Shown: piece by piece, positions 1 through 32,110 of the stretch
Layout: each line of letters begins with the position of its first letter
Position numbering within the stretch: the first letter of the stretch is position 1
NCBI RefSeq assembly: GCF_020438995.1
Contig: NZ_JAGQTN010000038.1
Location: 1-32,110 of the forward strand
Source of the DNA: Gordonia sp. (in: high G+C Gram-positive bacteria)
Lineage (GTDB): Bacteria > Actinomycetota > Actinomycetes > Mycobacteriales > Mycobacteriaceae
Length of the DNA: 32,110 nucleotides
Direction of reading: 5' to 3'
The notes under the pieces: model-generated
What the model was told of the DNA's origin: nothing
Databases searched by the model: none
The model's input: only the letters and a program-made list of their open reading frames with translations
Program-made: the position numbers and the translations under genes

Positions 1-1171
1 AATGCATGATCTCGGCACCCTCGGGGACGATGTCCTCGTACGGGTCGTCGAGCCAGCCCTCGGGCAGGGCGACCTTCGCCGGTGACCCCTGTCGGCCCCG
101 CGGGCCGTGGCCGTCGGTGGGGAACGGCGCGTCGGCGGGTAGCGCACCGACCAGCTCGCGCAGTTCGTCGAGGGTGGTCACCAGCGACATCCGCGAGCGG
201 ATCTCCGAACCGGCGGGGAATCCGCGCAAATACCACGCCACGTGTTTGCGGATCTCGCGGCAGCCCTTGAACTCGCCGCCGCCCTCCAGATGGTCGTAGT
301 GCGCGATGAGCAGCTCGCAGTGCCGGATGATGATGTCCGAGACCTGCCCGAGTGTCGGGGCCTGCGGTGCCGGCCGACCGTTCAGCAGCGCCGACAGCTC
401 GGCGAACAGCCACGGACGGCCCAGACAACCGCGCCCGATGACCACGCCGTCGCAGCCGGTGCGCTCCATCATCGCCACCGCGTCGATGGGTTCGAAGATG
501 TCGCCGTTACCGAGCACGGGGACGTCGGTGACGTGCTCCTTGAGCCGGGTGATCTCGTCCCAGTCGGCGGTGCCCGAGTATCGCTGCGACGCGGTCCGGG
601 CATGCAGCGCAACGGCTTTGGCGCCTTCGGCGGCGGCGATGCGGCCGGCGTCGAGATGGGTGCGGTGCTCGTCGTCGATGCCGATGCGGAACTTGACCGT
701 CACCGGGATGTCGGTGCCCTCGGTGGCGCGGACCGCGGCGGCGACGATGCGCTCGAACAGCTTGCGCTTGTAGGGGATCGCCGATCCGCCACCCTTGCGG
801 GTGACCTTGGGCACCGGGCAGCCGAAGTTCATGTCGATGTGGTCGGCGAGATTCTCGTCGACGATCATCTTGGCCGCGGCGTAGGTGTACTCCGGGTCGA
901 CGGTGTACAGCTGCATCGACCGCGGATTCTCCTCGGGGGCGAACGTGGTCATGTGCATCGTCACCGGATGCCGTTCGACGAGAGCGCGGGCGGTGACCAT
1001 CTCACACACGTACAACCCCGACACCGTGCCGGTACGTTCGAGCTCGAGTTCGCGGCACAGGGTGCGGAACGCGACGTTGGTGACACCGGCCATCGGGGCC
1101 AGCACGACGGGACTGGCGAGTTCGATGGAGCCGATGCGCAGGCGTTCGCGGGTGTCGAGTGCGGTGCTCAG
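1..1171 (-). CDS. dus: tRNA-dihydrouridine synthase (Dus family), 3' end cut by window
   Basis: Reduces uridine to dihydrouridine in the D-loop of tRNAs using FMN and NADPH. The reverse-strand translation begins with the FMN-barrel motif VVLAPMAGVTN and carries the family signature MNFGCPVPKVTRKGGGSA, whose cysteine is the catalytic acid. HARTASQRYSG and the phosphate-binding segments VLGNGDI and GVVIGRG follow. About 390 codons are visible and the frame is still open at base 2, so only the extreme C-terminus is missing. No ATG or GTG is well placed. The most plausible start is a CTG at 1171 that overlaps the TGA of the upstream desaturase (CTGA), with GGAGAAGAAGG just upstream as ribosome binding site, so the two genes are probably translationally coupled. 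The same gene order occurs in M. tuberculosis (Rv0823c after desA1). The family is certain; the start codon is inferred. Confidence 0.93.
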   Translation of the reverse strand, partial: MSTALDTRERLRIGSIELASPVVLAPMAGVTNVAFRTLCRELELERTGTVSGLYVCEMVTARALVERHPVTMHMTTFAPEENPRSMQLYTVDPEYTYAAAKMIVDENLADHIDMNFGCPVPKVTRKGGGSAIPYKRKLFERIVAAAVRATEGTDIPVTVKFRIGIDDEHRTHLDAGRIAAAEGAKAVALHARTASQRYSGTADWDEITRLKEHVTDVPVLGNGDIFEPIDAVAMMERTGCDGVVIGRGCLGRPWLFAELSALLNGRPAPQAPTLGQVSDIIIRHCELLIAHYDHLEGGGEFKGCREIRKHVAWYLRGFPAGSEIRSRMSLVTTLDELRELVGALPADAPFPTDGHGPRGRQGSPAKVALPEGWLDDPYEDIVPEGAEIMH

Positions 1172-2175
1172 GACGCCTTCTTCTCCTGCTGCTGCCGGGC
1201 TCGCTTGAGGGCTTCGCGGGCCAGTGAACGGTCGCGCATCTCCTCGAACTTGACGGTGTCGCGTTCGAGCTGTTCGAGGAACGAGGCGAGTTCCTCGCGG
1301 GTCTGCTCGCCCTCGGGACCGAAGTCGTCGCGGCCGAAGACGTCCCACTTGCGCAGCACCGGCATGATGACCTCGTCGAGGTGCTGGCGCAGGTCGTAGA
1401 TGCCGTGCTTGGCCATCAGCACGCCGTGCCGGCGGAAGTTGGGCATGCCGGCGCCCGGCATCTGGAAGTTGGTGACGACGTCGGTGACCGCGCGCAGCGT
1501 CTGGTCGGGGGCGATGTCCATGCCCGCACCGCAGATGTTGCGATAGAACTGCATGTGCAGGTTCTCGTCGGCAGCGATGCGTTGCAGCAGCTTGTCGGCG
1601 ATCGGATCGTTGCAGGCCTTGCCGGTGTTCTTGTGGCTGACGCGGGTGGCCAGCTCCTGGAACGTCACGTACGCGACCGACCGCAGGATGCCCATCTGGC
1701 CGGTGGGGGTGGTGAACTCGTCGATGCGGTCGCCGGCGGTCAGCTCGGGGGAGTAGCCGCTGGTCATGTGCAGCATGCGGGCCTGTTCGAGGGCCACCGG
1801 GTCGACGCCGCGGGTCACCACGAGGTAGTCGCGCATGGCGATGCCGTGCCGGTTCTCCTCGGCGGTCCAGCGGCCCACCCAGTAGCCCCACGCCGAGTCC
1901 ATCGAGAAGTTGTCGGCGATCACCCGGTGGTAGGACGGCAGATTGTCCTCGGTGAGCAGGTTGGTGATCATCGCGGCCTGGGCGACGTCGCTGAGTCGGG
2001 ACTGCTCGGGCTCGTAGTCGACACCGCCGAGCGCGGCGAAGTTACGGCCCTCGTCCCACGGCACGTAGTCGTGGGGATTCCAGTCCCGCGCCGCCTTCAG
2101 GTGGCGATTCACGTTGGCCTCGGCAACGGACTCCAGTTCTCGGAGGAGTTCCAATTGCGTCAGTTCACGAGTCAT
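1168..2175 (-). CDS. desA1: Acyl-ACP desaturase, DesA1 type
   Basis: A soluble di-iron stearoyl-ACP desaturase family protein of 335 residues that introduces a double bond into an ACP-bound acyl chain. In mycobacteria DesA1 acts in mycolic-acid and unsaturated fatty-acid synthesis. Both di-iron motifs are visible: EENRH (Glu106/107, His110) and DENLH (Glu204, His207), with further ligand candidates in TEDNLPSYH (Glu76) and TFQELATRVSH (Glu174). The ATG start is supported by GAAGGA a few bases upstream. A basic, glutamine-rich C-terminal tail overlaps the start of the Dus gene by 4 bases, so the two form one transcription unit. Length and neighbour match Rv0824c. DesA2 is the alternative paralogue, but the Dus neighbour favours DesA1. 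Confidence 0.92.
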   Translation of the reverse strand: MTRELTQLELLRELESVAEANVNRHLKAARDWNPHDYVPWDEGRNFAALGGVDYEPEQSRLSDVAQAAMITNLLTEDNLPSYHRVIADNFSMDSAWGYWVGRWTAEENRHGIAMRDYLVVTRGVDPVALEQARMLHMTSGYSPELTAGDRIDEFTTPTGQMGILRSVAYVTFQELATRVSHKNTGKACNDPIADKLLQRIAADENLHMQFYRNICGAGMDIAPDQTLRAVTDVVTNFQMPGAGMPNFRRHGVLMAKHGIYDLRQHLDEVIMPVLRKWDVFGRDDFGPEGEQTREELASFLEQLERDTVKFEEMRDRSLAREALKRARQQQEKKAS

Positions 2176-2314
2176 TACAGTCCTTCGGGCGGATCAGAGT
2201 GTGGGCCGGTCGGTGCCCTACCATACGGCACACTCGGGCGCACGCCCAAGTCCAGGTTACGGTTCCGTAGCCTGGGTGTCGGGTGCGTGCGATCCGCTTT
2301 CGAAGGGTCTGTTG

Positions 2315-2839
2315 TCAGCTTCGGCGCCGGAACATCGCCCCCGGCCCGGTCATCCATTCACGTGCCGCGTCGTCGAGAGTTCCCAGCTCCAGTGCCTTTT
2401 CGCACCAGCGCATCGCCGCGATCGCGAACTTGAGCGGGTTGTAGACGTCCTCCTCGCGGCTCCACAGGCCGTCGCCGGCGTAGGTGAGGATGGTGATGTT
2501 CGTCGCAGTGATGGCGGTGCCGTCGCCGGGGTCGCGCATCGGGTTGTCGACCTCGCAGATCACCCGGCCCCGTTCTTCGTCGACGACATGCCACAGCGAC
2601 GGATAGCCGGTCATGTGGCTACCGGGGAAGGCAGTCATCGTCCGCCAGATCCATTCGCGGATCTCCTCGCGGCCGTGCATGGTGCCCAGGGCATGTTCGA
2701 TGTAGTCGGCGTCGACGGTGAACTGCTCGGCGAACCGGTCCCAGTCGCGGCTGATCGCGATCTCGGCGACGGTCGCCTGGAATGCGGTGAATGCGGCGTC
2801 GAGTTCGGCGGCGGTGAATCGGGGCGAGGTGGATGTCAT
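2315..2839 (-). CDS. SnoaL-like / NTF2-fold protein
   Basis: A 174-residue protein with the pattern of the SnoaL-like cone fold: N-terminal helices (FTAFQATVAEIAISRDWDRF), then FTVDADYIEHALGTMHGREEI, a conserved core sequence of polyketide-cyclase/limonene-epoxide-hydrolase relatives, then beta-rich segments (YPSLWHVVDEERGRVICEVDN). The substrate cannot be predicted. The ATG at 2839 is preferred over a longer open frame because it begins directly before the domain and lies 8 bases inside a perfect 20-bp inverted repeat that looks like an operator. It is transcribed divergently from the WS/DGAT gene, so the two may share regulation. The family is likely; function is unknown. Confidence 0.8.
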   Translation of the reverse strand: MTSTSPRFTAAELDAAFTAFQATVAEIAISRDWDRFAEQFTVDADYIEHALGTMHGREEIREWIWRTMTAFPGSHMTGYPSLWHVVDEERGRVICEVDNPMRDPGDGTAITATNITILTYAGDGLWSREEDVYNPLKFAIAAMRWCEKALELGTLDDAAREWMTGPGAMFRRRS

Positions 2840-2846
2840 CGCCCAT

Positions 2847-2866
2847 AACCTAGCAAGCGCTAGGTT
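2847..2866. promoter_or_regulatory. Perfect inverted repeat, probable regulator operator
   Basis: Arms AACCTAGC (2847-2854) and GCTAGGTT (2859-2866) are perfectly complementary around the spacer AAGC. The site lies directly upstream of the SnoaL-like gene, in the divergent interval with the WS/DGAT gene. The size and the CAAGCG-type core resemble operators of TetR-family lipid-metabolism regulators in mycobacteria. No regulator gene is adjacent, so any controlling protein must act in trans. Confidence 0.55.
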
Positions 2867-3004
2867 GTTGTGGCGAGACCGTTTCAGTATCCCGCGATGG
2901 TCGGGGTCCGCAGTCTGCAATGATCGTGACGCGCCCGCTCGTCGGCGGTGTGCGATGGAAAACTGGCCCGGCGCCGTCCGGGTGTGATGGAGGTGCGCGG
3001 ACCG

Positions 3005-4402
3005 ATGGAACGTCTGAGCGGTTTGGATGCGTCGTTTCTGTACCTGGAGACCCGATCGCAGCTGATGCACGTGGTCGGTGTCATCGAGATCGACCCGTCG
3101 ACGATGCCCAACGGCTACTCGTTCCACGCGATGCGCGACGAGCTGAGCCGCCGCATCTCAGCGATGCCCAACTTCCGGCGCAAACTCGACAACTCGCTGC
3201 TCAACATCGACCACCCGGTGTGGGTCGAGGACGCCGACTTCGACATCGAGAAGCATGTGCGGCGCGTCGGCGTGCCCGCCCCCGGCGGCGAACGCGAGCT
3301 CACCGAACTGATCGGCCACATCGCCGGCCGCGAACTGCACCGCAGCAAACCGCTGTGGGAGATGTGGGTCATCGAGGGGATGTCCAACGGCAACGTGGCA
3401 GTGGTGCTGCGCATGCATCACGCCAACGTCGACGGCGTCACCAGCGCCGAGATGCTCTCGCAGCTGTGCACCATCACCCCCGAGCCGCCGCAGCTCGACG
3501 CCGACAAGATCAAGGAGACCGCGGGCGGCACATCGCGGCTGACGATGGCAGTCGGCGGGGCGCTGAACTTCGTGCAACGGCCGTTGGCGCTGGCCCGGCT
3601 GCTGCCCGGCACCGTCCAGGTGCCGATCGGCTGGGCCAAACGCGCACTCGAGGGTTCGGCGATGCCGCTGCCGTTCCAGGCTCCCGGCACGCCCTTCAAC
3701 GCTCCCATCACGCCGCACCGCTCGCTCGCGCTCACCCAGCTGCCACTCGACGACGTCAAACGCATCAAGAACAAGTACGGTGCCAAGATCAACGACGTGG
3801 TGCTGGCCATCGCCGCGGGCGCGTTGCGGACGTACCTGGACAATCACGGGGGTCTGCCGGACCGGCCGCTGGTGGCGATGGTGCCGGTGTCGGTGCACGG
3901 CACCGACGAGACCGCACTCGTCGAATCCGGGACCAACAAGGTCAGCGGCATGTTCACCCAGTTGGCCACCGACGTCGATGATCCGGTGGAACGCGTCGAC
4001 CGGGCTGCCGAACTGGCCCGGCGGTCCAAGGACCATCACGCTGACATCGACGCCAACATCCTGCGGGCGTGGGCTCAGTTCGCGCCCGGTGAGATCCTCC
4101 AGCAGCTGATGAAATCCTATGGTGGGCGCAAACTTTCGGCGCTGCACCCACCGGTGTTCAACGTCGTGGTGTCCAATGTTCCCGGTCCGCCGCTGCCGCT
4201 GTACTACCTCGGCGCGCGCGTGGTGGGCGTGTACCCGCTCGGCCCGATCTTCCACGGTCTCGGACTCAACATCAGCGTGTTCTCCGTCGACAAGTCCATC
4301 AACGTCGGCCTCCTCGCCTGTACCGAGTTGGTCCCCGAACTCGACAAGCTCGCCCACTCCTTCGAGGACGAACTCGCCAAACTCCTCGAAACCTGTGACT
4401 AG
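3005..4402 (+). CDS. Wax ester synthase / diacylglycerol acyltransferase (WS/DGAT)
   Basis: A 465-residue acyltransferase of the bacterial WS/DGAT (Tgs) family, which joins acyl-CoA to diacylglycerol or a fatty alcohol to make storage triacylglycerol or wax ester. It starts with the family hallmark [16 protein letters not shown] and has the catalytic motif HHANVDG (HHxxxDG, near residue 140). The C-terminal family motifs [11 protein letters not shown] and [10 protein letters not shown] are intact. ATG 3005 is chosen because the family begins exactly here and GGAGGT lies 10 bases upstream; an in-frame ATG at 2987 would add six residues. The stop codon shares a CTAG palindrome with the stop of the convergent nadE gene, so the two tails overlap by 3-4 bases. 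Actinomycetes carry many paralogues, so no specific tgs number is assigned. Confidence 0.92.
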
Positions 4403-6423
4403 CGGTTTTGCAGTTCGTCCAGCCAGGTGCGGGCGGAGACGTCGGACGGGGACCGCCAGTCCCCGCGTGGTGAGAGCGAGCCACCCGAACCGATCTTGGG
4501 GCCGTTGGGCATCGCGGTGCGTTTGAACTGCGCACCCATGAAGCGCCGCAGGAACTCGGCGAGCCAGTGCTCGATGGTGTCGTCGTCGTATTCGTTGCGA
4601 CGGTCGGCCGGCATCATCTCCGACCACGGGCCGCGGGTGCGATCACCCCAGGCGTGCCGGGCCAGGAATGCGACTTTGCTTGGGCGGTAACCGAATCGGG
4701 TGGTGTAGTAGAGGAAGAAGTCGTGTAGCTCGTACGGGCCGACGGTGTCCTCGGTGGACTGCACCGCGCCGTCCTCTCCCGGCGGGACGAGTTCGGGGGA
4801 GATGACGTCATCGAGGATCTCCGCCAGCGTCGTCGTGGTGCGCGTGGAATACTCGCCGGTGTCGATCATCCACCGGATCAGGTGCTGGATAAGGGTTTTG
4901 GGCACCGACGTGTTGACGTTGTAGTGCGACATCTGATCGCCGACACCGTAGGTGCACCAGCCCAGCGCCAGCTCCGAGAGATCGCCGGTACCCAGCACGA
5001 TCGCACCGTGATGATTGGCGAGCCGGAACAGATGTGAGGTCCGTTCGCCCGCTTGCACGTTCTCGAAGGTGATATCGAAAACCTTCTCGCCCTTGGCATA
5101 CGGATGGTCCAGGTCGGCGAGCATCTGTTCGCACGAGGGCCGGATGTCGAGTTCGGTACCCGACACACCGAGCGAATCCATCAGTTCGTGCGCCCGGCGC
5201 AGGGTGGCGCCGCCAGTGGCGAACCCCGGCATCGTGTAGGCGAGAATATTGGTGCGCGGCAACCCGATCCGGTCGAACGTGTCGACGGCCACGAGCAGTG
5301 CGAGCGTCGAGTCGAGCCCGCCGGACACGCCGATGACGATCTTCTGTAACCCGGTGGACCGCAACCGTTGTGCCAGACCCTGCACTTGGATGTTGCGGAC
5401 CTCGCGGCAGCGTTCGTCGCGGTCGGCGGTACCGGTGGGCACGAACGGGAACCGCGGCACCAGCCTGCGCAGGTCGTTGTCGGTGCCATCGAGGGCGCCG
5501 AAGGTGAAAGTGATGCGCCGCAACGGTTTCAGCTGTTCCCGGAAATCCCCGGCCTGGTCGCGCAGGCTGATCATCCGCAGCCGTTCCTGGCGCAGCCGGT
5601 CGAGGTCGATGTCGGCGGTGATAATCTGATCGGCCATCGAGAACTGCTCACTGCGGGCGAGGAGCGTACCGTTCTCGGTGATCAGCGCGTCGGCGTCCCA
5701 CGCGAGATCGGTGGTGGATTCGCCGTATCCGGCCGCCACATACAGATGCGCGGCGATGCAGCGGGCGGAATGCCCGGTGCACAACGACTTCCGGTAGCTC
5801 TCCTTGCCGACGGTGACCGGGCTGCCCGACAGATTCGCCAGCACCGTCGCACCCGCGAGCGACGCCCAGGTGCTCGGCGGGATCGCCACCCATCCGTCCT
5901 CGCAGATCTCCACATGCAACGCGAAGCCGGGCAGGTCGGTGGCCTCGAAGATGAGGTCGGCGCCGAACGGCACCGTCTGCCCGAGCACGGTGACGGTGTT
6001 GGTGACGGCGTCGCGGGCCGCGGAGAAGTACCGCTGTTCGTAGAACTCGCGATAGTTCGGCAGATACGACTTGGGCACCACCCCCAGCAGTTCGCCGTCG
6101 CGCAGCACCGCCGCGCAATTGAACAGCGCGTCACCGACATTCAGCGGCAACCCGACCGCCACTACCGGCCGCAATCCCCGGCTCGCCTCCAGTACCTGCG
6201 CCAACCCGGTCAGCGCGGCGTCGAGAATCGCGTCCTGCTGCACCAGGTCGTCGATGCTGTACCCGGTCAGCCCCAGCTCGGGGAACACCACCAGCGCGGT
6301 GTCTTGCTCAGCGGCCTCGCGCAGCAGTTCGACGGTGCGTTCGGCGTTGAATGCCGGATCGGCGGCCCGGATGACCGGCACCGCCCCGGCAACCCGGGCA
6401 AACCCATGTGAGTAAACAGACAC
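4399..6423 (-). CDS. nadE: Glutamine-dependent NAD+ synthetase
   Basis: Catalyses the last step of NAD+ synthesis, amidating nicotinic acid adenine dinucleotide with ammonia released from glutamine. The 674 residues show the two-domain actinobacterial form. An N-terminal nitrilase-type glutaminase has the triad Glu49 (VVFPELG), Lys118 ([13 protein letters not shown]) and Cys174 (VEICEDGW). A C-terminal synthetase has the ATP-binding SGGLDS at 367-372. Length and residue spacing match M. tuberculosis NadE. The start is a GTG with no clear ribosome binding site; TACGCT, a good -10 hexamer, ends 6 bases before it, so a leaderless transcript is likely. It converges on the WS/DGAT gene. Confidence 0.96.
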
Positions 6424-6492
6424 GGATCGAGCGTAGCGGCAGACCGCCGCTGACCTTGCGGTTGAACCCGGAAACCGGGTCTGCCGGCAAAC
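6424..6492. terminator. Short intergenic interval with two small hairpins
   Basis: Between the MBL-fold gene (stop at 6493) and the nadE start lie two small stem-loops: AGCGGC/GCCGCT (6 bp, 5-base loop, about 6435-6451) and ACCCGG/CCGGGT around AAA (6466-6480). The second lies just after the MBL-fold stop on the minus strand and could end its transcript, but there is no U-run, so termination is only a suggestion. Confidence 0.35.
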
Positions 6493-7542
6493 TCAGGTGG
6501 CTGCCACCGACCAGCGTTGGGGGAGTTCGCCGTCGTGGGTGAGGATGCCGCGGGACTCCAGGACGGTGAGGTGGGCGTGGGTTTCTCGGGTGGCCATGCG
6601 TTGTAGGGGGAGGAGTAGGTCGTCGAAGGGGCGGGACCAGGACACCGAGCGGGCGATCTCCCAGGCGGTGATCTGGGGGTCCGCGGCGACGGCGGCGGCA
6701 ATCTCGTCGAAACGTTCCTCGTGATGGGACAGCAGAGTGGTGACTCGGTCGGCCAGGCCACGAAAACGGTATTCGTGCGACGGTAGTGCTTCGACGTCGG
6801 GGAGTTGTTCGGTGTGTGCGAGCGAGACGAGGTAGGCGGCGAGCGGGTCGGTCGGCTGGAAGATCGTGGTGGATACGTTGGGGCTGATCCGGGGGAGCAG
6901 GTGATCGCCGGTGAATACCGTTCCGGCGTCCTCGTCGAGAAAGCACAGGTGGCCGGGGGTGTGGCCGGGCGTCCACAAGGCTTTGACGTTCCAGCCGGGC
7001 AGGTTCAGCGGCGCGTGGTCGTCGAGTTCGACGTCGACGGTGCGGCCCTTGGGTAGGCGGGTGAAGTGCTGCATACCCGTTTCGGGGATGTCGGTGGGGG
7101 CGCCGAGACGGGCGAGTTGTTCTGTGGCCCAGTCTTGTTCGCGCTGGATCTCGGAGTCACTGCGAAAGCGCATGAACTTCGCGTCGTTGCTGTGCATCGC
7201 GAGGGTGAAGTCGGTGTGCTCCAGCAACCGGGGGACCAGCCCGAAATGGTCGGGATGCAGGTGGGTGATGGCGACGTAGCGGATCTCGCTGATGTCGTGG
7301 CCGGTGACGTGGATGCCGTCGACGAGGGCCCGCCACGACTCGTCGGTGTCCAGGCCGGTGTCGATGAGGGCCAGACCGTCGGGCAGGACCAGCGCGTAGA
7401 CGAGGGTGTAGCGCAGCGGCGACACGGGCATCGGGACCGGGATCGACCACAGGCCGGGACGGACCTCCTCGATGGGCGGCATGGTCTTGGCCAGCCACGC
7501 CTCGTGCTGGCTGTGACCGGTGATCTCGATCGTCGATGTCAT
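6493..7542 (-). CDS. MBL-fold metallohydrolase
   Basis: A 349-residue metallo-beta-lactamase-fold hydrolase. The zinc signature HLHPDH (His94, His96, Asp98, His99) is complete, followed by WTPGHTPGHLCF (third metal His) and FTGDHLL (bridging Asp). A C-terminal extension of about 100 residues resembles the winged-helix tail of glyoxalase-II/LACTB2-like MBL proteins (PSHEYRF then LSHHEERFDEI). The substrate is unknown; thioester or lactone hydrolysis is typical. The ATG start has an excellent AAGGAGG 5 bases upstream. It is divergent from the CaiB/BaiF gene, and the pair may act together on acyl-CoA metabolism, which is an inference. Confidence 0.88.
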   Translation of the reverse strand: MTSTIEITGHSQHEAWLAKTMPPIEEVRPGLWSIPVPMPVSPLRYTLVYALVLPDGLALIDTGLDTDESWRALVDGIHVTGHDISEIRYVAITHLHPDHFGLVPRLLEHTDFTLAMHSNDAKFMRFRSDSEIQREQDWATEQLARLGAPTDIPETGMQHFTRLPKGRTVDVELDDHAPLNLPGWNVKALWTPGHTPGHLCFLDEDAGTVFTGDHLLPRISPNVSTTIFQPTDPLAAYLVSLAHTEQLPDVEALPSHEYRFRGLADRVTTLLSHHEERFDEIAAAVAADPQITAWEIARSVSWSRPFDDLLLPLQRMATRETHAHLTVLESRGILTHDGELPQRWSVAAT

Positions 7543-7721
7543 CGTCGCCTCCTTCGAAGGACGCCCCGGGGCTGCACTTCCATGAGATCACAGTTCCCGA
7601 CAGGTGTTCGGGAAGGGTTACGATAACGAGCCGATGATGCGGTCCGCACAGCCCGGACGCCCCGGGCCGCGGGGGTGAGCCGGAATTGACCGGCCCCGGC
7701 ACCATCGGCGATCGTTGCGGA

Positions 7722-8873
7722 ATGGATCGAGAACAGGCCGGAACTCTGCCGCTGGACGGGATCACCGTCGTCACCCTCGAACAGGCCGTGGCCGCACCGC
7801 TGGCCACCCGGCACCTCGCCGACCTCGGTGCGCGCGTAGTCAAGGTCGAACGCCCCGACGGCGGCGACTTCGCCAGACGCTACGACGACGACGTGAATGG
7901 CGTTGCGTCCCACTTCGTCTGGCTCAACCGCGGCAAGGAATCGATCGCCCTCGACCTGCGCGACTCCGCCGACAATGCCCTGCTGCACAAGCTCATCGCC
8001 CGCGCGGACGTGTTTGTGCAGAACCTGGCACCCGGCGCCGCTGCCCGCCTCGGCTTCGGTGCCGACGAGCTGCGCGCCGGCCATCCGCGGCTGGTTGTGG
8101 TCGACCTGTCCGGATACGGTGACGACGGCCCGTATCGTGACCGCAAGGCCTACGACATGCTCATCCAGGCCGAAACCGGCCTCATCTCCGTCACCGGTAC
8201 CCCCGACGCCGCCGCGAAAACAGGTATCCCGGCCGCCGACATCGGCGCCGGACTGTATGTCCTCACCGCGGTACTGTCGGCGCTGGTCCGCAGGGGTGTC
8301 ACCGGCGAGGGCGCGGCCGTGTCGGTGTCGATGTTCGACGCCATGGCCGAATGGATGAGTCACCCGCTGTACATCCGGCTGTACGGCGACAGGCAGTTGC
8401 CGCGAGCCGGCGTCGGCCATGCGGCGATCGTGCCCTACGACCGGTACCCCACCGCCGACGGCGAGATCCTCATCGGGGTGCAGAACGAACGCGGCTGGGC
8501 GGCGTTGATGACCGATGTCCTGGGCCGTCCCGAACTGGTCGACGACCCGCGCTATGCCACCAACATCGCCCGGGTGGAAAGACGCGCCGAGGTCGACGCG
8601 CTGGTTACCGACGAAACCCGCAAGTACACCACCGACGACCTCGACGCACGCTTGGCCGCTGCGGGGGTTCCGGCCGCCGAGATCCGGGAACTCGATGGTC
8701 TGGCCGATCATCCGCAGCTGAGTGCCCGCGACCGCTGGCGCACCATCGGCACGGAGAAGGGCGACGTGCGTGCGATCCTGCCGCCGATGACGTTCGGCGA
8801 CGTCGAACTCGCCATGGGCGATGTGCCCGCACTGGGTGAGCACACCGAGAAGATCCGCGCCGAACTCGCCTGA
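7722..8873 (+). CDS. CaiB/BaiF family CoA-transferase (type III)
   Basis: A 383-residue class III CoA-transferase, which moves CoA between carboxylic acids through an aspartyl-CoA anhydride. The start of the fold (LPLDGITVVTLEQAVAAPL, then LGARVVKVERPDGGDFAR) and the motif YDMLIQAETGLISVTG, whose Asp is the catalytic residue in this family, are clear. The family tail VPAAEIRELDGLADHPQL is present. ATG 7722 is chosen; an in-frame TTG at 7686 would add 12 residues of non-family sequence. A TACGAT-like -10 near 7620 lies in the 179-base divergent interval with the MBL-fold gene. The acyl substrate cannot be told from sequence. Confidence 0.9.
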   Translation: MDREQAGTLPLDGITVVTLEQAVAAPLATRHLADLGARVVKVERPDGGDFARRYDDDVNGVASHFVWLNRGKESIALDLRDSADNALLHKLIARADVFVQNLAPGAAARLGFGADELRAGHPRLVVVDLSGYGDDGPYRDRKAYDMLIQAETGLISVTGTPDAAAKTGIPAADIGAGLYVLTAVLSALVRRGVTGEGAAVSVSMFDAMAEWMSHPLYIRLYGDRQLPRAGVGHAAIVPYDRYPTADGEILIGVQNERGWAALMTDVLGRPELVDDPRYATNIARVERRAEVDALVTDETRKYTTDDLDARLAAAGVPAAEIRELDGLADHPQLSARDRWRTIGTEKGDVRAILPPMTFGDVELAMGDVPALGEHTEKIRAELA

Positions 8874-8876
8874 CGG

Positions 8877-9740
8877 TTACTCCGGGGGCGGTCCGCCGAC
8901 CGGCCCGAACACGTAGGCACCCGACCGCAGGAAGGTGACCGGGGAACGTTCCGGCCCGCCGATGAGCGGGGCGAGTGCCTCCCGCAGCGCGACCCGCCAC
9001 CGCGCGGCGACGATCGGCTCGGTACGCCGCATCGACTCGATGTCGCCGGGCACCGGCACCACGACGGTCGCCGAGTCGGTGATCACCTCGGGTTTGCCCT
9101 GTGGGTGGTCGTGGTCCTGCAGGTCGACCGCGTACACGACACCCGGACCGCCCGGATCGACGACCGGCGGGTCGGGAACAGGAACGTCGAGCGGCCACGA
9201 CATGAACAGCCGGTCGCCGGCGGCGAGATCGGTTCCGTCGGGCCGATAGAAGTCGACGAGGTACTCCCGCGGCCGTGCACCGAGTTTGACCAGGTTGAAG
9301 TAGGCGTTGCGGGACACCAGCGGATCGAACGTCCAGGTGATCTCCGACAGTCCGCGATCGATGGCCCATTGGCGTTGATACAGCTTCAGCGCGCGGCCGA
9401 GGTTGTGTCCGCGGCCCAGGCGGGAGACCCCGGTGATGTGGCTGTGCAGCGTCGTGCCGACGGGCGCGCCGAAGAACCCGACGCTGCCGCCGGCGAGCAC
9501 ACCGTCGATGAACGCGCCCACGACATAGTTGCCGGTGTGCGACAGCGCCCGCAGCGAGTCGGTGTCGGTCACCCGGTTGCTGGGGTCCGGGCGCCACACG
9601 TCGTCGAAGACCTTGGCCAGCGTCGCGAGATCGTCGGAGTCGGTGAGTTCGCGGATCACGACGCGCTCGGTGGCGGGGGTGTCGTCGGACTGCGCGCCTG
9701 ATGTCTGCGCCGGTGCGGAGTCCGCGGGCGAAAGGGCCAT
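8877..9740 (-). CDS. GNAT-like predicted acetyltransferase
   Basis: About 287 residues resembling the COG3375-type predicted GNAT acyltransferases. VVIRELTDSDDLATLAKVF starts the fold, GNYVVGAFIDGVLAGGSVGF is the beta2-beta4 region, and HSHITGVSRLGRGHNLGRAL looks like the acetyl-CoA binding beta4/alpha3 segment (R-x-x-G-x-G/A loop). ITWTFDPLVSRNAYFNLVKLG is a characteristic conserved stretch of this subgroup. The open frame extends far upstream, but the sequence before MALSPADSA is low-complexity Pro/Arg/Thr and overlaps the divergent membrane-protein gene, so ATG 9740 is chosen; there is no strong ribosome binding site. It is convergent with the CaiB/BaiF gene, 3 bases apart. The substrate is unknown. 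Confidence 0.78.
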   Translation of the reverse strand: MALSPADSAPAQTSGAQSDDTPATERVVIRELTDSDDLATLAKVFDDVWRPDPSNRVTDTDSLRALSHTGNYVVGAFIDGVLAGGSVGFFGAPVGTTLHSHITGVSRLGRGHNLGRALKLYQRQWAIDRGLSEITWTFDPLVSRNAYFNLVKLGARPREYLVDFYRPDGTDLAAGDRLFMSWPLDVPVPDPPVVDPGGPGVVYAVDLQDHDHPQGKPEVITDSATVVVPVPGDIESMRRTEPIVAARWRVALREALAPLIGGPERSPVTFLRSGAYVFGPVGGPPPE

Positions 9741-9846
9741 ACCGTCGATTCTGTCATCTGTTCCCGGCGCCGGTGGCCGTTCCCGATTGCGGTGTGTCCG
9801 CGAACCGGACACGGGCGCGGGTGGCGGACGTGGGATGCTGTACCGC

Positions 9847-10465
9847 GTGAGTTTCGAGCGAGGAGATGTGCTGCCCGTCCGGGCTGCTGTCGTCCTCGCA
9901 GTTCCCGCTCTGGGTGCCGCGGCCCACGGTTCGGCGGGGGGCGAATCCGCGTCGGCGTCGAACCTGGTCCTGCTGACCGGTGTCGGTGCGGTCTCCGCGA
10001 TCGCCGCCGCCCCGTCGCAGCAGAGCGCTGCCGCCGTTCTGCGTCGTCCGGCGCCGACATGGTTACGGTTGGCCGCGGTCCTGTCGGCGGCGCAGGCCGC
10101 CGCGCACGCGCTGCTCGCCGCCGGTACCCACCCGATGCCCGGGCACTCCGGCGGCGTGTCCTGGCCGATGAGTGCCGCGCACGCGGTGGCCGTCGCGCTG
10201 ACCGCGGTCGTGATCGTGATCGCCGCGCAACTGGCACAGCTCGTCGGCGCGGTGCTGGTCGCTGCTCGCAGGCTCGTCACCGGCCGGTATGCCCAGCGAC
10301 GATCGGCACCGCGGATCGCCGGGGTCGTGCGGGTGGGGCCGACAGCGTTGCTGACCGGCGCAGGCGGTGTCCGGGGGCCTCCGGGAATGGTCGCAGTCTC
10401 CTCTGTAGTCGACCCGCGCGCCTGGCCCGAAGCCTCGGCGCGCACCCGATCTTGCCTGAAAGGCT
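9847..10465 (+). CDS. Small copper-cluster membrane protein, 3' end unclear (stop codon missing)
   Basis: A GTG-initiated frame encoding a hydrophobic protein with four or five predicted membrane segments and a short metal-ligand-like motif HPMPGHSGG. Proteins like this precede YcnI/CopC/CopD genes in Rhodococcus-type genomes and typically end soon after an R-G-P-P motif, a pattern recalled rather than searched. Here VRGPPG is present near 10376, but no stop follows. The frame stays open to 11271, right through the ycnI gene, which is implausible. A one-base loss in the GGGGG run at about 10373-10377 would give a stop at 10406-10408; a one-base gain would give one at 10467-10469. The end given here is simply the last base before the next gene. 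Natural frameshift, lost stop and sequencing error are all possible. Confidence 0.55.
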
Positions 10466-10477
10466 TTGAACTCCATC

Positions 10478-11152
10478 ATGTTTCGTATGAATCGATCTTC
10501 GCTGACGGCACTGTGTGCCGTCGCCGTCGTGGGCGGCGCGAGCACCACTCTCGGCGCCGGTGCGGCCGACGCCCATGTCAGTGCCAACGCCCCGACTCTC
10601 ACCCAGGGTGGATACGGGGTGGTGACCTTCGTCGTGCCCAACGAGTCCGACACCGCGGCCACCACCGCCCTCACCGTCACCCTGCCCCGGCTCAAATCGG
10701 CTCGCCCCGAGATGATCAACGGCTGGAAGGCCGAGGTCGCCAAGGACCCGAAGACCTCGGAGGCCACCTCGATCACCTGGACGGCGTTGCCGGGTACGTC
10801 GGGTGTCCCCGTCGGCCAGTTCGGCCAGTTCCGTGTCGCCGGTGGCCCGTTCCCCGAGAAGAAGACCGTCGAACTGCCTGCCGTACAGACGTACGCCGAC
10901 GGCCAGAAGGTGAACTGGAATCAGCCGACCAAGAGCAACGGCGACGAGCCCGATCATCCGGCACCGACACTGACACTTCCCGTCGGCACCGGCGGCCACG
11001 GGGGTCACGGCGAGTCGTCGGCCGAGGACGCCGACGACAGCTCGGACAGCACCGCACGCTGGCTCGGCGGGGCGGGTCTGGCCGTCGGCGTCATGGGTGT
11101 GGCGTTCGGTCTGGTCGCCTCACGGCGTCGCAGAGTCGGTGGTCATGCGTAG
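10478..11152 (+). CDS. YcnI family (DUF1775) copper-binding protein
   Basis: A 224-residue exported, membrane-anchored protein of the YcnI family, which binds Cu(II) through a monohistidine brace. A signal peptide (FRMNRSSLTALCAVAVVGG to ADA) ends before His33, which would be the first mature residue. The other expected ligands Glu56 (FVVPNES) and Trp147 (KVNWNQP) are present with spacing close to B. subtilis YcnI. A His-rich linker (GGHGGHGES) precedes a C-terminal membrane helix and the Arg-rich tail RRRR. ATG 10478 is used; ATG 10487 is also possible. It overlaps the longer candidate copC start by 8 bases, consistent with a copper operon ycnI-copC-copD. Confidence 0.9.
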   Translation: MFRMNRSSLTALCAVAVVGGASTTLGAGAADAHVSANAPTLTQGGYGVVTFVVPNESDTAATTALTVTLPRLKSARPEMINGWKAEVAKDPKTSEATSITWTALPGTSGVPVGQFGQFRVAGGPFPEKKTVELPAVQTYADGQKVNWNQPTKSNGDEPDHPAPTLTLPVGTGGHGGHGESSAEDADDSSDSTARWLGGAGLAVGVMGVAFGLVASRRRRVGGHA

Positions 11153-11193
11153 CCGGTATCCGGCCACGGTGGTCATGCGTAGCCGGTATCCGG
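11137..11193 (+). repeat. 27-bp tandem direct repeat with 30-bp period duplicating the copC start
   Basis: Bases 11137-11163 and 11167-11193 are identical (27 of 27) and separated by 3 bases. Each copy contains GGTGGTC followed by an ATG and the codons for RSRYP, so the duplication creates two equivalent in-frame starts for copC (11145 and 11175). The first copy also holds the ycnI stop codon. Confidence 0.95.
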
Positions 11194-11696
11194 TTGCGGT
11201 GCTTCTGCTGCTCCTGGCCGCGTTGCTCGGTGTGGCGTCGGCCGGGACCGCTGCTGCGCATTCGTCCCTGAAGTCATCGGTGCCGGCCGAGGGAGCGCAA
11301 CTGTCGGCGGGTCCGCCCGAGGTGGTGCTGACCTTCAACGAGCCGATGCAGGAGCAGTTCGCGGTGCTCACCGTGGTCGGACCGGACGGCAACTTCTGGC
11401 AGGACGGCAAGGCCACCGTCGACGGGCCGCGGTTGAGCGTCGTGCTGCGCCCGCTCGGCCCGGTCGGCACCTACACCGTCAACTACCGCATCACCTCCGC
11501 CGACGGACATCCGGTCGAAGGGCAGCGGCGATTCACGCTCACCGTCGCCGGGACCGGGACACCGGGTGCGTCGGCGAGTGACGAGTCGGACTCGGGCAAC
11601 GGGGTTCCGGTGTGGCCGTTCGTCGTCGGTGCGGTCGTCGTGATCGGTACCGGCGTGGGAGCGATGGTCGCGATGTCACGCCGCCGCAGGAGCTGA
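11175..11696 (+). CDS. copC: CopC-domain copper resistance protein
   Basis: A 173-residue periplasm-side copper-binding protein. The signal peptide (MRSRYPVAVLLLLLAALLG to AAA) ends just before His29, the expected N-terminal copper ligand. The CopC domain follows (SVPAEGAQLSAGPPEVVLTF) with the second site SADGHPVEG (Asp and His). A C-terminal helix (VWPFVVGAVVVIGTGVGAM) and RRRRS anchor it in the membrane. The usual signal-peptide length supports ATG 11175. The tandem repeat upstream gives an alternative ATG at 11145 that adds ten residues and extra positive charge. It lies between ycnI and copD on the same strand; the three are probably one operon for copper uptake or resistance. Confidence 0.9.
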   Translation: MRSRYPVAVLLLLLAALLGVASAGTAAAHSSLKSSVPAEGAQLSAGPPEVVLTFNEPMQEQFAVLTVVGPDGNFWQDGKATVDGPRLSVVLRPLGPVGTYTVNYRITSADGHPVEGQRRFTLTVAGTGTPGASASDESDSGNGVPVWPFVVGAVVVIGTGVGAMVAMSRRRRS

Positions 11697-11698
11697 CA

Positions 11699-12634
11699 CT
11701 GTCGACGAACCCGGCCGACGGCCGTTCACGGGTGCTGCTGGTGGTTGCCTGCGTGCCCATGATGGTCGTCGGTCTGGTCGCAGCCGCGGTGCTCGGCGCG
11801 GCCGGAGATTCCGCGGACCCAGCCGGCGCGACAGCGCTCCCGGCTGTCGCGGCGCTGGCCGCGGCGACTCTGTTGGTGGGTTTGGGCGGAATGCCCACGC
11901 TCGGCACCGAACCTTCGCCGACGGCGATCGGTGTGACGGGCGGGGTATGGGCGGCCGCGTCGCTGGTGGCGGCGTGGGCCCGGGCCGCCGATCAGGTGGG
12001 CACCGGTATCGGCGACATCGGCGTCGGACAGTTCTCCGAGGTGATGAGCCACGGCGCACCTGACCTGGTCGCGGCGGTATGCGCGCTGGCGGTGGTGGGA
12101 TGGGCATGCGCCCACCTGCTCACCGGCGCGGTCGTGCCTGTGCAGGTGGTGGCGATGCTCGGTGGCGTCGGACTCGTCGCGGTGGCGATCTCGGCGCACC
12201 CCGGCACGCACGCGGTCATGCCGGTGCTGGTGGCCGCACACGCGCTGGCCGCGGCGTGGTGGTGCGGCACTCTCGCCGCACTGGTGTTGACCGTGCGCGG
12301 CCGGTCCGGCTGGGCGCGGAGCCTGCCGCGGTTCTCCGAACTCGCCTTGTGGGCTGTGCTGTTGCTGGTGTTGTCCGGGATGGCGTCGGCCGTCATCGAA
12401 CTGGGGTCGGTGACAGCGCTGGCCACCACCGGCTATGGCTTGATCGTCGTCGGTAAATCGGTAGGGCTGTGCGGGCTCGTCGCGTTGGCCGCCCGGCACC
12501 GTATCACCTGGGTGCCCGCCGCAGTACGGCACAAAAGCACTCAGACCCAGGCCATCCGCCGCGCCGCGATACAGCTCGCGATGATGGCGGTGGTCCTGGG
12601 TCTGGCGGTGGGGCTGTCGGTGACAGCTCCCTGA
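11699..12634 (+). CDS. copD: CopD family copper-transport membrane protein
   Basis: About 311 residues with eight predicted membrane helices and the CopD-domain features VLVAAHALAAAWWCGTLAAL and LSGMASAVIELGSV, where the His of AAHALAAAWW is a likely metal ligand in this family. It would pass copper delivered by CopC across the membrane. No ATG or GTG lies near the 5' end; a CTG at 11699, 2 bases after the copC stop and preceded by GGAG, is the likeliest start. An in-frame ATG at 11759 would cut into the first membrane helix. It ends 1 base before the stop of the convergent alpha/beta hydrolase. It lacks the fused CtaG domain seen in some actinobacterial CopD proteins. Confidence 0.84.
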   Translation: MSTNPADGRSRVLLVVACVPMMVVGLVAAAVLGAAGDSADPAGATALPAVAALAAATLLVGLGGMPTLGTEPSPTAIGVTGGVWAAASLVAAWARAADQVGTGIGDIGVGQFSEVMSHGAPDLVAAVCALAVVGWACAHLLTGAVVPVQVVAMLGGVGLVAVAISAHPGTHAVMPVLVAAHALAAAWWCGTLAALVLTVRGRSGWARSLPRFSELALWAVLLLVLSGMASAVIELGSVTALATTGYGLIVVGKSVGLCGLVALAARHRITWVPAAVRHKSTQTQAIRRAAIQLAMMAVVLGLAVGLSVTAP

Positions 12635-12635
12635 A

Positions 12636-13553
12636 CTACTTCTTGGACGGCCGTTCGATGTCCCACACGGCGTTGAGCTCGTCGATGATGTCGGTCGCCT
12701 GATGCAGCGTCGACAGGTGACTGTCGCCGGGCAGCGGGTACAGCTTGGCGTCGGGCAGCAACGACACCATGTGTTCGCCGTGTGAGAACGGGATGATGTG
12801 GTCGTCGTCGCCGTGCCACCAGCGCACCGGCACCTTGATGTCGGAGACCTGGAAACCCCAGTCGCTGGCGAAGGCCAGGATGTCGGAGAACGGGGCGGTC
12901 ATCTGCCTGCGTCCGCCGAAGATCAGGTCGTCGAGGAACATCGCCGAGAACTCCGGCCGGTTCAGCGCCTCGCGGTCGGCTTTGGTGGTGGTCAGCCCGT
13001 ACAGTTTGACGGCCGGCCCACCGAAGGGCTTGGCCACCGACAGGATCGAACTGAGCACCTGCCCGATGGGGGCACCCGCGACCCGGACCAGCGGTGCGGC
13101 ACGCACACCGAGTTCCATCGCGCCGCCGCCGATGCGTTCGGGACCGACGGTGGGCGCGACACCACCGAGGATGCCGGCGGCCACCACCCGGTCGGGGAAC
13201 GCCGACGCCGTGGCGAGGGTGTACGGTCCGCCGCCCGAGAGGCCGATGACCGCGAACTCATCTATGTCGAGCGCGTCGGCGACCGTGATCAGGTCGTTCG
13301 GGAACTCCGAGACCGACTTGTACCGGTATGCCGTCGATGCTCCGACACCCGGCCGGTCCAGACCGAGGAGCCGGAACCCTTTCTCCGCAGCGTAGGCGCG
13401 TGCCTGAAGAGGGATCTGACGACGTGCGCCGGGAGTGCCGTGCAACCAGAAAAAGGTTCGTCCACCGGGCTCGCCCCACTCGGCGAAACCCATCCGCCTG
13501 TCATCGCCGACTTTGATCGACCCTTCGATCTTCGGACGTTCGACTTCCATCAT
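12636..13553 (-). CDS. Alpha/beta hydrolase
   Basis: A 305-residue alpha/beta hydrolase with a full catalytic set: oxyanion region FFWLHGTPGARR, nucleophile elbow GLSGGG (Ser106), acid in WWHGDDDHIIP (about residue 253) and His in PGDSHLS (about 280). The cap is a helical insertion between residues 130 and 220. There is no signal peptide, so it is cytosolic. Two ATG codons are adjacent at 13553 and 13550, without a recognisable ribosome binding site. It is divergent from another alpha/beta hydrolase of different sequence. The substrate is unknown; relatives include epoxide hydrolases, lipases and haloperoxidase-like enzymes. Confidence 0.9.
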   Translation of the reverse strand: MMEVERPKIEGSIKVGDDRRMGFAEWGEPGGRTFFWLHGTPGARRQIPLQARAYAAEKGFRLLGLDRPGVGASTAYRYKSVSEFPNDLITVADALDIDEFAVIGLSGGGPYTLATASAFPDRVVAAGILGGVAPTVGPERIGGGAMELGVRAAPLVRVAGAPIGQVLSSILSVAKPFGGPAVKLYGLTTTKADREALNRPEFSAMFLDDLIFGGRRQMTAPFSDILAFASDWGFQVSDIKVPVRWWHGDDDHIIPFSHGEHMVSLLPDAKLYPLPGDSHLSTLHQATDIIDELNAVWDIERPSKK

Positions 13554-13680
13554 GGGAAACAGAATGGCATGTCTTGTATCACACTGTCACCATCGGGTCC
13601 TGCTGATCACGAAAATCGGGTTCGGTGTGCTTGCTATTGAGCGTTCCCGAGTGGCGATCGGTGCGCGTACCGTTCAGGGG

Positions 13681-14571
13681 GTGAGTCCAGAGTTGCTGCA
13701 GCGCACCCGGCGCAGTGTGCGTCATCTCGTGCGTCCCTACCCGCTGCGGGACCTGCCCGCCGGGACGATGCTCGATCTGCCCGGCCGCGGGCAGACGTTC
13801 GTCACCGACTCCGGGCCCAAGGACGCACCGGCTGTCATCCTGCTGCATTCGGTGCTGACCACCGGACTGCTGTGTTGGTATCCGGTGATTCCGGCCCTCA
13901 ACGAGCGTTACCGCGTTATCACCCTCGACCATCGCAGGCATGGCCGGGGTATCGCCTCCCCCGACTTCTCCCTCGATGACGCCGCCGACGACACCGTCGC
14001 AGTCGCCGACGTGCTCGGCGTCGACAGGTTCACCGCCGCCGGCTTCTCGATGGGCGGCGGTATCGCACAACTCATCTGGCGCCGGCACCCCGGACGGCTC
14101 AGCGGTATGGTGCTGTGCTCGACCGGCCCGTTCTTCTCCGAACAGGATCCGCGCGTGCAGGCGATCGCCGACAAGGTGGGCAGGTTCTCCGCCCCCGTGT
14201 ACCGGGTGCTGCCGAAATCCACCCGGCTCGACGACATCGGTGCGCACACCACCGTGTGGGCGTTCCGGCAGTTTCTGTCCACCTCGCTCGCCGATTTCGG
14301 GATGTTCGGAGAAGGCCTGGGCCGCTTCGATTCCCGCGACTGGCTCGGCGACATCGACGTCCCTACGTCGGTGGTGGTGTCCACCCGGGACAAGGTGGTG
14401 CCGCCGGCGCGGCAGCAACTGCTGCTCGACGGCATCCCCGGGGCGAGGCGTTTCGAGGTGCCCGGCGGCCATGCCTGCTGCGTACTCGGCGCCGAGGACT
14501 TCATCGAACCGTTCGGCGCCGCAGTCGACGTCGCGGCGGGTCGCGTCACACCCGTACCGCCATCTCGGTGA
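13681..14571 (+). CDS. Alpha/beta hydrolase
   Basis: A 296-residue alpha/beta hydrolase. VILLHSVLTTGLLCW gives the oxyanion His, followed by the strand VITLDHRRHGRG, nucleophile elbow GFSMGG (Ser123), acid in VVSTRDKVVPP and His in VPGGHACCVL. The GTG at 13681 is chosen because it lies 3 bases after CAGGGG and begins just before the conserved region; an upstream open frame runs into the divergent promoter region. The last 26 bases overlap the 3' end of the convergent metallophosphoesterase gene. The N-terminal 30 residues (Arg-rich) are not part of the fold. The substrate is unknown. Confidence 0.87.
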   Translation: MSPELLQRTRRSVRHLVRPYPLRDLPAGTMLDLPGRGQTFVTDSGPKDAPAVILLHSVLTTGLLCWYPVIPALNERYRVITLDHRRHGRGIASPDFSLDDAADDTVAVADVLGVDRFTAAGFSMGGGIAQLIWRRHPGRLSGMVLCSTGPFFSEQDPRVQAIADKVGRFSAPVYRVLPKSTRLDDIGAHTTVWAFRQFLSTSLADFGMFGEGLGRFDSRDWLGDIDVPTSVVVSTRDKVVPPARQQLLLDGIPGARRFEVPGGHACCVLGAEDFIEPFGAAVDVAAGRVTPVPPSR

Positions 14572-15121
14572 CCAGTTCGTCCTCCGATGCCGGGCGCAGC
14601 CCCCAAGCCTCCAGGCTGACACAGACACTTCGTTTGCCGCTGCGCCGTCGGCTGCTGTGGGTATGTCCGTGCACCAGCCACATACCCAGGTCGGGGAGCT
14701 GGAATTGCAGGAACTTGTCGCGTTCGTGCTCGTCCGGGGTGCCCGCGTAGGGGAAATGGCTCAGCAGTACTCCGTGTTCGCCGATCTTGGTGCGCGCATG
14801 TTGCTGTACCGATTCGAAGACATCGGCGAAGTCGGCGGCGTGCCGCTGAGCGTTGCGGTACATCGGATTGACGGGGTCATGATTGCCGGTCACCAGATGC
14901 AGGGGGACCTCCAGTGTGCTCAGTTGCTCCAGAGCGATGTGCATGCTCGCGATGCCGCCCGAACAGATGTCACCGAGGACCCACAGCACGTCGTTCTCCG
15001 GATCGAGCCGATAGAGCTCAGCCATCACCGCCGCGTCGTGCGCACCGGTGGTGTCGAAGCCGCGCAGACCGGCCAGCTTGCTGTGGTGCAGGTGCAGGTC
15101 CGCGGTGAAGTAGGCAGTCAT
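14546..15121 (-). CDS. Metallophosphoesterase
   Basis: A 191-residue calcineurin-like phosphoesterase with all five metal-ligand motifs: TADLHLHH (Asp-x-His), LGDICSGG, VTGNHDP, LLSHFPY and HGHTH. The compact size fits the phage/YfcE-like group that acts on phosphodiesters or nucleotides. ATG 15121 is used because it places the first motif at residue 5; the upstream in-frame ATG would add seven proline-rich residues. The 154-base interval upstream has no gene. It overlaps the alpha/beta hydrolase tail to tail. Confidence 0.9.
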   Translation of the reverse strand: MTAYFTADLHLHHSKLAGLRGFDTTGAHDAAVMAELYRLDPENDVLWVLGDICSGGIASMHIALEQLSTLEVPLHLVTGNHDPVNPMYRNAQRHAADFADVFESVQQHARTKIGEHGVLLSHFPYAGTPDEHERDKFLQFQLPDLGMWLVHGHTHSSRRRSGKRSVCVSLEAWGLRPASEDELVTEMAVRV

Positions 15122-15275
15122 CGGGTTTCTCGGTGGGGGCATGGGATGAATATTCGGCCGATGGTACTGCGCGGGTTCGGTCTCGGCGAGCGAATATGTC
15201 GGGGCTGCGCGTTGGTTGTCGTCGTATTTCTCTGCCGCAGAGGGCTATTGGTGCAATAGTGTCCCGTCGGGGGCG

Positions 15276-15737
15276 TCACGCCCGGACCTCGACGGCGACC
15301 AGCAGCGGAATGATCAGTGCGATCACGACAGCGCCGCGCACCAGACTCAGGCGTTCCCAGAGCTTGCTGCGTCGCCGCCACACGTCGGCCGGCATGTCGT
15401 TGTCGGGATCGGTCAGTCGCAGCAGGCGCGGAACAAACCATATCGCTGTCGGAACCAGAACTGCGAGAACATATCCCGCACCGGTGAGGGCGATCGGGTT
15501 GCGTGCCACGTTGTTCCAGTTGGTGGCGACCGCGGCCAGGATCATCACGATGATGACGTGATGGATGACGATCCAGAAGCGTTGTGGCATAATGCGGTAC
15601 GGTCCTTTCCACATCGACAGCGACTCCGGTGGGTGAGACGCCCACACCGGGATGATGGCCAAATGTTCGTAAACAACTGCACCGCAAAGGATTCCCCATA
15701 GGGCAACCGCGGTGTATAGCGTGACGGCGGCCATCAT
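15276..15737 (-). CDS. Four-helix membrane protein
   Basis: A 153-residue integral membrane protein with four predicted helices: about residues 3-30 (ALWGILCGAVVYEHLAIIPV), 55-75 (IHHVIIVMILAAVA), 83-105 (GAGYVLAVLVPTAIWFV) and 133-152 (GAVVIALIIPLLVAVEV). The fold and motif VYEHLAIIPVW resemble DUF1772-like small membrane proteins, but the assignment is tentative. Its ATG overlaps the stop of the upstream membrane gene (ATGA), so the two are translationally coupled. It is probably controlled by the divergent TetR regulator. Function unknown. Confidence 0.82.
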   Translation of the reverse strand: MMAAVTLYTAVALWGILCGAVVYEHLAIIPVWASHPPESLSMWKGPYRIMPQRFWIVIHHVIIVMILAAVATNWNNVARNPIALTGAGYVLAVLVPTAIWFVPRLLRLTDPDNDMPADVWRRRSKLWERLSLVRGAVVIALIIPLLVAVEVRA

Positions 15738-16399
15738 CGCACCGCTTCCATGGCCGGTGCCGTGGGTGCGGCGGGTGCGGTATGCCGCGTGAGCAACCGG
15801 ATCCCTGTTCCGAGGTACCAGAGTGCGATACCCGCCGACGCCGGGAACAGCACCACGAATCGCACACCCTCGCTGATGGCAGTCAGCGGTCCCGCGAACG
15901 CGTAGGCGACGCCGCAGAGCACTGCGATCGCGGCCAACGCGCGGGCTGGCCCGGTTTGTGACTGCCGGGCGACGTAGACGGCCAGCGCCGCGGTGGTCAG
16001 CCCGAGGGCCGGCGTCGCGACGGTCTGCAACAACAGGTGAGTGTCGAGGATCGGCGTCGAATCACCGTGTTCGAGATGGCTGAGGTCGGATGCTGCCGCG
16101 GTGTGGGGGAGCAGTTCGGCCGCGCCGAGTCCTGCGCCGGCGGCCGCCGCCCAGATCCAGGTCCGGCCCGCGAGTCCGAATGTGCTTGTGCGGGCCGTGG
16201 CGATCAGTGTTACGGCGATGAGGACCAGACCCGCGCAGGACGCGAGATGCGATCCCGCCCAGGAGTTCTGGGACAGCATCGACGCGATGTAGGCGTCCTT
16301 GGTGTCGCCGGAACCGCGTGGATGCAGCATCCCGCCGACGGCGTACAACCCGCCACCGGCCACCAGTCCGATTCCCAAGACTTTCGCAGGTTCGATCAT
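15734..16399 (-). CDS. Multi-pass membrane protein, TetR-controlled operon
   Basis: A 221-residue protein with six or seven hydrophobic segments (for example VLGIGLVAGGGLYAVGGML and LASCAGLVLIAVTLIATA). A HPRGSGDTKDAY loop follows helix 1 and an Ala/Pro-rich tail ends the protein. The family is not recognised. The ATG start is well supported by GAGGAGCG immediately upstream. It is the first gene of a two-gene operon and divergent from a TetR regulator, with a near-perfect palindrome between them. Efflux or membrane-stress roles are common for such pairs but not shown here. Confidence 0.8.
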   Translation of the reverse strand: MIEPAKVLGIGLVAGGGLYAVGGMLHPRGSGDTKDAYIASMLSQNSWAGSHLASCAGLVLIAVTLIATARTSTFGLAGRTWIWAAAAGAGLGAAELLPHTAAASDLSHLEHGDSTPILDTHLLLQTVATPALGLTTAALAVYVARQSQTGPARALAAIAVLCGVAYAFAGPLTAISEGVRFVVLFPASAGIALWYLGTGIRLLTRHTAPAAPTAPAMEAVR

Positions 16400-16404
16400 C
16401 GCTC

Positions 16405-16429
16405 CTCAATTCATTAGAGATGTATTGAG
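16405..16429. promoter_or_regulatory. 25-bp near-perfect palindrome, probable TetR operator
   Basis: Arms CTCAATTCAT (16405-16414) and ATGTATTGAG (16420-16429) pair at 9 of 10 positions around TAGAG. The site lies between the membrane operon (start 16399) and the TetR gene (start about 16461), the usual place for an autoregulatory TetR operator. It is AT-rich against its surroundings. Confidence 0.7.
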
Positions 16430-16460
16430 TGAATATAGACCGACTCCGGCTGGGTGTACA

Positions 16461-17174
16461 GTGGCGATCGTGCAAACGCCCGACAATGCCGGTCAGGCCG
16501 ACGCCCGGCCGTACCGATCGGCGCTACGGGCCCAGCAGGCCGAACTCACGCGGTCCCTGATCACCCGGGCCGCCCACGAGAGTTTTCTCAAGAACGGGTG
16601 GTCGGGCACCAGCGTGCGTGCCGTGGCGGCGTCCGCCGGTGTTTCCGAGGCAACGGTGTACGGCACCTTCGGTGGCAAAGCAGGCTTGGCGATAGCCCTC
16701 GTCGACAGCGTCGATCTCGAAGCCGACACCGAACGTGCCGGCGCAGAACTGGCCGCCGCAGCAGGTGATCCGCGCGGCCAGCTCGCCGCCGTCGTCGGCT
16801 TCGACCGCCGACTGTTCGAGAACGGCGGCGCCGTGATCCGCATCATCGCCGCCGCCCGCTACGACAACGCCGACCTCGACGCCGCCTACCGCGAAGGCCG
16901 GCAACGCGGCGACACGGTCCGCCGCGAGGTCTTCAGCAACTGGCCCGCCGGCACCTGGCGCGATGGCGTCGACCTGGAACAAGCCCTGGACATCTTCGCA
17001 GCCACCTGCTCGATGGCCACCTTCGACGCCCTGCACCTCGAACGCGGATGGAGCCCCGACCGCATAGAAACCTGGTGGAACCAGGTCCTGGCCGAGCAGT
17101 TCTTCGGAGTGGGATCGTTCGAGGCTCCCGAAGATCGATCTCGGTCGCCCCGTGGCCGAGATCATCGACGGTAA
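16461..17174 (+). CDS. TetR/AcrR family transcriptional regulator
   Basis: A 237-residue regulator. The N-terminal helix (ELTRSLITRAAHESFLKNGW) leads into the helix-turn-helix TSVRAVAASAGVSEATVYGT (about residues 47-66), ending with FGGKAGL as in TetR proteins. The C-terminal ligand domain (about 75-225) gives no hint of the effector. GTG 16461 and GTG 16470 are both possible starts. It is divergent from the two-gene membrane operon, which is its probable target through the palindrome at 16405-16429. The C-terminus ends in a basic stretch; a GATCTCGG/CCGAGATC hairpin lies inside its last codons (17137-17163). Confidence 0.88.
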   Translation: MAIVQTPDNAGQADARPYRSALRAQQAELTRSLITRAAHESFLKNGWSGTSVRAVAASAGVSEATVYGTFGGKAGLAIALVDSVDLEADTERAGAELAAAAGDPRGQLAAVVGFDRRLFENGGAVIRIIAAARYDNADLDAAYREGRQRGDTVRREVFSNWPAGTWRDGVDLEQALDIFAATCSMATFDALHLERGWSPDRIETWWNQVLAEQFFGVGSFEAPEDRSRSPRGRDHRR

Positions 17175-17199
17175 ACGTGAGGATCGTCCGTGACGACGA

Positions 17200-17234
17200 A
17201 ATCCCCGCCCGACCATACGGGTCAGACGGGGATT
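17200..17234 (-). terminator. Hairpin terminator after tRNA-Lys
   Basis: Outer stem AATCCCCG (17200-17207) with CGGGGATT (17227-17234) and inner stem CCCG/CGGG (17208-17211 and 17218-17221). Read on the minus strand it lies 6 bases beyond the tRNA-Lys end and is followed by a weak T-run. It may also stop the convergent TetR transcript. Confidence 0.6.
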
Positions 17235-17240
17235 GTTGAG

Positions 17241-17313
17241 TGCCCCCACCAGGGCTCGAACCTGGGACCTGCGGATTAAAAGTCCGTAGCTCTACCAACT
17301 GAGCTATAGGGGC
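17241..17313 (-). tRNA. tRNA-Lys (anticodon TTT)
   Basis: A 73-base cloverleaf. Acceptor GCCCCTA pairs with TGGGGGC (one G-T pair), D-stem GCTC/GAGC, anticodon loop CTTTTAA gives TTT (Lys), and the T-arm contains GGTTCGAGCC. The top of the anticodon stem has an A-C mismatch. The 3' CCA is not encoded. It is transcribed opposite to the tRNA clusters that follow. Confidence 0.95.
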
Positions 17314-17515
17314 GCAGAGCCCCGCGTCAGCGAGGCAGGGATGAGTGTACACGGCAATCCGACCCTGTTTTCGGGGGCCCGGCAGCCTGGCGTCTCATCG
17401 TTTGCCGCGTCGGGCGTCGTCGTACCGGGCGCGTCGGAGAGCCCTTCCAGATGCGCAATGTGATGCGGAGGCAACTTACGTCCACGACGGTGGATTGCCG
17501 CTCTGAACAGGTGAT

Positions 17516-17545
17516 TTGTTGATTCGGTGTGGGGTGTCATAAGCT
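17516..17545 (+). promoter_or_regulatory. Promoter of tRNA cluster 1
   Basis: Hexamers TTGTTG (17516-17521) and TAAGCT (17540-17545) are 18 bases apart, 23 bases before tRNA-Glu. Cluster 2 has the same arrangement with identical spacing, and the sequence around the -10 (GGTGTCATA) is conserved between the clusters. The rest of the 255-base interval from tRNA-Lys to here shows no convincing gene. Confidence 0.6.
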
Positions 17546-17568
17546 GATGCGGCTCCCAACGGGAACGG

Positions 17569-17641
17569 GCCCCCTTCGTCTAGCGGCCTAGGACGCCGCC
17601 CTTTCAAGGCGGTAGCGCGGGTTCGAATCCCGTAGGGGGTA
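17569..17641 (+). tRNA. tRNA-Glu (anticodon TTC), copy 1
   Basis: A 73-base cloverleaf. Acceptor GCCCCCT/AGGGGGT, anticodon stem CCGCC/GGCGG with loop CTTTCAA (anticodon TTC), T-arm GCGGG/CCCGT. CCA is not encoded. First gene of a Glu-Asp-Phe cluster. Confidence 0.96.
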
Positions 17642-17682
17642 CGCTGCTTCACCTGGCACAGGTGTGGTGGACAACAGAATAT

Positions 17683-17756
17683 GGCCCTGTGGCGCAGTTG
17701 GTTAGCGCGCCGCCCTGTCACGGCGGAGGTCGCGGGTTCGAGTCCCGTCAGGGTCG
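17683..17756 (+). tRNA. tRNA-Asp (anticodon GTC), copy 1
   Basis: A 74-base cloverleaf. Acceptor GGCCCTG/CAGGGTC, anticodon stem CCGCC/GGCGG with loop CTGTCAC (anticodon GTC). Followed directly by an encoded CCA (17757-17759), which the second copy lacks. Confidence 0.96.
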
Positions 17757-17788
17757 CCAAAAGGTTTCGGTTTCGTGCCGGACCTTCC

Positions 17789-17862
17789 GGCCAGGTAGCT
17801 CAGTTGGTACGAGCGTCCGCCTGAAAAGCGGAAGGTCGCCGGTTCGATCCCGGCCCTGGCCA
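17789..17862 (+). tRNA. tRNA-Phe (anticodon GAA), copy 1
   Basis: A 74-base cloverleaf. Acceptor GGCCAGG/CCTGGCC, anticodon stem TCCGC/GCGGA with loop CTGAAAA (anticodon GAA). No encoded CCA here, unlike copy 2. Confidence 0.96.
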
Positions 17863-17865
17863 CGT

Positions 17866-17897
17866 AAAGAACCACCCGGTAGCGGGTGGTTCTTTTT
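17866..17897 (+). terminator. Intrinsic terminator of tRNA cluster 1
   Basis: A perfect 13-bp stem AAAGAACCACCCG / CGGGTGGTTCTTT with a GTAG loop, followed by TT (five consecutive T in all). The A-run on the other side lets it serve the convergent TetR gene as well. Confidence 0.9.
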
Positions 17898-17906
17898 GTA
17901 TGGGGG

Positions 17907-18470
17907 TCAGGCGCGGAGATTTTCGACGCAGACGGCGTCGGCGATGTAATTGGACAGTTGGGCGTGCGAGAGGTGGCGTGCCGGCGAGAGCAATTCGGCA
18001 TAGATCGCACTCACCATGAACTCGACAGCCGACTCCGGCGTCGGGCTCAGATGTGCCGCAAGCGGGGACTGTCCGACATAGGCGAGCACGCGTTCGGTGA
18101 CGATATCGACGATGGTCGGGCGGTCCGGGCCACGGATCAGCCAGGGGAGCAGATCGGCCCCATCGATCCGTAACGCCGCCTGAAGCATGACGTTGTTTGC
18201 GTTGTAATCGAGAACTTCGCGGACGATCATCTGGATCGTCTCGCGGGGCTGGTCGGCGAACCGGAGCCGGCCGCGGACGACGTTCTCCAGCGCGTCGAGT
18301 TCGGCGATGATGAGCGCCGACAGCAACTCGTCCCTTGAGGCGAACCGCCGGTACATGGTGGCCCGGCTGATACCCGCCTCCCGGGCGACCGCGGCGAGCG
18401 TCATCGAGCCGATGCCGACGTTCTGGACCACCGTGCGAGCGGCCGCGGTGAGATCCTCGATGGTGCGCAT
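17907..18470 (-). CDS. TetR/AcrR family transcriptional regulator
   Basis: A 187-residue regulator with the helix-turn-helix MTLAAVAREAGISRATMYRR followed by FASRDELLSALI. The C-terminal domain (about residues 70-187) does not point to a ligand. ATG 18470 places the first helix (TIEDLTAAARTVV) right at the N-terminus; an in-frame ATG at 18527 would add 19 residues and reach the divergent gene. It is divergent from the carotenoid-oxygenase-like gene, which it probably controls. Both genes lie between the two duplicated tRNA clusters. Confidence 0.87.
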   Translation of the reverse strand: MRTIEDLTAAARTVVQNVGIGSMTLAAVAREAGISRATMYRRFASRDELLSALIIAELDALENVVRGRLRFADQPRETIQMIVREVLDYNANNVMLQAALRIDGADLLPWLIRGPDRPTIVDIVTERVLAYVGQSPLAAHLSPTPESAVEFMVSAIYAELLSPARHLSHAQLSNYIADAVCVENLRA

Positions 18471-18526
18471 GGCTGCTAGTGTATGTCCCCCAATAGCGAC
18501 AACTTGCTGCGCATCAGCTTCATTCA

Positions 18527-18554
18527 TGAGACGTTGATAGCCATGAGTGTCTCA
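18527..18554. promoter_or_regulatory. Possible operator (TGAGAC inverted repeat)
   Basis: TGAGAC (18527-18532) and GTCTCA (18549-18554) are perfect inverted half-sites 16 bases apart in the TetR/carotenoid-oxygenase divergent region, overlapping the chosen start of the oxygenase. The partly conserved flanks (ATTCA, ATCAAT) extend the symmetry weakly. Confidence 0.35.
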
Positions 18555-19967
18555 ATCAATGCGTCTGAGAACGGGATGTCGCCGTGGGACTCGCAGCATC
18601 TCGAGCAGGATTACGAGGTCGGTGAGATCGAGGGCACCATCCCCGACGACCTGCGCGGAGTCCTCTACCGGATCGGACCCGGTCGCCTCGACATCGACGG
18701 GCATCCCATGGGACACATCTTCGACGGCGACGGGATGGTCTCCCGGTTCGAGATCGGCCCATCGGGTGTGCGCTACCGCAACCGGTATGTGCGAACCAGA
18801 GCCTTCAGAAGGACGAACGAGACCGGGAAGTGGCCCCGCGGGTTCGCCACCCAGAGACTCGGCGGCCCCCTCGCGAACGCGATGCGCTTTCCCGAGAACA
18901 TGGCCAACACCAACGTCCTGGTGCACGACGATGCGCTGTACGCACTGTGGGAGGGCGGTAAGCCGCACCGGCTCGACCCCCTGACGCTCGACACGGAGGG
19001 GACCGAATCCTTCGGCGGCGCCCTCAAGCGTCTCGGGGCGTTCTCCGCGCATCCCAAGGCCGACCCCGCCACCGGCGAGGTGTTCAACTTCGGTGTCGAC
19101 TTCTTCCCGCGTCCGATGATTCGCTGCTACCGGCTCGACCGGGGCGGACGTCTGCACGGCATCGCCACGGTTCCGATAACGAAGTTGGGTTTCGTCCACG
19201 ACTTCGCGCTCACGGACAGGCATCTGGTCTTCATCCTCGGCCCGCTGGTGGTGCGCAAACCGGTATCGGTGGCACTCGGTCTCCGGCCGTTCGATGAAGC
19301 TCTTTCGTACCGTCCCGAGCTGGGAACCACAATCGTTCTCGTACCCCGCGGCGGTGGTCCTGGGACACGCATGGAGACCGACGCGCTGTTCCACTTTCAC
19401 GTAACCAACGCCTACGAGCACGGTGCGAACACGGTGGTTGACATCGTCGCCCATAATGCGGACGGCGGTTGGATGCAATGGGAGAACCACCTGCGGCGTT
19501 TCCGGGACAATCCCGGCCCGGCGTTCGGTGGAACGCTGACCCGGCTCACCATCGACCCGGCCGCGGGCAAGGTCACGCACGAACAACTGAACGATCGGGG
19601 CTGCGAGTTCCCGCAACTCGATCCGCGACGCATCACGCGTGAACATCGCTTCAGCTACCTGGCGGAGGCATCGAGGTCGGGTGGCGACCCGGACTCCATC
19701 GCCACCGTCGACCATCGCACCGGAAACACGAGCCGATACACCGTCCCCGACGGGAACACCATCTGCGAGCCGCTGTTCGCGCCGCGAACCACGCCGGGTA
19801 ACGAAGGCGACGGATGGCTGCTCACGCTAGAACATGAACCCCTGCACCGCCGCTCACGCCTGACGATCCTGCGGGCCGACCGGCCCGACGACGGCCCGAT
19901 CGCAACCGCACCCCTCGAACACCATGTACCGATGACCTTCCACGGCACCTACGTCCCCGCAACCTGA
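18543..19967 (+). CDS. Carotenoid cleavage oxygenase family protein
   Basis: A 474-residue protein of the RPE65/carotenoid cleavage dioxygenase family: Fe(II) seven-bladed propeller enzymes that split alkene bonds of apocarotenoids, stilbenes or lignin-derived compounds. The N-terminal family motif is IPDDLRGVLYRIGPG, followed by HIFDGDGMVSRFEI. Four iron-ligand histidines are recognisable: SAHPKADP (about 169), GFVHDFALTDRH (about 218), FHFHVTNAYE (about 285) and the terminal MTFHGTYVP (about 466). ATG 18543 gives MSVSINASE; an upstream in-frame ATG at 18483 is possible. The divergent TetR is the likely regulator. The substrate is not predictable. Confidence 0.92.
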   Translation: MSVSINASENGMSPWDSQHLEQDYEVGEIEGTIPDDLRGVLYRIGPGRLDIDGHPMGHIFDGDGMVSRFEIGPSGVRYRNRYVRTRAFRRTNETGKWPRGFATQRLGGPLANAMRFPENMANTNVLVHDDALYALWEGGKPHRLDPLTLDTEGTESFGGALKRLGAFSAHPKADPATGEVFNFGVDFFPRPMIRCYRLDRGGRLHGIATVPITKLGFVHDFALTDRHLVFILGPLVVRKPVSVALGLRPFDEALSYRPELGTTIVLVPRGGGPGTRMETDALFHFHVTNAYEHGANTVVDIVAHNADGGWMQWENHLRRFRDNPGPAFGGTLTRLTIDPAAGKVTHEQLNDRGCEFPQLDPRRITREHRFSYLAEASRSGGDPDSIATVDHRTGNTSRYTVPDGNTICEPLFAPRTTPGNEGDGWLLTLEHEPLHRRSRLTILRADRPDDGPIATAPLEHHVPMTFHGTYVPAT

Positions 19968-19983
19968 CCCCGCCGCGCACGAT

Positions 19984-20059
19984 TCCCGCGACCAGAACTC
20001 CGTCCCGCGAATCCGATATCGCGACAACAGATGCGCGGGACGAAGTTTGCGTCGCGGGA
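19984..20059. repeat. 76-bp nested palindrome after the carotenoid oxygenase gene
   Basis: Outer arms TCCCGCGAC (19984-19992) and GTCGCGGGA (20051-20059) enclose inner arms AACTCCGTCCCGCG (19996-20009) and CGCGGGACGAAGTT (20034-20047; one G-T pair). A symmetric 3-base internal loop (CAG/TGC) separates outer and inner arms, and a 24-base apical loop contains CGATATCG. It begins 17 bases after the stop codon and lacks a T-run. It could be an RNA 3' structure, a REP-like element or the remnant of a small mobile element. Confidence 0.75.
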
Positions 20060-20085
20060 GTGCTTGGCGGCGCTGACCTGCTGGT

Positions 20086-20115
20086 TTGGGGAATGTTGGG
20101 GTGGTGTCATACGAT
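20086..20115 (+). promoter_or_regulatory. Promoter of tRNA cluster 2
   Basis: TTGGGG (20086-20091) and TACGAT (20110-20115), 18 bases apart, in the same position relative to GGTGTCATA as in cluster 1. The leader is longer because GGCTCCCAC(C)GGGA occurs twice (20121-20149) instead of once. Confidence 0.6.
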
Positions 20116-20153
20116 TGTGCGGCTCCCACGGGAGTGGCTCCCACCGGGAACCG

Positions 20154-20226
20154 GCCCCCTTCGTCTAGCGGCCTAGGACGCCGCCCTTTCAAGGCGGTAG
20201 CGCGGGTTCGAATCCCGTAGGGGGTA
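20154..20226 (+). tRNA. tRNA-Glu (anticodon TTC), copy 2
   Basis: Identical over its 73 bases to copy 1 at 17569-17641. No encoded CCA. Confidence 0.96.
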
Positions 20227-20266
20227 CGCTGCTTCACCTCTTGAGGTGGTGCGGACAACAGAATAT

Positions 20267-20340
20267 GGCCCTGTGGCGCAGTTGGTTAGCGCGCCGCCCT
20301 GTCACGGCGGAGGTCGCGGGTTCGAGTCCCGTCAGGGTCG
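20267..20340 (+). tRNA. tRNA-Asp (anticodon GTC), copy 2
   Basis: Same 74-base sequence as copy 1, but followed by CTTC, so the 3' CCA is not encoded here. The Glu-Asp spacer holds a small hairpin in both clusters with different stem sequence (ACCT/AGGT in copy 1, ACCTC/GAGGT in copy 2). Confidence 0.96.
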
Positions 20341-20374
20341 CTTCATGGTTTCGGTTTCTGCACCGGCGCCGTCT

Positions 20375-20448
20375 GGCCAGGTAGCTCAGTTGGTACGAGC
20401 GTCCGCCTGAAAAGCGGAAGGTCGCCGGTTCGATCCCGGCCCTGGCCA
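20375..20448 (+). tRNA. tRNA-Phe (anticodon GAA), copy 2
   Basis: Same 74-base sequence as copy 1, but followed by an encoded CCA (20449-20451). Confidence 0.96.
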
Positions 20449-20459
20449 CCAGATTCACA

Positions 20460-20492
20460 AAATCCCACCCGTTGCCGGGTGGGATTTCGTTT
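20460..20492 (+). terminator. Intrinsic terminator of tRNA cluster 2
   Basis: A perfect 12-bp stem AAATCCCACCCG (20460-20471) / CGGGTGGGATTT (20476-20487) with a TTGC loop and a T-rich tail (CGTTT). The architecture matches the cluster 1 terminator although the stem sequence differs. Confidence 0.85.
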
Positions 20493-20527
20493 CATGAGCT
20501 TGTGGTGGGGCAGTACTCGTGTCAAGC

Positions 20528-20548
20528 ACCGGTCCTCCGACGACCGGT
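20528..20548 (-). terminator. Hairpin behind Rpn-like copy A
   Basis: Stem ACCGGTC (20528-20534) / GACCGGT (20542-20548) with a 7-base loop, 12 bases beyond the stop codon of Rpn-like copy A. The other two copies have a hairpin of the same size at the same place. Confidence 0.5.
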
Positions 20549-20559
20549 CGTCCTATCGG

Positions 20560-21416
20560 TCAGTCGAATACGTCGCCGATCTCGCCGGCGGTGGCCGACC
20601 GACTCAGCCACGTCTGGAGCAAATCGAGATCGTCGCAACCACGCACGCGGTCACGCACCACCTCGGGCACCTCGATCCCCCTCGCTTCGAGGACGGTCAG
20701 AACAGCAACGACCGCTTCCTCGGTTCTGCCTTTGGCTTCTCCATCACCGAAGTGCTTCCGGGCAAATGGGGATTGATGCTTCCATGTTGTCGTTGTCATC
20801 AGCCGCTCCCAGCGCACGCGGGCGGCTCCCGAAAGTACCGCCCAGATCAGTTCAGAATACACGTAGCCATGCTCGGAATCAGTGGCGATCGTGGCCGCCA
20901 AAGCTTCCAAAACCCCAGGTACATCGTAGTGTGCCATCGCCGACAGCATCGCCAGCTCCACACTTGACCGGGCCTGTTCGACGTCATCGACAACCGGGAC
21001 GACTTTTGGTCCCACCACGATCGGGGTGATCACCGATGCCCGCCCGATCGGTATCGGCTGTGCGCCCAGCGCGCCACACCGTCATCGACACACACCACTA
21101 ACAACTCGACCGGGCAACGCAGCCGTTGACGCAGCGAAATCACGTAACTCGGCCACGTGTACGACTTATCGCCGTCACGACCCAACTGCACCTCGACGAC
21201 GATCCCCAGGACCGCACCACCGTCCCGATCGTTGAGTGTGACCACAGCATCGGCACGCCGCTCGGTCGGCACCACTTCACTCAGATCGGCTGACCCGACC
21301 TCCGCCGACTCGTACCCGGGCACAACAACATCCGATATCCCGGTCAGCATCTCCACCGCGAACTCAGGACACAACCGAATCAACTCAACGATCGCCTCAT
21401 GCCGAATCGACACCAT
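20560..21416 (-). pseudogene. Rpn-like PD-(D/E)XK nuclease, copy A, frameshifted
   Basis: Homologous along its length to the intact copy B (30323-31189). The 5' part keeps the nuclease core (ERRADAVVTL, then GIVVEVQLG) and ends in a wrong frame after VARWA. The 3' part resumes at VITPIVVGPKVVP and runs to the normal end GEIGDVFD. Compared with copy B, one base is missing just after the codons for VARW (about 21073-21077), and restoring it rejoins the frames. The two fragments now overlap as GTGA (21030-21033), so the C-terminal part could be re-initiated. ATG 21416 is chosen because TATCCT, a good -10, ends 7 bases before it as in copy B, suggesting a leaderless transcript. The glycine/lysine/glutamate repeat tract before the C-terminus is shorter here (GDGEAKGRTEE). 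Confidence 0.8.
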
Positions 21417-21527
21417 ACCCGTGAGGATAGGCGGCACCTACGACATCGACCCGAACCCGCAGATGCCGTGACCCGCCGCCACAGGGCGTCGTAAGGTGGG
21501 CGATTGTCACGTATCCGAGGAGAGTGC

Positions 21528-23162
21528 ATGTCGATGACCGGTCAGACCGCAGTGACACCCGTTCCGAACAGGTCCGAGATGAGTCCGCTGCGTTTCCTGG
21601 AACGTTCGGCGAACGTCTTTCCCGACCGCACCGCCATCGTGTACGGGCGGCGCAGCTACACCTACGCCGAGTTCGCCGACGAGACGCAGCGTCTGGCGCG
21701 GGTTCTGGCGTCCAAGATCCAGCCGGGGGACCGGGTGGCGTATCTGGCTCCGAATATCCCGGAGATGCTGATCGCACACTTCGCGGTGCCGTTGGCCGGC
21801 GGGGTGCTGGTGGCGCTCAATTCGCGACTGGCCGGCGCCGAACTCGCCTACATCCTCAACCATTCCGAGTCGACGATCCTGGTTGCCGATTCCGAGTTCC
21901 ATGCGACGGTCGCGGCGATCGCCGACGTGATCCCGAGCCTGCACACGGTCGTCGAGGTGGACGATCCCGAGTTCGGCACGCCCGCCGGCCCCGACGAGAT
22001 CGAAGGCCTCGTCTCCTACACCGATTTCCTGAAAGGCGCCGACGATCTGCCGGCCCGGCCATGGACCGTCGACGATGAGAACGCCGTCATCACCATCAAC
22101 TACACCTCGGGCACGACCGGAAAACCCAAGGGCGTCATGTACACCCACCGCGGGGCGTACCTGAATTCGTTCGGCGAGACCTTCCACAATCAGTTCACCG
22201 GCCACACCCGCTACCTGTGGACGCTGCCGATGTTCCACTGCAACGGCTGGTGCACGCCGTGGGCGGTGACCGCGGCATCGGGGACACACATTTGTTTGCG
22301 TGCAGTACGCGCCGACGCCATCTGGTCGGCCATCGACGATCTCGGCGCCACCCACATGTGCGGCGCCCCGACGGTGTGCACGACGATCGTCGGCGCCTCG
22401 TCGGCGCACGCCCTGGACAGGCCGTTGCGCATCACCACCGCGGGAGCTCCGCCGTCGCCGACGATCATCGGTCAGCTCAGTGCCCTCGGCATCACGGTGG
22501 TGCACGTGTACGGCCTCACCGAGGTGTACGGCCCGTTCACCATCTGCGAATACCAGGACGCCTGGGACGACCTCTCCGCCGACGATCGTGCGAAAAAGCT
22601 GTCCCGGCAGGGTGTTTCGATGGTCCAGGCAGAGGATGTCCGGGTCATCGACCGAGATGCCGAAGGGCTGGTGGACGTACCCGCGGACGGGGAGTCGATG
22701 GGCGAGATCCTGCTGCGCGGCAACAATGTGATGGCCGGCTACTTCAAAGATCCCGCCGCCACCGCCGAAGCATTCGCCGGCGGCTGGTTCCACACCGGCG
22801 ATCTCGGCGTCATGCACCCCGACGGCTATGTGCAACTGCGGGATCGGGTCAAGGACATCATCATCTCCGGCGGCGAGAATATCTCCACCGTCGAGGTGGA
22901 ACAGGCGCTCGTCAGTCACGACGCCGTGCTCGACGTCGCCGTCATCGGCGTCCCCGACGAGAAATGGGGCGAACGCCCCCGCGCCTACGTGCTCCTCGTC
23001 CCGGGCGCGACCCTGACCGCCGACGAACTCATCGACTACGCCCGAAAACTATTGGCAGGCTACAAGATCCCCCGCGACATCATCTTCCCCGACGATCTGC
23101 CCCGCACCTCCACCGGCAAGGTGATGAAGTTCGAGCTGCGTAAAGCGGCCGCAGCGGGATAG
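21528..23162 (+). CDS. Acyl-CoA synthetase (AMP-binding family)
   Basis: A 544-residue AMP-forming acyl-CoA ligase: activates a fatty or carboxylic acid with ATP and transfers it to CoA. P-loop YTSGTTGKPKGVMYTHRGAY (about residues 192-211), WTLPMFHCNGWCTPW and HVYGLTEVYGPFT are typical of the AlkK / methylmercaptopropionate-CoA ligase subgroup. WFHTGDLGV, the hinge RVKDIIISGGENIS and the catalytic lysine in TSTGKVMK (about 530) are intact. ATG 21528 follows GAGGAGAG; ATG 21534 would fit the spacing slightly better. It stands alone, ending at a strong hairpin. Medium-chain substrates are likely from the subgroup but not proven. Confidence 0.92.
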   Translation: MSMTGQTAVTPVPNRSEMSPLRFLERSANVFPDRTAIVYGRRSYTYAEFADETQRLARVLASKIQPGDRVAYLAPNIPEMLIAHFAVPLAGGVLVALNSRLAGAELAYILNHSESTILVADSEFHATVAAIADVIPSLHTVVEVDDPEFGTPAGPDEIEGLVSYTDFLKGADDLPARPWTVDDENAVITINYTSGTTGKPKGVMYTHRGAYLNSFGETFHNQFTGHTRYLWTLPMFHCNGWCTPWAVTAASGTHICLRAVRADAIWSAIDDLGATHMCGAPTVCTTIVGASSAHALDRPLRITTAGAPPSPTIIGQLSALGITVVHVYGLTEVYGPFTICEYQDAWDDLSADDRAKKLSRQGVSMVQAEDVRVIDRDAEGLVDVPADGESMGEILLRGNNVMAGYFKDPAATAEAFAGGWFHTGDLGVMHPDGYVQLRDRVKDIIISGGENISTVEVEQALVSHDAVLDVAVIGVPDEKWGERPRAYVLLVPGATLTADELIDYARKLLAGYKIPRDIIFPDDLPRTSTGKVMKFELRKAAAAG

Positions 23163-23171
23163 GTCCAAATA

Positions 23172-23206
23172 TTGCGATCAGTTCCGGTTTCCGGAACTGA
23201 TCGCAA
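23172..23206. terminator. Perfect 16-bp hairpin after the acyl-CoA synthetase
   Basis: TTGCGATCAGTTCCGG (23172-23187) pairs perfectly with 23191-23206 around a TTT loop, 9 bases after the stop codon. There is no clear T-run (AGGTTTCTG follows), so besides termination it could protect the mRNA 3' end. Confidence 0.75.
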
Positions 23207-23279
23207 GGTTTCTGTACGGGTATCGGTTCGTGTCAGTGGCACGCGGCACCCGAACTGCTCAGGAGCGGCCAGATTGAAG

Positions 23280-23312
23280 TATGAGCGGCGTATGCTCGGG
23301 GTATGAAACGGC
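23280..23312 (+). promoter_or_regulatory. Three 11-base imperfect direct repeats at the vapB start
   Basis: TATGAGCGGCG (23280-23290), TATGCTCGGGG (23291-23301) and TATGAAACGGC (23302-23312) follow each other with exact 11-base phase; the third contains the vapB ATG. GAGC and GCTC in the first two also form an inverted pair. TATGCT could serve as a -10. One-turn phasing suits binding of a VapB-type antitoxin dimer series for autoregulation. Confidence 0.45.
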
Positions 23313-23548
23313 TGACGATCAGCGTTCCGGACGAAGTCGCCGCGAAGGCGCAACGCGCTGTCGACGCGGGCGACGCAGACAGCGTCAGCGGCTATTTTGT
23401 GCAGCTCGCGGAGGCTGAACCGGACTGGGTGCAGGCCAGGGCGGCCGTCGATGACATGATTGCCGACACTGACGGCATCACGGACGCCGACCGTGACGCC
23501 GTTCGGCGCGAACTCGGCCTACCTTCCGATGTCACAGGCGTCGCGTGA
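23303..23548 (+). CDS. vapB: VapB-like antitoxin
   Basis: An 81-residue antitoxin. The N-terminal KRLTISVPDEVAAKAQRAVD is a ribbon-helix-helix DNA-binding segment. The acidic C-terminal part (ADTDGITDADRDAVRRELGL) would wrap the toxin. The stop overlaps the vapC GTG as GTGA, so the pair is translationally coupled. Phased 11-base repeats overlap its start and probably mediate autorepression. Confidence 0.85.
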   Translation: MKRLTISVPDEVAAKAQRAVDAGDADSVSGYFVQLAEAEPDWVQARAAVDDMIADTDGITDADRDAVRRELGLPSDVTGVA

Positions 23549-23919
23549 GTGTCGTCTTCGATACCGGCGCCCTGATCGCCCTCGAACGCCGCGACCGGCT
23601 CATGGTGGCACGAGTCGATGAGATTGTGCGCAATCGTATCGCCACTTTCGTTCCCGCAGGGGTCGTTGCCCAGTGCTGGCGCGGAGGTCATCGTCAGTAC
23701 GCGATCGCTCGGCTACTCAGATCACGAGCAGTCCGGATCGATGACCTCGGCGGCGAACTCGCCTTCCGGATCGGGATACGGCTTGCCGAAACCGGCACGT
23801 CCGATGTCATCGACGCCCACGTAGCGCTCCTCGCCGCTCGGCTGAACGCGATTGTCTACACCAGTGACCCCGACGATATCGCCGTACTCGACCCATCCCT
23901 ACGGATCGTCACGGTGTAG
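23545..23919 (+). CDS. vapC: VapC-like PIN-domain toxin ribonuclease
   Basis: A 124-residue PIN-domain endoribonuclease toxin. The acidic metal-binding residues are in place: Asp6 (VVFDTGALIALERRD, with Glu14 nearby), Asp87/Asp90 (GTSDVIDAHVALLA) and Asp108 (VYTSDPDDIAVL). Length and motif spacing are normal, so the toxin appears intact. VapC toxins cut tRNA or rRNA when the labile antitoxin is lost. It starts at the GTG overlapping the vapB stop. Its stop codon is followed in the same frame by the remnant of an XRE-type antitoxin. Confidence 0.88.
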   Translation: MSVVFDTGALIALERRDRLMVARVDEIVRNRIATFVPAGVVAQCWRGGHRQYAIARLLRSRAVRIDDLGGELAFRIGIRLAETGTSDVIDAHVALLAARLNAIVYTSDPDDIAVLDPSLRIVTV

Positions 23920-23988
23920 TCCATCGCCACTGCGAGTCTGGCATGCCGATGCGCTGATGCCGCTGAGCAGGACTCACAACGAAGGAGG

Positions 23989-24114
23989 ATGGAACACGGC
24001 CAGATTGCCACCGCGCAGGTGTCCACACCGCGCAAGTACGTGGAGGCAACTGGTGGCGAGCTGGAGCTGACGGCCAAACGCCCTGACGGAACCCGTGTCC
24101 CGTTGGCGATCTGA
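23989..24114 (+). pseudogene. C-terminal remnant of an XRE-type antitoxin/regulator
   Basis: The 41-residue frame reads MEHGQIATAQVSTPRKYVEA, then TGGELELTAKRPDGTRVPLAI. This matches the typical end of HigA-like helix-turn-helix antitoxins, in which the pattern is I/LEHG-x-x-x-x-x-QVSTLRKYVEALGGELEL. Upstream, the same frame is open back to the vapC stop (QDSQRRRMEHG), resembling the recognition-helix end, but the rest of the helix-turn-helix is gone. A GAAGGAGG lies just before the ATG, so a short peptide could still be made. It is probably what remains of a second toxin-antitoxin pair. Confidence 0.6.
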
Positions 24115-24145
24115 TTCGCCGAGTTCTGCGTCGATCAGATCGCCA
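24104..24145. terminator. 11-bp inverted repeat at the end of the XRE remnant
   Basis: TGGCGATCTGA (24104-24114) and TCAGATCGCCA (24135-24145) pair perfectly around a 20-base loop. It overlaps the stop codon of the remnant and may end the vapBC transcript. The following 90 bases up to the membrane-protein gene show nothing recognisable. Confidence 0.5.
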
Positions 24146-24235
24146 GCGTCTAGTTAGGACAGTCCCTGCGATTTCCACGGGTTGGCAAACGCGTGCGCTG
24201 GCACTTCTTGGGCCGATCAGGCTATTCGTCCACTA

Positions 24236-24586
24236 TCATTCACTCAGCACAATTTGCTTGCCGCCAAAATGTACTATTACCGTACCAATCGCCAGAAGTG
24301 CTAGCACCCCAACATTCCCGGTATCAACGACTTCTACTAGCCCCCAGAATAGAGCGACAGCCCCCACTCCCAAAGTGAACCCTGTGTGATCAGTCCGCGT
24401 GGTTGCTGTCCAGCAAACGGATGCAATACAAATGGTGACTGTAATTCCTATAAATATGTCAAGAGCATTAAACTCGCCCGGCCCACTTGCGCCGACCGCA
24501 AACCCTATGAGCTGTACGGCGCAGCCGACAGCAGAAATTGCAAGGCCGCGGCTTCTGAGAGTTTCTGACGTGGTAGATGGTTTCAT
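24236..24586 (-). CDS. Small four-helix membrane protein, last gene of the FtsK-like operon
   Basis: A 116-residue protein with four hydrophobic segments: about 13-33 (GLAISAVGCAVQLIGFAVGA), 42-60 (LDIFIGITVTICIASVCW), 69-88 (GFTLGVGAVALFWGLVEVV) and 91-107 (NVGVLALLAIGTVIVHF). The start is supported by AAAGGA upstream of the ATG. Base composition is clearly lower in GC than the rest of the window, a sign of foreign origin. It follows the WXG100-like gene by 59 bases on the same strand and may be part of that module, for example as a membrane or immunity component, but it could also be an independent gene. No family recognised. Confidence 0.72.
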   Translation of the reverse strand: MKPSTTSETLRSRGLAISAVGCAVQLIGFAVGASGPGEFNALDIFIGITVTICIASVCWTATTRTDHTGFTLGVGAVALFWGLVEVVDTGNVGVLALLAIGTVIVHFGGKQIVLSE

Positions 24587-24645
24587 GTGCAGTGTCCTTT
24601 CGGCAAGAAATCCGATGTTCTGGTGGCCAATACGCTCCTCCTATG

Positions 24646-24909
24646 TCATCGCCCCAGGTAGGTTCTCAGTTCACCGGCTTTGCGGTTGAGCATGCGTTGG
24701 CTGTCGTTGCTGACGTTGTCGATTTGCTTCGCCATTCGGGCGATTGCTTCGAGGTTCTGTTCGAGTTCCCGGCGGACCGGGTCGTTCCATTTGGTGGCGT
24801 TGAGGGTGGAACGAACTTTACGGATCGCTTCCTCGATGGAGCTGCTCGCCCTTTTCAACTCGCGACCCATCGCGACCAGCGCTTCGGGATCGGTCTCGAT
24901 TCTTGTCAT
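24646..24909 (-). CDS. WXG100-like small helical protein
   Basis: An 87-residue protein predicted to form a helical hairpin. Helix 1 runs from about residue 8 to 38 (DPEALVAMGRELKRASSSIE, then EAIRKVRSTL), the turn is KWND with Trp41, and helix 2 runs from about 46 to 84 (RRELEQNLEAIARMAKQIDN onward). Length, helix layout and Trp position match WXG100 proteins such as EsxA/EsxB, but the W-x-G turn reads W-N-D. It lies 11 bases after the 74-residue gene and downstream of an EccC/FtsK-like ATPase, the usual partner of WXG100 proteins. The homology is inferred from pattern and context. Confidence 0.72.
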   Translation of the reverse strand: MTRIETDPEALVAMGRELKRASSSIEEAIRKVRSTLNATKWNDPVRRELEQNLEAIARMAKQIDNVSNDSQRMLNRKAGELRTYLGR

Positions 24910-24920
24910 GGTTCTTCCCC

Positions 24921-25145
24921 TTATATGTTGGTCGTTCCGAGGTACTTCTTCGCCTCATCGAATGAGGCGTTCAGGGCGGCGAGGGCGGCGCCGTATGTCT
25001 TGTCCTGCCCCTCGATGGTGTTGAGGACGTCGAGGAACTTGCGGGCAGCCGCGTCCGACCACAACGACTCGACGCGCAGCCGTGCCCGGAATCGTTCGGC
25101 ACGGTCGGACTCGTGTTGGGCGATGTCGCGCGAAACTCTACTCAC
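24921..25145 (-). CDS. Small helical protein with W-S-D turn, possible WXG-like partner
   Basis: A 74-residue protein starting at a GTG that overlaps the stop of the ParB-like gene (GTGA). Helix 1 is charged (DIAQHESDRAERFRARLRVE), Trp29 sits in LWSDAAARKFLDVL, and helix 2 ends AALNASFDEAKKYLG. The W-S-D followed by a conserved-looking aromatic (Phe37) resembles the turn of WXG100-like proteins, with a shortened first helix. It is presumably a partner of the 87-residue protein directly downstream, as EsxA/EsxB-like genes come in pairs. Not recognised as a named family. Confidence 0.68.
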   Translation of the reverse strand: MSRVSRDIAQHESDRAERFRARLRVESLWSDAAARKFLDVLNTIEGQDKTYGAALAALNASFDEAKKYLGTTNI

Positions 25146-26116
25146 TGTGGTCCGACGATCCGCACCGGAATTTCGGTGGCTCCCAAGCGCTCGAGCAGCC
25201 ACAACCGGTGGCGGCCGTTGTCGAGGTCGAACCCCTCCGGCCCGAGATGACTCACTTTGAGTGCGGTGTCGGAGAAGAATCCGCTGTAGCTCCGCATGTA
25301 GGTCCGAGCGCCGGACAGCCCTTCTCGCTGATCGCGTTCACGGAGCGTAGCCCGTGGGTCACCGCTGCGCATCGCTGGTAGCAGGACGTCGAGAAGCGCG
25401 TTCGTCGACCACTTGAGCGTCGGTAGATCCTGCCCTTTGTCGAATGACTCGGGGCCGCTGATCGGGTCGGAGTTGCGGATCAGCGATACCGGTACCAGCG
25501 CGAATCCGTCGGGGAAACCGGCAGGAATCGTCACGCCGGGAGTATCCCGCCATGACGCAGGAGCACTCGCGTCGCCGGTACCGTTGCTGTAGCAGTCCGG
25601 CGACGCCGCGGAACTCGCCGCAACGCTTCCGGCTGACCAGCTACCACCACCACCGGATGCCGCGCCGGACAGCAACGTGACGTGCGGACCGCTGATGGTT
25701 GCCTTCACATAGCCCGAGATGCGTTCGTCGGCCTCGCGGACGAGCTTCTCGCTGCGGACGAGTTCTTCGTCGATCACCCGATCGTGCCGCGCCTGCGAAT
25801 GTCGGAACTGCGCGGTAGCCTGCTCGATGATCCGCTGACCTTTGAGCGCGTCTGCCAGCGCGTTCCCGGCCAACTCCAGTTGCCGGGCGTATCCGCTGCA
25901 GTCGGAATTCTCCTGGGCTCTGCAGGCATCGAGATCGGCCCTACACTTTTCGACGGCGCGGCGACGTTCTCTGACGACCTCCGCCGCGGTCTCCGATGCC
26001 TTGGCGATCGAGCGGGCAACCGCGGCTTTGAGATCGGTGGTTTGCCGGCGGTATCGCCGGAGTTGCGGACGCAGAAAGTCGAAGACCGCGCTGTCGACCT
26101 TCGCCCCGCTACTCAT
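25142..26116 (-). CDS. Coiled-coil protein with C-terminal ParB-like motif
   Basis: A 324-residue protein. Residues 10-150 are long charged helices with three spaced cysteines (Cys58, Cys65, Cys73). A Gly/Ser/Ala-rich linker covers about 160-195. The C-terminal part ends with LDNGRHRLWLLERLGATEIP, the D-G-x-H-R motif of the ParB/sulfiredoxin fold, here close to the C-terminus. ATG 26116 overlaps the ATPase stop by 8 bases; an upstream in-frame start would intrude further. The layout (helical N-terminus, low-complexity linker, possible nuclease or NTPase tip) resembles T7SS-type effectors, but a structural or DNA-binding role is equally possible. Translational coupling with genes on both sides argues that it belongs to the module. 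Confidence 0.72.
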   Translation of the reverse strand: MSSGAKVDSAVFDFLRPQLRRYRRQTTDLKAAVARSIAKASETAAEVVRERRRAVEKCRADLDACRAQENSDCSGYARQLELAGNALADALKGQRIIEQATAQFRHSQARHDRVIDEELVRSEKLVREADERISGYVKATISGPHVTLLSGAASGGGGSWSAGSVAASSAASPDCYSNGTGDASAPASWRDTPGVTIPAGFPDGFALVPVSLIRNSDPISGPESFDKGQDLPTLKWSTNALLDVLLPAMRSGDPRATLRERDQREGLSGARTYMRSYSGFFSDTALKVSHLGPEGFDLDNGRHRLWLLERLGATEIPVRIVGPQ

Positions 26117-29100
26117 GGCGCAGGCCCGCGATCCATCCGGTCGGTGGCGCACCGAAGCGACGGACCTTGACCGATGTGGAACGGTCGACGTCGGCGACGA
26201 TCACCTGCCCACTCTTGAGGGTGGCCGCATCGGAGTTGTCGATCAACTGCGTCGAATCGTCGCGTCCCATCGGCCCGATCACCCGCAGCCCGCACTCATC
26301 GATGTGGTTGGAGCCGAGACGTTTACGAATACCGCCGGGATTGTCGAACCAGATGATCACGTGGACACCCACTTCGGGACCGTCGGTCAGGATCCTGGCG
26401 AGGATCTTTCCGGGATCATCGTCGTCGTACGAATTGGGGTCGAAGTCACGGGCCCGCGCCATACCGGCGATGACGAGCACCCGTGTGGGCTCCCGCATCG
26501 AATCCGTGGCGTGTCTGGTGTCGACGGTCTTGGCCACTTCCTCAAGCAGTGCCCGCATACCTCGTCGGCGTTCGACGGTCACGCCCGGCACGTATTCCAG
26601 GTCTTCGACCACGGGCGACCAGTCGTCGTGATCGGTTTCGTAGTCGATCAGGTCGACCGGCACACCGCGCAGTGTCAGGCTCGCAAGGAGTACCCCGAGG
26701 GTGCCCGCCCCGTGCTCGTCGACTATCAGCAGGTTGCTGCCGGCGGTGCGTTTGAACTGTGCGCGATACGGCTCGGCGTCCAGGATAAGGGGTTGTCCGA
26801 GCGGCAGGTCCAGACGTTTCGGGTCGGTATCGGGCTGCCCGAGAGTTGCTCGGGAAAGTCCTCCGACCTCGGCGTCGCTGTGTCCGTCGAAGACCGCCGT
26901 GTTGTCGGTGAATCCGTCGTGTTCGGCACGTTTGGCCAATTGCTTCAGAATCTCGCCGCGTGCCTCCGCAGACCACAGGGCTGCTTGGAAACGACGATTC
27001 GCGTCGCGCTGCCCGCTCCGGCAGTTGATGATTCCCTCACCCGCCCGTGACAGGGTCTGTGCGTCGGCGTTGTCGTCACCCAGGATAAGCCGGGAATCGG
27101 ATTCGTTACTCTGCAAAGCAATCCGAACGGGCATGAGTCCGATGACATGTTTGCCGAGCGCCGCCATACCCGCCAGCGACTGGGAGGCCAGCACGATGTG
27201 GACGCCGAAGGCGCGACCTTTGCGCAGCAGATCTTCGAGAACTTCGGCCGCCTGTTGGGCGATCTTGTCGTCACTGGTGAACAGTTGCTGGAACTCGTCG
27301 ATGATGACGACGTAGCGTGGCAGCGCATGTCCGGTGAGTTTTCGGTAGTCGCTGATCTTGGCCGGCTGCTCACCCTTGGGACCGGTAACCCCCTTGAAGA
27401 GCTTGCTACGCCTCTGATATTCGAGCTGCGCCCGCACCAGAATCGATAGGCCGAAGTCACGTTCGGCCTCGATGGCGACCAAACGGGCCTGCGGCATTCC
27501 GAGATCGGCGTACTGCTTGAACTCGACTCCCTCTTTGAAGTCGACCAAGTACAGTTCGAGTTCGGCAGGGGAGTACGTCACCCCAAGGCTCATTATCACC
27601 GCGTGGATGAGGACCGACTTGCCCGAACCGGGTCGTCCGCCGATCAGTGCACCGTAGTTGTGCGTCTCGGAATTGATCATCAGGTCGGCGGTCTGCCGCG
27701 CACCGATACGGCCGAAGTGCGCCGTCACGTCGTCGGTACTGTTTCCCTGCCACCACGTTTCGGGACGATCGAGGCCCGGGGTGCGCGCCAGGTACGCGGT
27801 CCGGTTCGTCGTGGCGGTCTCCCGCTCCTGTTGCGCCGCGAGTTCGAATACCCGAGCCGGGGTGACCACGACATCCTCAGCGTTGCTGATTCCTCGCTTG
27901 ACGGCATCAAGCAATTCTCTGGCGACCGCGTCGGAGGGTGGCGCGGCCGGAGTGTATATCCAGCGAATTATTCCTTCGCTGACCGTCCCCGCCAATCCGT
28001 TCACCGGTGGTGCGGGGATGGTATGCGGAAGCCGGACACCGCCACCAGCCGACTCCAACTTATTCCGACAATTCTCAGTGAGCCAGTCCCCGGCGTGCAG
28101 GTGCGGCACAGACGAGGTCACCCGCAATAGAGCACGTGTTCCATCGTCCGCTCCCTCGGGTTCGGGACCAGGATTCTCCATCTCATTGGATACGAGGATG
28201 GTGAACACCCCGGTGCGCGGACCATTCTGGATGATCCGTCCGAGGCGATCGAGTTGATCGACATCATGGTGTCCGGCGCGGGAGAATCCGGCGGGGAAGT
28301 CGTACAGGATGATGATCCGGTACGGCTCGGCAACCTCGCCCGCCGCGTTGTTGTAGTCGGTCAGTGAACTGTGCTCACCCTGCAGGTAGCGCTGAGTGAC
28401 GAAGGTGATATGTTCCTCGGTCTCCTGGAGCAATTCATCGAGTTGTCTCGGACTGGTCCGCACCGACTGCCCGATGACCTTTTCCTGAGCTTCGCCGAGG
28501 CCGTACAGGAAGTTCGCCGACTCGCCTGCCTTCTCAGGGTCGAACACCCGGATCAGCAACTGGTTCGCGGGAAGCGCGGCGAGCAGGTTCAGGACCGCTG
28601 TCTCGATTCCGCTGGGGGTGTTGATGAGGAATGAACCGAGTCGATCCAAGTCGACGACAACCGGAAGTTCGACCTCACTGAACTGTTCGCTATGAACGTC
28701 TGCTTCAACGCATTGCAGGAATTCATCGATACCGGCGGTACTGGCGAATTTCATCATCATATACAGGATATGAAAGGCGGCGGGGTAGCCAACGTGGCTT
28801 TCTGCGGCCGCGTCAAGTCGATGGAACTCGCTATCTTTCATGTGGCGACGACGATCCCGATTCCAAACGTTGAACTGCTGGAAATCGTAGCCGGTGATCG
28901 TGATATCGCGAATGCTAGTCGATGAGTAGACCAGTGTCGCTTGCAGAGTTCCGAGAAAGATATTCAAAGGCCCAAGTCCGGAAACTATCGTATCTGCCGA
29001 GCCGCTAACAGGTGGTCCGACCGGTGGCCATGGCATGGTCAAGTGAGATCGGATGAAGTTTTCTTGTCGATAAAACCTGGTTGCCTGCTTGCCGTCGTCG

Positions 29101-29678
29101 TCCATCTGCTTCCACACGGTGACGATTAGCTCACTTACGGTCGGAAAGAAGGAACTGGTCAACGACCGGACCGAGTGCGCGAACTCCGCCTTGAGTCTTT
29201 CTCGACCGCTGGAGGTCCACGGCACACGGGCGGCTTCAATCTGGTGACGCAGTTCGTGAGCAGCTGAGATCCATTGGTTCGCGGTCCTCGCTCCGTCACC
29301 GCTGTCGGGGAATCCAGTGCCGCCGCCGAGGTGGTCGCGGAAAGCTTCACCAAGGGACTCGCGAGCTTTAAAGAGGGACAGGAGGATAGCTGTGAGGTCA
29401 GGATGTGCAGCTGCGTGGGCGGAAAGTATTGCGTGTGACTGATTTCCGACCGCGGCCTCGATCTCGTGCCAGATCGGTCGTAGCTTGGTCAATTGATCGT
29501 CGACGACGAGAAGGGAGGGTCGGTGTGCCTGATCGAGGGAGCCGTGACGTTGCTCGGTGGAGAGTTGTATCGATTGTGTCGCAGCACGCGAGGACTGAGC
29601 GCTCGCCTGGGAGTGCTTTCCCTGCAGCGCAGACTGCGGGTCGCTATGACCAACTAAATTTCGGGGGGGGGGTCGCAC
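26109..29678 (-). CDS. FtsK/EccC-like triple-ATPase protein, start region with C10 tract
   Basis: About 1,190 residues, no membrane helix. After a helical N-terminal region come three ATPase-like domains of the FtsK/HerA superfamily. Domain 1 is degenerate (about 330-480: LLIRVFDPEKAG, YRIIILYDFPAGF). Domain 2 is intact (about 660-900: Walker A GGRPGSGKS near 685, LYLVDFKEGVEFKQYADL, Walker B YVVIIDEFQQLF near 793, IVLASQSLAG). Domain 3 is degenerate (about 970-1180: NLLIVDEHGAG, RVLVIAGMARA). Triple tandem ATPase domains are the hallmark of EccC of type VII secretion, but EccC has N-terminal membrane helices and normally an active first domain. The longest frame begins at a GTG without a good ribosome binding site. 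The better start is ATG 29706, behind GGAAGGGAGGATCGCCG, which is one base out of frame because of ten C residues (29663-29672). First gene of the operon. Confidence 0.88.
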   Translation of the reverse strand: MRPPPRNLVGHSDPQSALQGKHSQASAQSSRAATQSIQLSTEQRHGSLDQAHRPSLLVVDDQLTKLRPIWHEIEAAVGNQSHAILSAHAAAHPDLTAILLSLFKARESLGEAFRDHLGGGTGFPDSGDGARTANQWISAAHELRHQIEAARVPWTSSGRERLKAEFAHSVRSLTSSFFPTVSELIVTVWKQMDDDGKQATRFYRQENFIRSHLTMPWPPVGPPVSGSADTIVSGLGPLNIFLGTLQATLVYSSTSIRDITITGYDFQQFNVWNRDRRRHMKDSEFHRLDAAAESHVGYPAAFHILYMMMKFASTAGIDEFLQCVEADVHSEQFSEVELPVVVDLDRLGSFLINTPSGIETAVLNLLAALPANQLLIRVFDPEKAGESANFLYGLGEAQEKVIGQSVRTSPRQLDELLQETEEHITFVTQRYLQGEHSSLTDYNNAAGEVAEPYRIIILYDFPAGFSRAGHHDVDQLDRLGRIIQNGPRTGVFTILVSNEMENPGPEPEGADDGTRALLRVTSSVPHLHAGDWLTENCRNKLESAGGGVRLPHTIPAPPVNGLAGTVSEGIIRWIYTPAAPPSDAVARELLDAVKRGISNAEDVVVTPARVFELAAQQERETATTNRTAYLARTPGLDRPETWWQGNSTDDVTAHFGRIGARQTADLMINSETHNYGALIGGRPGSGKSVLIHAVIMSLGVTYSPAELELYLVDFKEGVEFKQYADLGMPQARLVAIEAERDFGLSILVRAQLEYQRRSKLFKGVTGPKGEQPAKISDYRKLTGHALPRYVVIIDEFQQLFTSDDKIAQQAAEVLEDLLRKGRAFGVHIVLASQSLAGMAALGKHVIGLMPVRIALQSNESDSRLILGDDNADAQTLSRAGEGIINCRSGQRDANRRFQAALWSAEARGEILKQLAKRAEHDGFTDNTAVFDGHSDAEVGGLSRATLGQPDTDPKRLDLPLGQPLILDAEPYRAQFKRTAGSNLLIVDEHGAGTLGVLLASLTLRGVPVDLIDYETDHDDWSPVVEDLEYVPGVTVERRRGMRALLEEVAKTVDTRHATDSMREPTRVLVIAGMARARDFDPNSYDDDDPGKILARILTDGPEVGVHVIIWFDNPGGIRKRLGSNHIDECGLRVIGPMGRDDSTQLIDNSDAATLKSGQVIVADVDRSTSVKVRRFGAPPTGWIAGLRHE
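29663..29672 (-). repeat. Homopolymer of ten C at the start of the FtsK-like gene
   Basis: Ten consecutive G on the plus strand (C on the coding strand). From ATG 29706 the frame reads MAIDYTRRDRATPPP, leaves the ATPase frame at this tract and stops at TAG 29646-29644. With nine (or twelve) C the same ATG would read straight into the ATPase. Confidence 0.95.
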
Positions 29679-29706
29679 GATCCCGCCGCGTGTAGTCGAT
29701 CGCCAT

Positions 29707-30149
29707 CGGCGATCCTCCCTTCCGAAGGAGCGTCATCCATGTGTCTGAGATGACTAGATTAGGCAGATCCGACGGTCCCTGACCCGTCGGTGCGATAGTT
29801 TCTCGTGGTGTCGGCACGATATTCGTCCCTTCGGGCTACATCGAAGGGGTGACAGAGGTTCGAATGGCTCGATGGGCCGTGAGCTATTGCGCACGTGTGC
29901 GGGCAAGTTCGTCCGTCACCCAGGCGATAGAGATCGTCATCGACCGACCTGGAGGCGTTCGCAGGCACGTGATCAATGAGGCAGCTCGGCCACCAGGCGA
30001 GCCGTGATAGCGTCAATGACGCTCAGGCTGTCGCCCTTGGGAAGTGGCCCGGCAGCCTTCCGGACGGTTGGTGAGCCGGGTTTCGCGTCTTGCCGCTGAC
30101 GCCGTGGACTACCGGCGATTCGGAACTGTTCAGGTCGAGTGCCTGGCCT
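29707..30149. other. Intergenic region upstream of the FtsK-like operon
   Basis: No convincing gene on either strand. The part next to the ATPase holds its ribosome binding site (AGGGAGG, 29714-29720) and probably its promoter (TAATCT-like hexamer near 29755 on the minus strand, weak). The remainder joins degenerate antitoxin sequence; minus-strand codons around 29976-30080 read KAAGPLPKGDSLSVIDAI, which might be the tail of a lost antitoxin, but this is not strong. Confidence 0.4.
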
Positions 30150-30240
30150 CGACTTCGGCTCGCGATGCGGCGTATTCCGCGTCGGCTCATCGACCGGGCC
30201 ATCTGTGATCATTCCGACGGATCTCGGTGGCTGTGCCCTC
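30150..30240 (-). pseudogene. Remnant of a VapB-like antitoxin
   Basis: The minus-strand codons PPRSVGMITDGPVDEPT match WPPRFVGMITDGPVDGST in the antitoxin at 31281-31499. The N-terminal half is missing and the C-terminal part is out of frame. It lies behind Rpn-like copy B as the better preserved antitoxin lies behind copy C, so the unit Rpn-antitoxin is repeated. Confidence 0.65.
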
Positions 30241-30299
30241 TGCGCGCCGGGCTTGCGATGTACCTTGCTTCGTCGCGCCACTCCGGCTTGGTTGCTGCG

Positions 30300-30320
30300 T
30301 CGCCGGAGAACTCCCGGCGA
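30300..30320 (-). terminator. Hairpin behind Rpn-like copy B
   Basis: Stem TCGCCGG (30300-30306) / CCGGCGA (30314-30320) with a 7-base loop, 2 bases beyond the stop codon of copy B. It matches copy A in size and copy C in position, though the stem sequences differ. Confidence 0.5.
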
Positions 30321-30322
30321 TG

Positions 30323-31189
30323 TCAGTCGAAGACGTCGCCGATAGTCTCCGCTGTGGCAGCCCGGCTTAGCCACATCTCGAGCGTGTCAAGATCCCCACA
30401 GTGCTGCACCCTGTCGCGGATAGCATCGGGCACATCGATACCTCGGGCTCGAAGTACAGTCAGGACACCGGCCGCTGCCTCTTCGGCCTTACCTTCAGCT
30501 TTGCCCTCGGCTTTGCCTTCGCCGTAGTATTTCCGGGCGAAGGGTGATTGGTACTCCCAGGTCGTAGCAGTCACAAGTCGCTCCCATTTGGCTCGGGCGG
30601 TCCCTGAGAGCACCGCCCAGATCAGTTCAGAATACACATGGCCATGCTCGAAATCTGCGGCGATCGCAGCCGCCAACGCCTCCAAAACCCCAGGTACGGC
30701 GTAGTGCGCCGTCGCCGACAGCATCGCCAGCTCCCGGCTCGTTGCCGCGATATTGGCATCATCGATCACCGGAACTACCTTCGGTCCGATCACGATTGGG
30801 GTGATCACCGATCCGCGTCCGATCTGGATCGGTTGTGCTGCCCAGCGCGCCACGCTGTCATCGACGCACACCACCAGCACTTCGACCGGGCACCGCAGTC
30901 GCTGCCGCAGCGAGATGACGTAGCTGGGCCAGGAGTACGTTTTGTCGCTGTCGTGACCCAACTGGACTTCGACGACGATCCCCAGGACCGCGCGACTGTC
31001 CTGATTGAGTGTGACCACCGCATCGGCACGCCGCTCGGTCGGCACCACCTCACTGAGATCGGGAGAGCCGAGCTCCGCCGACTCATACTCGGGCACAACA
31101 AGATCGGCGACTCCGGCGAGCATCTCGGCTGCGAATGCCGGACATAATCGGATCAACTCGACGATCGCCTCGTGGCGCATCGAAACCAT
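30323..31189 (-). CDS. Rpn-like PD-(D/E)XK nuclease family protein, copy B (intact)
   Basis: A 288-residue protein of the family of actinobacterial Rpn-like putative nucleases, often annotated as transposase-related. Core acidic residues are Asp56 (ERRADAVV) and Glu74-x-Gln76 (IVVEVQLG), the E-x-Q variant of PD-(D/E)XK. The middle (WPSYVISLRQRLRCPVEVLV) completes the fold. A linker with GKAE repeated three times precedes the C-terminal helical tail RARGIDVPDAIRDRVQ to TIGDVFD. Rpn proteins of E. coli promote RecA-independent recombination and act in phage defence with small C-terminal variants. ATG 31189 is chosen: TATGCT ends 7 bases upstream, matching a leaderless promoter shared with copy A. 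A longer start at 31201 is possible. The gene's upstream block interrupts a PIN-toxin gene. Confidence 0.82.
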   Translation of the reverse strand: MVSMRHEAIVELIRLCPAFAAEMLAGVADLVVPEYESAELGSPDLSEVVPTERRADAVVTLNQDSRAVLGIVVEVQLGHDSDKTYSWPSYVISLRQRLRCPVEVLVVCVDDSVARWAAQPIQIGRGSVITPIVIGPKVVPVIDDANIAATSRELAMLSATAHYAVPGVLEALAAAIAADFEHGHVYSELIWAVLSGTARAKWERLVTATTWEYQSPFARKYYGEGKAEGKAEGKAEEAAAGVLTVLRARGIDVPDAIRDRVQHCGDLDTLEMWLSRAATAETIGDVFD

Positions 31190-31219
31190 ACCGGCGAGCA
31201 TAGGAGGTGCCTACGACAT

Positions 31220-31284
31220 AATCGGGCGCGAGGGCGGCGCGTATTCGAAAGTGCTACGAGCGGGCCGGTATCGCAGACGATCAC
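31220..31284 (-). pseudogene. 5' remnant of a PIN-domain toxin gene
   Basis: Starts at a GTG overlapping the antitoxin stop (GTGA) and reads VIVCDTGPLVALSNTRR, the classic first strand of a VapC PIN domain with its first catalytic Asp. After about 20 codons the sequence becomes the block shared by Rpn-like copies A and B (homology between them ends at about 31219). The toxin is therefore cut off and cannot be active. Confidence 0.7.
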
Positions 31285-31499
31285 TGGGAGGTGCTGGAAC
31301 CTCGCGCCAGGACAGAGTCGATGTACTCGGGCGTCGAGCCGTCGACCGGGCCGTCGGTGATCATGCCGACGAATCTCGGCGGCCACGCTCTCCTTGGACT
31401 AGGTTCAGACAGGCGACGGGCGTCTCGCAGCAAGACTTCCACCTGATCATCGGGCAAATCGTTGATGAGGTGAATCAGGTCATCGCGGCTTGCTGTCAC
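31281..31499 (-). CDS. VapB-like antitoxin without an intact toxin
   Basis: A 72-residue protein starting at GTG: TASRDDLIHLINDLPDDQVE is a helical segment, and WPPRFVGMITDGPVDGSTPE to IDSVLARG is the toxin-wrapping tail of a group of actinobacterial VapB-like antitoxins (recognised by pattern: W-P-P, then I-D-x-x-L at the end). The frame is also open upstream (QWLACAALHTQLGCAGF). It is followed in GTGA overlap by the beginning of a PIN toxin that is truncated after about 20 codons. The gene itself looks complete; whether it is expressed is unknown. Confidence 0.65.
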   Translation of the reverse strand: MTASRDDLIHLINDLPDDQVEVLLRDARRLSEPSPRRAWPPRFVGMITDGPVDGSTPEYIDSVLARGSSTSQ

Positions 31500-31607
31500 G
31501 AAACCAGCGCAGCCGAGCTGGGTGTGGAGGGCGGCGCACGCGAGCCATTGGTTGCGCGGACTGTGCTCGGTGGCAGGCTTGGCAAAACACCTGCTCGGTT
31601 GCTGCCT

Positions 31608-31626
31608 CGCCGGGGCGTTCCCGGTG
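31608..31626 (-). terminator. Hairpin behind Rpn-like copy C
   Basis: Stem CGCCGGG (31608-31614) / CCCGGTG (31620-31626, one G-T pair) with a 5-base loop, 5 bases beyond the stop of copy C. The flank around it (GGTTGCTGC) is also found behind copy B. Confidence 0.45.
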
Positions 31627-31631
31627 GCTTT

Positions 31632-32110
31632 TCAGTCGAAGACGTCGCCGATCGTCTGCGCGGTGGCGGCGCGGCGCAGCCATGTTTCGAGCTGCTCGAT
31701 GTCGTCACAGCTCTGCACGCGCTCACGTACCGCGTCGGGAACGTCGATACCGCGGGCGTGGAGCACGGTCAGGATGCCGGCAGCCTCGCCTTCGGCCTTC
31801 CCCTCGCCGTAGTACTTCCTGGCGAAGGGCGATTGATACTCCCAGGTCGTAGCAGTCACAAGTCGCTCCCATTTCGCTCGGGCAGCCCCTGAAAGCACCG
31901 CCCAGATCAGTTCAGAATACACATGGCCGTGCTCGAAGTCCGTGGCGATCGCAGCCGCCAACGCCTCCAAAACCTCAGGTACGGCGTAGTGCGCCATTGC
32001 CGACAGCATCGCCAGCTCCCGGCTTGATGCCGCGACATCGGCATCATCGATCACCGGAACGAGATTCGGTCCGACCACGATCGGGGTGATCATCGACCCG
32101 CGTCCGATCT
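31632..32110 (-). CDS. Rpn-like PD-(D/E)XK nuclease family protein, copy C, 5' part outside the window
   Basis: The C-terminal 159 codons of a third copy, closely similar to copy B (MITPIVVGPNLVPVIDDADV, then ELIWAVLSGAARAKWERLVT). The frame is open to the last base (IGRGS before MITP), so the nuclease core lies beyond the window edge. The GKAE repeat tract is short here (GEGKAEGEAAG). Same strand as copy B, 1.3 kb apart, with the antitoxin between. Confidence 0.8.
   Translation of the reverse strand, partial: IGRGSMITPIVVGPNLVPVIDDADVAASSRELAMLSAMAHYAVPEVLEALAAAIATDFEHGHVYSELIWAVLSGAARAKWERLVTATTWEYQSPFARKYYGEGKAEGEAAGILTVLHARGIDVPDAVRERVQSCDDIEQLETWLRRAATAQTIGDVFD

Follow-up and report, generated by a model that had tools for sequence, protein, structure and literature searches.

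A four-gene cassette of Gordonia sp. with an EccC-like motor and a W-x-D protein pair as a candidate stripped-down type VII-like export machine

We have found a four-gene cassette in Gordonia sp. that may work as a type VII-like export machine in stripped-down form and whose likely payload is a ParB/sulfiredoxin-like domain; we put the probability of this reading at roughly 55%. The cassette encodes an EccC/FtsK-like motor, a carrier and two small W-x-D proteins, designated S87 and S74. According to the prediction, S87 and S74 would grip the carrier at its predicted helical hairpin and pass it on to the motor, so that the four proteins might form a complex. The carrier would then be exported rather than act inside the cell, and its ParB-like end may be toxic. 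The initial annotation had considered a reduced device of T7SS type, with the ParB-like protein acting as effector, and taken across the family the evidence is still best read in this way. It is favored because the small genes accompany the ATPase and because a nuclease and an immunity gene fill the carrier slot in a relative.

The window, that is, the whole stretch of DNA analyzed, comprises 32,110 nt of contig NZ_JAGQTN010000038.1 (positions 1 to 32,110; assembly GCF_020438995.1). The five minus-strand ORFs reported between 24236 and 29706, from ATPase to membrane protein, were confirmed as real. An ATG at 29706 is out of frame with the ATPase ORF and a run of ten C lies between them; intact relatives are known. 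The features of the module are as follows.

29663..29672, minus strand: run of ten C ahead of the ATPase ORF
26109..29678, minus strand: EccC/FtsK-like motor (Pfam PF01580, E 7.6e-19)
27615..27638, minus strand: Walker A GRPGSGKS, motor residues 681-688, middle domain; the only P-loop pattern in the motor
27294..27299, minus strand: Walker B acidic pair of the motor, D794 and E795 (alignment of 30 relatives)
25142..26116, minus strand: carrier (CC), with predicted helices, linker and C-terminal alpha/beta domain
25145..25561, minus strand: carrier C-terminal domain, predicted ParB/sulfiredoxin-like fold (Foldseek), likely payload
25205..25219, minus strand: NGRHR motif of the carrier (pattern [NSD]GxHR)
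24921..25145, minus strand: S74, small partner; W29 and D31 of its W-x-D are invariant
25053..25061, minus strand: W-S-D turn of S74
24646..24909, minus strand: S87, WXG100-superfamily protein; W41 and D43 of its W-x-D are invariant
24781..24789, minus strand: W-N-D turn of S87
24236..24586, minus strand: 116-aa hydrophobic protein, at most accessory

The companionship of the small genes and the ATPase was surveyed in 81 loci, namely the best 80 of 559 ATPase relatives plus the window. The full set of S87, carrier, S74 and ATPase was present in 62/81 of these loci, in line with the original claim; the profiles used for the small proteins and the carrier had been built from these loci, which biases this count, and locus L054 was scored as complete although two genes separate its partners from the motor. 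The set is kept in lineages as far apart as actinobacteria and planctomycetes. Sixteen of the 81 were incomplete, 11 being cut at a contig edge and 5 otherwise partial or fragmentary. In the remaining three (L073, L081 and L094), S87 is located elsewhere in the genome, accompanied in one case by carrier and S74 and in another by the carrier. Against such companionship, and against the export reading, two more distant motors (genomes G089 and G330) have no partner at E<=0.01 nearby.

The ATPase has a patchy distribution, occurring in 27/195 and 8/193 genomes of two phyla (centre genomes are counted in these tallies: G585 and G586, plus G583 in the 8/193). Within the family of the window it was detected in 7/201 genomes, four of which (G000, G052, G031 and G089) match most of the three-domain part; the phylum tally was 10/396, again with four such matches (G000, G052, G330 and G373), and the motor of G373 is interrupted by the contig end. 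Motor relatives were also identified on five plasmid records, one typed as conjugative and one as mobilizable. Rhodococcus plasmid L113 carries a related motor with no clear carrier. A further match, L116, comes from a phage collection, and its record is without annotation.

The two small proteins had been described as carrying W-N-D and W-S-D in place of W-x-G. This holds across the family: the W-x-D turn is invariant in both, and no W-x-G turn was found in S87 or S74 of the window. The Pfam WXG100 profile PF06013 matches 44/44 S87 members at E<=0.01 (best 2.4e-12), with the window protein at E 0.0015, below the gathering score. The closest solved relatives of S87 are Helicobacter pylori HP0062, which has W-R-D, and next EsxB/EsxA. 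On profile evidence, S87 is thus a member of the WXG100 superfamily. S74 qualifies only weakly as a WXG100-type protein, with PF06013 matching 3/40 members, but the iterated S87 profile picks up many S74 counterparts. An LXG match was obtained for 1/44 S87 proteins (1.5e-4). Within the last 30 residues, only 1/44 S87 and 4/40 S74 proteins contain the type VII export arm [YF]xxx[DE], a rarity that counts against export.

The window carrier is predicted to form long helices at residues 9-67 and 74-142, a disordered linker at 143-185 and a C-terminal alpha/beta domain at 186-324 (mean pLDDT 81.3, pTM 0.43). No Pfam ParB match was obtained for it. In Foldseek searches with the C-terminal domain, 26 of the top 27 rows were ParB, Noc, KorB, SbnI or sulfiredoxin, mostly at probability 1.00, yet the best E was 5.9e-3 and none passed 0.001, a weakness that speaks against the export reading. 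The [NSD]GxHR pattern was found in 33/33 carriers taken as ParB-type and in 0/6 other carriers. The modeled fold suggests that this domain is likely a ParB/sulfiredoxin-like payload. Neither the window carrier nor 10 other carriers matched the LXG profile PF04740 at E<=1. Rows from VIA-align were rejected as evidence of kinship for the carrier, as they span only the long helices.

The same C-terminal end is kept by 11/12 close database relatives of the window carrier, the twelfth being truncated; this is unlike fast-changing toxins and weighs against export. Carrier and S74 genes overlap by 4 bases in the window, with no DNA-mimic or immunity gene between them. Likewise, no dedicated immunity gene is visible in the ParB-type cassettes, as S74 abuts the carrier in 10/11 loci, the eleventh (L054) having a gap of about 230 bases; this too counts against export.

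Carriers of other lineages have other ends. On a Helicobacter plasmid (L111), the carrier terminates in a WHH nuclease domain (PF14414, E 1.1e-11) and is followed by an SMI1/KNR4 (SUKH) gene, which matched above the cut-off; the N-terminal part is taken as related because of where the gene lies and its shape, while the profile match is not significant. A Caballeronia plasmid carrier has an end of the D..EVK type, and a 113-aa gene comes next; that of L028 has an end of the CxxC/DH/CxxC/Q type, with a 99-aa gene after it. A VESK end occurs in the carriers of L021 and L127, the latter belonging to a second cassette in the genome of L028, which thus holds two different ends. Carriers of L041 and L044 have Imm33-like ends. 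Exchange of the C-terminal domain on a related N-terminal part, a feature of polymorphic toxins, was thus found. The gene in the immunity slot is missing for 2/5 nuclease-like carriers (L021 and L127), and 50/65 carriers are no longer than 231 aa, a length at which a hairpin plus a domain would probably not fit; both observations argue against export. The final alignment search for carriers yielded 45 proteins that fell into ParB- or Imm33-type groups or were unlabelled; the range of ends is therefore known from few loci.

These ends bear on whether the cassette could be a non-toxic envelope or regulatory system, in which the motor would export or assemble the carrier hairpin and the ParB- and Imm33-like ends would be modulators. 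We regard this as improbable given the nuclease carrier and SUKH gene of the Helicobacter plasmid and the other nuclease-like ends, and the patchy presence of the ATPase in both phyla speaks against a core function.

The motor has an N-terminal helical region followed by FtsK-type domains at about residues 325-610, 640-925 and 950-1186. Its best Foldseek match is EccC (930 columns, E 1.4e-27), and the NCBIfam EssC and EccC models match at 99.7 and 92 bits, far below their equivalog cut-offs of 778.4 and 509.15. The initial annotation had described three FtsK-type domains, no membrane helices and Walker motifs in the middle domain only, and we found the same: the sole P-loop pattern lies at residues 681-688, E795 is invariant and D794 nearly invariant in 30 aligned relatives, and the maximum KD19 hydropathy value is 1.31. 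Judged by the P-loop only, the middle one of the three ATPase domains appears to be the active one. The absence of a membrane-type hydrophobic stretch from the window motor counts against export, and docking at the membrane would therefore need a further protein, for which the downstream membrane ORF or host ESX parts on other contigs are possible candidates. Among the best 80 of 559 relatives plus the window, a KD19 of 1.6 was reached by 55/63 planctomycete-verrucomicrobial motors versus 2/10 others, 8/81 loci having been left out because the N-terminal part was too short.

The membrane ORF matches EccD at E 0.013 in one search and 0.03 in another, under the cut-off. Its proposed status as a conserved fifth gene was not supported, as no relative was present in the 81 loci (best 80 of 559 plus the window). 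One weak look-alike sits in the same slot of L106 (genome G052; pairwise E 1e-7). A search of the family at E<=0.001 matched 3/201 genomes outside the window, in each case within an ORF of 514-538 residues; G052 was not among them despite that look-alike. The membrane ORF is at most an optional accessory.

EccB and EccD were not found beside the window motor by profile search, as first reported; both are located on other contigs of the same genome, as is EccC. The cassette could in principle be a substrate module that plugs into this ordinary ESX system of the host. We consider this highly improbable, since the cassette brings its own motor, which has a membrane-type stretch in the 55/63 planctomycete-verrucomicrobial cases noted above, and since relatives occur in phyla from which ESX is not known.

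A soluble motor would also suit an intracellular anti-phage or stress device, in which the motor senses or moves DNA or protein, infection causes the small pair and the carrier to set free an effector of ParB or nuclease type, and the signal comes from TerD/TerY-type parts. In keeping with this, the middle domain of the motor is similar in fold to FtsK- and HerA-type proteins, and TerD is present in 20/120 motor homologues among the matches listed. A TerD gene also lies beside L107, Rhodococcus plasmid L112 carries TerD genes, and the Caballeronia locus carries VWA, PP2C, kinase and CARF genes. In addition, a like cassette sits within Type III-A CoCoNuT operons according to the available sections of Bell 2024 (PMC11090510). 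We nevertheless judge the intracellular device unlikely. The planctomycete-verrucomicrobial motors mostly have the membrane-type stretch, and their flanking genes look housekeeping. To call neighboring genes, a codon-usage scorer was trained on each motor in turn; 134 directly adjacent genes were then inspected by eye over the first 60 residues of their products. By this inspection, planctomycete and verrucomicrobial neighbors resemble aldehyde dehydrogenases, cysteine desulfurases, gyrase and HtpG, and no recurring defence family was seen among the 134; a defence-island setting, as initially suggested, is therefore not general. PADLOC found no system-specific partner genes: only the ATPase domain of the motor matched (mad8, SspH, HerA), apart from a chance-level match of S87 to Cas1 (E 0.012), the only one among the other four proteins, so that the suggested DNA-translocating defence system found no support in known defence partners. 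The Rpn-like nucleases described in the surroundings gave no Pfam nuclease match, and no CoCoNuT or TerY-P genes were recognized in the window. Export roles are, moreover, known for WXG100-type partners (PMC11217815, PMC9600955, in the portions available). Small gene clusters recur near these cassettes, such as cluster c5 (about 480-610 residues, 6 loci).

The kind of system is already in print. The initial annotation held that its proposal would fall if the family were already characterized; the kind is described by Zhang et al. 2012 (PMC3482391) and Bell 2024 (PMC11090510), this variant in neither, as far as the available parts extend. A footnote to Table 1 of Zhang et al. terms 'Solo WXG' with a three-domain YueA-like ATPase mobile versions of T7SS. 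Like our cassette, it pairs a WXG protein with a distinct ATPase in which only the middle domain is active, and the lineages given in that source include planctomycetes and verrucomicrobia, which also carry the cassette here. The excerpts of Bell 2024 describe an EssC-like ATPase, two WXG100 proteins and a coiled-coil nuclease. Shared with the window are three ATPase domains of which only the middle is active, a motor without a membrane helix, two small WXG100-type proteins and an effector domain joined to a coiled coil. However, a DNA-mimic protein follows that effector, a D-ExK nuclease, whereas the window end is ParB-like, and one of its small proteins keeps W-x-G, whereas both in the window have W-x-D. 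HP0062 of H. pylori forms a hairpin dimer with W-R-D, and an FtsK-type protein is encoded near it; for the HP0062/HP0066 region a 'FtsK/SpoIIIE family, nuclease of HNH/ENDO VII superfamily' group and a 'WXG100 secretion system' are named (PMC4978471, PMC3397514); the excerpts of these papers have an HNH nuclease where the window has a ParB-like end and do not describe a TerD fusion.

T7SSa/ESX and T7SSb share with the cassette an EccC-like motor and a WXG100-type partner; unlike them, the cassette has W-x-D rather than W-x-G, a rare export arm and, in the window, a motor without a membrane helix. LXG toxins require two small WXG100-like targeting factors, Lap1 and Lap2, according to the consulted part of PMC9600955, which sets a precedent for a carrier with two such partners. 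The likeness lies in a helical carrier domain, a variable C-terminus and the two small factors; unlike the LXG-Lap system, the carriers tested lack an LXG match, FxxxD is not conserved, and the motor gene lies in the same cassette. PMC11217815 names T7SSc-j, with no occurrence of planctomyc, TerD or ParB in its main text. A WXG100/ParB/TerD-FtsK cassette was not found described in the literature searched, nor in the available sections of PMC3935865 and PMC7159879. New here are the W-x-D pair, the ParB payload, the TerD-fused motors and the cross-phylum survey.

More tentatively, and with less confidence than for the window itself, the cassettes of at least six phyla may represent a 'type VII without ESX' export system that is complete in itself, built from a W-x-D pair, its own motor and a hairpin carrier whose ends can be exchanged. 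The branch of the window would combine a ParB/sulfiredoxin-fold effector with a soluble, sometimes TerD-fused motor, and would therefore entail export, or intracellular firing, without a known membrane channel. If the export reading holds, four proteins (motor, clasp pair and carrier) would suffice for type VII-like transport, and its range would come to include Gram-negative phyla, among them planctomycetes and verrucomicrobia. For studying how motors of the EccC type select and transport folded hairpin cargo, which is still unsettled for ESX, the cassette would then be a tractable model. The W-x-D pair offers a simple signature for finding more cassettes and payloads.

All gaps and overlaps that the initial annotation had described among the five minus-strand open reading frames (ORFs) at 24236-29678 were reproduced. 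The reading frame of the three-domain ATPase (the motor) is uninterrupted from a GTG at position 29678. An ATG at 29706 is in a different frame, with a run of ten C (29663-29672) in between. Database relatives sharing the motor's first residues have a single frame that is intact across this region, and the run is possibly a variable tract or an assembly error. The window makes up the whole of contig C176; the draft genome to which it belongs measures 4.8 Mb and carries, on other contigs, a canonical FtsK and the ESX components EccB, EccC and EccD. A family previously described as Rpn-like had no nuclease match in Pfam; three copies of it were seen by eye, at 20560-21437 (spread over two ORFs), 30323-31201 and 31632-32093. 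The following unit is likely a VapBC-type toxin-antitoxin pair:

23303-23919, plus strand, two-gene unit, a PIN domain scoring above Pfam's cut-off in the second gene

Conservation was surveyed in 81 loci, comprising the best 80 of 559 motor relatives and the window. All partners of the motor were present in 62, counting L054, in which two genes part them from the motor. A contig edge cuts the partner side in 11 loci, five (L047, L050, L055, L068, L070) are fragmentary or incomplete at an edge, and in three (L073, L081, L094) some or all partners are not nearby. The genomes of these last three each encode the small partner S87 elsewhere, together with a carrier and the second small partner, S74, in that of L081, with a carrier in that of L094, and with neither of them in the 3.3 kb covered in that of L073. 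No partners were found beside the more distant motors G089 and G330. Gene order is motor-carrier-S74-S87 in most actinobacterial loci (exceptions include L020, L024 and L040) and S87-carrier-S74-motor in the planctomycete-verrucomicrobial group. The motor is patchily distributed, occurring in 27/195 and 8/193 genomes of two phyla (centre genomes counted in) and in 7/201 genomes of the window's family, in four of the seven over most of the three-domain part. Motor relatives also occur on plasmids, one of which was typed as conjugative.

S87 (87 residues) and its counterparts all matched WXG100 at E ≤ 0.01 (44/44), and the best solved relatives of S87 were H. pylori HP0062 and EsxB/EsxA. The window's S74 (74 residues) was found with the iterated S74 profile (E 2.5e-6). 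The S87 profile also picked up many S74 counterparts, and Pfam rarely matched the family (3/40). In the alignments, W-x-D replaces the W-x-G of WXG100 in 44/44 S87 and 40/40 S74 sequences; HP0062 carries W-R-D. Small ORFs adjoining the carrier in 65 loci have W-x-D in 127 of 128 cases, the sole exception coming from L020, parts of which are masked in the stored sequence. At the S87 position the motif is retained by the more distant plasmid relatives L111, L114 and L115, and it is absent from the S74 position of L111 and L114.

The window's carrier (324 residues) is predicted to form two long helices (9-67 and 74-142) joined through a disordered linker to an alpha/beta domain, for which 26 of 27 top Foldseek rows were ParB, Noc, KorB, SbnI or sulfiredoxin (best E 5.9e-3). 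The motif [NSD]GxHR was present in 33/33 ParB-type carriers, so labelled from alignment or database kinship, versus 0/6 other carriers; a DGHHR motif is given for ParB-type toxin domains in the available portion of a polymorphic-toxin paper. ParB-like ends occur in most actinobacterial carriers (L016 and L019 excepted), in some from proteobacteria and in a single Chloroflexota member. Fifty of 65 carriers have ≤231 residues and therefore little space for an additional domain. Among 20 long carriers with differing C-terminal domains, the only invariant residue is the tyrosine closing the second helix (alignment A5, column of L041 residue 157). Database protein P0127 (194 aa, 817 kb contig) is a shortened relative of the window's carrier with both ends unmatched, likely a decaying copy.

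Carrier C-terminal ends vary between lineages. On a Helicobacter plasmid (L111) the end is a WHH nuclease followed by a SUKH gene; this carrier was placed by gene order and shape because the carrier profile did not match it. The nuclease labels of L114, L028, L021 and L127 come from short motifs read by eye rather than from family models: D..EVK on a Caballeronia plasmid (L114, then a 113-residue gene), CxxC/DH/CxxC/Q in L028 (then a 99-residue gene) and VESK in L021 and L127. The L028 motif is the signature given for NGO1392-like nucleases in the accessible part of PMC3482391. L028 and L127 (1501-3139, a second cassette) share one genome with two different carrier ends. Imm33-like ends were found above cut-off in L041 and L044 and weakly in L092, and such an immunity-type domain on the carrier itself is unexplained if carriers are toxins.

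L112 (6549-15664), on a Rhodococcus conjugative plasmid, holds a TerD-fused motor together with the two small proteins and a carrier of the ParB type; TerD also occurs there as separate genes. The mobilizable Caballeronia plasmid has its cassette (L114, 1880-13434) flanked by VWA genes and accompanied by genes for a CARF protein, PP2C, a kinase and an AAA protein, surroundings as in Type III-A CoCoNuT extensions. Elsewhere, EccC-like motor relatives adjoin Hsp70-type genes, namely Hsp70, TPR and GrpE (L113, 1752-8622) or, by eye, DnaK- and DnaJ-like genes (L110, 1-5252), and an H. pylori gene group places a DnaK homolog with WxG100 (PMC4978471, as excerpted), which suggests a recurring link.

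Export of LXG toxins requires two small WXG100-like proteins, according to the portion available of PMC9600955. By analogy, S87 and S74 would most likely clasp the carrier's helical hairpin and pass it on to the motor, with the carrier's C-terminal domain most likely the payload. A weapon function is supported for the Helicobacter cassette by its nuclease and immunity genes; the evidence is weaker for the ParB-type branch, because the ParB-type end is unchanged in close relatives, no immunity gene was recognised in ParB-type cassettes (S74 abuts the carrier in 10/11 loci) and the motor of this branch is soluble. Action inside the cell rather than export is therefore a serious rival. It is strengthened by the linkage to TerD and by the VWA, PP2C, kinase and CARF genes linked in the Caballeronia locus.

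In the portions available, Zhang 2012 (PMC3482391) describes mobile versions of the T7SS in which solo WXG proteins accompany a three-domain ATPase, of which the middle domain alone is active; Uchiyama 2016 (PMC4978471), citing Anantharaman 2012, describes H. pylori WxG and FtsK as a minimal T7SS; and Bell 2024 (PMC11090510) describes CoCoNuT operons holding an EssC-like ATPase together with a pair of WXG100 proteins, a nuclease fused to a coiled coil, and a DNA mimic, a description that the Caballeronia locus matches. Given these accounts, the window's cassette is of a kind already in the literature, and the variant itself is new.
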